DNA from: Chloroflexota bacterium
Lineage (GTDB): Bacteria; Chloroflexota; Anaerolineae; Promineifilales; Promineifilaceae
Reading direction: 5' to 3'
DNA: 64,000 bases
Assembly: GCA_017993775.1 (NCBI GenBank)
Contig: JAGOMA010000027.1
Coordinates: forward strand, 1 to 64,000
A model generated the notes under the pieces. That model worked only from the letters and a program-made list of their open reading frames with translations. It did no database searches and was not told the origin of the DNA. How positions within the stretch are numbered: position 1 is the first letter of the stretch; the number at the start of each line of letters is the position of its first letter. Positions 1 to 64,000 of the stretch are shown here, one piece after another. The position numbers and the translations under genes were made by a program.

Positions 1-232
1 CAAATCCCCCATCGTTGGCGACCGTGGCGACATCTCCGCCGGATGGCAGTGGGTAGATGGCGTCTGGACGTTGGAAATCAGCCGCGCCCTGGTCACCGGT
101 TCGGAATATGACGTACAATTTGAAGACTTGACCGCTTCTTACTTCTTTGGTCTGGCGATCTTCGACAATGCCCAGGTGCGTCATGCTTACCAATATGGCG
201 CCAATACGCTGACCTTCCAGCCGGCAAATTAA
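1..232 (+). CDS. Ethylbenzene dehydrogenase-type haem-binding domain protein, C-terminal fragment
   Basis: Only the last 76 residues are in the window; the reading frame is open at base 1 and stops with TAA at 230-232. The visible part has the closing strands of the EB_dh / cytochrome c-552-like haem-binding domain: a WQWVDGVWTLEISRAL segment, then EYDVQFEDL, then FGLAIFDNAQVRHAY. This pattern is typical of the gamma subunit of DMSO-reductase-family molybdoenzymes and of related c-type cytochrome proteins. By family knowledge the domain carries a b-type haem on the outer face of the membrane and passes electrons. Whether the whole protein also has cytochrome c or membrane domains cannot be seen. 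A terminator-like hairpin follows directly, so this is probably the last gene of its operon. Confidence 0.7.
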   Translation, partial: KSPIVGDRGDISAGWQWVDGVWTLEISRALVTGSEYDVQFEDLTASYFFGLAIFDNAQVRHAYQYGANTLTFQPAN

Positions 233-253
233 TTTAATTTTACCTCCTCATTA

Positions 254-287
254 GAAAGGGGGTCAGCCGGATGGTTGGCCCCCTTTT
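254..287 (+). terminator. Rho-independent terminator after the haem-domain gene
   Basis: AAGGGGG at 256-262 pairs with CCCCCTTTT at 279-287 around a loop with further partial pairing, giving a GC stem closed by A/T pairs and a short T run. It lies 22 bp after the stop codon and about 65 bp before the next gene, separating the two transcription units. Confidence 0.7.
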
Positions 288-351
288 CGTTTTCAAGCCC
301 AGGTGGGTTATACTTTAATGCATCCTGACGGGACAAGGAGCCAAATAACAG

Positions 352-1740
352 ATGACTGTTGAATCCTTCTTTTCCTTGAACCGGCCCCTCATCTTATTCC
401 TTTACGGACAGGTTTTTTTTGTACTGGGTCTGGCCATATTTTTGCAGTCTCGGCGACACAGCCGGCTGCGGCTGGCGCGTGATTTGCGTTGGCTGGCGCA
501 TTTTGGCATTTTGCATGGTTTGCATGAATGGGGAATGGTCTTTATTCCTTGGCAAACGGTGTATCTAACAGAGTTGTGGATTCAGGTCTTGCTTGTCGCC
601 CAAATCTGGTTGTTGGCCGGGTCTTTTATTTGCCTGCTTATTTTCGGGGAGCGGTTGTTAGAAGCTAAATTTAGTTGGATACGCTGGATTACAGGGGCGT
701 TGATTGGCACTTGGCTGCTTTTCTTTGCTATTCCAGGTATGGGGGGAGATTCGTTTAAAACCTGGATTTTTTTGAGTTCAGTATCAGCGCGTTATTTGTT
801 GGGGTTTACTGGAGCTGTGTTTTCGGCTTATGGGTTGTATGTGTTAGCCCAAACTGAAGTAGTGTTGATGAACGGCCGTAAATTCTACCAAATGCTGCGG
901 CTCGCCGGTGGGGCTTTACTGGCTTATGCCTTTTTTGGCGGCTTGCTAGTAAGACAAGGCAACTTCTTCCCAGCCAATTTGCTGAACCAACAGGCTGTGG
1001 AAAGTTGGATCCGCTTGCCCGTCGAGGTGTTTCGTTCATTGTCTGGGTTGGTGCTGGCTCTCAGCATCATCCGCGCCCTGGAAATTTTTGAAGTGGAAGT
1101 TGATCGTTTGATTGAAAAAATGGAAATTGAAGCCATCCAATCAGCCGAACAAGAACGCATTGGGCAAGAAATTCATGATGGGGCCATGCAGGGCGTCTAC
1201 TCCGTCAGCCTGATCTTGAATTCTATGGTTAAGCAGGTTGAAGAAGTGCCCCTGGTCGCGGCGCGGTTGACGCAAGCCCAGGAAGTCTTGGCCCAGGTCA
1301 TCCTCGATTTGCGGCATTACATGACTTCTCTGCGCAACGCGCCGCCACAAAGGTCGGTGGCCGAAGAATTAGCGCAGTTGGCCAAGCAGCCGCGATTTAG
1401 CAGTTTGGTGGATATTGAGCTTGATTTGGCCGATATGCCGGCGCTGGAAGGGGTAGATTCCCGGCGGCTGCTCACCCTGACCCAGGAGGCTTTGTCGAAT
1501 GTGGTGCGACATGCGGAAGCTACGGCCGTTACCATTCGCCTCTACCCCGAACAAAGCCACTACATCCTCTCTATTTCGGATAATGGTCATGGCTTTGACA
1601 TGGCCCACATTCAGCCCGGCTACGGACTGCGTACCATGAAAGAACAGGCCCGCATGATGGGAACTGAATTGGAAATCATCTCTGCCCCAGGCAAGGGAAC
1701 CACCTATAAAATGAAATGTCCCCAGAAGGAGTTGGCTTGA
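352..1740 (+). CDS. Sensor histidine kinase, NarX/LiaS type (HisKA_3 + HATPase)
   Basis: A 462-residue membrane sensor kinase. The first ~245 residues contain about seven hydrophobic segments and no large extracellular domain, so the signal is probably sensed in or at the membrane. A short linker leads to a HisKA_3 dimerisation domain with the phospho-acceptor in GQEIHDGAMQ (His275). The C-terminal ATPase domain has its N box at LSNVVRHA (Asn383) and a G1 box DNGHGFD at 410-416. ATG 352 is preceded by AAGGAG. The partner regulator starts inside the stop codon, so the two are translated together. By family knowledge the kinase autophosphorylates on His and passes phosphate to the next gene's receiver domain. 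The signal and target genes are unknown; the family includes cell-envelope stress sensors, but nothing here proves that. Confidence 0.92.
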   Translation: MTVESFFSLNRPLILFLYGQVFFVLGLAIFLQSRRHSRLRLARDLRWLAHFGILHGLHEWGMVFIPWQTVYLTELWIQVLLVAQIWLLAGSFICLLIFGERLLEAKFSWIRWITGALIGTWLLFFAIPGMGGDSFKTWIFLSSVSARYLLGFTGAVFSAYGLYVLAQTEVVLMNGRKFYQMLRLAGGALLAYAFFGGLLVRQGNFFPANLLNQQAVESWIRLPVEVFRSLSGLVLALSIIRALEIFEVEVDRLIEKMEIEAIQSAEQERIGQEIHDGAMQGVYSVSLILNSMVKQVEEVPLVAARLTQAQEVLAQVILDLRHYMTSLRNAPPQRSVAEELAQLAKQPRFSSLVDIELDLADMPALEGVDSRRLLTLTQEALSNVVRHAEATAVTIRLYPEQSHYILSISDNGHGFDMAHIQPGYGLRTMKEQARMMGTELEIISAPGKGTTYKMKCPQKELA

Positions 1741-2393
1741 AAGAAAACCTACGCCTCTTACTCGTTGACGATCATCAAGTTGTGCGCATGGGGCTGCGCT
1801 TTGTGCTAGAAGACCTGCCGAATGTGCAGTTGGTCGGTGAAGCCAGCAGCGCTGATGAAGCCATGGACCAATGCCAGCTCCTGGAGCCGGATGTGGTCAT
1901 CATGGACATCAAAATGCCGGGTAAAAACGGCATCGAAGCCTGCCGCCAGATTGTGAGCCGCTGGCCGCAAATTCAGGTGATCATGCTTACCTCTTTTGTG
2001 GATGATAATCTGGTTTTTGAGGCCATCCAGGCTGGGGCTGCCGGATATGTGATGAAGGGGGTGAGTACCGACGAACTACTGCGTGCTTTAGATGCCGTGC
2101 GTGAAGGCGCGGGGCTGTTGGACCCGGCCATTACGCGGCGAGTTCTTAACCTTATGCGCCAGCAGCGGCCCAAAGGCAACCCGTTCGCCGAATTAACGAA
2201 AAGAGAATTGATCGTATTGGCGAGGATAGCCCAGGGAAAAACAAATCTGGAAATCGCTGAAGAATTGGTTCTCAGCGAAAAAACTATTCGTAATAATGTG
2301 AGCATTGTCTTGTCCAAGCTAGACGCGAGTAACCGCATTGAGGCAGCGATGTTCGCCATTGAAAACCATATTCAGGAGTATGTGTCGGACTAA
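1737..2393 (+). CDS. Response regulator, NarL/LuxR family
   Basis: A two-domain response regulator. The N-terminal receiver has LLLVDDHQ, the phospho-accepting Asp in VIMDIKMPG and the conserved Lys in YVMKG. The C-terminal LuxR-type helix-turn-helix runs from LTKRELIVLARIAQG through SEKTIRNNVSIVLSKL. The upstream ATG (1716) lies within the kinase gene and has no ribosome site. TTG 1737 overlaps the kinase stop as TTGA and sits about seven bases after GAAGGAG, so I take TTG as the start (218 aa); this gives tight translational coupling. It is the expected DNA-binding output of the upstream kinase. Its regulon cannot be read from the window; the next gene is convergent. Confidence 0.92.
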   Translation: MKENLRLLLVDDHQVVRMGLRFVLEDLPNVQLVGEASSADEAMDQCQLLEPDVVIMDIKMPGKNGIEACRQIVSRWPQIQVIMLTSFVDDNLVFEAIQAGAAGYVMKGVSTDELLRALDAVREGAGLLDPAITRRVLNLMRQQRPKGNPFAELTKRELIVLARIAQGKTNLEIAEELVLSEKTIRNNVSIVLSKLDASNRIEAAMFAIENHIQEYVSD

Positions 2394-2729
2394 GACGGCC
2401 GTTGAGGATACCTGCTTCAAATAGGTGATGATAGAGAGAGGTTGACGGCCGTTTCCCCTTCATCACCTCTGGTAATCTATCGTACAACTCAGAACAGACA
2501 CACAAATTAAACGGATTAGACAAACACTATGGTGGCAGATTTATGAATGGTACGCGGCTAAACCGGTAAAAAATCAGCGTTTATCCGCCGCATCCGCGAA
2601 AATCCGCGTCCTATTTCTAAAAAGTGCAAAGGAAGAGACGAACCTTTGCGGCTAAATCGAGGCAAAATCCGCCTGAACCCGTGTCATCCGTATACCCATT
2701 TCTGCTCTCCAACAATCTGACAGACCTGC
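2394..2729. other. Intergenic region with two ACGGCCGT octamers and a dispersed short repeat
   Basis: No credible gene. Two copies of the palindrome ACGGCCGT lie at 2395-2402 and 2445-2452. ACGCGGCTAAAC at 2552-2563 and GCGGCTAAA at 2648-2656 recur at 7686-7697. AAAATCCGCGTC at 2599-2610 recurs at 7705-7716. These look like remnants of one degenerate intergenic repeat. The gap separates two convergent transcription units. Confidence 0.5.
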
Positions 2730-4550
2730 CTATACCAATTCCGCACTGCCAAACTGCATCTGATGCAGCCGCGTATACAACCCATCCGCCCGCGCCAACA
2801 AATCCGCATGCGTGCCCTGCTCCACAATCCGCCCCGCATCCAGCACCAGCACCCAATCCGCATTCACCACCGTACTCAGCCGGTGGGCAATCACAAACGA
2901 TGTGCGCCCTGCCATCAAACGCTCCAACGCCTCCTGCACCAGACTCTCGCTCTCGCTGTCCAGCGACGATGTGGCCTCATCCAGAATGAGAATGCGCGGG
3001 TCTTTCAGCACGGCGCGGGCGATGGCCACCCGCTGGCGCTGCCCGCCGCTCAATTTCACCCCCCGCTCGCCCACCGGCGTGTCATACCCCTCGGCCAGAT
3101 CGTTCAGGATAAAGTCATGGGCGTTGGCGGCGCGGGCGGCCGCCTCCACCTCCTCGCGGGTCGCGTCCAATTTGCCGTAGCGGATGTTGTTATAAACCGT
3201 GTCGGAGAACAACGTGGTCTCCTGAGGCACAATGCCGATTTGTTCGCGCAGGCTGCGCAGGTTTACTTCCCGAATATCATGGCCGTCGATGGTGACACGG
3301 CCGTTATCCACATCCCAAAAACGCGGAATCAGGCTCACCAGCGTCGATTTGCCCGCCCCGCTCGGCCCCACCAGGGCAATCACCTGCCCCGGCCGCGCCG
3401 TAAACGAGACTGAACGCAAAAGGGCAACGGCCGTGCTGTAAGCAAAACTCACATCCTCAAACACCACCTCGCCATTCACCGCCGGCAGCAGCGGCGCGTC
3501 CGGCAAACTAACAATATCGGACTCCGTATCCAGCAAATCAAACAACCGCTCCGTCGCCCCAATGGCCGATTGGAACTGAGCATACAAGCCGGCCAGCGAA
3601 GCAATCGGCGCCGCGACCAGCATGGTGTAGATCAGATAGGCCACCAGGTCGCCGGCCGTCAGCCGCCCCTGAATCACCTCGTAACTGCCAAACCAGAGGG
3701 TAATGGTGATGGAACCAAAAGCCATAAAGCCAATCACCGGCCCCAGCACCGCCCCGATTTTGGCCCGGCGCATGGCGGCGTCGAAAATATCCGTCACCCG
3801 CGCCGAAAACCGCCCAATTTCATACTCCTCGCGGGCAAATGATTTAACGATACGCACGCCAGAAATGGTTTCTTCCAGTACGTTGGCTCCCTGGGCCAGG
3901 GCGTCTTGCACGGCCGTCGACTCCCGCCGGATTTTGCGCCCCAGCCAGACCATCGTCAGGGTGACAAAAGGGATGCCCAGCAGGATGATTACCGTCAGCC
4001 GCCAGTCGAGAATGAAGAGCAAAATGGCCGCGCCAATCAGGGTGATGGCCTGGCGCAGCAGGGCGACGAGATTATCGGTAACGGCCGTTTGCAGCAAAAC
4101 CACATCATTCGTCACCCGCGACACAATCTCCCCGGTGCGGTTGTCGGTGAAGTATTTAAGCGACAGCGACTGCAAATGGCTGTACACCTGCACCCGAATA
4201 TCGGCCACCACGTTTTCGCCCACAAAAGCCAGGGCAATCTGGTTCACAAAACTGGCCACCCCTTGCAGCAAAAACACCACAAACAAGCCAATCGCCAACT
4301 GATTCAGCCGGGGAAAGTTCTTATCCACCAGCACAATATCCACCAGATTGCGGATGACCAGCGGCAAAATCAGCCCCAACGACACACTAATCAGCAGCAT
4401 GATGATAGACAAGACCATCCATCTGGTATACGGCCGTACATAACGCAGCAGCCGCCCAAACGTCGTCACCTGCTCGCGCGTCAGCCGCGCATTCCGCCCC
4501 GCCCCGTCAGATTCATATTGGCGGCCCACTCGTCTCATTCTATAAGCCAT
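2730..4550 (-). CDS. ABC exporter half-transporter (MsbA/LmrA-like, type IV)
   Basis: A 606-residue half-transporter with an N-terminal six-helix membrane domain (about residues 40-330) and a C-terminal ATPase domain. The ATPase has Walker A GPSGAGKST, the Q loop in VPQET, a canonical LSGGQRQR signature, Walker B ILILDEATSSLDSE with the catalytic Glu, and the H loop IAHR. All catalytic residues are intact, so it can work as a homodimer, unlike the pair at 10.8-14.6 kb. I chose ATG 4550 (MAYRMRR) because GGAG sits seven bases upstream; an in-frame TTG lies four codons earlier. It stands alone on the minus strand. Substrate is unknown; lipids or hydrophobic drugs are the usual cargo. Confidence 0.92.
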   Translation of the reverse strand: MAYRMRRVGRQYESDGAGRNARLTREQVTTFGRLLRYVRPYTRWMVLSIIMLLISVSLGLILPLVIRNLVDIVLVDKNFPRLNQLAIGLFVVFLLQGVASFVNQIALAFVGENVVADIRVQVYSHLQSLSLKYFTDNRTGEIVSRVTNDVVLLQTAVTDNLVALLRQAITLIGAAILLFILDWRLTVIILLGIPFVTLTMVWLGRKIRRESTAVQDALAQGANVLEETISGVRIVKSFAREEYEIGRFSARVTDIFDAAMRRAKIGAVLGPVIGFMAFGSITITLWFGSYEVIQGRLTAGDLVAYLIYTMLVAAPIASLAGLYAQFQSAIGATERLFDLLDTESDIVSLPDAPLLPAVNGEVVFEDVSFAYSTAVALLRSVSFTARPGQVIALVGPSGAGKSTLVSLIPRFWDVDNGRVTIDGHDIREVNLRSLREQIGIVPQETTLFSDTVYNNIRYGKLDATREEVEAAARAANAHDFILNDLAEGYDTPVGERGVKLSGGQRQRVAIARAVLKDPRILILDEATSSLDSESESLVQEALERLMAGRTSFVIAHRLSTVVNADWVLVLDAGRIVEQGTHADLLARADGLYTRLHQMQFGSAELV

Positions 4551-4562
4551 TGTTTTCTCCAA

Positions 4563-4645
4563 AGATGGTTGGTTGGATTGTTAGTTTGTTGGTTTGTTAG
4601 TTTGTCCAGTACATCAGCCAACTAACCAACTAACAATTAGGAATC
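4563..4645. repeat. Low-complexity inverted repeat of TTGTTAGTT / AACTAACAA units
   Basis: TTGGTTGGATTGTTAGTTTG and a second TTTGTTAGTTTG copy on the left face GCCAACTAACCAACTAACAA on the right. The two sides are imperfectly complementary and repetitive. The element sits between the divergent ABC exporter and lactate operon, where their promoters should lie. I cannot tell a regulatory role from a simple repeat expansion. Confidence 0.5.
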
Positions 4646-4731
4646 TCCCCTTTCGGTAGCATTTCTAGCCATTTCATTGCAGAATAATATCCAATATCTA
4701 TAGGGTTGCCGAAGCGTTAGGAGGTATGTTC

Positions 4732-5463
4732 ATGATCAACCAACAAAAACGGATCGCCCTCTTTGTGACGTGCGTGGTCGATCAGATCATGCCCGAAGTC
4801 GGCGTCAGCACCGTCAAAGTGCTGCGCCGCGCCGGGTATGACGTAGAATTCCCGGCTGAGCAAACGTGCTGCGGTCAGCCATTTTTCAACAGCGGCTTCC
4901 ACAACGAGGCGCGACGATTGGCCCGCCGCACCATCGACGCCCTGGCCGACCAGGAGGCCGTCGTCCTGCCCAGCGGTTCCTGCACCACGATGATTCGCCA
5001 GGAATACCCCCACCTGCTGGCCAAAGAGCCGAAGTATTACTATCGCGCCCTGCGCCTGGCCAAAAAAACCTTCGAGCTGAGCGAATTCCTGGTAAACGAG
5101 GCCAAATGGCAGCCGGCAGCGGTTGCCCCACCCGCCGCGCCCATCACCTACCACGATTCCTGCCACATGTGCCGCCTGCTCGGCCTGAAAAAAGAGCCGC
5201 GCCAGGCGCTGCAAACCGCCGGCTACACGATTGACGAAATGACCGAATCAGACCGCTGCTGCGGCTTTGGCGGCCTCTTCTCCGTACGCATGCCCGAAGT
5301 CTCCAATGCCATGACGGCCGAAAAGCTGCGCCAGGCCCAGGCCACCCAGGCCGCCACCCTCGTCACCGCTGACCCCGGCTGCCTGATGCAAATGCGCGGT
5401 CTCACCGACAACCAGCCGCCGGTCGAACACATCGCCACCATGTTAGAGAGGACGACACGATGA
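4732..5463 (+). CDS. lutA: L-lactate utilisation Fe-S protein LutA-like (CCG-domain)
   Basis: A 243-residue cysteine-rich CCG-domain protein. It has two tandem CCG units: CCGQPFFNSG near residue 45 and DSCHMCRLLG plus DRCCGFGG in the C-terminal half. This domain occurs in heterodisulfide reductase subunit B, GlpC and LutA/YkgE, where it binds an unusual iron-sulfur cluster and passes electrons. The gene order (CCG protein, LUD-ferredoxin protein, LUD protein) matches lutABC/ykgEFG, which by family knowledge oxidises L-lactate to pyruvate. ATG 4726 directly abuts AGGAGG, so I prefer ATG 4732, seven bases from it. Its stop overlaps the lutB start by four bases. Confidence 0.9.
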   Translation: MINQQKRIALFVTCVVDQIMPEVGVSTVKVLRRAGYDVEFPAEQTCCGQPFFNSGFHNEARRLARRTIDALADQEAVVLPSGSCTTMIRQEYPHLLAKEPKYYYRALRLAKKTFELSEFLVNEAKWQPAAVAPPAAPITYHDSCHMCRLLGLKKEPRQALQTAGYTIDEMTESDRCCGFGGLFSVRMPEVSNAMTAEKLRQAQATQAATLVTADPGCLMQMRGLTDNQPPVEHIATMLERTTR

Positions 5464-6872
5464 GCGCCCACGGCAGCACCTTCCCCCAATTCCGGCAAAG
5501 CGCTACCATCGCCATCGAAGACGTGCGTCTGCAAGGGGCGCTAGACCGGGCGCTGTCCCATTTCCGCGAGGCGCGCGGCGGCGCATTGGGCGCGGTCCCG
5601 GCCGTCGAAGAGATGCGCGACCACCTGAAGCACATTCGCGGGCAGACCATCGCCAATCTGGCCCACCACCTGGAAACGTTCGAGCGCAACGCGCAGACCA
5701 ACGGCGCCCACGTCCACTGGGCGCGCACGGCCGTCGAAGCCAGCCAGATCATCGTCGACATCGCCCGCGCCCACGACGTGAAGCTGGTGGCCAAGAGCAA
5801 ATCCATGATGACCGACGAAATCGGCCTGAACCAGGCGCTGGCCGCAGCGGGCATCGAGCCGGTGGAAACCGACCTGGGCGAATGGATTATCCAGTTGTCG
5901 CAAGAAGACCCGTACCACATCATCGCCCCGGCGGTGCATAAGACCAAGGGGCAGGTCATCGAATTGTTTGAGCATGAATCGGGCGAAGCGCTGGCCGAGG
6001 CGGACATTCCGGCGCTGACAGCCGTGGCCCGCCGCATGTTGCGCGCCAAATTCCTGGCCGCCGATATGGGCGTCAGCGGCGGCAACCTGGCCGTTGCCGA
6101 AACCGGCAGCGTGGTGCTGGTAACCAACGAGGGCAACGGCCGTATGGTCACCAGCCTGCCCCGCATCCACGTCGCCGTGATGGGGCTGGAAAAAATCGCC
6201 CCCACCTGGGACGAAGCGGCCGTGTGGCTGAGCCTGCTGGCGCGCAGCGCCACCGGCCAGCCGCTGTCCATTTACACCACCGCCATCAGCGGCCCGGCCC
6301 GGCCCGGCGATGCAGACGGCCCGGAAGAAGTGCATGTGGTGTTGGTGGATAACGGCCGTTCCCAACTCCTCAACACGCCTTATGAAGAAGTCCTGCAATG
6401 CCTGCGCTGCGGCGCCTGCCTGAATGTCTGCCCGGTTTACCGCGAGGCCGGCGGCCACGCCTACGGCAGCCCGTACACCGGCCCCATCGGCGCGGTGGTC
6501 TCGCCGCTGCTGTTCGGCCTGGACAAATACGAGGCTCTGCCCCACGCCAGCAGCCTGTGTGGCGCGTGCAAGGACGTTTGCCCGGTGCGCATCGATTTGC
6601 CGCGCATGCTGCTGGAACTGCGCAAAGACCAGGTGGAACAGGGCCTCGTCGGGCCGGAAGCGCTGGCCGAGCGGGCTGTGGCAGCGCTGATGAGCAACAC
6701 GTCGCTCTGGAAGCTGGCGACGGGGCTGGCGCGGGTAGGGCAACGGCCGTTCCTGCAAGACAACCAGCTCCAACTACCCATCAACCTCACCGGCAACCGC
6801 CGCCCGCCGACCCTGCCGAAGAAATCGTTCCGGGAGATGTGGGTGGATGGGGAAGTGGAGACTGGAGATTAG
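5460..6872 (+). CDS. lutB: L-lactate utilisation iron-sulfur protein LutB-like
   Basis: A 470-residue protein. The N-terminal ~290 residues form a LUD domain (with AETGSVVLVTNEGNGR). Two 4Fe-4S motifs follow: CLRCGACLNVCP with Cys314, 317, 320 and 324, and CGACKDVCP with Cys367, 370 and 374. This is the architecture and usual length of LutB/YkgF. It probably relays electrons between the catalytic LUD protein and LutA at the membrane. The start ATG overlaps the lutA stop as ATGA, implying coupling. The last codons run straight into a GGGATT-type repeat: the stop TAG is the TAG of GATTAG, so the repeat may have set the C-terminus. Confidence 0.92.
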   Translation: MSAHGSTFPQFRQSATIAIEDVRLQGALDRALSHFREARGGALGAVPAVEEMRDHLKHIRGQTIANLAHHLETFERNAQTNGAHVHWARTAVEASQIIVDIARAHDVKLVAKSKSMMTDEIGLNQALAAAGIEPVETDLGEWIIQLSQEDPYHIIAPAVHKTKGQVIELFEHESGEALAEADIPALTAVARRMLRAKFLAADMGVSGGNLAVAETGSVVLVTNEGNGRMVTSLPRIHVAVMGLEKIAPTWDEAAVWLSLLARSATGQPLSIYTTAISGPARPGDADGPEEVHVVLVDNGRSQLLNTPYEEVLQCLRCGACLNVCPVYREAGGHAYGSPYTGPIGAVVSPLLFGLDKYEALPHASSLCGACKDVCPVRIDLPRMLLELRKDQVEQGLVGPEALAERAVAALMSNTSLWKLATGLARVGQRPFLQDNQLQLPINLTGNRRPPTLPKKSFREMWVDGEVETGD

Positions 6873-6932
6873 GGATTTGGGATTAGGGATTTGGGATTAG
6901 GGATTAGGGATTAGGGGTTAGGGGTTAGGGAT
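6864..6932. repeat. Telomere-like G-rich repeat (GGGATTA/GGGATTT/GGGGTTA), possible G-quadruplex
   Basis: About ten tandem units of GGGATT(A/T) and GGGGTTA follow each other from the lutB stop codon into the lutB-lutC gap. At least four GGG runs spaced by 3-4 bases lie on the coding strand, meeting the standard G-quadruplex pattern. The run is imperfect, as expected for a slipping microsatellite. It would be transcribed in the lut mRNA about 70 bases upstream of the lutC ribosome site. Confidence 0.85.
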
Positions 6933-6997
6933 TGTCTGACGACGTTCCGCCCCAGGCCCCAAACCCCAGCCCCAAACCCCCTCCAAGGAGAACATCT

Positions 6998-7630
6998 ATG
7001 AACGCACGAGAAGAAATTTTAGGCCGGCTGCGCGCGGCGGGGGATGGGGCGACGGCGCTGCCGCCGGTGTGGCGGTCACGGCGGGAGTTTGCCGATCTGG
7101 CGGCGCAGTTTACCCAGGCGGTGACGGCGGCCAAGGGCGAAGTGCGGCAGGCGGCGGATTGGGAAACGGCCGTTACCGAACTCGGCCGTCTGCTGGCAGA
7201 AATTAACGCCCAAACCGTCGTCGTCAATGGCGACGTTGCCAGCGCCGATTGGCCCGGCCGTTTTCCGGCCGTGCAGTGGCATCTGGTCGGGCAGACGGCC
7301 GGCGATTTGCGCGCCTTTTGCGCGGCTGCCGACGCCGGCCTCAGCAGCGCCGACACCGCCCTGGCCGAAACCGGCTCGGTCATCCTTAGCAGCGGCCCAA
7401 CCGAAAGCCGCATGGCCACTCTGCTGCCGCCCATCCACATTGTGCTGCTGCCCACATCACGGCTCACCAGCGACATTTTTACCTGGACGCAGGCGCGGCA
7501 GGAAACCATCCCGGCTAACATCACCCTGGTCAGCGGCCCCAGCAAAACGGCCGACATTGAGCAGACGATGGCCGTGGGCGTGCATGGGCCGAAGCGGTTT
7601 GTGGTAATTGTGTATGAGGATGCAGGATAA
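6998..7630 (+). CDS. lutC: LUD-domain protein LutC-like
   Basis: A 210-residue LUD-domain protein beginning MNAREEILGRL. The core motif region LAETGSVILSSGPTESRMATLLPPIHIVLL parallels the LutB LUD domain. Start ATG 6998 is preceded by AAGGAG at a good distance. The open frame extends upstream to 6932, but that part reads through G-rich repeat and proline-rich noise and is unlikely to be coding. It is the third member of the lutABC-type lactate oxidation system. By family knowledge the LUD fold resembles CoA-transferase-like NagB folds; the exact catalytic role of LutC is not settled. The 125-base gap before it is much longer than the lutA-lutB overlap and holds the G-rich repeat. Confidence 0.9.
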   Translation: MNAREEILGRLRAAGDGATALPPVWRSRREFADLAAQFTQAVTAAKGEVRQAADWETAVTELGRLLAEINAQTVVVNGDVASADWPGRFPAVQWHLVGQTAGDLRAFCAAADAGLSSADTALAETGSVILSSGPTESRMATLLPPIHIVLLPTSRLTSDIFTWTQARQETIPANITLVSGPSKTADIEQTMAVGVHGPKRFVVIVYEDAG

Positions 7631-8027
7631 ACAGGATGAGGGGGAAACGGCCGTTTTCCCTCCTGTAAAAATAGAACATGGCTAGACGCGGCTAAACACG
7701 GACCAAAATCCGCGTCACCGGCAAAAATCCGCGGATTTTCATTCGTGGGGGTGCGCCCACTCATGAAGTCTCCCTGTTCATATAAGGTGGCGAGTTTGCC
7801 ACCCGTGAAGTCTCTTGATCTTTTTCCACCACAAGCAGAATCATTTAGCAGATTCCTTCTTATCGGCGCGCCAGACGTCGGTTTTTCCCTAAAAATCAAT
7901 CTCTGATAGCCACAATTTAAGGCGTTGAGGTTTCATTACGCCTCAGAATCCACTACACTGTAACCATGGTCCATGCCTGGATATTAAATCACCTCGATTC
8001 ACACCTATGAAAGGTTAGAAGGAGAAC
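7631..8027. other. Intergenic region upstream of the 740-aa orphan gene
   Basis: No gene seen. It holds an ACGGCCGT at 7647-7654, the repeat remnants ACGCGGCTAAAC (7686-7697) and AAAATCCGCGTC (7705-7716) shared with 2.5-2.7 kb, and a six-pair hairpin GGTGGC...GCCACC at 7786-7803. No convincing sigma-70 promoter was found: TTGAGG (7925) and TACACT (7954) are 23 bases apart. Confidence 0.45.
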
Positions 8028-10250
8028 ATGATGACAGAAGAAACCCCTGGAACTACAGAACAACCGCAAACAACTACGTCCTGGTTGGCCGATACGGCCG
8101 TTACCCAGATCCACAACGCCTTCAGATTAGGCTGGTCGCTTGTGGAATTACGCAGCCGCGTGCAAATTGCCGCCCTGGACGACCCCAAACTGCCCCAAAT
8201 GGTCGATTCCAGTCGAACACGCGTTTTTTCCGACCCCCTCCAGATGGTTCAGGACGCAAACAACGGCCTGCGGCGTGCCAGCCAGATGCGCACCATATTC
8301 AACAGCATCGTCACCCTCCAACAATCCAGTTTCCCAACCCCTACCAACATCAGCCAAATCTATGACCCGCCGCCCCAAGCAGACCTGCCCTATCTTTACC
8401 CGCAAGATCCAACAGATCCGGATGCTCTGGATTACGCCAATTTTGGGATCGGCCCTCTGGAAACAGACGACAGCAACTTGTTTTGGTCCAATTTCCGCCT
8501 CTATGACGTGAGCCGTCGGGCATTAAACTGTCTGAATTTGCTGTTAAGCGATCCGCTGGACAATCTGGTTCCAGACCTGATCACCAAGCAGCAAAACCGG
8601 TTAATCCAAAAAATCAGCGATGTACTAAAGCCTGAATCCGATGCGAGTACGGCCGTGGAACCCGGTCTGGCCATCGATTCCTTAACCAGGGCAACCCTTC
8701 AGGCTTGTGTCGTTTACAAATCAACCAATCCGGCAGCATATTATTCGAAAACAGCAGCCGCCGAAAACGAAAGCCTGCCAGCACAAGAAACTGACATCGG
8801 CCACCGTGAGGCTATCGTGGCCCTCAGCGTTTTAAGCGCCAGACTGCTCCAGGCGTGGGATGGTTTTTTGCGCGAGCGTTTCACCGCATCGGGCGTCGGG
8901 GCAAAAAATTTAAACGCGCTGCTGGCCTACGAGGCCGGGCGTAATTTGGCCTCGATTTCCTGGAACACATCGGTCAATGCCGTTCGCTTAGAAAATCAGG
9001 CGGAACAAGACCAGAATGCCCACCAAAATTTATGCCAGATGTGGCAAGACACCTTCACCGACAGCGGCGTAACCCACGTCTTGCATCAAATTTCCGCCCT
9101 GAGCGCCGTTTTCGACGATGTGTACTACCGAACCCACGAAAAACCGGCAGCTTTTTCGACTGACAGTACATTGGACGATCTGCTTGTGCGCCCGGACCCA
9201 TCGCTGCCCAGCAATGTACTCCAGGCAGTGAAACAAAGCATCGAATATTGGCAGCGCACGGTGATCTGGTTAGGCGCCGAAGAAAAGCCGAACAATGCGG
9301 AATCGCGGAACATGGAAAAGCCAGAAATGAAGGTAGCCGATTGGCGGCGATTACGCGAGACGCTGATCGAGCAATCGGGCATCTGGTACAACCTCATGAC
9401 TGGCCAGCAAGATTTACGCGGATTCACTGTCGAAGGGATTGCTCAGGGGCTTATGGACGAGGCGATTGGCGATTTGCGGGGACTGGCGCAGCGCGATTTA
9501 CCGGCCGCTTTCCAACAAGCCAGCCAACAAATCGACGAAATGGCCCGTGATGTCGCTGAATTTGTGGCGTCGATCAGCGGCACGGCTACCAAAGTAGCGC
9601 AGGAGGGCATCAATCGTATTTTCGATTCTGTTCACCCGGTTTTTTGGGTGATTATCGGGATTAGCGCGGTGGTTGTGGTTGGGTTGGTGGGGTATGCCTT
9701 TGCCACAAACCAGACAGATGTATTGATCGGCGCGATGGCCAGCATGGGCACGGCCGTTGCCGGCATGTTCGGCATCAAACGCGGCAGCGACTCCAAAGAG
9801 GAAACCAAAAGTAACGTCGAAACTCAGATCGAAGACCAAAAAACCGTCAAGACCCAGGAAATGACCAACAAAACACAACAACTGCAAAACGCCATCAGCC
9901 ATGCACGCAGTGGTCTGGCCGGCACAGCCAGTTCGGCCCTGGGACAAGCTGGTAGTTTTCTGGTCGACGCCTACGAAAATGGCCTGCTGCGCATTCAAAT
10001 CGAACTTCAATCACTCAACCACAGCATCGCCGTCGCCCACCCGCTGGTAGAATTTTTCATCCGCAACAGCGATATAGAAAGCGACCTCGATTTCCTAACC
10101 AAAGTCATCTGGGACAAAGGCAGCCGTGAAGCGCAGCTGCGCAACGTGGTCACCGCCGCCTTTGGCCCAATTAGCATCCTGCTCGGTGCGCCCACCGAAA
10201 ACCGCGACGCCCCTCCACCCACCACCGGTCGCAGCGGCGAAAATTCATAA
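8028..10250 (+). CDS. Unrecognised 740-aa protein with one membrane anchor
   Basis: I do not recognise a family. The start ATG follows AAGGAG at a good distance. Residues 1-530 are soluble and largely helical, with a DP- and PPP-rich stretch near 105-135. A strong hydrophobic helix occupies about 537-559 (FWVIIGISAVVVVGLVGYAF) and a second, weaker Gly/Ala/Met-rich segment 564-583. A charged, Gln/Lys/Thr-rich stretch at 590-625 looks coiled-coil, then a further helical domain and a Pro/Thr tail. There is no signal peptide, so the N-terminal 530 residues may stay in the cytoplasm. It has no Walker, HTH or enzyme motif that I can see. It is followed by a 17-bp inverted repeat, then by the independently promoted ABC transporter leader, so functional linkage to the transporter is unproven. 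Confidence 0.85.
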   Translation: MMTEETPGTTEQPQTTTSWLADTAVTQIHNAFRLGWSLVELRSRVQIAALDDPKLPQMVDSSRTRVFSDPLQMVQDANNGLRRASQMRTIFNSIVTLQQSSFPTPTNISQIYDPPPQADLPYLYPQDPTDPDALDYANFGIGPLETDDSNLFWSNFRLYDVSRRALNCLNLLLSDPLDNLVPDLITKQQNRLIQKISDVLKPESDASTAVEPGLAIDSLTRATLQACVVYKSTNPAAYYSKTAAAENESLPAQETDIGHREAIVALSVLSARLLQAWDGFLRERFTASGVGAKNLNALLAYEAGRNLASISWNTSVNAVRLENQAEQDQNAHQNLCQMWQDTFTDSGVTHVLHQISALSAVFDDVYYRTHEKPAAFSTDSTLDDLLVRPDPSLPSNVLQAVKQSIEYWQRTVIWLGAEEKPNNAESRNMEKPEMKVADWRRLRETLIEQSGIWYNLMTGQQDLRGFTVEGIAQGLMDEAIGDLRGLAQRDLPAAFQQASQQIDEMARDVAEFVASISGTATKVAQEGINRIFDSVHPVFWVIIGISAVVVVGLVGYAFATNQTDVLIGAMASMGTAVAGMFGIKRGSDSKEETKSNVETQIEDQKTVKTQEMTNKTQQLQNAISHARSGLAGTASSALGQAGSFLVDAYENGLLRIQIELQSLNHSIAVAHPLVEFFIRNSDIESDLDFLTKVIWDKGSREAQLRNVVTAAFGPISILLGAPTENRDAPPPTTGRSGENS

Positions 10251-10272
10251 CTTTCCGCCCCCAATCAGACAT

Positions 10273-10314
10273 GGTGCGTGATGCGTGACAACAGAGTGTC
10301 ACGCATCACGCACC
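10273..10314. terminator. Perfect 17-bp inverted repeat downstream of the 740-aa gene
   Basis: The arm starting GGTGCGTGATGCG at 10273-10289 and its exact reverse complement at 10298-10314 are separated by AACAGAGT. It lies 22 bp after the stop codon. There is no T run, so it may be a 3' stabilising hairpin or a repeat rather than a classic intrinsic terminator. Confidence 0.6.
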
Positions 10315-10331
10315 AAAACAACACCCCCAGA

Positions 10332-10368
10332 CCCCAAAAACCATTAGATATTCCTCTAATTTTTGGGG
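10332..10368. promoter_or_regulatory. Inverted repeat abutting the -35 box, possible operator
   Basis: CCCCAAAA (10332-10339) plus ATTAGA (10343-10348) are mirrored by TCTAAT (10355-10360) plus TTTTGGGG (10361-10368), with a three-base bulge on the left and a six-base loop. The right arm ends two bases before the TTGACT box. That position suits a regulator-binding site, though a terminator remnant for the upstream gene is also possible. Confidence 0.5.
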
Positions 10369-10369
10369 G

Positions 10370-10398
10370 TTGACTTCCCCCTCATCATTTGTTATAGT
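10370..10398 (+). promoter_or_regulatory. Near-consensus sigma-70 promoter for the leader / ABC exporter
   Basis: TTGACT at 10370-10375 and TATAGT at 10393-10398 are exactly 17 bases apart, each one base from consensus. Transcription should start near 10405. It is the best promoter match I found in the window and drives the structured leader and, on read-through, the two ABC genes. Confidence 0.8.
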
Positions 10399-10447
10399 GC
10401 TTCCTGCATATTCATGCACATCTAATCTTGAAAGGAGTAAGGCGCAA

Positions 10448-10546
10448 ATGGGTAACACAATCAACAGCACCATCTACATCGTTCCCAGCGGTTTTGATAA
10501 AGCCGTGTTGTGCGCCGACGCACCCTGTCAGCTTGACATAAAGTAA
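10448..10546 (+). CDS. 32-codon leader peptide ORF
   Basis: ATG 10448 follows GAAAGGAG at good spacing and about 43 bases after the predicted transcription start. The peptide begins MGNTINSTIYIVPSGF and ends CQLDIK, stop TAA at 10544-10546. It lacks a signal peptide and any run of one amino acid, so it does not resemble amino-acid-starvation leaders. The 5' arm of the large leader hairpin falls within its last codons and the stop lies in the loop, so a translating or stalled ribosome would open that stem. It is more likely regulatory by translation than a functional protein. Confidence 0.55.
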   Translation: MGNTINSTIYIVPSGFDKAVLCADAPCQLDIK

Positions 10547-10633
10547 CATTTAGCAAGCGAACCAACAGGGTCACGGCGCAAATAAAAGCCCGTGGCCTTT
10601 TTTGTTTCTGCCGGTATCTTAGAAACCAGCAAA

Positions 10634-10660
10634 ACGCCACGGGACCCCGTGGCGTTTTTT
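10634..10660 (+). terminator. Leader terminator upstream of the ABC exporter genes
   Basis: ACGCCACGGG (10634-10643) and CCCGTGGCGT (10646-10655) form a perfect ten-pair, GC-rich stem followed by six T (10655-10660). It lies 178 bases before the first ABC start codon, so it must be overcome for transporter expression unless a second promoter exists. Confidence 0.8.
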
Positions 10661-10752
10661 GTTGCTGCGGATGAAGGTGACACAAGGTGTCAGGAATGAA
10701 TCGTAACCTATACAGATAGCTGCGATCGTGAAGTAACAAGACTTTTTATACC

Positions 10753-10825
10753 GACTGACAAAGCGCGACGCACAACCCTTTGCCAGTCAGCAGAAATCAA
10801 GCACAAGAAAACTCACTGATTTCTG
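10753..10825 (+). promoter_or_regulatory. Two further hairpins directly before the ABC start
   Basis: GACTGaCAAAG and CTTTGcCAGTC form a stem from about 10753 to 10788. CAGAAATCA (10791-10799) and TGATTTCTG (10817-10825) form a perfect nine-pair stem that ends where the weak ribosome site AAGG begins, 12 bases before ATG 10838. They may set translation of the first transporter gene. Confidence 0.5.
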
Positions 10826-10837
10826 CAAGGCACAACA

Positions 10838-12721
10838 ATGGATAACTTAGACTACGACCTCAAACAAATTGTTACCCAAAAACGGCTGGTGGGTTTATGG
10901 CGCATCCTGGCCGGATACCGCTGGCTCTACTTGCTGGCGATTGTCTCCATCGGCTTGTCGGCGCTGATGCGCTCGACCATCTATTACACATTGGGCTACT
11001 ACGTAGATAACGTTTTGTCGTCTGATGGCAGTATTCTTCGCCAGAGCCTGCTGGTAGGCGCGGCCATTGTCGGGCTGGCGCTGCTGCAAGGGGCGTTGAC
11101 GTTTGTAAGCGGCCGTTCGGCCGCCAAAACGGCCGAGGGTATTACCCGCCGCCTGCGCAACTATCTCTATGACCACATTCAGCGCCTCAGCTTCACCTAT
11201 CACGACAACATGCAGACCGGTGAACTGTTGCAGCGGTCAACCTCGGATGTGGATGCGCTGCGCCGGTTGTTTGCCGAACAACTAAACGGCATCGGGAATA
11301 TTACGCTGCTGTTTCTGGTGAACTTTGTCGCCCTGCTGATGCTAAATGTGCGCCTGGCCCTGTATTCTGTGGTGGTCATCCCGTTCATCATTGGCGTCTC
11401 GCTTTACTTCTTCAAAAAAGTAGGCGAGGTTTATGAAACGTATCAGGAGCAAGAGGCCACCCTATCGAACCGCTTGCAAGAAAATCTGAGCGGCGTGCGT
11501 GTGGTGAAAGCGTTTGCGCGGCAGAGCTACGAAATCGACATGTTCGAGGTCGATAATCAGGAAAAATATCAGCGCGGCAAGCGGTTGATCTTTATGCACG
11601 CTTCGTTTTGGCCGGTAACGGACATTATGTGCGGTATACAAATGTTGGCCGGGTTCTTCCTGGGCGCGCGCATGGCCATTAACGGCATCATCACGCCGGG
11701 TGAGTATCTGACTTACGCCGGGCTGGTGGTACTGATTATCTGGCCGATTCGCAACCTGGGGCGATTAATTACCCAGATGTCTACGGGACTTGTTTCTTTT
11801 GACCGGGTCCGCGACATTATTCGTGAAGACCGGGAGCCATTGGACGCCGGCACTTACATCCCCGAAAACGGGCTGCGCGGCGCGGTGCAGTTTAAGAATC
11901 TACACTTCGCGTACGACAAAGAGACGCCGGTGCTGCACGACATTAGCTTCGATGTGGAGCCAGGGCAGGTGATCGCTCTGTTGGGGTCTACCGGTTCGGG
12001 CAAAACGTCGCTGGTGAATTTGTTGCCTCGTTTTTACGATTACACAGCGGGCAGCCTGACGCTAGACGGCGTTGAACTGCGCGAGTATCCGCGGATCTGG
12101 CTGCGGCGGCAGATTGGCATTGTGCAGCAAGAGCCGTTCTTGTTTTCGCGTTCCATCCGGGAAAACATCACTTACGGCGTGGGTCGAACGGTGTCGGATG
12201 CGGAAGTGGAAACGGCCGCGCGCGCAGCCGCCATCCATGACGTCATCCTTTCATTCCCCAACGGTTATGAAACGCTGGTGGGCGAACGCGGGGTGACACT
12301 TTCTGGCGGGCAGAAGCAGCGGGTGACCATTGCCCGTACGCTGTTGAAGAATCCGCGTATTCTGATTATGGACGACGCCACCTCGTCGGTGGACACGGAA
12401 ACTGAGGCTTCGATCCGGGCGGCGCTGCAAGACCTAATGGCTACGCGAACCACCTTTGTGATCGCGCACCGGATTCAGAGTGTGATGGATGCGGACTTGA
12501 TTTTGGTGCTGGATAACGGCCGTATCATCCAACGCGGCACACACACCGAACTCCTGGACCAGCCCGGCACGTACCAACAAATTTACAACCTGCAGGCGCG
12601 CATCGAAGCCGAACTGGAAAAAGAAATCGCTTCTGTCGGCTCGGGCAGTAATGGCAATGGAAACGGGCAACATAACGGCCGTTTCCAGGAAAAAATAACG
12701 ACAACAATCGCAACAAACTAA
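10838..12721 (+). CDS. Heterodimeric ABC exporter subunit with degenerate Walker B (Asp513)
   Basis: A 627-residue half-transporter. The membrane domain (about residues 20-310) is followed by an ATPase with Walker A GSTGSGKTS (383-391), signature LSGGQ (488-492) and H-loop His544. Walker B reads ILIMDDATS: the catalytic Glu is replaced by Asp513. In heterodimeric exporters such as TM287/288 and BmrCD, the subunit with this Asp forms the non-hydrolysing ATP site, while its canonical LSGGQ completes the partner's active site. The next gene has exactly the complementary changes. The C-terminus has a Gly/Asn-rich tail (GSNGNGNGQHNGRF). It lies behind the structured leader. Multidrug or lipid export is the family role; the substrate is not known. 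Confidence 0.93.
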   Translation: MDNLDYDLKQIVTQKRLVGLWRILAGYRWLYLLAIVSIGLSALMRSTIYYTLGYYVDNVLSSDGSILRQSLLVGAAIVGLALLQGALTFVSGRSAAKTAEGITRRLRNYLYDHIQRLSFTYHDNMQTGELLQRSTSDVDALRRLFAEQLNGIGNITLLFLVNFVALLMLNVRLALYSVVVIPFIIGVSLYFFKKVGEVYETYQEQEATLSNRLQENLSGVRVVKAFARQSYEIDMFEVDNQEKYQRGKRLIFMHASFWPVTDIMCGIQMLAGFFLGARMAINGIITPGEYLTYAGLVVLIIWPIRNLGRLITQMSTGLVSFDRVRDIIREDREPLDAGTYIPENGLRGAVQFKNLHFAYDKETPVLHDISFDVEPGQVIALLGSTGSGKTSLVNLLPRFYDYTAGSLTLDGVELREYPRIWLRRQIGIVQQEPFLFSRSIRENITYGVGRTVSDAEVETAARAAAIHDVILSFPNGYETLVGERGVTLSGGQKQRVTIARTLLKNPRILIMDDATSSVDTETEASIRAALQDLMATRTTFVIAHRIQSVMDADLILVLDNGRIIQRGTHTELLDQPGTYQQIYNLQARIEAELEKEIASVGSGSNGNGNGQHNGRFQEKITTTIATN

Positions 12722-12725
12722 GCCT

Positions 12726-12765
12726 GGCGGTAGGCGGCGGGCACATCCGCCGCCCTACCCCAGGC
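12726..12765. repeat. Strong GC hairpin between the two ABC genes
   Basis: TGGCGGTAGGCGGCGG and CCGCCGCCCTACCCCA are nearly complementary around a six-base loop GCACAT, filling most of the 63-base gap. There is no T run, so it more likely stabilises or processes the mRNA, or tunes the subunit ratio, than terminates it. Confidence 0.55.
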
Positions 12766-12784
12766 CGCTCACGGAGACATCATC

Positions 12785-14614
12785 ATGTCTGATGAATACC
12801 GTTTTGAAGAAGAAGAATTCACGACTCAATTTAATGGGCAAACCGTCCTGCGCATCATCAAACAAGGGCTGCACCATTGGCCCCTGATGCTCTTTTTCCT
12901 GGTGAGCATCGCCACGGTGTCGGCGCTGGACAGTTACTTTACTTACCTCAGCAAACGGATCATGGATGAAGGCATTATCGCCGGCAACGCCGACATCCTG
13001 ACACGCATCATCCTGCAATATGGCGCGCTGATGCTTTTGCAGGCTGTCATGGTATTTGGCTTCATCACCTGCGCCGGGATGCTCAGCGAACGTGTACAGT
13101 ACGACCTGCGCAAAACCATGTTCGGCCGTTTGCAAGAACTGTCGCTGTCCTACTTCGACCGCACGCCGGTCGGTTGGTTAATGTCTCGCGTCACGTCCGA
13201 CACCCAGCGCGTAGGCGATCTCGTCTCCTGGGGCTTTTTGGATGTAACCTGGGGCTTCACCAATATCACCACCGCATTGGTGTTCATGTTCTTCATCAGT
13301 TGGCGCATGGCCCTCATCGTCCTCATCATGATTCCGGTGTTGATTGTGGTGGCTACCATCTTTAAAAAGAAAATTCTGGTGGAGTACCGCAAAGTACGCA
13401 AGCTAAACTCCAAAATCACCGGCTCCTACAACGAGAACATCACCGGGGTGCGCGTGGTCAAATCGCTGCGACGCGAAGAAGAAAATCTGCGTGAATTCGG
13501 CGAGTTGAGCGGCGACATGTACAAAGCCGGCTACCGGGCGGCGTGGTTATCCGCGCTGTTCCTGCCGACTGTTTTGCTCATCACTTCGCTGGGCGTGGGC
13601 AGTGTGATTGTGTACGGCGGCTACCAGTTCCAACTGGGCGGCATGACCATTGGCGGCATCCAGGCCTTCATCTCCTACATCTTTTTCATGATGTGGCCGG
13701 TGCAAGAAATGGCCCGCGTGTACGCCGAAATGCAGCAGTCGATTGCTTCCGGCGAGCGAATCTTCTCGTTGATCGACGCCGTGCCGGAGATCCAAAATCA
13801 ACCTGGCGCGGGCGATCCCGGTTCGATTCGGGGCGACATTGTTTTCGACAACGTGGACTTTTACTACGAAGCCGAAAAGCCGGTGCTGACAAACTTCAAC
13901 CTGACGATCCAGCAGGGCGAAACGATTGCTCTGGTTGGACCAACGGGCGCGGGTAAATCGACACTGGTGAACCTGATCTGCCGTTTTTATGAACCGAAGA
14001 ACGGCCGTATCCTCATCGCCGGACATAATTATCGTGACCTGACACTACATGCCATCCATTCGCGGATCGGCATGGTGCTGCAAACGCCGCACCTGTTTTC
14101 GGGCACGGTGATGGAGAATTTGCGTTACGGCCGTCTTGAAGCCACCGACGACGAAGTGATCGCCGCCGCGCAAATGGCCGGCGCCGACACCTTCATCAGC
14201 AAACTGGAAAAGGGCTACCATACGCAGGTCGGCGAAGGCGGCGTGCTGCTGTCCGTAGGGCAGAAACAGCTGATTAGTCTGGCGCGCGCCGTCCTGGCCG
14301 AACCCGACATCTTCATCATGGACGAGGCAACCAGCTCGGTAGACACGCTGACGGAAGCGCTTATCCAGCAAGGCATGGACCGGCTCATGGAAGGGCGCAC
14401 CAGCTTCGTGATCGCCCACCGGCTGTCCACCATCAAACGGGCCGACCGTATTCTGGTGATCGAAAATGGCGGTGTGTCGGAAATGGGCACCCACGCAGAA
14501 CTCATCCGCAAGCGCGGCCATTACTATGACCTGTATACCAAACAATTCCGTGACGAAATGGAACAGGCTTACGCAGCCCAAAAAGTAGAAACGGAGTTGG
14601 CTCTGGCAGCCTAA
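12785..14614 (+). CDS. Heterodimeric ABC exporter subunit with intact Walker B and degenerate signature (LSVGQ)
   Basis: A 609-residue half-transporter, partner of the preceding gene. It has six membrane helices, Walker A GPTGAGKST (385-393), Walker B IFIMDEATSSVDT with catalytic Glu514, and H-loop His545. The ABC signature is LSVGQ (489-493) rather than LSGGQ. Together the pair therefore makes one canonical site (this Walker A/B with the partner's LSGGQ) and one degenerate site (partner Asp513 with this LSVGQ), as known for asymmetric exporters. The start ATG lies 63 bases after the first gene, in one operon, and a strong terminator follows. Confidence 0.93.
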   Translation: MSDEYRFEEEEFTTQFNGQTVLRIIKQGLHHWPLMLFFLVSIATVSALDSYFTYLSKRIMDEGIIAGNADILTRIILQYGALMLLQAVMVFGFITCAGMLSERVQYDLRKTMFGRLQELSLSYFDRTPVGWLMSRVTSDTQRVGDLVSWGFLDVTWGFTNITTALVFMFFISWRMALIVLIMIPVLIVVATIFKKKILVEYRKVRKLNSKITGSYNENITGVRVVKSLRREEENLREFGELSGDMYKAGYRAAWLSALFLPTVLLITSLGVGSVIVYGGYQFQLGGMTIGGIQAFISYIFFMMWPVQEMARVYAEMQQSIASGERIFSLIDAVPEIQNQPGAGDPGSIRGDIVFDNVDFYYEAEKPVLTNFNLTIQQGETIALVGPTGAGKSTLVNLICRFYEPKNGRILIAGHNYRDLTLHAIHSRIGMVLQTPHLFSGTVMENLRYGRLEATDDEVIAAAQMAGADTFISKLEKGYHTQVGEGGVLLSVGQKQLISLARAVLAEPDIFIMDEATSSVDTLTEALIQQGMDRLMEGRTSFVIAHRLSTIKRADRILVIENGGVSEMGTHAELIRKRGHYYDLYTKQFRDEMEQAYAAQKVETELALAA

Positions 14615-14628
14615 GCAACAAAACGCAA

Positions 14629-14667
14629 AGCAGAAGGATGACGATGGGTTATCGTCATCCTTCTGCT
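14629..14667. terminator. Perfect 17-bp hairpin between convergent genes
   Basis: The arm AGCAGAAGGATGACGAT (14629-14645) is exactly mirrored at 14651-14667 around GGGTT. It closes the ABC operon and overlaps the last codons of the minus-strand AMMECR1 gene, so those codons double as a terminator arm. No T run is present on the plus strand. Confidence 0.75.
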
Positions 14668-15263
14668 GATTCCTCGATGACGGCCGTTGTAAACATAGAC
14701 AGTTCAGCTTCATGCCAGGCATCACGCGGCATACCCGCTTTACGGCACAAATTCTCCAAAAACTCTTCGCGCGTCCAACCAAACGTAAGCGGAACCTGCG
14801 GCAGCAGCAGCCCGCGATGGTAGCCATCGCTGATGATCAGGCCGTGACGGCCCAACTCGATCTGGTGAATCGATTCCACCGGTTCCGCCGGTGACAAAAT
14901 AGAAATCTCGATGGCGATCTGATCCAATTCGGCCAGGGTCACAGCGGGGAAACGCGGATCGCGGGTGGCGGATTTCACAGCCATGGAAGCGACCGCCTCA
15001 GCCAGAGGCCAATCCGCTTCCACATGCCCAATGCAGCCGCGCAGGCGCGCGGCTTTGGGCGTAAGGCCATCAGCCAGACTGCGCAGTGTCACAAACACAC
15101 CGGCGGGCTGCAACAGAGCGGGCACGGCCGTTTCCACTGTCATCATTTTCCCATGCTCCAGGTAATAACGAATGGCCTCCCGCGCCAATTGCAGCAGCCA
15201 CGCCTGCTGCGCAGCCGACAAAATCCACGGTGGATTGGTTACGCTGTCGGGTTGAACTGACAT
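14655..15263 (-). CDS. AMMECR1-domain protein
   Basis: A 202-residue AMMECR1-family protein. Conserved elements include LRGCIGHVEA, the TRDPRFPAVTLAEL segment, IEISILSP, HGLIISDGYHRGLLLPQVP and the C-terminal WTREEFLENLCRKAGMP. The family occurs in all domains of life; in many prokaryotes it lies beside MEMO1-family and radical SAM genes, but neither is nearby here. Molecular function is not established. ATG 15263 is preferred over the in-frame GTG just before it; the ribosome site is weak (AAGGGG). Its 3' end is inside a perfect hairpin shared with the convergent ABC operon. Confidence 0.9.
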   Translation of the reverse strand: MSVQPDSVTNPPWILSAAQQAWLLQLAREAIRYYLEHGKMMTVETAVPALLQPAGVFVTLRSLADGLTPKAARLRGCIGHVEADWPLAEAVASMAVKSATRDPRFPAVTLAELDQIAIEISILSPAEPVESIHQIELGRHGLIISDGYHRGLLLPQVPLTFGWTREEFLENLCRKAGMPRDAWHEAELSMFTTAVIEESAEG

Positions 15264-15593
15264 CACACCCCTTGCCTTTGGTCCGGTTCGGGTAAACCTT
15301 TCCCACTACACGTATTTTGGGGGACACGGCCGTTTTATGTGGCGAGCTGGGAGATACGGCCGCAGCCTCCCCAAAATTCACACATCTCGCTGCCTGCCTA
15401 CAGTATAATCCATTCCCCGGCCGAATCATACCCGATGCCCCGCTACAAAAAGTGCCGGACTCGCAGCGGATGGCGTATAATTGCCTCGTTTAGAAAACGA
15501 CAAATGATTGAAGATTCATCGCATCTCCCATCTTCTTCACGGCGGCGCTTCAATCTGCCAAAGCCCAATCCGCCCAACAAGCACAGGACAAAA
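15264..15593. other. Divergent intergenic region upstream of coaBC
   Basis: No gene; an open frame runs through it from 15339 into coaBC, but its residues do not resemble a conserved domain. It holds an ACGGCCGT (15326-15333) and two TATAAT sequences (15404-15409 and 15476-15481) that could be -10 boxes for coaBC. Neither has a good -35 box at the right distance. Confidence 0.5.
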
Positions 15594-16838
15594 ATGGAAC
15601 CCATCACCCTTTTCCAAAACAAACAAATTTTACTCGGCGTCAGCGGCTCTATTGCCGCCTACAAAAGCATCGATCTAGCCTCCAAATTAACCCAGGCCGG
15701 CGCGCAGGTAGACGTGATCCTGACAGAAGCCGCGCAGCAATTTGCCACGCCGCTGGCATTTCGCTCGGTCACCGGGCGGCCGGTATACACATCCATGTGG
15801 GACCTGGACGACCACGTGCGCCATGTGGGTTTGGGCGAAACGGCCGATTTTTTCCTGATCGCGCCGGCCACGGCCCACAGCATTGCCAAACTAGCCCACG
15901 GTCTGGCCGATAATTTACTGACGGTGACCGCTTTGGCCGCCCGCTGCCCCATCATGCTGGCACCGGCGATGGATGGCGGCATGTACGAACACGCGGCTAC
16001 GCAGGCCAACATCGCCACGCTCCAGGCGCGCGGCGCAGCCTTCGCCGGACCGGCCGTTGGGCGCATGGCCTCGGGTCTCAGCGGATTGGGGCGCATGGTG
16101 GAGCCACCGGAACTGCTGCACGAAGTGCGCCTGGCCTTGGCGCGCAATGGGCCATTGGCCGGGATGCATGTCGTGGTCAGCACCGGTCCTACGCGGGAAG
16201 CGCTGGACCCGGTGCGCTTCATCAGCAATCGGTCCACGGGCAAACAAGGATTGGCGGTGGCCCAGGCGGCGCTGGATGCCGGCGCGCGGGTCACACTGAT
16301 CGCCGGACCCATCAGCGAGCCGGCCCCGCTGGGCGTAACGCGGGTAAACGTGGAAACGACGCAGCAAATGGCCGATGCCGTGCTGGCCGCCACGCAAGAC
16401 GCCGACGCCCTGTTCATGGTGGCGGCGGTGGCCGATTTTCGGCCAGAAACGCAATCTGATCGCAAAATCAAAAAGACCGAACAGGAAGGCGACGGCAATG
16501 GGGGCTGGGGGCTGGCGATTGGTCTGGAAGTGACGCTGGACATCCTCAGCGCGGTGAAGGAGCGGCGGGAAAAAACGGGCTACCCGCGTGTGTCGTTGGG
16601 GTTTGCGGCCGAGACACATGATGCGTTTGAATACGGCCGTCAGAAACTCCTACGCAAAGGCCTCAACTTCATCGCCGTGAACGATGTGCTGGCAGACGGC
16701 GCCGGTTTTGCCGTCGACACCAACCGCGTTGTGCTGTTAAGTTCAGCCGGGGTAGTGGAAGAGATGCCGCTGTTGAGCAAAACGGCCGTCGCCGAACGTC
16801 TGGTGCATCATGTGGCGCGGGCGCTGGGCAAGGGATGA
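15594..16838 (+). CDS. coaBC: Bifunctional phosphopantothenoylcysteine decarboxylase / phosphopantothenate-cysteine ligase
   Basis: A 414-residue CoaBC, starting MEPITLFQNKQ; the open frame upstream is discarded because homologues begin here at the ILLGVSGSIAAYK strand. CoaC (about residues 1-185) is the FMN flavoprotein decarboxylase with GSIAAYKS and APATAHSIAKLAHGLADNL. CoaB (about 190-414) has STGPTREALDPVRFISNRSTGKQG, AAVADFRP and the KIKK lysines. The enzyme makes 4'-phosphopantetheine for coenzyme A. One oddity: the CoaC motif usually PAMNxxM reads APAMDGGMY, with Asp for the Asn known to matter in E. coli; I believe similar variants occur in other phyla, but this needs an alignment. 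Confidence 0.95.
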   Translation: MEPITLFQNKQILLGVSGSIAAYKSIDLASKLTQAGAQVDVILTEAAQQFATPLAFRSVTGRPVYTSMWDLDDHVRHVGLGETADFFLIAPATAHSIAKLAHGLADNLLTVTALAARCPIMLAPAMDGGMYEHAATQANIATLQARGAAFAGPAVGRMASGLSGLGRMVEPPELLHEVRLALARNGPLAGMHVVVSTGPTREALDPVRFISNRSTGKQGLAVAQAALDAGARVTLIAGPISEPAPLGVTRVNVETTQQMADAVLAATQDADALFMVAAVADFRPETQSDRKIKKTEQEGDGNGGWGLAIGLEVTLDILSAVKERREKTGYPRVSLGFAAETHDAFEYGRQKLLRKGLNFIAVNDVLADGAGFAVDTNRVVLLSSAGVVEEMPLLSKTAVAERLVHHVARALGKG

Positions 16839-16845
16839 AACGGCC

Positions 16846-17844
16846 TTAGCCGCCAAACTGCTCCGCCGACCAGCAGAGGGCGACCAGATCAGACCGTTTC
16901 TGTTGTAGTTGGGTGAGACGGCCGTTTGTAATCTGCAAACTTTCGGCTAACAAATCTACCCGCAGGGTGATGCGGCGGCGCAGTGTGGTCAGGTGAGTAT
17001 ACCAGTCGCGTACGTCCGCAGACGCCAGGGTTTCGGTAAAAAACAGGTCAAACAAAGTGCCTGTAAACGAAATCATGGTTGGCACAGCATCGGTTGGGAT
17101 TTTCATGTCGGGCTGCGTGAAAAACTGCTGTTCCACGTCCAGCAGTTCCGCTTGCAGACGGTCCAGCAGCGGCTGTGTTTCTCTGGCAAGCGCCACAATT
17201 TGCGCAAAATCGCCATGGCCCGTGTCCTTAAATTCCTGACCCCACACTCCATCCCAGGAACGAAGCTCTAACAAAGCGGTGGTAACGGCCGTTAACCTCT
17301 CCAGCGCCGCCTGACCAGCCTCGTATGCCTCCTGAGCCTCCTTCAGAAAACGCTCATTCACAGCCAAAGCCTGCGTTACTTCGGCTAAACGACTGCTCTC
17401 CGGTGTGCCCAACTGCACGATTAACGCTTCTTGCTCCTGCTGTAAACTGGCATACGTCTCCTCGCAGTCGATGATGTCGACCAGGTCGGATTCCAATTTT
17501 TCCAGGCTGCGCTCCAGACTGCTTATTCTGATCTGGCACGCTTCTACCTGCATTTTGACTTCCAGATACTCTCGAACTTCTTTTTCCAACTGCTGCTCGC
17601 GGCGCCCCAACAAAGCAAAAAAAGCCGCCTCAAGGCTGAGACTTTCCAAAACCTGCACCTCCGCTTTTTCATGTTTCAGGCGTGTTACCAATGGGGACAA
17701 TTGTTTGCGCGCTTCCCGCAGTTGGACATCCATCGAGGCCATCATATTCAGCAGCCGCTCTTGTTCGCGGATTAGTTTGCGTGTGGCAATCAACTGGCCG
17801 TTTAACTCTTCAAATTCTTCTAAGGTAGTCATCGTTTGTGTCAC
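16846..17844 (-). CDS. Hypothetical coiled-coil protein
   Basis: About 330 residues, unrecognised. It is rich in Glu, Gln, Leu and Arg with long heptad-like stretches (for example LIREQERLLNMMASMDVQL and LLGRREQQLEKEVREYLEV) over roughly residues 10-190. A more globular C-terminal third contains FTGTLFDLFFTETLASADV and a final coiled segment. No signal peptide or membrane helix, so it is probably cytoplasmic. The start is unclear: GTG 17844 and ATG 17832 both lack a good ribosome site. It converges with coaBC with a seven-base gap, so the genes are not co-transcribed. Confidence 0.75.
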   Translation of the reverse strand: MTQTMTTLEEFEELNGQLIATRKLIREQERLLNMMASMDVQLREARKQLSPLVTRLKHEKAEVQVLESLSLEAAFFALLGRREQQLEKEVREYLEVKMQVEACQIRISSLERSLEKLESDLVDIIDCEETYASLQQEQEALIVQLGTPESSRLAEVTQALAVNERFLKEAQEAYEAGQAALERLTAVTTALLELRSWDGVWGQEFKDTGHGDFAQIVALARETQPLLDRLQAELLDVEQQFFTQPDMKIPTDAVPTMISFTGTLFDLFFTETLASADVRDWYTHLTTLRRRITLRVDLLAESLQITNGRLTQLQQKRSDLVALCWSAEQFGG

Positions 17845-17968
17845 TGATGGGGTTGTTCAGGTGTACAAGTCCCCGGCTGTCGATAATACTGCTACCTTTA
17901 CGCAAATTGCGTAACGGCCGTTTCCCTCTTTACTCCGATCCATGTTACCTCTCGCTTCCGGCACAAGG

Positions 17969-17974
17969 TATAAT
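17969..17974 (+). promoter_or_regulatory. Possible -10 box upstream of the cytochrome c gene
   Basis: TATAAT lies 45 bases before the GTG start, in a region with ACGGCCGT on both sides (17914 and 17993). The matching -35 (TTACCT, 17945-17950, 18-base spacer) is poor. Confidence 0.4.
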
Positions 17975-18018
17975 CCCCGGCATGATCCTGACACGGCCGT
18001 ACAACCAAGGAGTCTTTT

Positions 18019-20202
18019 GTGAATAGACGTAATCGCCGTATTCTTCTCTTAACCATCACCTGCGGGCTGTTATTGGCCGGCAGTTTTATGTGGAACCAAT
18101 ACCGCCACGAAAACACAGTCGCCGTCGCCGTCGCTAAAGGCAAGGCGATGTACGACATGACAGCCATGTCGCAGATCAGCCTGAACCAACAAGACCTGCA
18201 AGCCGCCGCGCTGGCCGATGCTGGCCTGATGTCCATGCTGGGCAGCGACGAATTTGGTTTTCTCGACGCCGTTGTCCTGGGTGCAGGCGAGGCCGCCAGA
18301 TGGCAAGACGCCGGCTGCGGTCGCCAGAACTGCGTCCACATTTCCCTCTACGATTACACCCAGGGCGGCACAGTCAACGCGATCCTGAATACGGCGAACG
18401 GCCGTATCGTCGACCGCTGGACCAACCCGGACGCACGCCCTGGCGGCAGCGAATTCATTTTGCCCAAAGCCCTGGCCATCGCCGCCGCCGACCCCGGCGT
18501 GCAAAACCTGCTCGGCGACATCGGCCAGACAGACCCGGCGATGATTCCCATGTCGGCCTGGCTGGCCGACGACGACTGCCGCGACAACTGGTGCGTCGAC
18601 CTGTCCTACAAAGACCCATCCGGCAGCGGCAAAATTGCCCACGTTTTTGTCAACATGGAGCAAAATCGGGTGGCGCGCATCTTTATGACGCGCGGACGGG
18701 CCGATTTACCCGTGGCTGCCCCGCAGGCGCAGCGTTATGCCTACACCGACGGCTGCAAAGAAAACGAATATGGTTGGAATGTCTGCTGGGAAATGACGGC
18801 CAACGATGGCATCAATTTCTATGGCGCAGCGTTCGAGGGAACGCCAATTTTTGACAGCGCCAAAATTGGGCAGATTGAAGCCTGGTATCCGAGTTGGCCG
18901 GGTGGTTATCGGGATGAAATTGGCTTTCGCGCTTCTGTGCCGCCCTTTGGCGATACGCAGATCACCGACCTGGGCAATGGGTTTGAGATACGCCAATTGT
19001 TCACCGAATTTACCCATTGGCCGAACTGCATTTGTTGTTACCGATATGAAGAAGTAATGCAGTTTTATGATGACGGCCGTTTCGCCCTAGGTTTTGTCTC
19101 GCACGGCCCCGGCTGTGATGATTTGTCCGTCTACCGGCCATTTTGGCGCATCGATCTGACATTGAACGGCCGTGGCAGTACCGACGTCTGGGCCTGGGAC
19201 ACCAACCAATGGGTTGAAGTCGCCCAAGAAAAAGAATTTTTCCCCTTCCTCGACCAGGGTTCACCGGAAGGCGACCAACTGGCCACCTTCAACGGCGATC
19301 TTCATTACCGCTGGCAAATGACCCGCACCGACCCCTTCGGCCTGGATGAAGCGCGCGTATTTTTGCTGCAATACAAAGAAGGCGAAGGCGACGGACCTGT
19401 CCAAACCGGACCCGGCGACACTTTTGTGCCGCCGCGCCAATGGATGGAAGGCGAGCCGTTGTCCGGCGGCGATCCGGTCTTGTGGTGGGTGCCTTTGCTG
19501 AAAAGCAAAAAAAGCGAGCCTTACTGGTGCTCGCCGGACCCGGAACCGGGCATTAACATGTGCGAGACGTTCCTCATCGCCCATCCGGCGGGTGAACTGA
19601 TCCAACCATCAGAAGAAGAATTGGCGGCCATGCCCACGGCGACGGCAACGGCCGTGCCCATCGACACCCCCACGCCCGCCCCATCCCCCACCCCACGCCC
19701 CGTGCAAGGCGAAGGCGCGGAAGACATCATCCTGAACTCTGGCTGCGGCTCCTGCCACCAGATTGGCGCGTTGGGCGAAGGGCACAAAGTCGGGCCAGAT
19801 TTGTCGGCCATCGGCCTTGTCGCCGAGTCGCGCATTGCGGGCATGAGCGCCGAAGAGTATCTGCGCCAATCCATCTTGGAACCTAACGCCTATATCACGC
19901 CAGACTGTCCCAATGGCCCGTGCATCCCCAACATCATGCCCCGCGATTATGTCAGCCGCCTCAGCCCGGAGCAGCTAGACCTGGTGGTCGCCTATTTACT
20001 CACCCTGACAGACAGCGCCATGCTGGCCGATGGCAGCGCGGGCAGTGGGCAGCCGGCGCCCAAAGTGGTGCCGGTAGGCAAGTATCTTCCGCCCCAGCCG
20101 CCTACGCGCGCCACTTTGCTGATGGTGCAGGTGCTGGTGGTGGTGTTTGTCTTTATTTTGACGCTGTTTTTGCTGTTTAAGCTGCCGGGGGAGGAGAAGT
20201 AG
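18019..20202 (+). CDS. Membrane-anchored cytochrome c protein with large extracytoplasmic domain
   Basis: A 727-residue protein with an N-terminal membrane anchor (residues ~8-25), a ~530-residue exported region, a cytochrome c domain and a C-terminal helix (about 695-720). The haem site is CGSCH at residues 576-580, with a Met-containing IMPRDY segment as candidate sixth-ligand region. The exported region has a PepSY/copper-amine-oxidase-like look: repeated strands ending NGRIVDRW and VARIFM, then GFRASVPPFGDTQ and a Cys-rich CICCYRYEEVMQFYDDGRF. I infer an electron-transfer or copper-linked oxidoreductase role. A Pro/Thr linker (about 540-560) separates the two parts. GTG is the start, supported by AAGGAG seven bases upstream. 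Confidence 0.8.
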   Translation: MNRRNRRILLLTITCGLLLAGSFMWNQYRHENTVAVAVAKGKAMYDMTAMSQISLNQQDLQAAALADAGLMSMLGSDEFGFLDAVVLGAGEAARWQDAGCGRQNCVHISLYDYTQGGTVNAILNTANGRIVDRWTNPDARPGGSEFILPKALAIAAADPGVQNLLGDIGQTDPAMIPMSAWLADDDCRDNWCVDLSYKDPSGSGKIAHVFVNMEQNRVARIFMTRGRADLPVAAPQAQRYAYTDGCKENEYGWNVCWEMTANDGINFYGAAFEGTPIFDSAKIGQIEAWYPSWPGGYRDEIGFRASVPPFGDTQITDLGNGFEIRQLFTEFTHWPNCICCYRYEEVMQFYDDGRFALGFVSHGPGCDDLSVYRPFWRIDLTLNGRGSTDVWAWDTNQWVEVAQEKEFFPFLDQGSPEGDQLATFNGDLHYRWQMTRTDPFGLDEARVFLLQYKEGEGDGPVQTGPGDTFVPPRQWMEGEPLSGGDPVLWWVPLLKSKKSEPYWCSPDPEPGINMCETFLIAHPAGELIQPSEEELAAMPTATATAVPIDTPTPAPSPTPRPVQGEGAEDIILNSGCGSCHQIGALGEGHKVGPDLSAIGLVAESRIAGMSAEEYLRQSILEPNAYITPDCPNGPCIPNIMPRDYVSRLSPEQLDLVVAYLLTLTDSAMLADGSAGSGQPAPKVVPVGKYLPPQPPTRATLLMVQVLVVVFVFILTLFLLFKLPGEEK

Positions 20203-20236
20203 GGGGCGATTTACGATTGGCGATTTGGTTAGTGAG

Positions 20237-20271
20237 AAACCCTAAGGGTTTGTTTGGACCCTTAGGGTTTT
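20237..20271. terminator. Hairpin of the AAACCC(N)GGGTTT family
   Basis: AAACCCTAAGGGT (20237-20249) and ACCCTTAGGGTTT (20258-20270) form a perfect 13-pair stem around TTGTTTGG, ending in T's. It lies between the convergent cytochrome and smpB genes and can terminate both. Confidence 0.75.
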
Positions 20272-20360
20272 CAGCGGGGTGGCTGCGCAACATGAGCTAG
20301 GTACGTTTTGTTTTGTCACACCTTGGGGATGCGATGCTGCCAGGCTCCAATTTCTTGTTT

Positions 20361-20831
20361 TTACCTGAATTTTTCTCTTAGCGCCCGCTCCATCCGTCGT
20401 TCGTCGTCGCGTTTGGCGATGTCCTGGCGTTTGTCTTGCTTTTGTTTGCCACGCGCCAGAGCGATTTCAATTTTGGCACGGCCGTCTTTCAGGTAAAGCC
20501 GCGTCGGCACAACGGTCAGGCTTTTCTGGGCCAGTTGGTCCATGATTTTGTTGATTTCGCGCCGGTGCAGCAGGAGTTTACGCGGCCGTACCGGATCATG
20601 GTTGTCATGTGTGCCATGGATGTACGGCGCGATGTGCATATCGACCAACCACAACTCACCTTTGCGAGCCTGCACAAAACTGCGCTGCAAACTCACCTGA
20701 TGATCACGAATCGACTTGATTTCTGTGCCGGTTAAGACCAGTCCGGCCTCGAATTTTTCCAGCAACAGAAAATCAAAATTCGCGCGCTTGTTTTTAGCTA
20801 TTACTTTAAAGCTGCCTTGCGTGTTTGACAT
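20361..20831 (-). CDS. smpB: SsrA-binding protein SmpB
   Basis: A 156-residue SmpB of typical length. It has the OB-fold core AKNKRANFDFLLLEKFEAG, LTGTEIKSIRDHQVSL, ELWLVDMHIAPY and the TRLYLKDGRAKIEIALARGK strand. The basic C-terminal tail KRQDIAKRDDERRMERALR inserts into the ribosome during rescue of stalled ribosomes with tmRNA. I saw no tmRNA gene in the flanking intergenic DNA. It sits downstream of the S41 protease genes on the same strand, separated by a hairpin. Confidence 0.97.
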   Translation of the reverse strand: MSNTQGSFKVIAKNKRANFDFLLLEKFEAGLVLTGTEIKSIRDHQVSLQRSFVQARKGELWLVDMHIAPYIHGTHDNHDPVRPRKLLLHRREINKIMDQLAQKSLTVVPTRLYLKDGRAKIEIALARGKQKQDKRQDIAKRDDERRMERALREKFR

Positions 20832-20852
20832 GGTTGTATTTGTACTCTGGGA

Positions 20853-20880
20853 AGACCCAAAGGTTTAAACCTTAGGGTCT
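20853..20880. terminator. Inverted repeat between the S41 protease gene and smpB
   Basis: AGACCCAAAGGTTT (20853-20866) is followed immediately by AAACCTTAGGGTCT (20867-20880): 13 of 14 pairs and no loop base. It belongs to the same AACC/GGTT-type hairpin family as 20237, 55850 and 63391, and lies just upstream of the smpB start. Confidence 0.6.
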
Positions 20881-20893
20881 CAATCCACGCCGA

Positions 20894-22273
20894 TTATTGC
20901 CCATTTTGCAGGTATTCTATCGCCCGCTGAAGCTGGGTATCGCCTTCGCCGCCCAAGGTAAAATCGTCGGGCGAGGGGATTTCAATATCCGGTAGAATGC
21001 CGGAATCGCTAATTGAGACGTTGGCGGGAGTATACCACCGGGCGACGGTGACGCGCAGTTCAGAACCATCGGACAGGGTGTGAAGCTGCTGCACCGACCC
21101 TTTGCCGAAGGTTGTTTCGCCGATGAGGATGGAACGGCCGTTATCCCGCAGCGCTCCGGCCACAATTTCCGACGCGCTGGCGCTGCCTGCGTTAATCAGC
21201 ACAACCATGGGAATGGATTCGGCGTCATCGCCGGAAACGGCCGTAAACGTCTGTTCTTCGCCTTTGTTGTTGCGTTCATACAACACCACCCCTTCCGGCA
21301 AAAACAAATCGGCAATGCCCACAGATTGGTCTAAAAAGCCGCCGGGATTATCACGCAAGTCAAAAATGATGCTCTGCGCCCCCTGAGCCATCAAGTCGGC
21401 AACGGCTTCGCGTACGCGCTGCTCGGCGTTGGCGTTAAATTCCGCCAGCCGCACATAGCCAATTTCCGTCGTCACCATCTGGGTTTCAATGATCGGAATC
21501 TCGAAACGGGTCCGAGTGACAGTAAATTCCACTTCATCTTCGCCATCGCGAAAAATATTTAAAACCACGACGCTGCCCTGCGGGCCGCGCACCTTCAACA
21601 AAACTTCGTCGATGCTCTGCCCAACCACCGATTCGCCATCAACGCCGATAATCAAATCACCGGCGCGGATGCCCGCAAGGTCGGCCGGCTGTCCGTCGAT
21701 GGGGCGCACGATTTCGATGAATCCTTCCTCGTTTTCGCGCACGAAAGCGCCGATGCCCTCGACGGAGCCACCCATGTCTTCGCGGAAACGGGCGGCGATG
21801 TCGGGTTCCACATAGCGGGTGTACGGATCGCCCAGCGTCTCCACAGAACCGCCAACAATGGCGTGCAGCAAGTCTTCTTCGGCGGGCATTTCGCCATTAA
21901 ACTGCTGGCCGATAATGCTCCAGGCTTCGTAAAACGTATTCAGATCGAGGTTTTGGATGGCGTCGGGGCCGGAAACGGCCGTTTCCGCCGGCGAAATGAC
22001 GGGCAGTGGGGTCGGCAGGGGGGGTTCGTCGGGTGGCGGGATGGGTACGGCCGTTTCCACAGCCGCCGCCTCCACCTCCACAACCCGCGTCACTTCCACA
22101 TATTCCGTGACCGTCACAGTTTCGACAACCGGGCTGCTGTTCACGCTGGCCTGGCCAAAAAAGAAGCTCGCGCTGCCCACCGTTGCCACCAGGCAGACCA
22201 CGGCCAGCAAACCAACAATTAAAAATATCCACTTCACTGGTGAAGATTTGGGTTCCGAGGGGGAATCATTCAT
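20894..22273 (-). CDS. S41 carboxyl-terminal processing protease (CtpA/Prc-like)
   Basis: A 459-residue membrane-anchored protease. A TM anchor at about residues 14-38 is followed by a Val/Thr/Pro-rich linker, a PDZ domain (about 165-250, including IRAGDLIIGVDGESV) and the peptidase core. The catalytic Ser-Lys pair is in AGSASASE (Ser366) and TFGKGSVQ (Lys391); the substrate-strand element DLRDNPGG is present. By family knowledge it cleaves C-terminal tails of exported proteins. It lies two bases after the second S41 gene, and the two are clearly one operon from an ancient duplication; they differ in linker length and around the Lys. Confidence 0.95.
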   Translation of the reverse strand: MNDSPSEPKSSPVKWIFLIVGLLAVVCLVATVGSASFFFGQASVNSSPVVETVTVTEYVEVTRVVEVEAAAVETAVPIPPPDEPPLPTPLPVISPAETAVSGPDAIQNLDLNTFYEAWSIIGQQFNGEMPAEEDLLHAIVGGSVETLGDPYTRYVEPDIAARFREDMGGSVEGIGAFVRENEEGFIEIVRPIDGQPADLAGIRAGDLIIGVDGESVVGQSIDEVLLKVRGPQGSVVVLNIFRDGEDEVEFTVTRTRFEIPIIETQMVTTEIGYVRLAEFNANAEQRVREAVADLMAQGAQSIIFDLRDNPGGFLDQSVGIADLFLPEGVVLYERNNKGEEQTFTAVSGDDAESIPMVVLINAGSASASEIVAGALRDNGRSILIGETTFGKGSVQQLHTLSDGSELRVTVARWYTPANVSISDSGILPDIEIPSPDDFTLGGEGDTQLQRAIEYLQNGQ

Positions 22274-22275
22274 GG

Positions 22276-23559
22276 TTAACTCTCAGTTTGTAAAAATTCA
22301 ATCGCTCTATTCAGGACTTCGTCACGGCCGTTATCCAGCCCTTCCTGGGTAATTTCCACGCTAATGTCCGGCTGCAACCCCTGCTGATCGATCTGGTGAC
22401 GATCCGGCGTAAACCAACGCGCCGAAGTAACATGCACCGAAGACCCATCGCTGAGATCATAAACCAGTTGCACCGACCCCTTGCCATAAGACGGATGGTC
22501 GCCGATCAGGGTTGCCCGACCCCTATCTTGCAGCGCGCCCGACACAATCTCCGAGGCGCTGGCTGTGCCGCCATTGATTAGCACCACCAGCGGAATGTCT
22601 GGGGCCAGCGTCTCGCTCGTAGCCAGATACTCGCGCTCGCCTTCATCCCGGCTCACCTGGAACAAAATTGGGCCATCCGATAAAAACAGGTCGGCGATAT
22701 CGACGGCCGCGTTCAACAAACCGCCGCCGTTATTGCGCAAATCCAAAATCAACGACTGCGCGCCCTGGCTTTGCAAATCGGTAATGGCGTCAGCGACTTC
22801 CTTGGCGCTTTCGCCGCTAAAACGGGCCAGACGAATGTACCCAATATTTGCCTCGTCACCGGCCATCCGGTAACTGACCGACGGATCGAGGATTTCGGCG
22901 CGAATGATTTCCAGGTCAACTGGTTCGGTTTGCCCTTCGTGGAGGACTGTCAGGGTAACGGCCGTGCCCGTTTCCCCTCGAATCATGTCGCGCACCTCAG
23001 CCACGGAAACCTCCGGCGTTATTTCCACGCCGTCGATAGCCAGCAAAACATCGCCCAGCAGCACGCCCGCTTTTTCGGCCGGATTTCCGGGAATCGGCTC
23101 CAAAATAATCGGGCCGCCCTCTTCTGGCCGCGACAACAACGCCCCAATACCGCCAAACGTGCCTTGCAGCGATTGGCGTTCTTCGGCGCGAGCGACAGGT
23201 TCGATAAAGACCGTGTAGGGGTCTTGCAAATTAGCCATCGAACCGCGAATCGCGCCATACGTGCGCTCCTGAGCAGACGGAATCTCGCCGATAAAACTCT
23301 CCTCGATCCGATCCCACGCTTCCCAGAAAACGTCAAACTCCTGGCGCTGGTGTACCAGCGTGCCACCGGTTTGTAACTCCACAAAATCATTGGTGAAATA
23401 ACCGGCCGTAAAAGCGCTGGCGGCAAGAACCACAAGCATGATGATGGCTAAGTAATTGCGCGTTTTTTCAGACATAGTACAAAAAAACTGCCCGACCAGT
23501 CCTGGGTTGTAACCGTTTTGGTGTTTGCCGAGATGCGCGCTGATGAGTCGCTGGTCCAT
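22276..23559 (-). CDS. Second S41 carboxyl-terminal processing protease
   Basis: A 427-residue paralogue of its downstream neighbour. It has a TM anchor (IIMLVVLAASAFTAGYF), PDZ domain with AGVLLGDVLLAIDGVEI, DLRNNGGG, the Ser in GGTASASE and Lys in SYGKGSVQ. The spacing between them is one residue longer than in its paralogue, because DHPSYGKG replaces ETTFGKG. GGAG lies eight bases before ATG 23559, so I keep the 28-residue cytoplasmic extension; starting at the later ATG (23475) would lack a ribosome site. First gene of the two-protease operon. It probably acts on the outer face of the cytoplasmic membrane. Confidence 0.93.
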   Translation of the reverse strand: MDQRLISAHLGKHQNGYNPGLVGQFFCTMSEKTRNYLAIIMLVVLAASAFTAGYFTNDFVELQTGGTLVHQRQEFDVFWEAWDRIEESFIGEIPSAQERTYGAIRGSMANLQDPYTVFIEPVARAEERQSLQGTFGGIGALLSRPEEGGPIILEPIPGNPAEKAGVLLGDVLLAIDGVEITPEVSVAEVRDMIRGETGTAVTLTVLHEGQTEPVDLEIIRAEILDPSVSYRMAGDEANIGYIRLARFSGESAKEVADAITDLQSQGAQSLILDLRNNGGGLLNAAVDIADLFLSDGPILFQVSRDEGEREYLATSETLAPDIPLVVLINGGTASASEIVSGALQDRGRATLIGDHPSYGKGSVQLVYDLSDGSSVHVTSARWFTPDRHQIDQQGLQPDISVEITQEGLDNGRDEVLNRAIEFLQTES

Positions 23560-23688
23560 CACGCTATCTCCAAAGACAAACGGTTACACTCGCAGTTTCG
23601 GGCAGATGTGTCTGGCTCTACAGACAGATTTCCAGGTTAGAAAAAGTTGAAAGATTGTAACACAGGTGTTCTGGGCGGCAATCTACGC

Positions 23689-23694
23689 TATAAT
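23689..23694 (+). promoter_or_regulatory. Possible -10 box upstream of the GH3-like gene
   Basis: A perfect TATAAT lies about 95 bases before ATG 23790, in the divergent gap to the protease operon. No good -35 box is seen at 16-18 bases. Confidence 0.4.
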
Positions 23695-23789
23695 TGCCTT
23701 AACTTTTTGATAGCAGGTATACCGGGGTAAAAACGCCGCTTTGCCCCGACCGGTCAATCTGTTTACTTTGTTTGCGGGGCTTCGTCCCC

Positions 23790-26700
23790 ATGAAATTACC
23801 CTTCACCATGAGATATTTCTGGCGCATTGGCTTAATTGTCGCCTTTTTATTCTGCCTTGTGCTGCCAGGGGGAAACCAACGGGCTGTTGAAGCCCAAGAA
23901 GATGCTCCGACTTACGCCCAGCAAGCGCAATCCTTGTGGGAAACCTTGAGTGTTGCGGAACGCGTAGGCCAGGTCTTTTTGGTTACGTTTGAAGGTGACA
24001 ACGCCCCTCTGGACAGCGACATTGCTGATTTGATATTAAAATATCATGTTGGCGGTGTGCTGCTGCGCGCTGCCAACGATAACATCACGGGATATTCAGA
24101 CCCGGCGAACGCGCCTGCTCAGGTTGCCGAATTGGCAGCCGATTTGCAGCGTCTGACGCTTTTGGGGTACAGCACGGCCGTTTCCCCTGAACCCACCCCT
24201 GAACCAGACACTACCAACGAAGCCTTGCCCACAGCCGGCATCACGCCCAGCCCAACGCCAATTACCCCCACCAATCCTATCCCCCTCTTCATCGCCCTCA
24301 ACCAGGAAGGCGACGGTCCCGTGTATGACCATATTTTCGATGGGTTAACGGCCGTGCCTACCCAGATGGCTCTGGGCGCTACTTGGAAACCCGATAACGC
24401 CAAAATTATCGGCAAAATAGTGGGGCGCGAATTAAGCGCCATTGGCGTCAACATGTTCTTGGGGCCATCGTTGGATGTGCTGGAAGACCTGACGGCCGCG
24501 CGCAGCAGCAACATTGGCGCCCGTTCTTTTGGCGGCGACCCCTATTGGGTGGCGCTGATGGGCAAAGCGTATGTCATGGGGCTGCATCAGGGGGCCAACG
24601 GCCGTCTCGCGGTCATCGCCAAACATTTCCCCGGCATCGGCAGCAGCGATCGTCCCGTCGATCAGGAAATTCCCACCGTGCGCAAAACGCTGGAACAGTT
24701 GTTAGAAACCGAATTGATTCCGTTTATGGCGGTTACCCAAAACATGGGGGAGGAAACGGCCGTTGTCGAAGGATTGCTCACCACCCACATCCGCTACCAG
24801 GGCTTCCAGGGAAATATCCGGGCCGCCACTGCGCCCGTCAGCTTCGACCGGCAGGCGTTGAGTACCCTTCTCGGATTAACCCAATTTGCGCCCTGGTACC
24901 AAAACGGCGGTCTCATCGTCTCCGACTCTCTGGGCGTACGCTCCATCGAACGGTATTACGACGACACCCAACAAGAATTCCCCCACCGGCGCGTGGCCAA
25001 GGATGCCTTTTTAGCCGGCAACGATCTGCTCATTTTAGACGATTTTGCCCTGGGAGATGCGCCATACGCCGTGCAATTGGAAAACATCCAAAACACGGTC
25101 CTCTGGTTTCAGGAACTATACGTCACGGATCCGACATTTCGGCAGCGGTTAGATGAAGCCGTGCTGCGCATTTTACAGGCGAAGCTGAAGTTATATGGCG
25201 GCGACTTTTCCGCAGAAAATGTGCTGGGGAATTCGGAAAATTTAGGCAGCGCCCTGGAGCAGGGGGATACGGCCGTTTTCGATATGGCCCAGTCCGCCAT
25301 CACCCTCATCGCCCCCAGCCCGGAAGAATTAGCCGAACGCCTTTCCCGGCCGCCCGGCCCTGGCGACCACATCATCATTTTCACCGATATGCACACAGCC
25401 AGACAATGCTCTGCCTGCCCGCCTCAACCCTACATCGGCGTCGACGCCCTGGCTGAACAAATTCTCACCCTATATGGCCCGCAAGCCAGCGGGCAGGTCC
25501 AGCCAGAACAAATCACAAGCTTTTCCTTTGCTGACCTAAGTGAATTTATCGCCGCCGGACCAGAACCCATCGTTGTTGCCACGCCCACCAGCGCCCCCAC
25601 CACAGCGCCAGATTCAACGCCCACCAGCGATGCGAACACCGAGGTTCTGCCGCGCGTCGCCACGCCAACCCCACTACCCACAGCGACTCTACCACCGGCA
25701 TTTCTGATTCAAGAAGCGTTTACTCAGCCAGTCAACTGGATCGTGTTTGCCCTGCTAGACGACAGCGACATCCAACCGATGCGCGATTTTCTGGCCCAAC
25801 GGCAGGACCTGGTGCGTAATTCGCAGGTGATCGCCTTTGCCTACAACGCGCCCTATTATTTGGACAGCACTGAAATCAGCAAGCTCACCGCTTATTATGG
25901 CGTTTTTAGCAAAATTGATGCGTTTATTAATGCGTCGGCCAGGGCATTGTTTTTAGAACTGCCTTTAAGCGGGCAGTCGCCGGTGGATATTGAAGGGATT
26001 CGATACAGCGTAGCGCGGCAAACCGAGCCAAACCCGAATCAGGTGATCGAGTTGTTTATTGTCGGAGATGACGGGAAGAGTCAGTCGCCATCCAGCGAAG
26101 CGCCGTTGGAAACGTCGGTGGGCGATACGCTGCGGCTGCAAACCGGCGTTATTCAAGACCGGAACAACCACTCGGTGCCGGATGGCACGATGGTGCAGTT
26201 TATCCAACGTGACCGTATCCAGGGCACGCTGAATATCATCGCCGAGGTACCTACGGTGCAGGGGGTGGCCCAATTGGATTATGTGCTGCAAGCCAGCACC
26301 GGTCCGGGGAAGTTCCGCATTACGGCCGTTTCCGGCGACGCGCAGACTTCCGAAGAAGTAGACATCCTCATTGAAGGGGCTGCCCAGGTGGCGGTTATCA
26401 CGCCCACCCCGGCCCCAACAGCCACGCCCACGCTCACACCCACACCCACGCTCACGCCCATCCCCACCGACACGCCCATACCCACCATCACGGCGACGGC
26501 CGTCGCCCCTTTCACGCCGCCCGACGAACCAGTTATCAGCATTGCCCTGTCGGAATTCACCATGTTAATCGCCGTGTTAGGCGGTCTGATCATCGTCGGC
26601 ATTTTGGGTTATTTGCTGGGCATGCGTTATCACATGAATCTGGCCTGGCAGGTGGGCTGGGTTTTGTGGGGACTGGCGGGAGCGTTGTTGATTTACATTT

Positions 26701-26840
26701 ATTACGCGCTGGGGCTGCCGGGTACGGCCGTTTTTGCCACTTTCGGCGTTTGGTCCGGCCTCATCACCACCATGCTGGGCGGCGTCATCGGCCTGTTCAC
26801 CTACACATTTGCCAATCCCCCCAAAAATCATCCCGAGTAG
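23790..26840 (+). CDS. Exported GH3-family (NagZ-like) protein with C-terminal membrane domain
   Basis: About 1016 residues. Order: signal peptide or anchor (to ~34); glycoside hydrolase family 3 barrel (~50-460) interrupted by a Pro/Thr-rich insert at ~135-165; a C-terminal GH3-like domain; a second Pro/Thr linker; an Ig-like invasin/Big_1-type domain (SVGDTLRLQTGVIQDRNN...); a TPTPT linker; and three membrane helices from ~915. The barrel has LNQEGDGPV, KHFPGIG and the probable nucleophile region GLIVSDSLGV. NagZ enzymes normally read KHFPGHGDT..DSH with a catalytic Asp-His dyad; here that loop is KHFPGIGSSDRPVDQ with no His. It may therefore be inactive on the usual muropeptide or use another acid/base. 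The start between ATG 23790 and 23808 is uncertain. Confidence 0.85.
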   Translation: MKLPFTMRYFWRIGLIVAFLFCLVLPGGNQRAVEAQEDAPTYAQQAQSLWETLSVAERVGQVFLVTFEGDNAPLDSDIADLILKYHVGGVLLRAANDNITGYSDPANAPAQVAELAADLQRLTLLGYSTAVSPEPTPEPDTTNEALPTAGITPSPTPITPTNPIPLFIALNQEGDGPVYDHIFDGLTAVPTQMALGATWKPDNAKIIGKIVGRELSAIGVNMFLGPSLDVLEDLTAARSSNIGARSFGGDPYWVALMGKAYVMGLHQGANGRLAVIAKHFPGIGSSDRPVDQEIPTVRKTLEQLLETELIPFMAVTQNMGEETAVVEGLLTTHIRYQGFQGNIRAATAPVSFDRQALSTLLGLTQFAPWYQNGGLIVSDSLGVRSIERYYDDTQQEFPHRRVAKDAFLAGNDLLILDDFALGDAPYAVQLENIQNTVLWFQELYVTDPTFRQRLDEAVLRILQAKLKLYGGDFSAENVLGNSENLGSALEQGDTAVFDMAQSAITLIAPSPEELAERLSRPPGPGDHIIIFTDMHTARQCSACPPQPYIGVDALAEQILTLYGPQASGQVQPEQITSFSFADLSEFIAAGPEPIVVATPTSAPTTAPDSTPTSDANTEVLPRVATPTPLPTATLPPAFLIQEAFTQPVNWIVFALLDDSDIQPMRDFLAQRQDLVRNSQVIAFAYNAPYYLDSTEISKLTAYYGVFSKIDAFINASARALFLELPLSGQSPVDIEGIRYSVARQTEPNPNQVIELFIVGDDGKSQSPSSEAPLETSVGDTLRLQTGVIQDRNNHSVPDGTMVQFIQRDRIQGTLNIIAEVPTVQGVAQLDYVLQASTGPGKFRITAVSGDAQTSEEVDILIEGAAQVAVITPTPAPTATPTLTPTPTLTPIPTDTPIPTITATAVAPFTPPDEPVISIALSEFTMLIAVLGGLIIVGILGYLLGMRYHMNLAWQVGWVLWGLAGALLIYIYYALGLPGTAVFATFGVWSGLITTMLGGVIGLFTYTFANPPKNHPE

Positions 26841-26870
26841 TGGTTGCTGGCAATAGCTCTTGGCTAATAG

Positions 26871-26898
26871 CTGTTGGCTGTTGGCTGTTGGCTGTTGG
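26871..26898. repeat. Tandem repeat, four copies of CTGTTGG
   Basis: Four perfect 7-bp units, preceded by the related TTGGCTAATAG. It lies between the convergent GH3-like and CDF genes. It looks like a simple slippage repeat. Confidence 0.85.
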
Positions 26899-26964
26899 CC
26901 GATGGATTACGCAAAGTTAAAGCCTTTGGCCTACGGCTTACCGCTAGTCCATCCCCCATTCTCG

Positions 26965-27876
26965 CTACGCTTCCCGATTGAGCGCGATGTCTTCCCAGGA
27001 GGTCGGGTCTTCGATGGGTTCCAGATGAGTGAGGATGGATAACGGCCGTAACGCCTGCCGCAAATCCCGCTCTAACTCTTCCACCAATGTGTGCCCCTGC
27101 ATCACGGTCCAATCGCCAGGGACCTGAATATGCACCGACAAAAAGCGCTGCGACGCGGATTGGCGGGTGCGTAAAGCATGGTATTCGATCTGTTTTTCCT
27201 GGCAATATGTGTCTAACACGGCCGTGACCGCCGCCAATTCCTCCGCCGGCAGCGCCGTATCCATCAGCCCAGACATCGACTTACGCACCAGCTTCACACC
27301 GGAATACAAAATCTGCACCGCCACAACCAACGCAATCATCGGGTCCAGAATTTCCCAGCCGGTTAGAGCCACCGCGCCCACACCCACCACCACGCCCACC
27401 GAGGTCCACACATCCGACAACAGGTGATGCGCATCGGCGGTAAGGGTGATGGAATTATGCGCTTTTCCGGCGCGAAGGAGAATAAGCGCCGTACCCAGAT
27501 TCAACAATCCTGCCGTCACAGAGACGACGAGACCCAGGCCAACTTTTTCTAGCGGCTGCGGCGCAAGCAGGCGAGGCACGGCCGTCGCCGCAATCATCAC
27601 CGCCGCAAACAAAATCATCGTTCCTTCCGCGCCGCTGGAAAAATATTCCGCTTTGGCATGGCCATAAGCATGTTGATCATCTGGCGGTTGGGCGGCAATC
27701 GTTAGCGCAACCAGAGCCATAATGGCCGCTACCAGATTCACGCCCGATTCCAGCGCGTCAGACAACAAACCAACCGACCCGGTTAACAGGTAGGCCAACG
27801 CCTTTAAAGAGATGGTTAAAACGGCCGTGCCAATCGACAACCAGGCAAAACGAGTCAGATTTTTACGATCTTCCAT
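26965..27876 (-). CDS. Cation diffusion facilitator (CDF) metal transporter
   Basis: A 303-residue CDF protein: six membrane helices (about residues 10-210) and a C-terminal metallochaperone-like domain. The transport-site residues are visible as SDALES in the second helix and [14 protein letters not shown] (HxxxD) in the fifth; [13 protein letters not shown] and [11 protein letters not shown] are family hallmarks. By family knowledge it exports Zn2+, Fe2+ or Mn2+ in exchange for protons. The second helix has Asp-Ala-Leu-Glu where many Zn transporters have Ser-Asp-Ser-Xxx-Asp, so selectivity is unclear. It stands alone on the minus strand with no metal regulator adjacent. Confidence 0.92.
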
Positions 27877-27907
27877 AGAACGCCTCTCGATTTCTAAAGA
27901 GCTTACA

Positions 27908-28033
27908 AGAGATTGGAAATTGGAGACTGGAAGCTAGCCCAATCTTCAGGTGCAGTCGGCGTATCCCTACCCGGCTGCCTCCGACGCGATAAGAAATCGC
28001 AGCTACTAAATCAATCTCCAGTCTCCAGTCTCC
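27908..28033. repeat. Diverged inverted repeat of GGAGACTGGA / TCCAGTCTCC
   Basis: GATTGGAAATTGGAGACTGG at 27911-27930 faces CAATCTCCAGTCTCCAGTCT from 28012. Similar GATTGGAGA / GAGACTGG text occurs at 46313-46362 and at the lutB 3' end near 6856. This is a dispersed intergenic repeat type in this genome. Confidence 0.55.
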
Positions 28034-29044
28034 CTATTGATAACGCTGCCTGATATTCGGAACCAGATATTCGGCAAAGGCGCGCGCCACATCATAAGCC
28101 GGTTCCCAACCCCAATCCCGTCGCGCCGCTTTATCGGCCAGACCGGCCGGCCAACTATCTACAATGCCCTGCCGCTGCACATCAGGCTCAAAGGTAATTT
28201 GGGCATTGGGGAAGGCTTTGAGGACTTCGTCGCGGAACTGCACGGCCGTTAAACTAAAACTCGTCACGTTATACACCGTCCGCCGCAGCGCCGCCCGCTC
28301 CACCGCCGCCAACTGCAGCAGCGACGTCACCGCGTCGGGCATCGCCATGAACGGGATCACGCTGTCCTCGCGCACAAAACAGGCATACGGCTTACCCTGC
28401 GCCGCCGCATGCAGCATTTCCGGCCCATAATCACTCGTGCCACCAGATGGCGTGGTATAGGCGCTGATCAAACCGGGAAACCGCACCGCCCGAAAATCCA
28501 ACATCGTCGGAGTAGTGCGCGATAACTGCTGGTAATGGCTGCCAAAATACGTGCCCAGCATCTCGCAGTAGAGCTTGTTGCAGCCATACATCGTCGTCGG
28601 ATAATTCCAGTCCCATTCACGCACAAAAAAATCACGCGCCTTTGTCTCCAAATCTGGCAAGCCATAAACGGCAATCGAGCTGGGAAATATAAAGCGCACC
28701 GGCTCGCCGCGCCGCTGCGACTGCTCGGCGGCCATCTGCATCAGCAGCAATGTGCCATTCACATTCACCTGATGGGCCAGCTCCGGCGCAAATTCCGACC
28801 GCGTGGAGAGCAGCGCCGCCAGGTGATAAATCACATCAAAATCGTACTCTGTCACCAACCGGGCAAAAAGATTTTTATCCAGCACATCGCCTAAAATGTG
28901 CGTGGAGTAGCCGTCCATATCATCCGGCAAATCGTGCAGATCCAGGCTGAGCACCTGATTGTTGCCCGTCGCCGCCAAACTCTTAATCAGCGCCTGGCCG
29001 ATTTCGCCAGCCGCGCCGGTAATCAAAACGACTTTCTTGCGCAT
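28034..29044 (-). CDS. NAD-dependent epimerase-family L-threonine 3-dehydrogenase-like SDR
   Basis: A 336-residue extended short-chain dehydrogenase. It has the nucleotide-binding GAAGEIG (10-16), the catalytic PSSIAVYG serine region and YGCNK (Tyr153, Lys157). The C-terminal part SGGTSDYGPEMLHAA and SVIPFMAMPDAVTSLL resembles the epimerase-type L-threonine 3-dehydrogenases, which make 2-amino-3-oxobutyrate. It was probably founded on that family, but a sugar epimerase/dehydrogenase role cannot be excluded, and no kbl (2-amino-3-ketobutyrate ligase) gene is adjacent. The ATG is close to the tandem hairpin repeat. Transcribed alone. Confidence 0.85.
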   Translation of the reverse strand: MRKKVVLITGAAGEIGQALIKSLAATGNNQVLSLDLHDLPDDMDGYSTHILGDVLDKNLFARLVTEYDFDVIYHLAALLSTRSEFAPELAHQVNVNGTLLLMQMAAEQSQRRGEPVRFIFPSSIAVYGLPDLETKARDFFVREWDWNYPTTMYGCNKLYCEMLGTYFGSHYQQLSRTTPTMLDFRAVRFPGLISAYTTPSGGTSDYGPEMLHAAAQGKPYACFVREDSVIPFMAMPDAVTSLLQLAAVERAALRRTVYNVTSFSLTAVQFRDEVLKAFPNAQITFEPDVQRQGIVDSWPAGLADKAARRDWGWEPAYDVARAFAEYLVPNIRQRYQ

Positions 29045-29060
29045 GGTTCTCCTTGTAATA

Positions 29061-29180
29061 ACCTCCCGGAAGTTGAGAACTTCCGGGAGGTTTGTCGCGA
29101 TTCAACAGTAAAAGTGGGATAACTCCCGGAAGTTGAGAACTTCCGGGAGGTTTGTCGCGATTCAACAGTAAAAGTGGGAT
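29061..29180. repeat. Tandem 60-bp duplication, each copy carrying a perfect hairpin
   Basis: Two copies with period 60 bp, nearly identical from CTCCCGG through AAAAGTGGGAT. Each starts with a palindrome: CCTCCCGGAAGTT, loop GAG, AACTTCCGGGAGG, with 13 pairs in the first copy and 12 in the second. A 30-base linker TTTGTCGCGATTCAACAG... joins them. It lies between divergent genes, overlapping the region where both promoters should be. Confidence 0.9.
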
Positions 29181-29234
29181 GCTGCTGGCAGGATTTTAAC
29201 AGAAAACGATCCGGCGTGTTATACTCCTCGCCCT

Positions 29235-30554
29235 ATGCGACAACGAGACATTCTCTGGTTTTGGCTGCCCCTGTTTGCTAGCTGGCTGCTGATGACGGCC
29301 GAAGGCCCCATTATCAGCGCCTCCATCAACCGCCTGCCCAACGAAGTGATTATGCTGGCGGCGTTTGGCATCGTCAACAGCCTGTCTGTCACCATCGAAA
29401 GCCCGATTATTAACCTGCTGGCGACTTCCACCGCGCTGGTGAAAGATCGCCCTTCCTATTTGTTGGTGCGCCGCTTCACCATCCAGTGGGCCATCGCCCT
29501 GACGGCCGTTGCCGCCATTGTCGCCTTCACGCCTGTTTTCGACTGGATCGTCACTGGCCTGCTAGACACGCCGCCGGAAGTTGCCCAGTGGGTGCGGCCG
29601 GGGATGCAAATCATGACGTTATGGAGCGCGGCCATTGCCTGGCGGCGCTTCTTGCAAGGGGTGATGATTCATTTTGGCGAAACGCGCAAGGTAGCCTGGG
29701 GCACGGCCGTGCGTCTGCTGGCTTCTGGCGGCACGGCCGTTTCGCTCACGCTGTTTAGCGGTTGGCCTGGCGTCATCATTGCCGGAACGTCGTTGATGGC
29801 CGGCGTGACCGCCGAAGCGCTGTACGCCACCCTGGCGGTACGGCCGTTGCAGAAAAAATATCTCGCCATTGATTCGCCTATCGCCCCCGGCACGCCATTA
29901 ACCGCCCGCGAATTGTTCTGGTTCCACCTGCCGCTGGCCTCCACTTCGCTGCTCATCTTGCTGGCCCAGCCGATGGTCACCTTCAGCCTGGCGCGGCTAG
30001 ACCAGCCGGTGGCTTCGCTGGCCGCCTGGCCGGTGGTCTTCCAGATCATGCTTATGGCCCGTGCCGCAGCGCTGGCCCTGCCGGAAGTCGTCATCGCCCT
30101 CAGCGAACGCCCGGACGCTTTCCGGCCGCTGCGCCGCTTCAGCCTCAACCTGGCGCTGATCATGACCGGGCTGATGGCCCTGTTTATCCTGACGCCGCTG
30201 GCCGCTTTTTATATTTACGTGGTGCAAGACATGACGGCCGTTGTCGGCGCACTCACCGAATCCAGCCTGATTTATTTCCTCTTGTTTCCAGCGCTGGCCA
30301 CCTTCATTTCCTGGCTGCGCGGCCTGCTCATCAACCGCCGGGCCACCAAAGCGGTAAACGTAGGCATGGCAATCAATTTGGTGGTTACGGCCGTGGTTCT
30401 GGCGATTGGCTTGCTGGTCCGTTGGCCGGGTCTGCCCACCGCCGCTGTGGCCCTCAACGCTGCTGCGCTGGGCGAGATTTTGTACCTGGGCTGGTATACG
30501 CAGCGCATCTTACCGGCGGAGACGCCGCTGCTGCGCCCAGTAAAAGTGAGCTAA
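29235..30554 (+). CDS. MATE-like / polysaccharide-export-type membrane transporter
   Basis: A 439-residue integral membrane protein with about 12 hydrophobic helices. It starts MRQRDILWFWLPLFASWLLM and has the MATE/MOP-superfamily feel of small polar motifs in helices (AEGPIISASINRLP, NSLSVTIESPIINLLA). It may be a multidrug/Na+ or lipid-linked exporter. I do not see a subfamily signature strong enough to name a substrate. No clear ribosome site precedes the ATG. The MBL-fold gene follows after three bases, so the two are co-transcribed. It carries seven ACGGCCGT copies, the highest density for its length in the window (two only 30 bp apart, at 29703 and 29733). Confidence 0.8.
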   Translation: MRQRDILWFWLPLFASWLLMTAEGPIISASINRLPNEVIMLAAFGIVNSLSVTIESPIINLLATSTALVKDRPSYLLVRRFTIQWAIALTAVAAIVAFTPVFDWIVTGLLDTPPEVAQWVRPGMQIMTLWSAAIAWRRFLQGVMIHFGETRKVAWGTAVRLLASGGTAVSLTLFSGWPGVIIAGTSLMAGVTAEALYATLAVRPLQKKYLAIDSPIAPGTPLTARELFWFHLPLASTSLLILLAQPMVTFSLARLDQPVASLAAWPVVFQIMLMARAAALALPEVVIALSERPDAFRPLRRFSLNLALIMTGLMALFILTPLAAFYIYVVQDMTAVVGALTESSLIYFLLFPALATFISWLRGLLINRRATKAVNVGMAINLVVTAVVLAIGLLVRWPGLPTAAVALNAAALGEILYLGWYTQRILPAETPLLRPVKVS

Positions 30555-30557
30555 CCG

Positions 30558-31187
30558 ATGATTGAAATTCTGCAATTACCACTTGGCCCCCTGCAAACCA
30601 ACTGCTACATCCTGGTAGATGAAGAAACGATGGCAACGGCCGTTATCGATCCCTCTTGGAACGGTCGGGCCATCGCTGCTACCCTCGACGAACGCGGCTA
30701 TAACCTCACCCACATCCTGCTCACCCACAGCCACTTCGACCACGTTGCCGGGCTGGCCGAACTAAAAGCTGAAAAGCCCGCGCCCATTTACATCCACCCG
30801 GAAGCCATCGACATGCTGCGTAACGCCACCATGAGCGCCGCCCTGTGGAACATCCGCTTCCCCTCCCCGCCCCCACCCGACGAAATGTTGGCCGAAGGGC
30901 AGGTGCTGCGGATTGGAGAAACGGCCGTCCACGTCCTCTTCACCCCCGGCCACGCTCCGGGTCACGTCAGCTTCTACCTGCCCGACCACGGCATCGTCTT
31001 CGACGGCGACGTGCTCTTCCAACAAAGCATCGGCCGCACCGACCTGCCCGGCGGCGACTACGATCTGCTGCTCCGCTCTATCCGCGAGCAACTGCTCACC
31101 CTGCCCAACGACACTCAAGTTCTCCCTGGCCACGGCCCCGCCACCACCATCGGGGCGGAAAAACAAACCAATCCCTTCCTGCTGTAG
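30558..31187 (+). CDS. Metallo-beta-lactamase-fold hydrolase (glyoxalase II-like)
   Basis: A 209-residue MBL-fold protein. It carries the full metal site: THSHFDHVAG (HxHxDH), the His in TPGHAPGHVS, the bridging Asp in FDGDVLFQ and the His in LPGHGPATT. This order and length match the small glyoxalase II-like thioesterases (YcbL type), which hydrolyse S-lactoylglutathione-like or other thioesters. With no glutathione genes in view the physiological substrate is unknown. Start codon three bases after the upstream transporter's stop. Confidence 0.92.
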   Translation: MIEILQLPLGPLQTNCYILVDEETMATAVIDPSWNGRAIAATLDERGYNLTHILLTHSHFDHVAGLAELKAEKPAPIYIHPEAIDMLRNATMSAALWNIRFPSPPPPDEMLAEGQVLRIGETAVHVLFTPGHAPGHVSFYLPDHGIVFDGDVLFQQSIGRTDLPGGDYDLLLRSIREQLLTLPNDTQVLPGHGPATTIGAEKQTNPFLL

Positions 31188-31378
31188 CGGCTAGTTTCTC
31201 GACATGTTTTCAGCGAGCAACTTTGGCGCAGTTCCAGGCCCCATCGCCTCGGTAAAGCTCAGGGAATGCCGCGACAGGGAAACGGCCGTTACCAAACCCG
31301 ACGCCAAACAAACCAAATATGTCACCTAAACCTCACTGTTAAACATTTCCCCTGTTTCCGCCAAAAGCCGTTAACCTT

Positions 31379-34300
31379 TCAACCTTGCAACAACGCCTGA
31401 ATAATCTCGTCCCAATCCAACGCAGCGCCTTTTGCCAATCCTGCTTCCACCACCGCCGGGTCAAGCGCCCAACGGGCAAGAGCCGTGTCCAACTCGCGCT
31501 GGTGCTCACCACCCCAGGCTGGATGATGGCTCGCCAGACCGCTTAAAGCCAGGGCGCGCTCGATCTGCCCTTCGGCATAAGCAAGATAGCTAAAATTCAC
31601 CACCACCTGCACCACCCGCGGCAGCGCGCCCAGGCGCAGCGCCAAAGCCAGCCCTTCGCGCGAACCGGCGCGGGCAGCGTCGAGATGCCCTAGTTTAATT
31701 TCTTCATCCGCCAGATTGAGCAGCCCGAGAGAAATACTTTCCTGTGCGCCAATCTCGCGGGAAAGCGCCAATGCTTGTTGGAAATTATCGCGCGCCGCCT
31801 GATAATCCTGCCGGTCGTCAGCCATCACGCCCAAATTATTCAGCACCGACACCGCTAACAAACGGTCCCCTACCGCCACTGCTTCCGTGTAGATGCCCTG
31901 GAAAAGATGTTCCGCTTCCGCTTCGCCCTGTAACCAGGCTACCGTGGCCAAAGCATTCATCGCAGCCAGTTCGCGCTGTTTGTTCCCCAGCGCACGGGCT
32001 AACGCTAAACTTTCAGTCATCGAGGCGTGGACACGATCCAGCTTGCCAAGCCGCCAGTCTTGGGTGCCGAGCGCGTAAAGGACGCGGCACAAGGTTAACG
32101 GGTTGGCGCTGGCCCGCGCCAGGGCCACGGCTTCTTCGAGAATGGCTTGCGCGCCGGCGTAGTCGCCCATCTCGCTGGTCATGCCGCCCAAAGAGGCCAG
32201 CGCCGCCGCCCGGTCGGCATCGGTGATTGCCGCGAGCTGTGCTTGCTCGATGGCGGCGCGTGCGGCGGGGATAGCGCCCAGGTGTTTATGGGCTTCCGCT
32301 AATTGCAGCCCGGCGGTAGAACGGGTGGGGTCGCTGGCAGGCATTAATTCCATCAGGCGCGTCAGATATTCAACGGCCGTTGTGAAAGCGCTCACTTCCA
32401 ACGCCGCTTTACCAGCCTTAAACAAATATTCCTGCTGCTTGGCCCGGTTGTCGCTGCAAATGTAATGAAACACCAGCGTGTCCAGCAGAGGCGCCTCGCG
32501 CAGCCTCCCGGCGGCAATTTGACCTTCCAAATAACCCGCCAACTGCTCATGCAGACGCGCCCGCGTGGCAAAAGGCAGGCTTTCATAAGTCACTTCATGC
32601 GTGACGATGTGTTTAAAGAGGTACGCCAACTCCGGCTCCGGCGTATCAAGCGGAGTGATTTCCAATTCTGCCAGCTGATCGAGATCGGGTTTTACTTGAA
32701 CCAACCCGCCCAATTCAGGATAGTAGCCCGTCAGCCAGGCGGCGCGGAATAAACGGCCGATGATGCTCGCCACGCGCAAGGTAGTTTTCTCGCGCTCACT
32801 CAACTTGTCGATGCGGCTGAGGATGAGCGTGTGCAGGCTGTTAGGCAGCTCGATTTTTTCCAGGGCCTTGGGCGTGCGCGGATCGAGTCCGCGATCGTGC
32901 AAAAAGTTGAGTAGCTCTTCCAGGAAGAAGGGGTTGCCCTGCGCCCGCGCCATGAGCTTTTCAACCAGTATGGGCGGAACCGCCCCGCTGCGCGCGGGAT
33001 ATAACTGCGCCAGTTTGGCGCGAATCGCTTGCTCGGCTTCAATTGTGGTGAGTTCGCTTAATTCGATTTTGGTGAAGTTTGGCCGGGCTTCCAGTCGCGG
33101 AGCTTCTAGCCGCGCCAGCCTGGGCGGCCGATACGCCAGCACAAAACACAGAGGGCTGTCGTTCAGGGCTCGCGCCAGGTCTTCTAGCAAATCATGCGAA
33201 AGGGCGTCAACCCAGTGCAAATCATCCATGATGATGAGCAGCGGCTCGTCTTTTGCTGCCGCATGCAAACAATCTTCTAACAGTGCCAGTAAGGCGCTGT
33301 GGCGATATTTTGGCTCAAGCGGTTTTGTGAATTCGTTGTCAGGAATTTCGATGTCCAATAAGGTGCTTAACAAGGGTAATGCCTGCACGCGTTCGGGAGC
33401 GCGGTCTTCCAACTCGCCTTCGAGTGAGCGAATTTGTTTGCGCAGCGGCGCATGTGGATCGACATCAAAGAAAGCCGACCAAATGGACTTCCATGCGTGG
33501 TAGGGGGTGTTGATGGCATCGGATTGGCACGCTCCGCCATAACCGGTAAACCCTTTTTTGCGTGCGGCGCGGATCACCTCGGCCACGAGACGAGACTTGC
33601 CCATGCCGGCTTCGGCCACGAGGCCAATCACCTGGGATTTGCCTTGCAGAGCCAAATCCAATTTTTCGTCAATGATTTGCAGCTCGTATTGCCGCCCGAC
33701 CATTGGCAGGGTGTAGGTTGGTTCTTGGAGACGAATGGCGCGCTGTTGGCGTTCGCCGGTCAGGGCAAATACCGGCAGGGGTTCGGCTTTGCCTTTCATG
33801 GGCAGGGGCGGGCGCGGATCGAAGACAAAGTCGCGGGAGGTGGCTTTGTGAATGTGTACACTGAGGAGGATTTCGCCGGGAACGGCCGTAGACATCAAAC
33901 GCGCCGCCAGGTTCACATGGTCGCCCAAAGCGCCAAAAGTGCGGCGGGTCTGGCCGCCATATGCGCCCACGCGCAGCAAGCCGTAAGAAAGGCCCAACTG
34001 CACCTGCAACTGATCGGCGGCTTTTCGCAATTCCAACGCAGCTTTTACGGCGCGGCGGGCATCATCTTCATGGGCGTTTAAGACGCCAAAATTCAAATAA
34101 GCGTAACTGCCTTTGTCACCGATGGTCAATTGCAGGAGCGTCCCATCATAACGCGCGGTGAGGCTTTGCATCTGGCGAATGAATGCATCCAACTGCGCCT
34201 GGGCATCATCAGCCTCATAGTCTATGCCCATGAAGCGCACAAACAACACGGCGCACGGCCGGAACTCGGTGAGAAAATGGTCTTGTCGCGCCATCTCCCG

Positions 34301-35032
34301 CACGTAGACCGGGTTGTGAATCCAAGGTTTGAGGGTTTCGGGTTGGATAGCGGGTAGAGAAGATTGGGGGAAGGGGGAAACGGCCGTGACATACTCCTCA
34401 GCTACGGCAAATCGTTCCTGGCTGTCCTCATCGGTCCGCCATTCTCGAATAGTCAGTGCTGGGCCTAATCGAACCACCGTGGATTCGTCTAACAAAATTT
34501 CGCCCTTTCCTGCCAGGTGTTCGGCCGTGGATGTGCGCATCACCGTCGCCCCCGCCAGCACATCCAGACGCTGAATCGAAGCATCGCCCACCACAAAGCG
34601 ACGCGCAGAACCGCTGGCAATGGCCACTTTCAAGGTCAGTGCGGTCATTGCGCCTTGCGGCAGGGCAATTTCCAAGAAGGCCTGCATGGCCTTTTGCAGC
34701 GCAAACGCGCATGCTGTGGCTCGCGGCGCGGCGGCTCGCGGCGCGGTGGCCCCCGGAGCTTCATCAAACCAGCAGGTCACGGCATCGCCGGCAAAGCCGA
34801 TTACGCTGCCGCCGAAGCGCTCGATTTCAGCAATGAGCGCGCTGTAGACCGCATCCAGATGCCGGGTGAGTTCTTCAGCTCCCTGACGCGGACCCAATAA
34901 AATCCGTAACGATTCGGTTAGGGGCGTAAAACCGGAAATGTCCGCAAAGAGAACCGAGCCGCTGGAGCGGTCTGGCACTGATTCTCCGTTTAATATGGCG
35001 CGTAATCGATCCTGGGGGAGGTAGGTATGCAT
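31379..35032 (-). CDS. Adenylate/guanylate cyclase-domain, AAA-ATPase, TPR regulatory protein
   Basis: A 1217-residue STAND-like signalling protein. The N-terminal class III cyclase domain (about 20-190) has the metal-binding Asp in VLFADISGFTPL and GFAGDAVTCWF. A second cyclase-like domain (about 255-415) starts AVLFVRFMGIDYE and lacks that Asp, so it is probably inactive or regulatory. An AAA/ATPase domain follows from ~440, with Walker A AEAGMGKSR and Walker B LLIIMDDLHWVD. The C-terminal ~400 residues are TPR repeats. It may convert a ligand bound by the TPR/ATPase part into cyclic nucleotide output. GAAGGG precedes the ATG. No cNMP receptor gene is adjacent, although a CRP-like site occurs at 40.9 kb. 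Confidence 0.9.
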   Translation of the reverse strand: MHTYLPQDRLRAILNGESVPDRSSGSVLFADISGFTPLTESLRILLGPRQGAEELTRHLDAVYSALIAEIERFGGSVIGFAGDAVTCWFDEAPGATAPRAAAPRATACAFALQKAMQAFLEIALPQGAMTALTLKVAIASGSARRFVVGDASIQRLDVLAGATVMRTSTAEHLAGKGEILLDESTVVRLGPALTIREWRTDEDSQERFAVAEEYVTAVSPFPQSSLPAIQPETLKPWIHNPVYVREMARQDHFLTEFRPCAVLFVRFMGIDYEADDAQAQLDAFIRQMQSLTARYDGTLLQLTIGDKGSYAYLNFGVLNAHEDDARRAVKAALELRKAADQLQVQLGLSYGLLRVGAYGGQTRRTFGALGDHVNLAARLMSTAVPGEILLSVHIHKATSRDFVFDPRPPLPMKGKAEPLPVFALTGERQQRAIRLQEPTYTLPMVGRQYELQIIDEKLDLALQGKSQVIGLVAEAGMGKSRLVAEVIRAARKKGFTGYGGACQSDAINTPYHAWKSIWSAFFDVDPHAPLRKQIRSLEGELEDRAPERVQALPLLSTLLDIEIPDNEFTKPLEPKYRHSALLALLEDCLHAAAKDEPLLIIMDDLHWVDALSHDLLEDLARALNDSPLCFVLAYRPPRLARLEAPRLEARPNFTKIELSELTTIEAEQAIRAKLAQLYPARSGAVPPILVEKLMARAQGNPFFLEELLNFLHDRGLDPRTPKALEKIELPNSLHTLILSRIDKLSEREKTTLRVASIIGRLFRAAWLTGYYPELGGLVQVKPDLDQLAELEITPLDTPEPELAYLFKHIVTHEVTYESLPFATRARLHEQLAGYLEGQIAAGRLREAPLLDTLVFHYICSDNRAKQQEYLFKAGKAALEVSAFTTAVEYLTRLMELMPASDPTRSTAGLQLAEAHKHLGAIPAARAAIEQAQLAAITDADRAAALASLGGMTSEMGDYAGAQAILEEAVALARASANPLTLCRVLYALGTQDWRLGKLDRVHASMTESLALARALGNKQRELAAMNALATVAWLQGEAEAEHLFQGIYTEAVAVGDRLLAVSVLNNLGVMADDRQDYQAARDNFQQALALSREIGAQESISLGLLNLADEEIKLGHLDAARAGSREGLALALRLGALPRVVQVVVNFSYLAYAEGQIERALALSGLASHHPAWGGEHQRELDTALARWALDPAVVEAGLAKGAALDWDEIIQALLQG

Positions 35033-35237
35033 GGCCCTTCAATAATCTCCTATAGGACTTCAAATTTCTTTTTCACCTGTGAGTCAGATAATGCTGGTTT
35101 GTGATGGATTTTCTTCGTTTTAGGCCATCGGTGATTCTCTTACCGGACATGGAAACATTATAATAGATAAAATTAAGATCAGGCCAGAAAGCGCAATGTG
35201 AGCGTCGCGTCACTCCAAACAAAGATAAAGCAACATC

Positions 35238-35266
35238 TTGACACTTTGCCAGGTATAATTTAATAT
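35238..35266 (+). promoter_or_regulatory. Promoter of the arsR-type operon
   Basis: A perfect -35 TTGACA (35238-35243) is followed after 17 bases by TAATAT (35261-35266). A better -10 by sequence, TATAAT at 35254-35259, lies only ten bases away and cannot pair with this -35 box. The operator palindrome starts next to the -10 box. Confidence 0.6.
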
Positions 35267-35282
35267 TTAACTAATTAGTTAA
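35267..35282. promoter_or_regulatory. Perfect palindrome TTAACTAATTAGTTAA, probable ArsR-family operator
   Basis: A 16-bp perfect palindrome, 28 bases before the ArsR gene and directly after the -10 region. It extends as imperfect flanks TATT and CTAT. AT-rich palindromes of this kind at the promoter of their own gene are the usual operators of ArsR/SmtB repressors, so binding would block transcription. Confidence 0.75.
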
Positions 35283-35309
35283 CTATTTAATCAGGAGATT
35301 GGAAAGATC

Positions 35310-35642
35310 ATGAATGATATGCTTAGCCTGACCTTTGCCGCTCTGGCAGACCCCACGCGTCGGGCAATGCTGGAGCGGCTGGCGCAGGGTCCGGCCACAG
35401 TGAAAGAACTGGCGGAACCATTCACCATCAGCAAGCCGGCAATCTCCAAACATCTGAAAGTACTCGAACATGCTGGACTGATCGAACGCGGGCGTGAAGC
35501 CCAGTGGCGGCCGGCGCAACTGCAAGCCGCGCCGCTGAAAGATGCTTCTCAATGGCTGGAGACCTATCGCCAGAACTGGGAAGAAAATCTTGATCGTCTG
35601 GACGAATATTTACGCAAGCTTCAAGAAGATCAGAAAAGTTAG
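35310..35642 (+). CDS. ArsR/SmtB-family transcriptional regulator
   Basis: A 110-residue winged-helix protein. The helix-turn-helix core reads ALADPTRRAMLERLAQG, VKELAEPF, ISKPAISKHLKVLEHAGLIERG. It has no CVC or other Cys/His metal box, so unlike true arsenic or zinc sensors it probably responds to something else. ArsR proteins of this type commonly sit with SRPBCC proteins. Its own promoter carries a perfect palindrome (35267-35282), implying autorepression. Probable functional partner of the SRPBCC and UvrA-like genes that follow, though a 193-base repeat region separates them. Confidence 0.95.
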   Translation: MNDMLSLTFAALADPTRRAMLERLAQGPATVKELAEPFTISKPAISKHLKVLEHAGLIERGREAQWRPAQLQAAPLKDASQWLETYRQNWEENLDRLDEYLRKLQEDQKS

Positions 35643-35700
35643 TTCAGGTACCTGGCTGCTTGCTTTTAGTCCAGTCAAAACCAGAAAAAGGTCCAAATAG

Positions 35701-35798
35701 TGTAATGGTTACTGGTTCCCTGAACAAAACTTCACCGCAAAAGGCGCAAAGTTTTTCTCTTTAGCTCTTTGCGGTTTAGCCAACAGGTGACCATTACA
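35701..35798. repeat. Nested inverted-repeat element, MITE-like or mRNA stem-loop
   Basis: TGTAATGGTTAC (35701-35712) is matched at 35787-35798 by GTGACCATTACA (11 of 12, the other a G-T pair). Inside, ACCGCAAA (35734-35741) pairs with TTTGCGGT (35768-35775). The AAGGCGCAAAG text resembles intergenic repeats seen in diverse bacteria. No clear target duplication flanks it. It lies in the transcript between arsR and the SRPBCC gene. Confidence 0.6.
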
Positions 35799-35836
35799 AA
35801 AAGATCTAACCAGTCATTTAAAAAGGAAAAGACATA

Positions 35837-36289
35837 ATGGCCGATAAATTAGCAGATCGAGAAATTGTCGTCACACGATTGATCGACGCACCGCGCGAAC
35901 TCGTCTTCGCGGCGTTTACCGAACAAGAGCATATTGAACAATGGTGGGCTCCTAAAGGGGCCACGACACATGAGATGGATGTGAAACCCGGTGGTATCTG
36001 GCGCTACAGCCAGCCCGCCCGTGATGGCTCTCTCAATCCTTTCAAGATCAAGTTTATTGAGCTGGACAAGCCGACACGGCTTGTTTACGATTATGGCGCC
36101 GACGGGGGAAATGCGTCTGAGCTTGTGCGCACTACCGTGACTTTTGAGGATCAGGATGGGAGAACCAAGGTCACTTTGCAGCTGAAGTTTGCAACGGCCG
36201 TCGTGCGCAAACAAGCAGTGAAATACGGCGCCATTGTGGGCGCCATGCAGGCGCTGGAAACCCTCGCCGATTATCTGGCCACCGTATGA
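35837..36289 (+). CDS. SRPBCC / AHSA1-domain protein
   Basis: A 150-residue START-like protein with the AHSA1 pattern: REIVVTRLIDAPRELVFAAFTEQEHIEQWWAP, GGIWRY near residue 55, and FEDQDGRTKVTLQ. The fold has a deep hydrophobic pocket for small ligands. Paired with an ArsR-family repressor it may bind or sense the compound controlling the operon; this is inference. Start ATG follows AAAGGAAAAG. It overlaps or abuts the UvrA-like gene, so the two are co-translated. Confidence 0.92.
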   Translation: MADKLADREIVVTRLIDAPRELVFAAFTEQEHIEQWWAPKGATTHEMDVKPGGIWRYSQPARDGSLNPFKIKFIELDKPTRLVYDYGADGGNASELVRTTVTFEDQDGRTKVTLQLKFATAVVRKQAVKYGAIVGAMQALETLADYLATV

Positions 36290-36300
36290 GTGAGGTAACA

Positions 36301-38529
36301 ATGGCTGAAGACAAAATGCAGGAATTTATCGAAATCCGTGGCGCGCGGGAAAATAATCTAAAAAACGTCACGCTGCGCATTCCCAAACGCCAGATCACCG
36401 TCTTTACCGGTGTGTCCGGCTCCGGCAAATCATCGATCGTGTTCGACACCATCGCCACGGAAGCGCAGCGCCAGTTATACGAAAACTTCAGCATGATGGT
36501 ACGCACATTCCTGCCACGCTACTCACAGCCAGACGCCGATTCGATCCTCAACCTGAGTATGGCCATCGTGGTGGACCAGAAGCGGTTGGGCGGCGGCTCG
36601 CATTCGACGTTGGGCACGATTACGGACACCTATACTTTGCTGCGCCTGCTGTTTGCGCAGATTGGCGACCCATTCATCGGCTATGCCAACGCCTTTTCTT
36701 TCAATGAGCCAATCGGTATGTGCCCGGAATGCAACGGATACGGCCGTAAGCTGCAACCCATCGTCGAAAAATTTTACAATCCTGCCAAGTCGCTAAACGA
36801 AGGCGCGCTTCAGGGGCCAATCTTCGACGACAGCATTTATGCGTCCAGCGGCTTTTTCGACAACGACAAGAAGCTGGCCGAATTCACCGACCAAGAGATG
36901 GATCTGCTCCTTTATGGTCAGGAGCAAAAATTCAAGCTGGGCAACATGAACCGCACCTACCTCGGCGTAATCACCGGCTTCAGCCGCTCCTACATCGAGC
37001 GAGATCTGAAAACACGCTCCGCGAAAACACAAGAAAAAATCGCCCACTATCTCATCGAAGGCCCCTGCCCCAGTTGCAAAGGCGCGCGCCTCAACAAGGC
37101 TGTGCTGAGCTGCAAGATCAAGGGCTACAACATCGCCGAGCTTTCCGCGATGGAAGTCGGCAGCCTGATCCGAGTGATTCAGGACATCACGGACCCATCG
37201 GCCAAACAGATTGTGGGCGACCTGGTGCGACGACTGCAAAACCTGATTGACATCGGCCTGGATTATTTGACGCTCAATCGAGAGACTGACACGTTGTCCG
37301 GTGGGGAAGGGCAGCGCGTCAAGCTGGTAAAGCACCTGGGCAGCAGCCTGATCGACGTGATGTATATTTTCGATGAACCCAGCGTGGGTTTGCACCCGCG
37401 TGACATACACCAGCTCAATGAAATGCTGCAAAAACTGCGCGACATGGGGAACACGGTGTTGGTTGTAGAGCACGACCCTGACGTGATCAAGGTGGCCGAC
37501 CACATTGTGGACCTCGGTCCGCACGCTGGCGCCCTGGGTGGTGAAATCGTCTACGAAGGCAGCTATGCCGGCTTGCTCAAGGCAGATACGCTGACGGGCA
37601 AGTTCATGAAAGAGGCCATGCCCATTAAGCAGGCATTTCGTCAGGCCAAGAAACAGTTGCCACTAAGTAACGTGAGTGTTAACAACCTGAAAAATGTAAG
37701 CGTAAACATTCCGGCAGGCGTGCTGACTGTGGTGACCGGTGTGGCTGGCTCTGGCAAGAGTTCGCTGATTAGCGAGGCTTTCGTGGCCCAATTCACCGAC
37801 GCCATCGTGGTTGACCAATCGGCCGTGGGCACGAATCCGCGCTCTAACCCGGCGACATACACGGGCGTGATGGATGAAGTACGCAAGGCGTTCGCCAAAG
37901 CCAACAAGGTGAATGCCGGCCTGTTTAGCTTCAACTCCAAGGGCGCTTGCGAAAATTGTAATGGGCTGGGAGTGGTGTACACCGACCTATCCTTCTTTGA
38001 AAGCGTCAAATCACCTTGCGAGGATTGCGACGGCAAGCGCTTCAAAGATGAGGTGCTGGATTACAAGCTGGATGGTAAATCGATTGTCGATGTGTTAGAG
38101 ATGACTGTGAGGCAGGCGCTGGAATTTTTTAGCATCCCGGAGATTACCCCCATTTTGCAAACGATGAACGACGTCGGCCTGGATTACCTGACTCTGGGCC
38201 AGCCGCTGAACACACTTTCGGGCGGCGAGTGTCAGCGCATTAAGCTGGCCAGCGAACTGCACAAAGAGGGCAGCATCTACGTGATGGATGAGCCTACCAC
38301 CGGCTTACACAAGTCGGATGTAGGCCACCTGCTGGAGATCTTGAACAAGCTGGTAGATGGCGGCAACACGGTGATTGTGATCGAGCACAACATAGATGTG
38401 GTGCGCAACGCGGATTGGGTTATTGACCTGGGGCCGGAAGGCGGCAGCAAGGGCGGACAGGTGATATTTGAGGGCACGCCAGCTGGCTTGATGCAGGCCA
38501 AACAGTCGATCACGAGCCGGTATGTCTAA
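36301..38529 (+). CDS. Short UvrA-like ABC ATPase (class II UvrA paralogue)
   Basis: About 742 residues, clearly shorter than housekeeping UvrA (about 940). Two ABC cores are present: Walker A GVSGSGKSS and GVAGSGKSS, signatures LSGGEGQR and LSGGECQR, and Walker B regions YIFDEPSVGLHPRD and YVMDEPTTGLHKSD. Zinc-finger motifs are CPECNGYG, CPSCKGARL, CENCNGLG and CEDCDGKR. The length suggests loss of the UvrB-binding region, as in class II UvrA proteins (DrrC-like), which are tied to self-resistance against DNA-binding compounds. ATG 36301 has GTGAGG at five bases; ATG 36286 overlaps the previous stop (ATGA) without a ribosome site. Only one ACGGCCGT octamer (36740) occurs in 2.2 kb, unusually few. 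Confidence 0.93.
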   Translation: MAEDKMQEFIEIRGARENNLKNVTLRIPKRQITVFTGVSGSGKSSIVFDTIATEAQRQLYENFSMMVRTFLPRYSQPDADSILNLSMAIVVDQKRLGGGSHSTLGTITDTYTLLRLLFAQIGDPFIGYANAFSFNEPIGMCPECNGYGRKLQPIVEKFYNPAKSLNEGALQGPIFDDSIYASSGFFDNDKKLAEFTDQEMDLLLYGQEQKFKLGNMNRTYLGVITGFSRSYIERDLKTRSAKTQEKIAHYLIEGPCPSCKGARLNKAVLSCKIKGYNIAELSAMEVGSLIRVIQDITDPSAKQIVGDLVRRLQNLIDIGLDYLTLNRETDTLSGGEGQRVKLVKHLGSSLIDVMYIFDEPSVGLHPRDIHQLNEMLQKLRDMGNTVLVVEHDPDVIKVADHIVDLGPHAGALGGEIVYEGSYAGLLKADTLTGKFMKEAMPIKQAFRQAKKQLPLSNVSVNNLKNVSVNIPAGVLTVVTGVAGSGKSSLISEAFVAQFTDAIVVDQSAVGTNPRSNPATYTGVMDEVRKAFAKANKVNAGLFSFNSKGACENCNGLGVVYTDLSFFESVKSPCEDCDGKRFKDEVLDYKLDGKSIVDVLEMTVRQALEFFSIPEITPILQTMNDVGLDYLTLGQPLNTLSGGECQRIKLASELHKEGSIYVMDEPTTGLHKSDVGHLLEILNKLVDGGNTVIVIEHNIDVVRNADWVIDLGPEGGSKGGQVIFEGTPAGLMQAKQSITSRYV

Positions 38530-38614
38530 ACAAGGGTAAGGCTAACCCGGCACGACTTTGGGGAGTCATTGGCGGAGTGGGGAACGGCCGTTACCTCCTC
38601 CTGGTTGTTGGTCA

Positions 38615-39532
38615 TTATGGCAACGGCGGGCAATCGGCCGCGTCTTTGCCAGCGAGTTGGGCGACAAACGTGGCTACCTGCTGCAATGCCTGCCTGGTTT
38701 CAGGCAAAAAAGACATGACCGGGAAAACATGGAACAGCCCGTCCCACATCTCCAACGTCACCGATACGCCTGCCTCACCGGCACGATCGGCCAATCGGGT
38801 AGCGTCATCCAGCAAGATTTCCTCCGTGCCTGCCTGAATCAGCAAAGGCGGCAGCCCCTGCAAATCGGCAAACAAGGGAGAAATGAGGGGCGACGCGAGC
38901 GCCGCGTGCGCAGCGTACGCGGCGGCATAGCGGCCCAGGCTGGCGGCATCCAGAATCGGGTCGGCCGTCGCTTTGCTGCGGATGGATTCTCCCGACAAGG
39001 TGAGGTCCACCCAGGGAGAAAAGCAGATCGCCCCGGCGGGCGGCGGCAGCCCGGCCTCACGTAATGCAACCAGAGCGGCGACCACCAACCCGCCCCCCGC
39101 AGAATCACCGGCAAAGAGGATGCGGGACGGAGCAGTTCCTTCGGCCAACAGCCAGCGATATGCGACAAGCGTATCTTCCAACGCTGCCGGAAAAGGGTTC
39201 TCCGGAGCCAGCCGGTAATCAAGGGCCAACGCCTTGTGTTTGGTGGCGTCTACCAGACGGGCGATCAGGTCGCGGCTGGCATTAACCGACCCCAAATTGT
39301 ACGCGCCGCCATGCAGGTAAAGCATCACCCCAGAATCCGCCTCTGGCAGCAAGAGCCATTCCGCGAAAATTCCATCTATCGTGGCGGGCTGGCAGACAAG
39401 CTGAGGGGGGAGTGGGGAGAATTTGGCTCTTGACTCTTGTTTGCGACGTTGTTCGGCGATGGGGCCTTTTGACCAATTGGCAAAGAGGACACGGAGTAGT
39501 TGTTTGCTGATTTTGGCCTGGATGCTGGGCAT
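38615..39532 (-). CDS. Alpha/beta hydrolase, hormone-sensitive-lipase family
   Basis: A 305-residue esterase. The oxyanion motif HGGAYNLGS, the nucleophile GDSAGGG, the acid region DATRLADRAGEAGV and the His near LFHVFPVM define the HSL (family IV) type. These hydrolyse short acyl esters. I start at ATG 39532 (MPSIQAKISKQLL) because AGGAG lies eight bases upstream; the open frame reaches 39604, where it overlaps the neighbour. Co-oriented with the aldo/keto reductase gene 40 bases upstream, so a two-gene operon is likely. Confidence 0.92.
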   Translation of the reverse strand: MPSIQAKISKQLLRVLFANWSKGPIAEQRRKQESRAKFSPLPPQLVCQPATIDGIFAEWLLLPEADSGVMLYLHGGAYNLGSVNASRDLIARLVDATKHKALALDYRLAPENPFPAALEDTLVAYRWLLAEGTAPSRILFAGDSAGGGLVVAALVALREAGLPPPAGAICFSPWVDLTLSGESIRSKATADPILDAASLGRYAAAYAAHAALASPLISPLFADLQGLPPLLIQAGTEEILLDDATRLADRAGEAGVSVTLEMWDGLFHVFPVMSFLPETRQALQQVATFVAQLAGKDAADCPPLP

Positions 39533-39572
39533 CGGGTTTTCTCCTGGTTTGGTTTTGGTTCGCGCCAAACAA

Positions 39573-40589
39573 CTAACGCCGGTACTCGTCGCCGCAGTCG
39601 CCAATCAGCTTGAACAGGTCGCGTGACCGGGCCTGAACGGCAGCCAGTCGCTCCCAATCCTCGGCGTCTAGCTGGAAGGTAAAGACACGGCCGTTTTCAA
39701 CCATATGTTCGGCCACACCCAGCCGTGCGCCAACAATAACGCCGGCAACGGCCGGTTGGTCCAGCAGTGCGCGCACCGCTACATTGGCGATGCTGACACC
39801 ATGACGTTCAGCTACCAGATTCACCGCCTGCAACAACTCCTGAAACAACGCCCAGCCCCCCCAGGCGTCGATCATTTGCTTGTATTTGCGCAGGCTGGAA
39901 GTGTTCAGTTCGCGCTGGGCAGGCTCCGGCCGCCCCAGATAACGCGCCGACAGCAGCCCGCCGAGCAGAGTGCCATAGGTGAACAAGACAATGCCCTGCT
40001 CCTGGCAGAAGGGGACCATAGCCACCTCCGGGCGACGATCGAGCAGCGAGTACTGCACCTGATTAGAGACGATGGGCAGGCCGCGCTGCACCATGATCGC
40101 CAGTCGTTCGGTATCGAAATTGGTCAGGCCCAGGTAACGCAGTTTGCCGCCTGCACGCAATGCCGCCAGATGTTCCAGGGCCTCCAGATAGCGCGGATCA
40201 CGGTAGTCCCACCAGTGGAATTGCAGCAAGTCCACTGTATCCGTGTCCATGCGCCGCCGTGAAACGTCTATGGCACGCTCAACGACCTGACGGGTCATCG
40301 GACCGGGCGTGGGAACCCATTTGGTGAAAGCCTGCACCTGATCCAGAGCCTGCGGGCCGGAACGGGCGGCCAACTGCCGCCGGAAGGCGCCGATAAACTC
40401 TTCGGCCGGGCCGTAATGATCGGCCAGGTCCCAAGTGGTGAAACCGGCGTCGTGGTAATGGAGCATTTCGGGGATGGCGGCGGCGGGGTCTATACGGCCG
40501 TGGCCGCCAGACACCTGCCACAGGCCGTTGAGTATGCGGCAGATCGGCAGGTCCGGGGCAAAAGGGTACACGCTAGACAATGGTAACAT
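39573..40589 (-). CDS. Aldo/keto reductase
   Basis: A 338-residue AKR-type (beta/alpha)8 oxidoreductase beginning MLPLSSVYPFAPDLPICRILNGLWQV. The catalytic residues Asp and Tyr are in TWDLADHYGPAEE, the Lys in FTKWVP and the His in LLQFHWWDY; ALLDQPAVAGVIVGA in the C-terminal part binds the phosphate of NADP(H). The open frame extends 117 residues further upstream (to 40940), through intergenic sequence; I reject this. AGGAGG lies 12 bases upstream of ATG 40589, slightly far. Substrate unknown. Confidence 0.92.
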   Translation of the reverse strand: MLPLSSVYPFAPDLPICRILNGLWQVSGGHGRIDPAAAIPEMLHYHDAGFTTWDLADHYGPAEEFIGAFRRQLAARSGPQALDQVQAFTKWVPTPGPMTRQVVERAIDVSRRRMDTDTVDLLQFHWWDYRDPRYLEALEHLAALRAGGKLRYLGLTNFDTERLAIMVQRGLPIVSNQVQYSLLDRRPEVAMVPFCQEQGIVLFTYGTLLGGLLSARYLGRPEPAQRELNTSSLRKYKQMIDAWGGWALFQELLQAVNLVAERHGVSIANVAVRALLDQPAVAGVIVGARLGVAEHMVENGRVFTFQLDAEDWERLAAVQARSRDLFKLIGDCGDEYRR

Positions 40590-41268
40590 GATTGCAAATG
40601 CCTCCTGTAGAATGACGTGAAGATAACTGAGAACGGCCGTTTGCGCCAATCCTATCCCTTTGTTTCCACCCCCTTCCCCGACCCGATTTAGCAAAATCCA
40701 AAGGATGCCATCGGCGAGTAACGCGAGTTTTTTGGGGTTTGTGAATCTGTTTATGCACAGCATCTTAATGGCTATACGCAAATTTATTTGGATGCCCGAC
40801 CCATCAGGAAACCCTGGGCATCTTCCCTGCCGGCAACCAAAGCAGAAATTGGTGGTGATAGGGCAACGGCCGTTTCCCCGCCACACGGGCAACCAACAAA
40901 CCATATTTCGCAAAAACCACCGGGTTGTGACATATATCACAATCCGGCGATGACATATAGTATTGTGCCCAGCCCCAGCCTACACATATGATCTGAATCA
41001 ATGCAACAATTGTTTCATCGAATCCAGGCACAACGTATTTCAGACGGGTGAGTTACAGTTCAGCAAAATAGAGGAGTTACATCCCTGGATGCTCATTCTG
41101 CCAACTCAATCCCAACACACCCATTTCAATTTACGAATAAGCATCCGCAAGTGAGCTAACGGGTTTCGATTGGTTCAATCTTTATAAATTAGCCGACCTC
41201 GCCAGACTAAAACGAATGTTTACGAAGGGCATTCCAACCCAATTGGGTTTAGCAAAAGGGAAAACACA
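40590..41268. other. Divergent intergenic region, sdh promoter region
   Basis: No gene. Holds two ACGGCCGT octamers (40633, 40866), a 7-pair hairpin GATGCCC...GGGCATC (40791-40822), a CRP-like site (40926-40941) and a TATAGT (40956-40961) that could be the -10 box for sdhABCD. Distances imply a leader of about 300 bases before sdhA. Confidence 0.55.
40926..40941. promoter_or_regulatory. CRP/FNR-type binding site TGTGA-N6-TCACA
   Basis: TGTGACATATATCACA has both perfect half-sites of the E. coli CRP consensus. A TATAGT -10 candidate begins 15 bases later, placing the site's centre near -35 of the predicted sdh start, close to the class II activator position. It is an inference that a CRP-family regulator controls sdh here. 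The 1217-aa cyclase gene in the same window makes cAMP signalling plausible. Confidence 0.6.
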
Positions 41269-43089
41269 ATGAGCTACATCACTGGTATCGACCACGACAA
41301 GACAATTACCCACGACGTGGTGATTGTTGGCGCAGGGCTGGCGGGTTCGTGGGCAGCGATGGCCGCCAGCAAACAAGGCGTCAGAGACATCGGCATTCTC
41401 TCGAAGCTGCATCCGCTGCGCTCGCACAGCGGCGCAGCGCAGGGTGGCATCGCTGCCGCGCTGAACAACGTGCGCCCGGTCGCGGGCACGGGACCACGCG
41501 GCCCTCTGGAAGCGGTCCCCGCAGGAGAAGAGCCGCCCGACAGTTGGCAACTGCACATGTTCGACACCATCAAAGGCTCGGACTGGCTGGGCGACCAGGA
41601 CGCCATCGAAATGATGGTAAAAGAAGCGCCGGAGATCATTTATGAGTATGAGCGTATGGGCTGCGTTTTTAGCCGGTTGGCCGACGGCCGTATCGCCCAA
41701 CGCCGTTTTGGCGGCCATAGCGTGCCCCGCGCAAACTACGCCGCCGATTTCACCGGTCACGTGCTGCTGCACACCATCCACGAACAGGCGCTCAAACAGG
41801 GCGTCACCTTTTACAGCGAATGGTACTGTCTCGATTTACTCGTGGAAGACAACGTTTGCCGGGGCATTGTGGCCCTGGATATTGTCACCGGCACGCTGCA
41901 TGTGATGCGGGCGAAAGCGGTGCTATTTGCCACCGGCGGTTACGGCCGTGCCTGGAAAATCACTTCCAACGCCACGGCCAATACCGGCGACGGGGTTGCC
42001 ATTGCCTACAATGCCGGAGTGCCGCTGATGGACATGGAATTTGTGCAGTTTCATCCCACCGGTCTTTACGGCAAAGGCATTTTAATGAGCGAAGCCTGCC
42101 GCGGTGAAGGCGGCTACCTGCTCAACAGCCAGGGCGACCGCTTCATGGAACGCTACGCCCCCGACAAGATGGAACTGGCCCCGCGTGATCTGGTCAGCCG
42201 CTCGGAGCAGATGGAAATTAACGAAGGACGAGGGGTCGGGCCGGATAAGGAAGGCGTTTTCCTGGATTTGCGCCATCTAGGGGCAGAGAAAATCATGCAG
42301 CGGCTGCCCCAGGTGCATGAACTGGCCCTCGATTTCACAGGAGTAGACATCATCACCGATCCGGTTCCGATTCAGCCAACCGCCCATTACAGCATGGGCG
42401 GCATCCCGGCCAACGCCGACTGCCAGGTGATTGCCGATGCGGCCGGGACGCCGGTGGTGGGATTTTACGCCGCCGGGGAGTGCGCCTGCATCAGTGTGCA
42501 TGGAGCCAACCGCCTGGGCACCAACAGCCTGCTCGACGCGTCGCTGTTTGGCCGGCGGGCTGGCCTGGCGATGGCTGAATTCGTCCAGAGCGGGGCGACC
42601 TTGCTGCCGGTGAGCGGCGATCCGGTGAGCCGTAACAAGGCGCGACTCAGCCGCTACACGGGTGGCGTGTTGGGCAAGGCCGAATCAGTCGCCAACATCG
42701 CGGCTGCGCTCAAGGAGACGATGACGAAGAACGTGGGTGTCTTCCGCGATGGCGCACGGCTGCGGGTGGCCCAGCATGAGGTGAAGCGGCTGCAAGCGCG
42801 GTTTGCGCAGGCGCAGATTATGGACAAAGGACGCCGGTTCAACACCGATTTGTTAACGGCCGTAGAGACAGAACATCTGCTTACCTTTAGCGAGGTGATT
42901 GTGGACAGCGCCCTGGCGCGCACGGAAAGCCGGGGCGCCCATTACCGCACCGATCATGCCCGGCGCGACGATGCGCAGTGGCTGAAACACACCCTGGCGC
43001 ACAAAAATGGCGCGGACGGCCCTCGGTTGGATTACAAAGACGTCACCATCTTTTGGGATCGGTATCCGCCGGAAGAGAGGAAGTATTAA
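41269..43089 (+). CDS. sdhA: Succinate dehydrogenase / fumarate reductase flavoprotein subunit
   Basis: A 606-residue SdhA/FrdA. The FAD-binding [17 protein letters not shown] opens the protein; the His that binds FAD covalently is in [16 protein letters not shown], and [18 protein letters not shown] with the later HPTGLYGKG carries the dicarboxylate site. The C-terminal helical domain has [15 protein letters not shown]. It oxidises succinate to fumarate on the cytoplasmic face of the membrane and feeds the quinone pool. AAAGGG precedes the ATG. First gene of sdhABCD; a CRP-like site lies about 330 bases upstream. Confidence 0.96.
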
Positions 43090-43090
43090 G

Positions 43091-43870
43091 ATGACATCAC
43101 ATGATCAAGGGAAAAAGGCGGTGATTCGGGTGCAGCGGTTCAACCCGGATGTGGACCGCAAACCATATCTGGCTGAGTATGAGATTGCGATTACCGCCGA
43201 CACGACATTGTTGGATGCGTTGGAGCACATCAAGAGCGAACTGGATGGCAGCCTGACATTCCGTCGCTCTTGCCGCCACGCGATTTGCGGCAGCTGCGCC
43301 ATGAATGTGAATGGCGTGAATACGCTGGTTTGCAACCGGCGAGTTGAGGCGTTTTTGGATCGCAAGGGACGGGTGACGATACGGCCGTTACCCTATTTGC
43401 CCATCATCAAAGATTTGGTGGTGGACCGCACCTCTTTCTGGGAGCAGTATTTACGGGTGAAACCGTGGCTCATCCCACCGCCCAGCTACGACGACAGCCT
43501 GCCCGCGGACAGCGAATTCCGTGTCCTGCCGGAGGAAGTGGCGGCGCTGAACGCGGCCGAGACGTGCATCATGTGCGGCGCGTGTTATTCAGCCTGCCAG
43601 GTAGTGGCAATGAACAAGCAGTATATCGGTCCCCACGCCCTGTTGAAGGCGTTTTTGCGCGTGCTGGACCCACGCGACAGCGCCCCGGCGGAACGGCTGG
43701 AGATTGTGGGCGGGGATGATGGCGTGTTCCGCTGCCATACCATTTTTAATTGCATCGACGCCTGCCCAAAGGGGCTAAACCCAACGCAGGCGATTGAGAC
43801 GCTGCGCAAGCTGGCGCAGAAACGGCAGGCGTTCGAAGCGGCTCGCGTCGAGCGGCAGCAAAGCTTGTGA
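43091..43870 (+). CDS. sdhB: Succinate dehydrogenase iron-sulfur subunit
   Basis: A 259-residue SdhB. Three clusters are visible: [2Fe-2S] at CRHAICGSCAMNVNG with the later LVC, a 4Fe-4S motif CIMCGACYSAC, and the C-terminal CHTIFNCIDACPKG for the remaining clusters. ATG 43091 starts one base after the sdhA stop, with AGAGAGGAAG upstream; the frame open to 43007 is inside sdhA. It carries electrons from FAD to the quinone site in SdhCD. Confidence 0.96.
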   Translation: MTSHDQGKKAVIRVQRFNPDVDRKPYLAEYEIAITADTTLLDALEHIKSELDGSLTFRRSCRHAICGSCAMNVNGVNTLVCNRRVEAFLDRKGRVTIRPLPYLPIIKDLVVDRTSFWEQYLRVKPWLIPPPSYDDSLPADSEFRVLPEEVAALNAAETCIMCGACYSACQVVAMNKQYIGPHALLKAFLRVLDPRDSAPAERLEIVGGDDGVFRCHTIFNCIDACPKGLNPTQAIETLRKLAQKRQAFEAARVERQQSL

Positions 43871-43920
43871 GCCAGCGGGATGTCGGGGCAAACCCTGGCT
43901 TTTACTGAGAGGAGTTGATC

Positions 43921-44271
43921 ATGTATAAGACGACCGGTTTTATCAGTTTTCTCTTCCGGCGGGTGTCGGGGGTGGCGCTGGTGCTTTATTTGTTTACGCA
44001 CATCTGGGTGATTGGGGCCGCCAATGGCGGAGCGGCCTCTTTTGATGCGCGGATGGCAGTCATGCAATCTCCAATTTTTCGTTTAATGGAAATCGCCTTG
44101 CTGATCGCCGTTATCTACCATGGTTTCGATGGCATCCGGCTGCTCATTGTCCACTGGTTCAATGTGACGGAATACCGCAAGAGTCTGTTCTATGCGATGT
44201 TTGTCCTGTTTATCCTGGTTTCGATTGTGGGCGGCGTGCCGATTTTGCTGTTTGCTCTGGAGGGGAATTAA
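43921..44271 (+). CDS. sdhC: Succinate dehydrogenase cytochrome b subunit
   Basis: A 116-residue protein with three membrane helices. FLFRRVSGVALVLYLFTHIWVI is the SdhC signature with the haem-ligand His, followed by a second and third helix with YHGFDGIRLLIVHW. AGAGGAG lies before ATG 43921; a TTG two codons upstream is too close to the ribosome site. It anchors SdhAB to the membrane and binds haem b and quinone together with SdhD. Confidence 0.93.
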   Translation: MYKTTGFISFLFRRVSGVALVLYLFTHIWVIGAANGGAASFDARMAVMQSPIFRLMEIALLIAVIYHGFDGIRLLIVHWFNVTEYRKSLFYAMFVLFILVSIVGGVPILLFALEGN

Positions 44272-44273
44272 CC

Positions 44274-44615
44274 ATGCGCGTATTTGTGATGCAGCGGGTA
44301 ACGGCCGTTGCCCTCGTCCTCTTTCTAACCCTTCACATGGTCGTGGTCCACTATCCCCCCGGTCACCTGGATTTTAGCCAAGTGATGGTTCGGCTGGCTA
44401 ATCCGGTGTGGAAAGCCATCGATATCCTCTTTCTCCTGGCGGTGCTGGTACACGCCCTCGCCGGCGCTTATGCCGTGCTGATGGATGTAGAGCGTATCAC
44501 TCCGTACAAGCGCGCCCTCATCGGCGGAGCAATGGTGTTGGGCATCATCGCCTTCCTGTATGGAACAATCACCATCCTGAATTTCAGCGTGTCCAATGCT
44601 GTAGCTGGCGGTTAA
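44274..44615 (+). CDS. sdhD: Succinate dehydrogenase membrane anchor subunit
   Basis: A 113-residue three-helix protein starting MRVFVMQRVTAVALVLFLTLHMVVVHY, with the second candidate haem His in LVHALAGAYAVLMD. It starts two bases after sdhC. Fourth and last gene of the sdh operon; a convergent gene lies 36 bases further on. Assignment as D rather than C rests on order, since both anchors are alike. Confidence 0.9.
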   Translation: MRVFVMQRVTAVALVLFLTLHMVVVHYPPGHLDFSQVMVRLANPVWKAIDILFLLAVLVHALAGAYAVLMDVERITPYKRALIGGAMVLGIIAFLYGTITILNFSVSNAVAGG

Positions 44616-44651
44616 GGGTTCCCCGTTAATTTCAAACAGAGGTGTGGCAAG

Positions 44652-45164
44652 TCAGCCCATATCCAGCCAGAGGCTGTGGCAGGTGTACTGTTGGCGCAGG
44701 CGCGCAGGCAGTGGGTTGTCATCCATGTTAATTGTGACGATGCCGGCGACAACACCACCCGCCTGCTCGATGAGGTGAACGGCCGTTGCCATTTGCGCCC
44801 CGGTCTCTATCCATTCATCCACTACCAACACCCGGTCGCCCGGTCGCAGCAGTCCCTGACGGATTTCCAGCCCCTTCCGCTGCCCGGTGTAATCCACAAA
44901 TTCCGCCGCCAGCGCGGCCACCGGCAGCTTGCCCTGCTTGCGAATGGCGATGAAACCTTTGCCCAGGCGCAAAGCCATCGCCGCGCCCAGAACAAAACCC
45001 AGGGCGTCGATACCTGCCACATAATCCAGCGACACAGCCGCAAATGGAGCCGACAGGTCGGCGATGAGCTGGGCGAAGGCAGCCGGGTCGGCAAACAGCG
45101 GCGTCACATCACAGCGCGGACCGGGGGTTTGGGTATCAATCAGGCGCAAGTACTCTTTCATCAT
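44652..45164 (-). CDS. Purine-type phosphoribosyltransferase (Apt-like)
   Basis: A 170-residue type I phosphoribosyltransferase. The PRPP loop reads VLVVDEWIETGAQM, where the usual adenine PRTase form is VLLVDDLLATGGT, so it deviates while keeping the acidic pair and the TG. Other conserved parts are PFAAVSLDYVAGIDALGFVLGAAMAL and GFIAIRKQGKLP, as in Apt. It would salvage a purine base to its nucleotide, with the base uncertain. Codon choices MMMKEY make the exact start ambiguous by two codons. It lies nine bases after the Nudix gene, one operon. Confidence 0.85.
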   Translation of the reverse strand: MMKEYLRLIDTQTPGPRCDVTPLFADPAAFAQLIADLSAPFAAVSLDYVAGIDALGFVLGAAMALRLGKGFIAIRKQGKLPVAALAAEFVDYTGQRKGLEIRQGLLRPGDRVLVVDEWIETGAQMATAVHLIEQAGGVVAGIVTINMDDNPLPARLRQQYTCHSLWLDMG

Positions 45165-45173
45165 CACACTTGT

Positions 45174-45782
45174 TCAGTTGGATATAGCCGGCAGCAGGCG
45201 GTCAGACTGCCACCGTTCGTAAGCAGCGCGGGCATACTGCTCATGGGTGGCATGCCAATTGGTGACGGCATCAATGGGCCAATAACGCAAATCTATTCCT
45301 TCATGAGATAGGGTTAATTCGCCGCCTACCGCATCGCACCAATGGACCACGGCAATCATGGTGTGCGGTCCATTGCGCCCACCGGGCACGCGCGTGAAGA
45401 CGCCGACCAACTGCCGGACCACCACGTCTAACCCTGTTTCCTCGCGGACCTCGCGCACGGCCGTTTCGGCCGGTTTTTCATTGGGTTCCACCCAGCCGCA
45501 GGGCAAACACCAGCCACTGCCATCCACCCGATCCATGAGCAGGATTTCGCCCTGGTCGTTAAAGATGGCCGCATCGGCCCCCACTTTAGGCGTGATATAC
45601 CCCAGTTCTTGCAAGAATCGCCGCCGGATTTCTTCGTCTGAAGTATCCAGAAGCTCGGCGTATGTCCGGGTAGATAGGCTCAGGAGCCGTTCGTACCGCT
45701 CGCGGTCGTAGACGCCGGTGGTATAGTGCAAACCGTTGCGAGCGATGGTTTGGATTTCGTCGAGCAGGGCCAAGATGTCCAT
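45174..45782 (-). CDS. Nudix hydrolase with N-terminal Nudix-associated domain
   Basis: A 202-residue protein. The N-terminal ~65 residues match the small NUDIX_N helper domain ([18 protein letters not shown]...). The Nudix box is [23 protein letters not shown] with the REVREE core intact. It follows the pattern of ADP-ribose or nucleoside-diphosphate-sugar hydrolases. AGGAG precedes ATG 45782. Adjacent to the phosphoribosyltransferase gene, it may act in nucleotide salvage or sanitation. Confidence 0.92.
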
Positions 45783-46149
45783 AAATTTCTCCTGTTAGCA
45801 ACCGTCTAATCATTACGGGCGCAGATTGGACCAATCTAAAAACGGGAAGTTATTCCCAGGCGGTTCCCTGGGTTGGAAAAGTGGAGCCGTCTCATTGGGG
45901 CAGCCGCCGTTGGTAAAGATGATCGAGGGTTTGGACGGCAAGCCGCCGGTATAAGATTTGGGCAGCACGAGCATGTTTTTTAATTGGGTAACGGCCGTTT
46001 CCAATTTCCCCTCTACTAGAAACACATCCGCCAGATTTTGTCGCCAAACGGCCGTTGTAACCCTGATTAACCGCCAAATTATCGGCATCAACAAGGCGGA
46101 CAGCTCCAGCGCAGGTCTGTGAAACCAGGCTACCCTAAGGAATGTGAAT

Positions 46150-46284
46150 CAGCACTTCTCAATTTAACCAGAAATGTGTCATGCTGAGGTCCTCCGAAGA
46201 CTCCGCTCAGCATGACAGTTCAGCGTAAATTGCAAAGAAATTACCTTGGTCACACGAATGCCTGATCTAAATTGAGAATTACTG
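46150..46284. mobile_element. Candidate MITE with terminal inverted repeats and target duplication
   Basis: The left end starts CAGCACTTCTCAATTTA; the right end reads CAGTAATTCTCAATTTA on the other strand (15 of 17). Inside is a 12-bp perfect palindrome, TGTCATGCTGAG (46177-46188) and CTCAGCATGACA (46206-46217). AATGTGAAT at 46141-46149 is repeated as AATGTGAAC at 46285-46293 (8 of 9), as expected for a target duplication. The element is 135 bp and has no transposase, so it must be mobilised in trans. The inner palindrome type GTCATGCTGAG is a known style of bacterial intergenic repeat. Confidence 0.7.
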
Positions 46285-46312
46285 AATGTGAACAAAACAA
46301 CTTGCCGAACTG

Positions 46313-46362
46313 AGATTGGAGATTAGAGACTGGTTCAATCGCCAGTCTCTCGTCTCCAATCT
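46313..46362. repeat. Near-perfect 21-bp inverted repeat, GATTGGAGA family
   Basis: AGATTGGAGATTAGAGACTGG (46313-46333; 21 bases with a two-base interior mismatch) is mirrored at 46342-46362 around TTCAATCG. It shares text with the repeats at 6.86 and 27.9-28.0 kb. It directly follows the MITE candidate. Confidence 0.75.
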
Positions 46363-46735
46363 GAAATTTCAGTTTCATAGGTTATTTTGTGCCCGTTCCA
46401 GGTCCAAATCAGTCGGCCACTTTGCCTGCCATTTCTAATGCACCAGATAGCGAAAAGACTTGGTACCGCCCATTGTCTTTCTAGCCGAACCACAGATATT
46501 GGGGCAAAATAGCTTTATGGATTTTTTTAGCGCATATCTGGATTGGGTTTCGTAGACTAACCCATATGCGCAGTATATCCAGTTCTGTGGTACCTGACAC
46601 TCAACCACTTGTTTTATGTGGTCTCAAACCGGTTTCTCCCATTACAATCAGAGACAATACTGGCACAATTTCTGCCTGGGAATCGTATGTCAGGCAGCCA
46701 ACAGTACAACAAATAGCCTCAAGGATAAATCCTGA

Positions 46736-49700
46736 ATGCGCTTCCTGAATATAAAAACAATGACGCGATCCCATCAACTCCTGCTAAGCAGCTTTGCCTA
46801 TGGCGCCGGCCTGCTGATAGGAAATGTCTTTAGTTTTTTCCTGTTCGACCAAATTCCCGCCAACTGGTTTTTGTACGGGAACCCGGCAGCCCGGCTGATT
46901 GTCGGCGTTTTGCTGGCCTTTTTTGTGTCCGGTTTGGGTGGTTTGTTGGGCGGCGCAGTTGGCGGCTGGACGCTTCCCCCACTGGGGCAAGGGAAAGATC
47001 GCCGGGGCAACGCCTGGCGCAGCGGCGTAACCTTTGGCGTTGGTTATGGCCTGCTGCTTTTTCCCGTCATTTTGATTGTTTCTCTGCTGTCTTATTATGA
47101 AGTTGTTTACACGCCGGTTTTTGTGTTTGGGCTGCTTTTTGGCGTAATTGGCCTCATTTTCGGGAGCATCATGGGAGCTTCTTTGGGCCTGTGGACAGTG
47201 GGGCGTCATTTCCGACCCATCACAGGCTGGAGCGCGTCTGGGTTTGGCCTGGGCGGCATCTTTTTGGGCGCGACAATCTGGTATTTTGTTTTTAGCTTAG
47301 AGCAGGGTCTGGTTTCATTTGGACCCTACGGCTGGCTGCTGGCAGGTCTATTTTTGTTCGCTGGCTTGGGCGGGCTTGGGCTGGCAGTTGCTTACCAACG
47401 CCTGGAAATGCAGGTGGACACCGTGTTGGCCCCGGTGCGGGCGCTGACGCAGCAGGGTTGGCGGCGGCGGTGGACTATAGCAGCGGTGGTTTTGCTGCTG
47501 TTGGCGGTTCTTTTCCGGCCGTTGGTCTCGGCATTGGGCGATGTGTTAACCCCCATTGATGCCGGCCTATCTGCCGTGCTGGAATTGCCCACGACGGGGA
47601 CTCGCTGGCTGGATACCGTGACTGTAACGGCCGTTTCCCCTCAATCACCCCCTGCCCTGGCCGCCAACTCCCATGGTCAACTTGTCCTGGCCTGGGTGCA
47701 AAACGATACGCTTTGGCTGCAAGAAGGTCAATGGCTGCCCCAAGAAGGTCAGTGGCTGCCCGCCAACCGGCAGATTGCCTGGCAGCCTGCCATAACCGTA
47801 GCGACCGGTTCTCTGGCTGACCCGGCGGTGGCCCTGGCAGAAAACGGCCGTTCCTACCTCGCCTGGGTCGCCAATGACGCCATCGCCGCCAGCCAATGTC
47901 TGGACGGCGGCTGCACCGCGCCAACCCCCATTTCTGCGCCAAATTCGTGCGCCAGGTCGCCCGAACCGGGCAACCGCCAGCCCACATTGGCCGTGAAAGA
48001 TGCTACTGTCCTCCTGGTCTGGGCCAATCAGGCGGGCAACCTGCCTTATGCCACCTGGTCAACCACTTCGGCGACGCCTACAACGGCTGCCGGTTGCGCG
48101 CCAGGAGCCGCCGCGCCGCAGTTAAGCGCCGCTTTCGATCTGGTGTTTGAAACCGGAACCGGGGCTGTTGGATTGTCACGGTTTGATGGCCTGAATTGGG
48201 CGGCGGTGGAGGAAGTGGGCAACGGCCGTTTCCCAGCCCTGGCTGCGGCGGCCAACGACCAACCCCTCGTCGCTTTCTGTACCGATCAGGGTCTTGTCTA
48301 CCAGGCAAATGAAGCGGCAGAGCTGATTGACACCGGTCCCTGCACCGGTCGCCCGGCGCTGGGCCTCGACGACCAGGGCCATATCCACGCGGTCTGGTTT
48401 AGCCCCGAAATAAAAAACACCAACAACGCCATCCGTCCTGCCAGCCTGTTGGTGGAAAGCGTAAAAACGGCCGTCGGCTGGACAGCCCCGGCCATTATCG
48501 GGCACAGTCTTCCCCAGGCGCAGCCAGCGCTGGCCACCGCGCCTGACGGCAGCCTCCATCTGGCCTGGGCCGGCGAAGCGGGCTTGCAAGCCGCAAGCTA
48601 TCTGGCATACACCTGCGACACGGCGGATCTGTCTCGCCTGGGGCGGGTCTTGTATGATCTGGCCCGGCAGGAAACATATACGCCGCCCGCCGATCCGGTG
48701 CCGTTCTGCCACAACCGGTATGATCAGCTGCTCATCACGCCCAATCCCAAACCAGCGTACGGCTTACCCGAATCCCCAACGCCCAACGGCGCTTTCGATG
48801 TCATGGCCGATCTGATCCGGACTGCGCAGTATGAGGTGTTGTTCACCACAATGTGGTACGGCGCGCCGAGCGGCGGCGACAGTCCGGGCAAGGTTATTGC
48901 TGCGGCGGTGGCCGATTTGTACCACAATTTGCAGGCGCACCCGGAACAGTACCCGCGCGGCCTCACGGTGCGCATCATGCTGGGCAACCCGCCAGAATTG
49001 GCGCTGGGCGAAACATCTGGCCAGCTCTGGACGCTCCTGGACGATCTGCGCCAGGCAGGTATCGATAGAATGGTTGATGAGAAACTGGGCTGGCGGCTGG
49101 AAGTGGCCGATTTTGAAGGCAATCTGCCGCACAGTCATGTAAAGGCGATGGTGATTGATGGAAAAACGGCCGTTACCGTCGGTTACAACATGACAGCGGA
49201 TCACTTCCCCGCCGACCACCCATCTGGCACAGGCGGCGGCCGGTTTGACCTGGGGCTGCAAATGACCGGGCCGGTCGCCCAGCCCACCTTACGGATGTTC
49301 GACGATATGTGGCAGGGGGCCGACGGCCGTTCTTGCCTGTTTCTCAACCCGCCATTAGGCTTACCCTGGCAACTGACCTGCTTCGATTACACAGTTACGG
49401 CCGATCATGTGCCCGAAGTCGTCAAGTTTTATCAGGCAGACGGCGACAGCGCCGCTTTCTCCATGTACCGCTCCCAAGAATATGACCTGGCAGACAAACA
49501 GACAGCGGCCGTTATCGCCGCAGCCCAGGAGAGGGTGGACATTGTCCACGTCATGTTTTCCCTGGACATGATCTGTAACCTTAACGTTTTATTCAACATT
49601 TGCAGCGTCGACGAAGCGCCGATATATAAAGAAGCCTTGATACAGGCAGTACAAAACGGCGCTCATTTGCGGATTCTGGTAAAACCCAGCCCGTTTGAAG

Positions 49701-49984
49701 GGATTGAAAATTTTGTGGCGTTAGAGGCGTTTATGGTACGCTTACAAGAATTGGGTCTGGCAGATCAGGTAGAAGTCCGTTTTTATAGCGGGCCGATGCA
49801 TCCCAAAGCCACGCTCATTGACGACGAACTGCTCATTATGGGCAGCCAAAACTTGCACTACAGCGCTTTCAACAAAACGTGGGGTTTAACTGAACACAGC
49901 ATTGGCACGGACGATGCCCAGGTGATAGCCGATTTTAGGCAAGTTTTTGAGGTAGAATGGGCAGCCGGGCGAAGCTGGCCATAA
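46736..49984 (+). CDS. Membrane-anchored phospholipase D-like protein with N-terminal multi-TM domain
   Basis: A 1082-residue fusion. Residues ~10-290 hold six or more membrane helices. The middle part (~290-660) is Trp/Ala-rich with repeated LAWVQNDTLW, LAWVANDAIA and LVWANQAGNL strands, resembling beta-propeller blades (a propeller-type exported domain). The C-terminal ~390 residues carry two phospholipase D HKD motifs: SHVKAMVIDG with His801 and Lys803, and HPKATLIDDELLIMGSQN with His1022 and Lys1024. PLD enzymes hydrolyse or transfer phosphodiesters of lipids or nucleic acids. The arrangement suggests an extracellular lipid-active enzyme, such as cardiolipin-synthase-like, but the substrate is unknown. 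Contains six ACGGCCGT. Confidence 0.85.
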   Translation: MRFLNIKTMTRSHQLLLSSFAYGAGLLIGNVFSFFLFDQIPANWFLYGNPAARLIVGVLLAFFVSGLGGLLGGAVGGWTLPPLGQGKDRRGNAWRSGVTFGVGYGLLLFPVILIVSLLSYYEVVYTPVFVFGLLFGVIGLIFGSIMGASLGLWTVGRHFRPITGWSASGFGLGGIFLGATIWYFVFSLEQGLVSFGPYGWLLAGLFLFAGLGGLGLAVAYQRLEMQVDTVLAPVRALTQQGWRRRWTIAAVVLLLLAVLFRPLVSALGDVLTPIDAGLSAVLELPTTGTRWLDTVTVTAVSPQSPPALAANSHGQLVLAWVQNDTLWLQEGQWLPQEGQWLPANRQIAWQPAITVATGSLADPAVALAENGRSYLAWVANDAIAASQCLDGGCTAPTPISAPNSCARSPEPGNRQPTLAVKDATVLLVWANQAGNLPYATWSTTSATPTTAAGCAPGAAAPQLSAAFDLVFETGTGAVGLSRFDGLNWAAVEEVGNGRFPALAAAANDQPLVAFCTDQGLVYQANEAAELIDTGPCTGRPALGLDDQGHIHAVWFSPEIKNTNNAIRPASLLVESVKTAVGWTAPAIIGHSLPQAQPALATAPDGSLHLAWAGEAGLQAASYLAYTCDTADLSRLGRVLYDLARQETYTPPADPVPFCHNRYDQLLITPNPKPAYGLPESPTPNGAFDVMADLIRTAQYEVLFTTMWYGAPSGGDSPGKVIAAAVADLYHNLQAHPEQYPRGLTVRIMLGNPPELALGETSGQLWTLLDDLRQAGIDRMVDEKLGWRLEVADFEGNLPHSHVKAMVIDGKTAVTVGYNMTADHFPADHPSGTGGGRFDLGLQMTGPVAQPTLRMFDDMWQGADGRSCLFLNPPLGLPWQLTCFDYTVTADHVPEVVKFYQADGDSAAFSMYRSQEYDLADKQTAAVIAAAQERVDIVHVMFSLDMICNLNVLFNICSVDEAPIYKEALIQAVQNGAHLRILVKPSPFEGIENFVALEAFMVRLQELGLADQVEVRFYSGPMHPKATLIDDELLIMGSQNLHYSAFNKTWGLTEHSIGTDDAQVIADFRQVFEVEWAAGRSWP

Positions 49985-50064
49985 CAATTGACTGCGCCAT
50001 TTTCTGCGCGCCACCAACCGAGCGAGGTTTTCAGTAACCTGACTTCAAAAAAACGAGACTGTAT

Positions 50065-52722
50065 ATGGGAACATTGATCTCCACCAAACTGCGCCCGCCA
50101 CGTCTTCGCGAAGGGTATGTGATTCGCGCGCGATTGTTGGCCCAACTGGATCGCGGTTTGGCGCAGGGCCTCATCCTCATTTCGGCTCCGGCCGGATATG
50201 GAAAAACGTCGCTGGCGGCTGATTGGCTGCGCCAGCGCCCCGCGCTGATATCAGCCTGGGTCTCGTTGGATGAAACTGACAATGACCTGGATGTTTTTTT
50301 GCGTTATGTGACAACGGCCGTGCACAAAACTTTTCCCCAGGAACGGCCGTGCGCCAATACCCAGGCGCTGCTCAATGTACCCCAATCACCCACGCTGGAA
50401 ACCATCACCAACACCTTGATCAATGACTTGACCCACCTACCCCGTCCCCTGCTGCTGGCACTGGATGATTATCATCTCATTACCCTGCCTGCCATCCAGC
50501 AAATGATGGCGGCGCTTGTGCGCCATCTACCTGCGTCGCTGCAACTGCTGTTGATCACTCGCGTAGACCCGGCGCTGCCCCTGTTGGCTCGCCGTCGGGT
50601 GCAGCAGCGTCTGGCAGAGATACGCGCCGCTGATTTGCGCTTTGCCCTGGCCGAAGCCCGCGCCATTCTGCGCCAAACGACCGGCGCTGAAGTGGCTGAG
50701 GAAACGGCCGTTTTGCTGGAAGAGCAGACTGAAGGCTGGATTATCGGCTTGCAGCTCGCAGGCATTTCTCTGCGCGGACAGCAAGACCCCGCCGCGTTTG
50801 CCCGCGCCTTTCAAGGGCGCAACCATCGCCTGATCATGGACTTTTTGCTGGACGAAGTGCTGGCTCGCCAACCTCGCCCCGTCATGGAGTTTTTGTTGAA
50901 AACGGCCGTTTTGGAGCGATTTTGTGAGCCATTATGCAATGCTGTCGTCGGCCAGCACGGCCACGAATCATTACTGGCGAGCCTGGTAAACAGCGATCTC
51001 TTCCTGATTTCCCTCGATGATCAGGGTGTATGGTACCGCTACCACCACCTGTTTCGAGATTTGTTGCAGCGGCGGTTGGCGCAAGAATGGCCGCAAGAAG
51101 ACATTGCCGCCCTGCATGGCCGCGCCGGCTTATGGCTGGCTGCCCATGGCTTTACCGAAGCGGCGCTGCGTCATTTGTTGACGGCCGGAGATGTGGAAAC
51201 GGCCGTTACCCTTATCGAAACGCAGCGCCATGAAATCTTAAATCAGGGGCATTTCCATCTGTTAGCGCGTTGGCTGGGTTTGCTACCGGAAGAGGTTGTC
51301 CTACAGCGCCCCGCCTTGCTTCAGATCAAAGCCTGGACACTGCGCTGGCAGGCCAAATTTCAGGTTATGCCCTCACTGCTGCAACAAGCAGAAACATTGC
51401 TGGCCTCAGAACCGGAGATGGCCGCCAGCAGCAGCGTCAATCCTGACATTTTGCGCGGCGAACGAGATGCTTTGCACGCCGAAATGGCCTTCTTCCAGAA
51501 CGATTTTCCCCGCAGCATCACCTCAGCCCAGTCAGCTATAGACCGCCTGCCGCCCTACTGTTATTATGCCCGAGGTCTGGCCGCTTTGTTTCTGCTTATT
51601 GGGCAGCAAAGCCTGGGGCAGACAGAAGCTGCCCTGGAAAAGCTTAACGTCTGGCTGGATGAGGATCGATTTCAGCATTACGCCGCCCGCTTCTGCTTAA
51701 TGTTGGCAGCCGGCGCTATTTATGGCATGGTCGGCGACTTGAAGCGTCTGGAGCAAATTGGACAACACATGCTTCAAGCAGGGTTAGCCAAAGAACACCC
51801 GCTCAGTATTGCCTGGGCAAGCCATTTCTTAGGCCATGCCTATTACCAGTGGAACCGCTTAGAAGAAGCAGCCGCCCATTGGTCAACCGTAGCACAATGG
51901 CGCTATCATGCCAATTTTATGGTCTACCATGATGCGATGTTGGGTCTGGTTCTGGTTCATCATAGTCAGGGAAATGAGACGCAGGCGCAGCAAACGTTAG
52001 ACACGTTAACCCAGGTGATGTTGGAGACAAACCAGAACCAGTTTGCGCCACAGATAGAATCGTTTCGTACCCGCCTGGCACTGCTGCGTGGGGAAGTGGG
52101 CACGGCCGCTCATTGGCTGCAAACTGGGATGAAACCCGCCCGGATGTCGCTCTGGTTTTGGGAGGGCAACGATCTTACTCACGTCAAGGCGCTCATGGCA
52201 CAGGGAACGGCCGTTTCCTATCAAAAAGCCGCCGCCTTGTTAACCACTATCCAGCAGATTGCGGAAGAGACAACCAGCGTCTGGCTGCTCATCCAGATGT
52301 GGGCGCTGCGGGCGCTGCTGGCACAGTCCCAGGGCGAGCAAGAGGCCGCCCTGGCTGCCGCCAAACAGGCTGTGTGCCTGGCTGAACCGGGCGGTTACCT
52401 GCGCCTGTTTGTAGAACTGGGCGCAGCGATGGCTGATTTGCTGGCGCAGTTGGCGGCGCGTGGGGTTGCGCCTGCCTATATCGACCGTATTCTGGCTGTA
52501 TTTCGCGCTGACCAATCGCTTGAGGAAGATAAGCTGACCAGCCGCGAACTGGAAATTTTAGCCCTTTTGCAAAAAGGCTTATCCGACAAAGAGATTGCCG
52601 AGCAGTTGGTTTTGTCTGTGCTGACGGTGAAGAAACACAACCGTAATATTTATCAAAAGCTAGACGTAAACGGCCGTCGCCAGGCCATCGCCAAAGCAAA
52701 AATGCTGAACCTCTTCCCGTAG
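50065..52722 (+). CDS. MalT-like LuxR-family STAND transcriptional regulator
   Basis: An 885-residue STAND regulator. The N-terminal NTPase has Walker A APAGYGKTSLA and Walker B LLLALDDYHLI; the MalT/LAL signature WVSLDETDNDLDVFLRY is intact. A long TPR-like helical sensor follows (~370-800). The C-terminal LuxR HTH is LTSRELEILALLQKG, SDKEIAEQLV, LTVKKHNRNIYQKLDVNGR. By family knowledge an inducer binds the sensor, ATP drives oligomerisation, and the HTH activates promoters. It lies 80 bases after the PLD-like gene on the same strand, and the next operon is the sulfatase pair, either of which may be the target. Confidence 0.93.
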   Translation: MGTLISTKLRPPRLREGYVIRARLLAQLDRGLAQGLILISAPAGYGKTSLAADWLRQRPALISAWVSLDETDNDLDVFLRYVTTAVHKTFPQERPCANTQALLNVPQSPTLETITNTLINDLTHLPRPLLLALDDYHLITLPAIQQMMAALVRHLPASLQLLLITRVDPALPLLARRRVQQRLAEIRAADLRFALAEARAILRQTTGAEVAEETAVLLEEQTEGWIIGLQLAGISLRGQQDPAAFARAFQGRNHRLIMDFLLDEVLARQPRPVMEFLLKTAVLERFCEPLCNAVVGQHGHESLLASLVNSDLFLISLDDQGVWYRYHHLFRDLLQRRLAQEWPQEDIAALHGRAGLWLAAHGFTEAALRHLLTAGDVETAVTLIETQRHEILNQGHFHLLARWLGLLPEEVVLQRPALLQIKAWTLRWQAKFQVMPSLLQQAETLLASEPEMAASSSVNPDILRGERDALHAEMAFFQNDFPRSITSAQSAIDRLPPYCYYARGLAALFLLIGQQSLGQTEAALEKLNVWLDEDRFQHYAARFCLMLAAGAIYGMVGDLKRLEQIGQHMLQAGLAKEHPLSIAWASHFLGHAYYQWNRLEEAAAHWSTVAQWRYHANFMVYHDAMLGLVLVHHSQGNETQAQQTLDTLTQVMLETNQNQFAPQIESFRTRLALLRGEVGTAAHWLQTGMKPARMSLWFWEGNDLTHVKALMAQGTAVSYQKAAALLTTIQQIAEETTSVWLLIQMWALRALLAQSQGEQEAALAAAKQAVCLAEPGGYLRLFVELGAAMADLLAQLAARGVAPAYIDRILAVFRADQSLEEDKLTSRELEILALLQKGLSDKEIAEQLVLSVLTVKKHNRNIYQKLDVNGRRQAIAKAKMLNLFP

Positions 52723-52868
52723 ATACTCCCAATCTACTTCTTTTTGCCATTGAAGCTGACGGCCGTTTTGTTTACGATTACAATTGGTGATTTAATGCTC
52801 TCTATCTTGTGTGGTACACAAATAAAAATGAGGCAAAACGACATCGGCATCCCGGTGATTAGGCCATC

Positions 52869-54254
52869 GTGTCGCAACTTTTATTATCAATGAATCAGCC
52901 CATTTCGATACAAAGACCGCCGCAAGCGCCGCCGGCTTTTCACCTTTTGGCAAAGCCGACCGGCGCGATTTGCAACCTGGACTGCGCCTACTGTTTCTTT
53001 CTGGACAAAGAAGTCTTCTACCCTGGCAGCAAGTTCCGCATGAGCGAGCCGGTGCTGGAGCAGTACATCCGCCAACTCATTGAGTCACACCAGACGAACA
53101 GCGTCAACATCGCCTGGCAAGGCGGCGAGCCAACGCTGATGGGGCTGGATTTCTACCGGCGCACCATGGACCTGGTGGAGAAGTACCGGCGGCCGGGCAT
53201 GACCTTTCTGCACACCATGCAGACCAACGGCACGCTGCTGAACGACGAATGGGCTGCCTTTTTCGCCGAACACAACTTCCTGTTGGGTATCAGCATCGAC
53301 GGGCCACGGCCGTTGCACGACATCTACCGCGTGGACAAAGGCGGCAAGCCAACCTTCGACAACGTGATGCGCGGGCTGCGGCTGCTGCAGAAACACAACG
53401 TGGATTACAACGTGCTGACCACTGTCAACCGTATCAACGGCGACTACCCCCTGGAGGTGTATCGTTTTCTACGCGACGAGGTGGGCACAACCTGGATGCA
53501 GTTCATTCCCGTCGTGGAACGCATCAACGCCGATGGCCTGACACTCTACCAGGAGGGAACGGCCGTTTCCGACCGTTCGGTGCAGCCGGAACAGTTTGGC
53601 CGCTTTTTGAGCACGATCTTCGACGAGTGGGTGCGCCGCGACGTGGGCACGATTTACGTGCAGACCTTCGAGGCGGCGCTGAGCAATTGGTTGGGCATGC
53701 CCAACTCCGGCATGTGCGTCTTCAACGCCACTTGCGGCACAGGACTGGCCATCGAGCACAACGGCGACCTATATTCGTGCGACCACTTCGTCGAACCTAA
53801 TTATTTTCTCGGCAACATCCAGGAAACGCACATGATCGAATTGGTAGCCTCGCCGCAGCAGATCCAGTTTGGCCTGGACAAACGCGACTCACTGCCGCGC
53901 TACTGCCAGGAGTGCGACGTGCGCTTCGCCTGTCATGGCGAATGTCCCAAAAACCGCTTTATTCAGACGCCGGACGGCGAGCCGGGTCTGAATTATCTGT
54001 GCGTCGGCTTCAAGGAATTCTTTCATCATGTGGACTTCCCCATGAAGCTGATGGCCGGGTTGATCCGGCGCGGCCGCGAGGCGCGCGAGGTGATGCAGAT
54101 TCTGGATCGAGCCTTCACGGGCGTCGAGCGGAACGCTCCCTGCCCTTGCGGTAACGGCCGTAAGTTCAAACAGTGCCACGGCCGTCCGCAGCCGACACCA
54201 AGTTCAAAACCATTGCCCGCGCCACAATCCCGGTCGGGCGCGGTGGCAGGGTAA
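52869..54254 (+). CDS. Anaerobic sulfatase-maturating enzyme (radical SAM, SPASM), SEC-C tail
   Basis: A 461-residue radical SAM enzyme. The SAM cluster motif is CNLDCAYC (Cys35, 39, 42), followed by WQGGEPTLMG. The C-terminal part has the SPASM-type cysteines: MCVFNATCGTG, CDHFVEPNYFLGNI, CQECDVRFACHGECP. This matches anSME, which oxidises the Cys or Ser of sulfatases to formylglycine without oxygen. The last ~25 residues carry a SEC-C zinc motif CPCGNGRKFKQCHG, an added domain. The substrate sulfatase with a Cys motif follows after 32 bases, fixing the function. The start may be GTG 52869 or ATG 52890; neither has a strong ribosome site. Confidence 0.93.
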   Translation: MSQLLLSMNQPISIQRPPQAPPAFHLLAKPTGAICNLDCAYCFFLDKEVFYPGSKFRMSEPVLEQYIRQLIESHQTNSVNIAWQGGEPTLMGLDFYRRTMDLVEKYRRPGMTFLHTMQTNGTLLNDEWAAFFAEHNFLLGISIDGPRPLHDIYRVDKGGKPTFDNVMRGLRLLQKHNVDYNVLTTVNRINGDYPLEVYRFLRDEVGTTWMQFIPVVERINADGLTLYQEGTAVSDRSVQPEQFGRFLSTIFDEWVRRDVGTIYVQTFEAALSNWLGMPNSGMCVFNATCGTGLAIEHNGDLYSCDHFVEPNYFLGNIQETHMIELVASPQQIQFGLDKRDSLPRYCQECDVRFACHGECPKNRFIQTPDGEPGLNYLCVGFKEFFHHVDFPMKLMAGLIRRGREAREVMQILDRAFTGVERNAPCPCGNGRKFKQCHGRPQPTPSSKPLPAPQSRSGAVAG

Positions 54255-54286
54255 TATTCGTAATCAACCAACAAGGAGAGTGACCT

Positions 54287-55822
54287 ATGCCCAACGGCAA
54301 ACCCAATATTTTGGTTATCTGGGGTGATGACATCGGCATCACCAACCTGAGTTGCTACAGCGACGGCTTGATGGGTTATCGCACGCCCAACATAGATCGC
54401 ATTGCCAACGAAGGGATGCGCTTTACCGACTCCTACGGCCAGCAGAGCTGCACCGCCGGACGCGCCGCCTTCCTCACCGGGCAGAACCCCTACCGCACCG
54501 GCCTGACCAAGGTGGGTATGCCCGGCGCGGATATCGGCCTGCAGGCAGAGGACGCCACCATCGCCGAGCTGCTCAAGCCGCTGGGCTACGCCACCGGCCA
54601 GTTCGGCAAGAACCACTTCGGCGACAAAAACAAGTACCTGCCCACGGCCCACGGCTTCGATGAGTTTTTTGGCAACCTCTACCACCTCAACGCTGAGGAG
54701 GAGCCGGAGAATGTGGATTATCCGCCCGAAGCGGATTTCCCCAACTTCAAAAACATCTTCGGGCCACGCGGCGTCATGCACACCTGGGCTACCGAAGAGG
54801 ACGATCCCACCGAGCATCCACGTTGGGGGCGCGTCGGCAAGCAGCGCATTGAGGATACCGGCCCGTTGACCAAGGAACGCATGGAGACCTGTGACACCGA
54901 ATTCCTGGCCGCCGCGCAGGACTTCATCAAGCGGGCGCACGACGACGACACACCCTTCTTCGTCTGGTTCAACACCACCTGGATGCACTTCCGCGTCCAT
55001 CCGCCGGAACACGTGCTGGGACAGGCCGGGCGCTGGCAATCTTTTTACCACGACGTGATGGTGGAGCACGACAAGCATGTGGGGCAGATGCTGGACCTGC
55101 TGGACGAGCTGGGCATTGCCGAGGACACCATTGTCATGTACTCAACCGACAACGGCCCGCACATGAACACCTGGCCCGACGGCGCCATGACCCCCTTCCG
55201 CAACGAGAAGAACTCCAATTGGGAAGGCGCCTTCCGGGTGCCGGAGATGGTGCGCTGGCCCGGCAAGATTCCGGCAGGTGTGGTTTCCAACGAGATTATC
55301 AGCCACACCGACTGGCTGCCAACACTGCTGGCGGCGGCCGGTGAGCCGGAGATCAACGAGAAGCTGAAGCAAGGTCACCAGGCTGGCGACAAGGAGTTTA
55401 AGGTGCACATTGACGGCTACAACTTCCTGCCGCACTTTACTGGCGAAACGGAGGAGGGGCCGCGTAAAGGCATTATCTATTTCTCCGATGACGGCGACCT
55501 GGTTGGACTGCGCTATGACAACTGGAAATTTGTCTTCGCCGAACAGCGCGTGCAGGGCACAGTCCAGATCTGGGCGGAACCGTTCGTCTTTCTGCGCGTG
55601 CCCAAGATATTTAACCTGCGCACCGATCCCTTCGAGCGAGCAGACATCACATCCAACACCTATTACGATTGGATGATCGACCGAATCTATCTGACTTATG
55701 CCGCGCAGTACCTCGTGCGCGAGTTCCTGGGCACTTTCAGGGAATTCCCGCCGCGCATGAAGCCGGCCAGCTTCACTGTCGACGATGTGCTTAAGAAGAT
55801 GGAACAGAGTTTCGACTACTAG
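54287..55822 (+). CDS. Arylsulfatase-family protein, Cys-type formylglycine site
   Basis: A 511-residue sulfatase. The formylglycine site is CTAGR (Cys55) in QQSCTAGRAAFLTGQ, metal ligands are Asp14 and Asp15 in WGDDIG, and TDNGPH (Asp288, Asn289) completes the site. No signal peptide is seen, so it may act in the cytoplasm, or be exported another way. Maturation by the upstream anSME is inferred from the pairing and the Cys. AAGGAGAG precedes the ATG. The gene contains no ACGGCCGT in 1.5 kb and abruptly ends with a hairpin, hinting at a different history from its neighbours, although one missing octamer stretch is weak evidence. Confidence 0.94.
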   Translation: MPNGKPNILVIWGDDIGITNLSCYSDGLMGYRTPNIDRIANEGMRFTDSYGQQSCTAGRAAFLTGQNPYRTGLTKVGMPGADIGLQAEDATIAELLKPLGYATGQFGKNHFGDKNKYLPTAHGFDEFFGNLYHLNAEEEPENVDYPPEADFPNFKNIFGPRGVMHTWATEEDDPTEHPRWGRVGKQRIEDTGPLTKERMETCDTEFLAAAQDFIKRAHDDDTPFFVWFNTTWMHFRVHPPEHVLGQAGRWQSFYHDVMVEHDKHVGQMLDLLDELGIAEDTIVMYSTDNGPHMNTWPDGAMTPFRNEKNSNWEGAFRVPEMVRWPGKIPAGVVSNEIISHTDWLPTLLAAAGEPEINEKLKQGHQAGDKEFKVHIDGYNFLPHFTGETEEGPRKGIIYFSDDGDLVGLRYDNWKFVFAEQRVQGTVQIWAEPFVFLRVPKIFNLRTDPFERADITSNTYYDWMIDRIYLTYAAQYLVREFLGTFREFPPRMKPASFTVDDVLKKMEQSFDY

Positions 55823-55849
55823 AGGCTTGTAAGAGAATAAACTCCGCCG

Positions 55850-55883
55850 AGACCTGATAGGTTTCAGAAAACCTATCAGGTCT
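55850..55883. terminator. Perfect 15-bp hairpin after the sulfatase gene
   Basis: AGACCTGATAGGTTT (55850-55864) and AAACCTATCAGGTCT (55869-55883) pair perfectly around CAGA, with outer ACTCC/GGAGT partial pairing and TATTTTT after it. Same AACCT..AGGTT family as at 63391. Probably terminates the sulfatase operon. Confidence 0.8.
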
Positions 55884-55988
55884 AAACCGGGGAGTTATAT
55901 TTTTACGAACCCTAATCTCAGCGTACAAAGAACGGGTCTATTGGTGCATCCATTTGTGAAGTGGAAACCTGATGCGGACTTGAGATGT

Positions 55989-56273
55989 ATGGCGCAACAT
56001 AAATTGACGATGCATGAAACGGCCGTCTACCGCATTCGTTTTCAGGGCGCATTCGATGAGTCCTGGCTGGAATATCTGGGCGCGGATTGGACTATCCAAT
56101 TCAACGACGACAACACGGCCGTTACCACCACAATCACCGGCGTCATGGGTGATCAGGCAGCTTTAATTGGCCTTTTGTGCAGCCTGTACGATGTGGGGCT
56201 GCCCTTACTGGAAGTCGAATGCCTGAAGGCGGCTGCCGAGCAACCATGCTTTGAACAACCGCAGGCGGAGTGA
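55989..56273 (+). CDS. Small conserved protein of unknown function
   Basis: A 94-residue protein with the pattern YRIRFQGAFDESWLEYLGADWTIQF, then VTTTITGVMGDQAALIGLLCSLYDVGLPLLEVE. I have seen this type in Chloroflexota, where it is often next to various genes, but I know no function. It is acidic and without signal or membrane segments. ATG 55989 is chosen over the upstream frame start at 55941, because the extra residues look random. It overlaps the GAP gene by four bases. Confidence 0.75.
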   Translation: MAQHKLTMHETAVYRIRFQGAFDESWLEYLGADWTIQFNDDNTAVTTTITGVMGDQAALIGLLCSLYDVGLPLLEVECLKAAAEQPCFEQPQAE

Positions 56274-56959
56274 TCAATAAGCATATGAACAACATATTCC
56301 TTGAATTGCTGCCGATCATTGTGGGCGCGGCCGTTGTGCCGCTGTATCCCATCATTGTGCTGCTGCTTCTGCAAAGCGAAAATGGCCTGGGCAAGAGTGT
56401 GGCCTTCGTCTCTGGCGGCGTAGCTATGCGGCTGGCGCAAGGGGTGTTGTTTGGCGTGGTCCTGGGTGCGGCGATGGCCGCCAATGGGCAAGACGGCCAA
56501 CAACTGATCGCTTCGACCTTGCTGCTGGTGATCGGTATCCTATTGCTGGTGACAGCTTTCAAGAAATGGCGCAAAGAGGAAGACCCGGACGACCCACCGC
56601 CCAAGTGGATGGCCAGCATCAGCAGCCTTTCAGGGGCGCGGGCCGTTGGTACGGGGGCGCTGTTTGTGTCGATTGCCGTTAAGCAGTGGGTGTTCACCCT
56701 GTCGGCTATCAGCATTATTAACGAGGCGGGGTTGGAACGGCCGTTAAGCATCGGCTTCTACCTGCTCTACATCACGCTCACCCAGACGCTCGTCCTGCCG
56801 CCCATCCTCTTCTACGCTATCGCGCCGGAGCGGGCGGCCAAACCAATGCAAGCAGCGCAAAGCTGGCTTGAGCGAAACAATCGGGTGATTGTGACGAGCG
56901 TGTCTTTCATCTTTGGGCTGTGGTTCTCGTATAAGGGTATCACCGGGCTGACTGGCTAA
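56270..56959 (+). CDS. GAP-family (Sap-like) membrane protein
   Basis: A 229-residue integral membrane protein with six hydrophobic segments. It begins near FLELLPIIVGAAVVPLYPIIVLLLLQSENG, typical of the GAP/Sap (LysE-like) family. Members include mycobacterial Sap, involved in cell-surface lipid transport; the general function is export of small or lipid compounds. GTG 56270 overlaps the preceding stop as GTGA; ATG 56285 is the alternative. First of a run of small membrane proteins. Confidence 0.8.
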   Translation: MINKHMNNIFLELLPIIVGAAVVPLYPIIVLLLLQSENGLGKSVAFVSGGVAMRLAQGVLFGVVLGAAMAANGQDGQQLIASTLLLVIGILLLVTAFKKWRKEEDPDDPPPKWMASISSLSGARAVGTGALFVSIAVKQWVFTLSAISIINEAGLERPLSIGFYLLYITLTQTLVLPPILFYAIAPERAAKPMQAAQSWLERNNRVIVTSVSFIFGLWFSYKGITGLTG

Positions 56960-56971
56960 ACTGGTTTTTTT

Positions 56972-57352
56972 ATGCTGCCTTCGATCATTTCCAAAGGCGA
57001 AACAGGGGACACATTCCTGTTGTGGGTGGAATATGCCACCCTGTTTATTGAAGCCCTTGCCGTACTCACTATTGTCGTTGCGATTGTGGTCGCACTGACG
57101 AGCTATCTGCTGCGCTATGCCCGCCAGCCAGCCGACAAAGAGAACCTTTATCACGCACTTAAGGTCAGTCTGGGCAAATCGCTCCTTCTCGGTCTGGAGA
57201 TTTTAGTAGCGGCCGACATCATCCACACCGTTGCTCTGGAAGCGACGCTGGAAAGTGTCCTGGTGTTAGGGCTGCTGGTGGTAATTCGTACTTTCCTAAG
57301 CTGGGCGCTGCTGGTTGAAATTGAGGGGCGCTGGCCCTGGCAGCACGTATAA
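56972..57352 (+). CDS. DUF1622-family membrane protein
   Basis: A 126-residue protein with three membrane helices. The middle LYHALKVSLGKSLLLGLEILVAADIIHTV and the end VVIRTFLSWALLVEIEGRWPW match the DUF1622 pattern. Function is unknown. It lies 12 bases after the GAP gene, presumably in the same operon. Confidence 0.85.
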   Translation: MLPSIISKGETGDTFLLWVEYATLFIEALAVLTIVVAIVVALTSYLLRYARQPADKENLYHALKVSLGKSLLLGLEILVAADIIHTVALEATLESVLVLGLLVVIRTFLSWALLVEIEGRWPWQHV

Positions 57353-57428
57353 TTTTTTTGTTGGCAACAGCCCGACTTGCAAATCGGGTTGAATTTTATC
57401 TACTCAGTAGAACAAGGAGACTATTCGT

Positions 57429-57914
57429 ATGACAACACTAACTGTATGGAAATTTGACAGCCCCGCCGGGGCGCAAGAGGCATTAAACAAGCTGGTAGAG
57501 CTGTCGAAGCAGCACCTCATCCAGGTTAACGATGCGGCTGTTGTGTCGTGGGAAGCGGGCAAGAAAAAGCCCAAGACCCAAAATTATGGCAGCATGACTG
57601 GCCAGGGAGCCGTCTCTGGCGCATTCTGGGGAATGCTCTTTGGCCTCATCTTCTTTGTACCGTTTTTTGGCATGGCCGTAGGCGCGGCAATGGGCGCGTT
57701 AAGCGGTAAATTCGCCGATTACGGCATCAACGACAACTTCATCAAAGAAGTGCGCGATCAGGTGACCGAAGGCACGTCGGCGCTCTTTTTGATGACCAGC
57801 GGCGCGGTGCAAGACCGTATAGCGGAAGCGTTCAAAGGCGTCTCGGCTGAGTTGATTCAATCGAATTTGACGAGTGAGCAAGAAGCGCAGTTGATGGAAG
57901 ATTTTTCTGGTTAA
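57429..57914 (+). CDS. DUF1269-family membrane-associated protein
   Basis: A 161-residue protein. MTTLTVWKFDSPAGAQEAL opens it, the hydrophobic Gly-rich stretch GAFWGMLFGLIFFVPFFGMAVGAAMGALSGK is a glycine-zipper-like insert, and VTEGTSALFLMTSG closes the domain. All are DUF1269 hallmarks. A ribosome site AAGGAG precedes the ATG. The stop codon is followed by an ACGGCCGT copy at 57914-57921. Role unknown; these often occur with stress-related genes. Confidence 0.88.
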   Translation: MTTLTVWKFDSPAGAQEALNKLVELSKQHLIQVNDAAVVSWEAGKKKPKTQNYGSMTGQGAVSGAFWGMLFGLIFFVPFFGMAVGAAMGALSGKFADYGINDNFIKEVRDQVTEGTSALFLMTSGAVQDRIAEAFKGVSAELIQSNLTSEQEAQLMEDFSG

Positions 57915-57948
57915 CGGCCGTTACCGCCACCCATTCATTTGCTAATGA

Positions 57949-57988
57949 CCCACAATGGGGAGTATCAACCAGATACCCCCATTGTGGG
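57949..57988. terminator. 17-bp hairpin with one-base bulge between DUF1269 and LURP-one genes
   Basis: CCCACAATGGGGAGTATC and GATACCCCCATTGTGGG pair along their length with one bulged A, and a five-base loop AACCA. It ends 24 bases before the next start codon, so it could attenuate or separate transcription. Confidence 0.7.
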
Positions 57989-58012
57989 CAAATTCGAACG
58001 GAGATAAAAACC

Positions 58013-58561
58013 ATGCCCGGAAAAGCACGGCGTGAACAACGCCAAGAAGAACGTGAAGTCTTTGGCCGCCGCGGGACGGCAACCCGCTACAGAATGCGGC
58101 AAAAATTGGTCGCTTTTGGCGATGATTTCTGGATCGAGAACGAAAGCGGTCAGCGTGTTTTCAAGGTAGATGGCAAAATGCTGCGTGTGCGCGATACCCT
58201 CTTTTTTGAAGATATGCAGGGCCAAACCCAGTGCAAAATTCAGGAGAAGTTGGTACGCATCAAAGATACAAAGACGATTGAGGGGCCAAACGACGAGCTC
58301 CTGGCCACCGTCAAGAAAGCGCTAATCACGCCCCTGCGCGACCGTTGGGTGGTGAAAATTGGGAATGGCCCGGATCTGCAAGTGCAGGGCAACATCCTGA
58401 ACCACCAATACACCATCGGCGAGGGCGGAAGCAAGGTCGCCGAAGTTTCCAAAAAGTGGTTCCGCCTGGCCGACACCTATGGCGTCCAGATTGAACCGAG
58501 TCAAAACGACATTGTGATACTGGCTGTTACTGTGGCTATCGACATGATGGCACACGGCTAG
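58013..58561 (+). CDS. LURP-one-related / scramblase-like (DUF567) protein
   Basis: A 182-residue protein. The repeated antiparallel strand pattern RYRMRQKLVAFGDDFWIENESGQRVFKVDGK, LRVRDTLFFEDMQGQ and KIQEKLVRIKDTKTI matches the LURP-one-like 12-stranded barrel fold, related to phospholipid scramblases. The N-terminus is very basic (PGKARREQRQEEREVFGRR). Its function is unknown in bacteria. Own short transcript between hairpins. Confidence 0.85.
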   Translation: MPGKARREQRQEEREVFGRRGTATRYRMRQKLVAFGDDFWIENESGQRVFKVDGKMLRVRDTLFFEDMQGQTQCKIQEKLVRIKDTKTIEGPNDELLATVKKALITPLRDRWVVKIGNGPDLQVQGNILNHQYTIGEGGSKVAEVSKKWFRLADTYGVQIEPSQNDIVILAVTVAIDMMAHG

Positions 58562-58569
58562 ACAAGTCG

Positions 58570-58608
58570 CATTGACAATTGACAACGAACTGTTGACAAT
58601 TGTCAATG
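58570..58608. terminator. 17-bp hairpin after the LURP-one gene
   Basis: CATTGACAATTGACAAC (58570-58586) and GTTGACAATTGTCAATG (58592-58608) match at 16 of 17 positions around GAACT. It begins nine bases after the stop codon. Confidence 0.7.
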
Positions 58609-58659
58609 TCTTATTCCTAACGCTGATACGCATGATCAGCCATCAAACCCAGAACATGG

Positions 58660-59406
58660 ATGATGTCGACTAGAAGACCTTTTTTCCGCCGTAGATCTGT
58701 TTCGCCACCCAAAGAAACCATATTAAGCAGCGTCTTGGGTGAATATCTGGACCCAATTGACGCTCTGTTTACCATCTTTTTCAGCATTCTCTTTGCCCTG
58801 CTCTTTACACTGTCATATGGCATCTTGATCTATCGCGGAATCATTGATTCATCCCTCGCCAGCGGCTATGGGCAAGAGTTGTTTACGGCAATTTTAGGGG
58901 CCGTCGCCGCCTGGGGAATCATTGATGGCGTTATCTATGTTTTGTCTGAGGTTTTTGCGCGGGGAGAACGGTATCGGTTACTGCGGTATGTTCAGTCGAG
59001 TGACAATGAGGAAACGGCCGTTACCGTTATTGCCGACACGCTAGATTTTATCCTGAAACCAATAACCAACGACGATCAACGCGTCGGGCTTTATCATGAT
59101 ATTGCCGGTTATTTGAGCCAGGCTGAACCACAGACTGTCGGCTTACAACGTGAGGATTTGGTGGGAGCAGCAACCACCATTTTACTATCCATTGTGGCTG
59201 TGTTGCCCTCTTTACTGCCGCTGCTGCTGCTGCCGGACAACACCGCTTTGGCAATTCGCATCTCCAACTTCCTATCCTTTTTTGTGGTCTTTGTCACCGG
59301 GTATAGTTGGGGCACTCATACCGACACAAATCCCTGGAAAACAGGCTTACTTTTGGCTTCTGTTTGCCTGATTATGGTTTTAATTGCTATGCTGCTAGGC
59401 GGTTAG
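58660..59406 (+). CDS. VIT-like multi-TM membrane protein
   Basis: A 248-residue membrane protein with a basic N-terminus (MSTRRPFFRRR) and about five hydrophobic segments: IFFSILFALLFTLSYGILIYRG, FTAILGAVAAWGIIDGVIYVL, then three packed helices after residue 165. The first part AAWGIIDGVIYVLSE resembles VIT1/CCC1 iron-manganese transporters, but the Glu/Asp transport residues of that family were not securely identified, so transport is only possible. A weak ribosome site makes the start uncertain by one codon. Confidence 0.6.
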   Translation: MMSTRRPFFRRRSVSPPKETILSSVLGEYLDPIDALFTIFFSILFALLFTLSYGILIYRGIIDSSLASGYGQELFTAILGAVAAWGIIDGVIYVLSEVFARGERYRLLRYVQSSDNEETAVTVIADTLDFILKPITNDDQRVGLYHDIAGYLSQAEPQTVGLQREDLVGAATTILLSIVAVLPSLLPLLLLPDNTALAIRISNFLSFFVVFVTGYSWGTHTDTNPWKTGLLLASVCLIMVLIAMLLGG

Positions 59407-59446
59407 CCCAATGACCTCATTCAACTGAGTCTGAGCTATTTTCATC

Positions 59447-61114
59447 ATGAGACGACAATTCATCAACCGCAACACAATTGGCGAAGACCTGACGGCCGGA
59501 CTGGTTCTGGGTATTCAGAGTATTCCCGATGGGCTGGCTAACGGCTTACTGGCGCTGATCAACCCCGTCTATGGCCTGTATGGGTATATGATGGGCACAT
59601 TCAGCGGCGCGTTTTTCACCAGTTCCTCGTTCATGTCTATTCAGGCCACCAGCGCCATGGCCCTGGTGGTAGCCAGCGTGCCGCAGGTCACCGAAGGGCG
59701 CAGCCCTAACACGCCCCTGTTTGCCCTGGCGATTCTGACCGGCGTGTTTATGTTGTTAGCCGGTTTGCTGAAACTGGGTTCGCTGGTGCGCTTTGTGCCC
59801 AACGCAGTGATGACTGGTTTTGTCAATGCTGTGGCGGTCCTCATCATTTTGGGGCAGTTGGATGACTTCACTCGTTACAGCAGCGTGGGGGCGAATCGGA
59901 TTGCCCGCACGTTGGACTTGCTGCGAAATCTGGATCAGGTTCATTTGCCAACATTGATGGTAGGCATTCTCACCATCGTCTTGATTTTGACGCTGGAAAA
60001 AACCAGCTTAAAGTCGTTGGGCATCGTGGTGGCGATGGTGGTGGCCTCGCTGGTTGTGCCGTTGCTGGGCGCGGATGGGGTCGTGTTGGTGCGGGACGTG
60101 GCCAACATTCCCAGTTCGCTGCCACGGCCGTTATTGCCGCCGGCGGCGGTGTTTCCCGGCCTGATCATTCCGGCACTGGCATTGACCTTTGTCGGGCTGA
60201 TGCAAGGGGCAGGCATCACGCAATCTGTGCCTAACCCAGACGGCCGTTATCCGGACGCATCCGGCGACTTTATCGGGCAAGGGATAGCCAATATGGTGTC
60301 TGGGCTGTTCCAGGGAACGGCCGTGGGCGGCTCCCTCTCCGCCACAGCCCTGGTAGTCGGCGCCGGCGCGCGCTCCCGTTTTGCCAATATCTCCGCCGGA
60401 TTGGTGATGGCCCTGGCGATTGTCCTGTTCGGTCGTTATGTTGCGGCTATCGCCATGCCCGTGCTGGCCGGCTTGTTGATTGTGGTCGGTTTCCGCACGC
60501 TCAAACCGGCGCAAATTGGCATGGTCTGGCGGACGGGCGCGGTACAGCAGGCAGTAATGACCCTGACATTTTTGGCGGCCCTGTTTATTCCGCTACAATA
60601 CGCTGTCCTGTTGGGCGTCGCTTTGGCCGTGCTGCTGTACGTCTTCCAGCAGTCCAACAAGCTGGTTGTCAAAGCGTGGGAAATTGGACCAGGACAATAT
60701 CCGGTGGAAAGCGATCCGCCAACGGCCGTCCCCGCGCATCAGGTAACCATCCTGATGCCCTATGGCAGCCTGTTTTACGCCGCCGCGCCGGTGTTCAGCG
60801 CCCAATTGCCGAAAGTAACCGGCGCAACCCAACACGCCGTCGTGATACTCACTCTGCGCGGACAGAAAGATGTAGGCAGCACCTTCCTGAAAGTGTTGGC
60901 ACGCTACGCCGAGCAACTGCACGAGAGGGAAAGCAAGTTAATGCTGGCCGGCCTGGAACCATATGTCTTGGTTCAGATGGAGCGAACCGGTATACTGCGC
61001 ACCATTGGCCGGGAAAATATCTTCCCGGCATCTGAGGGGGTCGGCGCAGCGCTATTGCAGGCCGCAGAAGCCGCTGAAACATGGATCGCAGAGAAACCTG
61101 GAGCAACCCTTTGA
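59447..61114 (+). CDS. SulP-family anion transporter with STAS domain
   Basis: A 555-residue SulP transporter. The helices start with IGEDLTAGLVLGIQSIPDGLANGLLALINPVYGLYGYMMGTF, whose Pro-containing turn is the family anion site, and extend through about residue 410. A C-terminal STAS domain (about 425-555) begins VTILMPYGSLFYAAAP. It may import or exchange sulfate, bicarbonate or another anion. It has five ACGGCCGT octamers. It follows the VIT-like gene by 40 bases. Confidence 0.92.
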   Translation: MRRQFINRNTIGEDLTAGLVLGIQSIPDGLANGLLALINPVYGLYGYMMGTFSGAFFTSSSFMSIQATSAMALVVASVPQVTEGRSPNTPLFALAILTGVFMLLAGLLKLGSLVRFVPNAVMTGFVNAVAVLIILGQLDDFTRYSSVGANRIARTLDLLRNLDQVHLPTLMVGILTIVLILTLEKTSLKSLGIVVAMVVASLVVPLLGADGVVLVRDVANIPSSLPRPLLPPAAVFPGLIIPALALTFVGLMQGAGITQSVPNPDGRYPDASGDFIGQGIANMVSGLFQGTAVGGSLSATALVVGAGARSRFANISAGLVMALAIVLFGRYVAAIAMPVLAGLLIVVGFRTLKPAQIGMVWRTGAVQQAVMTLTFLAALFIPLQYAVLLGVALAVLLYVFQQSNKLVVKAWEIGPGQYPVESDPPTAVPAHQVTILMPYGSLFYAAAPVFSAQLPKVTGATQHAVVILTLRGQKDVGSTFLKVLARYAEQLHERESKLMLAGLEPYVLVQMERTGILRTIGRENIFPASEGVGAALLQAAEAAETWIAEKPGATL

Positions 61115-61286
61115 TTTCCACAACCTAAACGTGTGTCAAGCAAGCGACAATTTTTGCTAACGGCCGTCGCCTGCCGGGCAGCATGAATGTGGTTGGTGAA
61201 ATAAGGCAATCGATTGAGTGGGTTGATTTCCGCCCACCCAACGGTAAACAAACCAATTAACAAAAAAAAAGGAGAAAAAGGTCTAT

Positions 61287-63380
61287 ATGAAAACAACAGT
61301 AAGAATCGTTTTACTCGCTATCGGTTTGTTTTTGCTGGCAGCCTGCCAGCAAGCGGCCGAACCTGAAGCCAGCATAGATCTGGCAGGTACAAACTGGATG
61401 TTGAGTTCACTAAACGGTGAACTACCTAAGGAAGGAACGGCCGTTACCCTTCAGTTTGGCGCCGATGGAAGTGTCTCTGGCACGGACGGTTGTAACCAGT
61501 TCAATACCACCTACACCCAAGACGGCGCCAAACTCACCATCAACCAGCCCGCCGCCACGACCATGATGGCCTGTGATGAGCCGATCATGACCCAGGCTGC
61601 CGCCTATATGACAGCCCTGGCCACCACAACCGGCTTTACCGCTGCCAACAACCAATTAAGCCTGAGTAACGGCGACCAAATCCTGGCGACCTTCGTCACC
61701 AATATCCAAAGCGCCGTACCGAGCCAAATGGTCGAGCCGGCCGGTAGTGTTCTTGCCGGTACAAATTGGCTGCTAAACGACCTCAATGGCGAACTGCCTC
61801 TCGCTGGCACAACTATGTACCTCCAATTCGGTACCGATGGAACTGTGTCCGGGTCGGATGGTTGCAACCTATTGAACACCACCTATACCCAGGACGGCAG
61901 CAGCCTCACCTTTAGCCAGTCAGGCGCTTCTACGTTGATGGCTTGTCCCGAGACGATAATGGCGCAGGCCACAGCATTTGCCACCGCGTTGGGAACAACA
62001 AACAGCTTTACAATGACGGAAACTGCCCTGACATTGCAGAGTGGGGATCAGGTTTTAGCCACATTCGTCGTCAACCCGACCAATCTGACCGACACAACGT
62101 GGGAAGTGGTTAGTTACAATAACGGCCGTGAAGCAGTCGTAGGTCTCATTCTCGGCACCGAGATTTCCGCCAATTTCGGCGTTGAAGGCGACCTGACCGG
62201 TAACGCCGGCTGCAACCAATACTTCACCAGCTTCACAGCTGATATCGGTGCGATAACAATCGGCACGACGGGTTCAACCATGCGCTTTTGTGAAGAACCG
62301 GCAGGCATTATGGAGCAGGAAAGCGCGTACCTGGCCGCTTTAGAGAGTGCCGCAACCTACAGCATCCGGGGCGATTCGCTGGAAATGCGTACAGCGGAAG
62401 ACGCCTTGGCCGTGATCATGACCCGAAAGATTGTCATAGATTTACCGGAACCAGAACCGGCTGTGCCGAGCGGCCGTGTCAATTCTCCGCAGGGGCTAAA
62501 CATCCGCTCTGGTCCAGGCGTCAACTTCCCGGTCATTGGGTTTGCGCGGGATGGTGACGAAGGCGAAATTGTCGGCCGCAGCGTCGATAACCGCTGGTGG
62601 GCCGCCGCTGTGCCAACTGCGCCGGGCGGCATCGGCTGGGTATCCGCCGACTTCGTGATCGCCACCAATGCAGACAACGTACCTGTTATCGAGGTAGCGC
62701 CGCCGGTTATCGTGGTCCCCACAACTGCGCCAACGCCCACCCCAGTCCCGTCGCCAACGGCAACACCGTTGCCGGAAATCTCGTTTACTGCGGACCGCAC
62801 CAATATCAACCAGGGTGAATGCACCACCCTGCGCTGGTCGGTACAAAATATCCAGGCGGTCTGGGTTTACCCGCTGGGAGAGCGTTTCGAGAACTTCCCG
62901 CGTACCGGTCAGGGCAGCGAGCAGGTATGCCCGACGGCAACCACCACCTATGAAATGCGCATCTTGCAGCGTGATGGGGCCGTCATCTTCCGTCAGGTCA
63001 CCATCAATGTGGCCGGGGTTGTGGATCCTCTGGCAGGGACTCGTTGGGACGTGATAAGTTACAATAACGGCCGTGGCGGTTTTGTTTCCTTAATCCCCAG
63101 CACCCGCATCACCATTGAATTTGTTGCTAGCGGCCAGATCGCCGGCAGTTCAGGCTGCAATACGTATCTTGCAACCTACCGCTTGAACGGCAGCAACATC
63201 TTCATTGATCCGCCGAGTAGCACGCAGCAGCTATGCGCGGACCCCGAAGGCATTATGGGTCAGGAGGCTGAATTCTTAGCGGCCTTACAGTCCGCCGCTA
63301 CGTTCCGCCTCAATGGCGGCACTCTGGAAATGCGCACAGCTGGCAATCAAAACGCTGTGCTTGCCACCCAAACCCCCTAG
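61287..63380 (+). CDS. META-domain lipoprotein with SH3b and Ig-like modules
   Basis: A 697-residue lipoprotein. The signal peptide ends in the lipobox LLAACQ (Cys20). Four META/HslJ-like domains are visible: residues ~32-145, ~155-260, ~267-375 and ~581-690, each with a TNW/TTW/TRW opening, a GxxGCN core and a closing LATF or AVLATQ. A bacterial SH3 domain (~394-465) follows the third, then a Pro/Thr linker and an Ig-like segment (~497-570) before the fourth. META domains bind at cell surfaces and are linked to heat-shock or drug tolerance. The domain fusions suggest repeat duplication. AAAGGAGAAAAAG precedes the ATG. Confidence 0.9.
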   Translation: MKTTVRIVLLAIGLFLLAACQQAAEPEASIDLAGTNWMLSSLNGELPKEGTAVTLQFGADGSVSGTDGCNQFNTTYTQDGAKLTINQPAATTMMACDEPIMTQAAAYMTALATTTGFTAANNQLSLSNGDQILATFVTNIQSAVPSQMVEPAGSVLAGTNWLLNDLNGELPLAGTTMYLQFGTDGTVSGSDGCNLLNTTYTQDGSSLTFSQSGASTLMACPETIMAQATAFATALGTTNSFTMTETALTLQSGDQVLATFVVNPTNLTDTTWEVVSYNNGREAVVGLILGTEISANFGVEGDLTGNAGCNQYFTSFTADIGAITIGTTGSTMRFCEEPAGIMEQESAYLAALESAATYSIRGDSLEMRTAEDALAVIMTRKIVIDLPEPEPAVPSGRVNSPQGLNIRSGPGVNFPVIGFARDGDEGEIVGRSVDNRWWAAAVPTAPGGIGWVSADFVIATNADNVPVIEVAPPVIVVPTTAPTPTPVPSPTATPLPEISFTADRTNINQGECTTLRWSVQNIQAVWVYPLGERFENFPRTGQGSEQVCPTATTTYEMRILQRDGAVIFRQVTINVAGVVDPLAGTRWDVISYNNGRGGFVSLIPSTRITIEFVASGQIAGSSGCNTYLATYRLNGSNIFIDPPSSTQQLCADPEGIMGQEAEFLAALQSAATFRLNGGTLEMRTAGNQNAVLATQTP

Positions 63381-63390
63381 TTGTTAAATA

Positions 63391-63425
63391 AAACCTGGCA
63401 GGTCTTTTTGGACCTGCCAGGTTTT
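63391..63425. terminator. Perfect 14-bp hairpin after the META lipoprotein gene
   Basis: AAACCTGGCAGGTC (63391-63404) and GACCTGCCAGGTTT (63411-63424) pair perfectly around TTTTTG, ending in T's. It serves the convergent plus- and minus-strand genes. Confidence 0.85.
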
Positions 63426-63500
63426 CCACCAGACGCCCATCCGCAAATGAACAGGCGGCTCTCTCCTAACCATCAACCTGAGCAAAAAATTTCATAACGG

Positions 63501-64000
63501 TTACTTCAAATAAGTATTCAGAAAAGCGATCACCAGGCTTAGATTTTCGGCTGTTTCAAACTGCGCCCCGCCATGGCCCGCTCCATCCAGCGAGAGGTAC
63601 GTCACTTTGTCTGCGCCGATGACAGAAGCCAGAGCATCGGCCAGATTGCTGTTCTGAACAGGCGGAATGTTGCAGTCGGCCGTGCCATTTTCAATGAAGA
63701 AGGGAGCATCGTCGGCGGTAATGTAATTCATCGGGTTGGTTGTAGCTACAAGCTCTGGCACTGTCTGGATGGCAGCGCCTACCAGCTTGGATTCAGGCGA
63801 ATCGGCAGCGTCATGCGTAGCCGGGCAGCCTGTACCGGCAAACTGGGCGTCCATTTGCAAGAAATCGATGGGTCCAAACCAGTCTACCACGGCCTGCACA
63901 CAGCTCGATTGATCGGCGTAGCCCAGTTCCGCCCCTTCCAATTCGGCGACGCCGCAGGTAGTGCCCAGCAAAGAGACAATGTTGCCCCCGGCCGATGCGC
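63501..64000 (-). CDS. Alpha/beta hydrolase (BD-FAE / esterase type), partial
   Basis: Only the C-terminal ~166 residues lie in the window; the start is beyond base 64000. At the edge the nucleophile elbow reads ASAGGNIVSLLGT, consistent with the GxSAGG type. The catalytic Asp is in FFIENGTADCNIPPVQ and the His in LSLDGAGHGG. Family members are carboxylesterases or peptidases of the BD-FAE group. The enzyme may be exported; this cannot be decided without the N-terminus. Confidence 0.85.
   Translation of the reverse strand, partial: ASAGGNIVSLLGTTCGVAELEGAELGYADQSSCVQAVVDWFGPIDFLQMDAQFAGTGCPATHDAADSPESKLVGAAIQTVPELVATTNPMNYITADDAPFFIENGTADCNIPPVQNSNLADALASVIGADKVTYLSLDGAGHGGAQFETAENLSLVIAFLNTYLK

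Follow-up and report, generated by a model that had tools for sequence, protein, structure and literature searches.

The 64,000-nucleotide window analysed here, part of a 6.0-Mb Chloroflexota MAG (G000), carries ahead of a pair of ABC exporter genes a leader that we read, at a probability of roughly 75%, as a cis-acting, ribosome-mediated transcription attenuator. The leader (10,370-10,660) comprises a promoter, an upstream ORF (uORF) of 32 codons with a strong Shine-Dalgarno sequence and, one after the other, two intrinsic terminators, T1 and T2. Six segments form a chain of mutually exclusive pairings, 0:1, 1:2, 2:3 (T1), 3:4 and 4:5 (T2). In our reading the OFF state is 2:3 with 4:5 and the ON state is 1:2 with 3:4. 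A uORF with its ribosome-binding site is thus combined with an antiterminator and a terminator that exclude each other, the choice between them following ribosome position in the computed folds. Judged from sequence and modelling, the leader is very probably an attenuator of this architecture.

Results

Anatomy of the leader

The coordinates of the leader and of the genes behind it are given in Table 1. A preliminary description of this DNA had noted a translated 32-codon ORF with its 3' end inside a large hairpin, three segments of one complementary set, and a terminator with six T. The ORF is present with its Shine-Dalgarno sequence and was recovered in relatives, and the hairpin (10,505-10,583), which is the 1:2 antiterminator of T1, scores z = -3.9; in it the uORF 3' end pairs with the T1 5' arm over 10,511-10,582. 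The complementary set CCCGTGGC / GCCACGGG / CCCGTGGC was found at 10,589-10,596, 10,636-10,643 and 10,646-10,653, followed by six T. Inspection of 9,900-11,100 together with the sequence scans thus bears out all the elements noted earlier, their coordinates shifting slightly. There are, however, two terminators: besides T2, a complete terminator with a T run of its own (TTTTTT), T1, uses the first CCCGTGGC as its 3' arm and had been overlooked as a separate one. For T1, T2 and the 1:2 hairpin alike, 0/200 dinucleotide shuffles were as good. Being palindromic and flanked by A/T, T2 could act both ways.

Table 1. Leader elements and downstream genes in the window
Feature	Position	Strand	Evidence or remark
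Sigma-70-type promoter TTGACT-N17-TATAGT	10370..10398	+	10/12 match; hexamers of this type also at this site in orthologs
Shine-Dalgarno AAAGGAG and segment 0 (GGCGCAA, 10441-10447)	10432..10447	+	segment 0 complementary to segment 1
uORF, 32 codons (ATG 10,448) and TAA (to 10,546), peptide MGNTINSTIYIVPSGFDKAVLCADAPCQLDIK	10448..10546	+	uORF at same place in relatives
Segment 1: uORF 3' end, 5' arm of T1 antiterminator	10510..10529	+	1:2 duplex energy
Segment 2: T1 5' arm, also antiterminator 3' arm	10565..10581	+	pairing analyses
Segment 3: T1 3' arm; alternative partner is segment 4	10588..10597	+	covariation
Intrinsic terminator T1 (2:3) with TTTTTT	10565..10603	+	z = -4.5; compensatory changes in 7/9 pairs
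Spacer, able to form a small hairpin within the 3:4 helix	10604..10635	+	window z = -1.6
Segment 4: T2 5' arm; predicted ON-state partner of segment 3	10636..10643	+	98.9% paired, 5/8 pairs compensatory
Segment 5: T2 3' arm	10646..10653	+	complementary set, hairpin score
Intrinsic terminator T2 (4:5) with T run	10631..10660	+	z = -5.1
First half-transporter of heterodimeric ABC exporter	10838..12721	+	Walker B MDDATS
Second half-transporter	12785..14614	+	Walker B MDEATS, signature LSVGQ

GAAAGGAG precedes the start codon of the uORF, and GGCGCAA, between the Shine-Dalgarno sequence and the start codon, pairs with TGCGCC in the uORF 3' end. In the window the 1:2 duplex reaches -24.3 kcal/mol against a shuffled mean of -14.2 (0/100 as good) and the 0:1 duplex -17.4 kcal/mol against -11.1 (4/100 as good); folded alone, the 0:1 region is no stabler than its shuffles (z = 0.16). 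The attenuation logic of the earlier reading is supported; what it lacked was segment 0 and the linkage by which the two terminators would be controlled as a chain.

The promoter, previously called near-perfect, agrees with the sigma-70 consensus at 10 of 12 positions, a score that by itself is within chance (0.7 such sites expected in shuffles), and relatives have hexamers of like type at the corresponding position upstream of the uORF. As to a transcript starting only after 10,660, a sequence scan of 10,200-10,900 detected a single promoter-like site, which lies upstream of the uORF, in relatives as well. RNA polymerase presumably starts near 10,405.

Around the leader we noticed several further repeats. 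The gene upstream ends at 10,250 and is followed by a separate hairpin of its own at 10,273-10,313, formed by the long, perfectly matched inverted repeat GGTGCGTGATGCGTGACA..TGTCACGCATCACGCACC. Locus L195 has a similar repeat, GCATCACGC, and the element may be dispersed in this genome. An imperfect inverted repeat at 10334-10369 (CCCCAAAAA..TTAGA/TCTAA..TTTTTGGGG) abuts the -35 box and is a possible operator, its right half being shared with a relative of the same genus. Right ahead of the exporter start codon lies another hairpin (10791-10827, GCAGAAATCA..TGATTTCTGC), not seen in locus L006.

The leader is conserved in relatives

Orthologs of the first ABC gene were collected from 40 related genomes and 80 public contigs. 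Their upstream regions repeat the order promoter, Shine-Dalgarno, uORF, T1, T2, ABC gene, so that the homologous leaders proposed to precede orthologous ABC pairs are found in dozens of relatives. About 66 leaders yielded, at the corresponding position, a uORF of 22-39 codons with a Shine-Dalgarno sequence. Conservation of the ORF and stems, on which the preliminary description had made its reading depend, holds in these dozens of relatives, the stems being kept with compensatory changes. The nearest relative, with an ABC protein at 99% identity, is a Chloroflexota bacterium MAG (JAKQCM010000386.1). Among Anaerolineales T1 is present in most copies and the second element is short or different, and several orthologs had no recognisable leader in the upstream regions inspected.

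A whole-leader MAFFT alignment misplaced segment 1 and T2, hence the covariance model (R1) was restricted to T1 and T2 with the variable spacer trimmed. The covariance search that had been proposed detected the leader, with E-values that are rough, in 33 of 52 genomes of the family (E <= 0.001), in 44/396 genomes of the class (E <= 1e-4) and in 16 of 400 genomes of the phylum, one of these outside the class Anaerolineae; the counts are lower bounds because of the stricter filters in large searches and because of divergence. A match just upstream of the gene was seen in 40 of the 67 public loci closest to the window gene (L083-L149; E up to 1).

Covariation of the stems

In an 11-sequence alignment, 92.4% of the cells of the T1 and T2 stems are paired, with two-sided changes in 11 of 18 pairs, and sliding the partner by 1-3 columns reduced pairing to 34-54%. 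The 3:4 helix in the same alignment is paired in 98.9% of cells with two-sided changes in 5/8 pairs (slid controls, 31-44%). We gave most weight to the two-sided changes and the slid controls, since relatedness inflates shuffle controls. Segment 3 is complemented better by segment 4 than by segment 2, divergent families included. Segment 4 resembles segment 2, and an ancestral duplication could account for part of the 3:4 complementarity.

For the 0:1 and 1:2 pairings, single-leader scores do not always beat shuffles (at or below 5% of shuffles in 39/67 leaders for 0:1 and in 36/67 for 1:2), hence we relied on pooled tests in which partners were swapped between leaders. With fixed windows in 54 non-redundant leaders, true partners averaged -16.3 kcal/mol and swapped partners -12.9 for 0:1 (z = -9.0), and -19.0 and -16.2 kcal/mol for 1:2 (z = -8.1); in neither test were any of 20,000 permutations as low. 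When swaps were limited to the same clade the values were z = -5.8 for 0:1 and z = -5.2 for 1:2 (0/10,000), a signal that comes mostly from the window's own family; the 1:2 test alone was not significant inside the Caldilineaceae, f2 and GNAT clades. Segments 0 and 1 change together, as GACACA with TGTGTC (L049), AACGG with CCGTT (L050), ACCGGT with ACCGGT (Caldilineaceae) and GCGCACTC with GAGTGCGC (Anaerolineales).

A hairpin inside the uORF, considered as an RNA polymerase pause site, was rejected as weak (mean z -0.95; beyond 5% of shuffles in 9/54). Some relatives have a strong hairpin in the spacer that separates T1 from T2, and many have a weak one or none.

Genes behind the leader

In the window the leader precedes a neighbouring pair of half-transporters, of which one has degenerate ATPase residues, as in heterodimeric ABC exporters of the TM287/288 and BmrCD type; by its sequence the pair looks drug-pump-like. 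The same leader stands before orthologous ABC pairs in relatives, before tandem GNAT acetyltransferases in another family (f29), before HAD and GNAT pairs and an MFS-like protein, and before PA4780-like RIO1 kinase genes (L078, L163, L170 and L172), which include the only match outside the class. It also precedes ABC-F genes: the protein at L183 lies above the NCBIfam 'ribosomal protection-like ABC-F' cut-off, and further ABC-F genes follow leaders L169 and L074, where contig or stretch ends limit the sequence and the cut-off was not reached or the protein was unscored. The same T1 design, with uORFs rich in cognate codons (Phe, Tyr, Leu), precedes pheS, aroH, tyrS and leuS, and the uORF before aspS is asparagine-rich.

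Versions of the amino-acid type in relatives (L058, L060, L063, L082, L177 and L178) stand before pheS, aroH, aspS and leuS (two copies). G000 itself seems to carry more leaders, at C95:117208-117293, C12:131130-131204, C69:57889-57933 and C25:11948-12009 (L179/L189, L193, L168 and L192); among these copies are a Leu-rich uORF before leuS, a Tyr-containing one before tyrS and one before a HAD and GNAT pair. A weak match in G000 precedes a DrrA-like ABC ATPase.

Ribosome position and the proposed mechanism

The leader was folded with a 31-nt ribosome footprint masked codon by codon. With the P site at codons 7-17 the RNA folded mostly into the antiterminator (14.5-14.8 antiterminator pairs and about 0 of T1 at codons 8-9), codons 18-20 gave a mixture, and codons 22-32 gave T1 fully (10.8-10.9 T1 pairs and 0 of the antiterminator at codons 22-27). 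The suggestion that ribosome stalling could switch the terminator thus agrees with the masked folds, ON at codons 7-17 and OFF at 22-32. Masking codons 2-4 favours T1, so that very early stalls may not induce. With the ribosome at the uORF stop codon the model again prefers 1:2. The ribosome-free model also prefers 1:2 over 0:1, making the basal OFF state without translation uncertain.

The equilibrium folds favour 4:5 over 3:4, by about 4 kcal/mol when the module is folded alone and by about 6 in the full leader, hence any anti-T2 effect must act kinetically. For transcripts ending at 10,645-10,652 the most stable structure is helix 3:4 with the spacer (-23.4 kcal/mol), which loses only after segment 5 has emerged. 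T2 is strong, so the ON state needs it disarmed, and kinetic capture by 3:4 fits; on this modelling we slightly favour such a relay over its absence.

In the mechanism we propose, an undelayed ribosome on the uORF would cover segment 1, T1 would form and transcription would stop, with read-through of T1 caught by T2. A ribosome delayed at about codons 7-17 would leave segment 1 free to pair with segment 2, and T1 would be lost; the freed segment 3 could then capture segment 4 as it emerges, pre-empting T2 and allowing transcription of the exporter genes. If the uORF were left untranslated, segment 0, at the ribosome-binding site, could bind segment 1 and so promote termination. The likeliest inducer would be a translation inhibitor counteracted by the exporter, or by the ABC-F or GNAT products of relatives. 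We lean towards ribosome inhibitors as the signal because the leader accompanies ABC-F, GNAT and exporter genes and because the uORF has no amino-acid codon run. Termination efficiency, anti-T2 kinetics, the transcription start and the inducer are what we infer for this leader. Transcription attenuation of the peptide- or drug-induced type, as first proposed, is supported by the conserved layout, the compensatory changes and the dependence of folding on ribosome position.

Constraint on the uORF and alternative explanations

Across leaders the segment-1 core occurs in each of the three uORF frames, and in a genome of the same genus a 1-base deletion in the uORF changes the C terminus to CAPTHPVSLT and leaves every stem intact. 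The constraint there is on RNA and not on peptide, and for the window family a peptide-arrest motif was rejected as the conserved element. We saw no known drug-arrest motif in the window uORF peptide. Many uORFs of L064-L081 and L101-L143 end in P-S-R-S-A-P-V-x-R.

A switch by nascent-peptide arrest, in which a specific uORF peptide stalls the ribosome together with a drug or exporter substrate, draws on the endings ..SRSAPxxR or ..RAP of the uORFs of many relatives and on ..LPLRLRG.. in two leaders of one genus (L051, L052), which we take to resemble the R-x-R macrolide arrest motif of erm leaders. The three-frame core and the natural frameshift speak against it, as does the folding, which needs a delay ahead of segment 1 and not within it, and we consider it unlikely; it would fit the attenuator model if it were what stalls the ribosome early in the uORF. 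Sensing of one aminoacyl-tRNA shortage by the uORF, as in trp-type attenuators, is something the design can do, since the same T1 design precedes pheS (..RFFSFFF..), aroH (..YFSFYFYF..), tyrS and leuS (..QLLLGHLLLG..). The window uORF has no amino-acid codon run, no residue dominates codons 2-20 in 54 resistance-type leaders (Ala 10.7%, Ile 9.5%), and the genes behind them are exporters, ABC-F and GNATs rather than genes of biosynthesis or tRNA charging, making this reading quite improbable for the window.

T1 and T2 might instead provide ordinary fail-safe termination, for a transcript from upstream or for a small RNA, with the exporter transcribed from a promoter after 10,660, and the palindromic, A/T-flanked T2 would suit bidirectional use. 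Yet the upstream gene has its own hairpin, the sole promoter-like site found in 10,200-10,900 precedes the uORF, T1 and T2 track the uORF and promoter despite differing neighbour genes, and the covariation of 0:1, 1:2 and 3:4 would be left unexplained. We regard fail-safe termination as very improbable and retain the ribosome-mediated attenuator.

Discussion

The preliminary description recognised no described family of this leader. Rfam gave none at gathering and E-value thresholds (the best sub-threshold hit, ncS54, scored 31.8 against 43 bits and is a terminator-like match), and literature searches, covering open-licence papers and hence weak evidence, found no description of attenuation or leader peptides in Chloroflexota or Anaerolineae. 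The leader apparently represents an undescribed, separate family with linked double terminators. More tentatively, at a little under even odds, we propose a phylum-specific family in which one uORF, two serial terminators and a six-segment relay (0:1, 1:2, 2:3, 3:4, 4:5) serve as a shared ribosome-stress sensor of a resistance regulon (ABC exporters, ABC-F, GNAT, RIO kinase) and turn to amino-acid sensing by change of the uORF codons. If so, this would be the first antibiotic-type attenuator family described in Chloroflexota, so far as the literature searches show, and a single RNA design common to several classes of resistance genes and to amino-acid genes. Searching for the leader could then give a catalogue of inducible intrinsic resistance genes in a phylum that is largely uncultured, and how one ribosome would rule two successive terminators is a testable claim.

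We file the leader as a ribosome-mediated attenuator outside the bmrB family because a terminator inside the ORF is absent here, T1 beginning 18 nt past the uORF stop. We know of no homology between the leader of bmrB and that of the window, which are set apart by description and by phylum. The nearest functional parallel is the bmrB-bmrCD system of B. subtilis, with the same leader logic and a heterodimeric multidrug ABC exporter: a leader peptide gene, an exclusive antiterminator and terminator and a predicted anti-antiterminator precede bmrCD, which is induced by 50S inhibitors via the translating ribosome (PMC4191407). There, a single terminator lies inside the 53-codon bmrB (PMC4191407), whereas the window has a 32-codon uORF and two linked terminators outside it. 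The patAB genes of S. pneumoniae, also an ABC exporter pair, are preceded by a predicted terminator, antiterminator and anti-antiterminator; theirs is a single terminator in another phylum, against two in the window, and the signal and the role of the ribosome were not investigated there (PMC4319486).

More than one terminator or attenuator per leader occurs in the rimP-leader, which has no tie to antibiotic genes (PMC2965389), and in mgtCBR, which uses two ORFs (PMC3641672); neither is described there as having a single uORF that rules two terminators by a 2:3/3:4 relay (PMC2965389, PMC3641672). The ribosome is likewise the drug sensor in the leaders of vmlR (PMC9226507), msrD (PMC10314930) and a B. 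subtilis tylosin-resistance gene (PMC6851288), which serve ABC-F and methyltransferase genes, and the window family also precedes ABC-F genes. Those leaders are described there as individual Firmicute sequences and not as one design across resistance classes. With attenuators of the trp, leu and phe type the window leader shares the logic of protector (0:1), antiterminator (1:2) and terminator (2:3); it differs from them in a uORF free of an amino-acid codon run and in a second terminator predicted to be chained to the first via 3:4.

Follow-up and report, generated by a model that had tools for sequence, protein, structure and literature searches.

The intergenic region between the divergently transcribed genes of a NUDIX hydrolase and a PLD-like protein (Table 1) contains a short element that is not overlapped by any ORF of at least 60 aa. 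It lies in a stretch of 64,000 nucleotides, which was analyzed as a whole and is referred to here as the window. The 17-bp terminal inverted repeats (TIRs), the inner 12-bp palindrome and the flanking direct repeats listed in a preliminary description of this DNA were all recovered: the TIRs are identical at 15 of 17 positions (89% over 18 bp, if one base is added), the arms of the palindrome match perfectly and the direct repeats agree at 8 of 9 positions. The TIR pattern, with up to three mismatches allowed, has two matches in the window, i.e., both ends of the element (shuffle mean of 0.12). TIRs matching at 15/17, spaced by 90–300 bp and bordered by 8/9 direct repeats, occur together only once in the window, as determined by a window scan run without shuffles. 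The structure exceeds what chance would produce, the strongest argument being the 25 further two-ended copies in the genome, the majority of which have target duplications of their own.

Table 1. Coordinates of the element, its parts and the neighboring genes within the window.
Feature	Position	Strand	Remarks
NUDIX hydrolase gene	45174-45782	-	
Left target-site duplication, aatgtgaat (AATGTGAAT)	46141..46149	.	8/9 vs. right flank
MITE, 135 bp	46150..46284	+	derived by shortening from a 176-218 bp family
Left terminal inverted repeat, CAGCACTTCTCAATTTA	46150..46166	+	
Left arm of inner hairpin, TGTCATGCTGAG	46177..46188	+	
CTCCGAAG, junction of a 41-bp internal deletion	46192..46199	+	alignment with 176-bp copy L002
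Right arm of inner hairpin, CTCAGCATGACA	46206..46217	-	
Right terminal inverted repeat, CAGTAATTCTCAATTTA (as read on the - strand)	46268..46284	-	
Right target-site duplication, aatgtgaac (AATGTGAAC)	46285..46293	.	
PLD-like protein gene	46736-49984	+	

Compared with the 176-bp form L002, the hairpin of the window copy is shorter by 41 bp, which were lost between two CTCCGAAG direct repeats; on this alignment, the window copy derives from a longer form by internal deletion. The adjoining stretch, 46313-46362, comprises a 21-bp inverted repeat (AGATTGGAGATTAGAGACTGG/CCAGTCTCTCGTCTCCAATCT, 90%). It is matched at 76–87% in three genomes of the same bacterial family (G041, G042 and G010) and seems to be part of a dispersed repeat.

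The window's own genome (G000) is a 6.0-Mb draft of 113 contigs with 93% completeness. A search of this genome yielded 107 matching stretches, which, when assembled by their ends, gave 26 two-ended elements at unrelated sites, a lower bound that includes the window copy and 25 others. At least two further, more diverged TIR pairs are present (C18:117804-117992 and C107:136895-137102). The elements range from 108 to 282 bp, most of them measuring 176–218 bp, and fall into three subfamilies: the main one, a 185-bp type with a different hairpin loop, and a type with TIRs ending in ...TTTG (L034, L049 and L056). Most copies differ from one another in sequence, their positions are mostly intergenic and their flanks are different in every case. 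Three 185-bp copies (L017, L019 and L022) are identical, yet occupy different sites with a perfect target-site duplication (TSD) at each, which points to recent movement. One 282-bp copy (L013, G000:C98:181931-182212) carries an internal tandem duplication of ~82 bp and has kept a perfect 9-bp target duplication.

We determined that the duplication has a fixed length. The mean identity of the two flanks is 0.84 at 9 bp, as opposed to 0.21–0.36 at every other length from 3 to 15 bp, and, position by position, it drops to background right outside the 9 bp. The TSD is perfect (9/9) in 14 of the 26 copies and matches at 8/9 in eight, including the window copy, so that 22 of 26 reach at least 8/9; in one further copy, the flanks match at 8/8 when read in an 8-bp register, and a TSD is absent from three (L003, L014 and L050). 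For L021 and L022, the flanks were joined and used as queries against a genome of the same genus (G001), which contains both sites without an insertion (95% and 89% identity, respectively). The L021 site has a clean junction in which GGTATGCGC is present once, while the L022 site has small indels and no MITE, which shows insertion for these two sister copies. No ortholog of the intergenic flanks of the window copy was found among the other 51 family genomes, and an empty site for this copy is therefore not demonstrable in the relatives searched. The preliminary description had interpreted the element as a 135-bp non-autonomous MITE, to be given up if no second copy and no empty site in relatives existed. 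Since further copies and empty sites were found, both grounds for giving it up fall away, and the interpretation agrees with an element that is short (under about 600 bp), devoid of a transposase gene, multicopy, and bounded by TIRs and a 9-bp TSD.

To what extent the ends of the MITE are shared can be seen from the pattern CAGYAATTCTCAATTT (one mismatch allowed), which is present in 26 of the 52 family genomes and almost absent with the reversed control. The genome G014 contains 326 occurrences of the TIR pattern; a transposase of the IS group described below was not detected in it. In G040, several contigs break about 110–130 bp inside elements with a CAGYAATTCTCAATTT-type end, which would be typical of an IS present in several copies. 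The regions around the TIRs in G040, G022 and G041 held just contig ends or further short elements. The reading frame at the G040 contig ends, i.e., terminal transposase sequence, led to full-length ISs in two other genomes of the family, G008 and G007 (the latter being Anaerolineae bacterium ACE_NR_CHLO5), and thus the full IS with the same ends that the preliminary description had suggested to look for does exist. From G007, a member of the same family, the window can be placed, presumably, in the class Anaerolineae of the Chloroflexota. Each is 1407 bp long and contains one gene of 444 aa, the two transposases being 76% identical. The IS of G008 has identical 16-bp ends, CAGCAATTCTCAATTT, and no TSD, and in that of G007 the ends are near-identical and the 9-bp duplication, ctaatgaaa, is perfect (loci L135 and L187 represent this one insertion and were counted once). 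Outside the terminal 19–23 bp, the MITE is dissimilar to every full IS found. G014 also has a short element of another kind (L099, C92, 1510-1725), which combines CAGCAATTCTCAATTT ends with an interior made of another GC-rich repeat and is flanked by gttctcatt as a perfect 9-bp duplication.

As for the transposase, a plasmid-encoded homolog with 44% identity is annotated as 'ISNCY family transposase' (WP_013335080.1). The motifs LDG, GDxL-type and RWKIENE are conserved across ten diverse relatives and would fit a DDE triad. Some relatives gave weak matches to the Pfam DDE_Tnp_1 and the NCBIfam IS4 and ISAs1 models; the two same-family proteins (G007 and G008) had no match in NCBIfam, and PDB searches returned no relative of the transposase. 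Hundreds of relatives from many phyla were retrieved when named genomes were scanned. The automatic TIR/TSD search in other phyla gave convincing boundaries in a subset of loci, the remainder being noise that was left out. Similar CAG-starting ends (among them CAGCGATTCTAAATTT, CAGCAATTCTAATTTT and CAGCAATTCTCATTTT) with perfect 9-bp TSDs were found in Aminicenantes, Alphaproteobacteria, Sulfurospirillum, Methylotuvimicrobium, Microvirga and Rhodothermales. The MITE has ends of the form CAG[CT]AATTCTCAATTT expected of this ISNCY type, the left end of the window copy having one extra mismatch, and the 9-bp target duplication is common to the MITE copies, the G007 IS and other relatives. The window element has no DDE transposase of its own and, lacking coding capacity, is a non-autonomous derivative rather than an IS itself. 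Within this bacterial family, we also noted transposases of the same kind that form a second group (L145, L147 and L148) and have CAGCAATTCGAAATAT ends, meaning that at least two end types coexist.

It had been proposed that the MITE must be moved by an IS located elsewhere in the same genome. This is supported, with one qualification: full ISs with the same 16-bp ends and 9-bp TSDs occur in same-family genomes, but no such transposase was detected in the G000 assembly, either with a single protein or with a ten-sequence profile, and no IS-length TIR pair was found there. The congener G001 retains a decayed IS, which starts with CAGCAATTCTCAATTTAGAGCATGG and has a broken transposase frame behind it, indicating that the genus once had a helper IS. 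Over 22 bp, the right end of L014, L015 and L022 matches the end of this remnant at 95% identity. In G000, the helper has presumably been lost or is missing from the draft assembly.

The interior of the MITE has a distribution of its own. The 12-mer TGTCATGCTGAG occurs 54 times in G000 (zero for the reversed control), and the hairpin it forms is also found solitary, without the MITE TIRs, as single copies on contigs C9, C12, C35 and C50. In a further element, at C35:49832, the match to the MITE extends past the hairpin, and no TIRs are recognizable. The interior of the 185-bp subtype is identical over 91–93 bp to the solitary C50 hairpin, with identity stopping at the hairpin edges, while the other subtypes have a different loop within nearly the same arms. 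The simplest reading of these comparisons is that a hairpin module may have entered the MITE by capture or conversion. We suggest only tentatively, and with more doubt than conviction, that the inner hairpin acts as a separate module, mobile or convertible, which the MITE can gain and lose by exchange; if so, this would be a two-layer element, one repeat riding inside another. On contig C67 of the same genome, three ~105-bp hairpin units without MITE ends lie head to tail (L058, 1501-1810; about 175736-176045 of the contig).

Taken together, the element is very probably a MITE that retains only the ends recognized by an ISNCY-type DDE transposase, i.e., CAG-starting TIRs of 16–17 bp, associated with a 9-bp TSD. 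The solitary and tandem hairpins could instead suggest a mere REP-like intergenic palindrome, spread by a REP-associated route, with the outer repeats being incidental. We regard this as highly improbable, as the 9-bp duplications sit exactly outside the outer TIRs and not outside the hairpin, the outer ends match those of the full ISs, and the empty sites lack the entire outer element. The position of the duplication refutes a REP-like nature for the element as a whole; the MITE interior may have such an origin. Nor do we give much credence to the copies being immobile relics, either propagated by segmental duplication or maintained by selection as exapted regulatory or terminator hairpins. 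Such a scenario would be in line with the mostly intergenic positions, the dissimilarity of most copies and the folding of the window element, which is stronger than that of shuffled sequences (z = -3.3). However, the intergenic region has no match in Rfam, the flanks differ at each copy, most copies have a 9-bp duplication of their own, and identical copies reside at three different sites. Segmental duplication and selection were thus rejected as the mode of spread on account of the differing flanks, the separate TSDs and the identical copies.

In the transposon reading that we favor, a full 1.4-kb IS would supply the transposase in trans; the enzyme would bind both TIRs of the MITE, excise or copy the element and insert it into a target whose strands are cut 9 bp apart, and host repair would then generate the 9-bp duplication. 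We infer that an enzyme of this IS group moved the MITE, with the strand-transfer chemistry presumably being as proposed here.

The family is a new one of an already known kind, namely an ordinary miniature transposon. A literature search for the TIR sequence gave no match, and among the papers co-mentioning MITEs and Chloroflexi none bears a title on this subject. A MITE family, together with its likely helper IS, identified by its ends, duplication length and transposase, is thereby defined for a Chloroflexota family in which the ends occur up to 326 times per genome. The group lends itself to studying the spread of non-autonomous elements where helpers are scarce or lacking, and its definition helps prevent misannotation of these repeats.

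The ISNCY category is little characterized; the CAG ends and 9-bp TSD of the MITE fit what we take to be its ISMae2-type group. The likeness to ISs of this category with CAG ends consists in the terminal CAGCAATTCTCAATTT and the 9-bp target duplication. The full elements found here are 1.4 kb long and encode one 444-aa DDE transposase, whereas the window element lacks a transposase and has just about 16–23 terminal bases in common with them. A comparable case is the 187-nt MITE of Microcystis aeruginosa, which has ISL3-like ends, GGCTCTTCG, and 8-nt repeats (PMC11448079). Both are short, multicopy, non-coding elements with TIRs and direct repeats, for which the IS family was matched by the ends, yet the Microcystis MITE differs in its GGCTCTTCG ends and 8-nt repeats (ISL3) from the window MITE with its CAG ends and 9-bp repeats.
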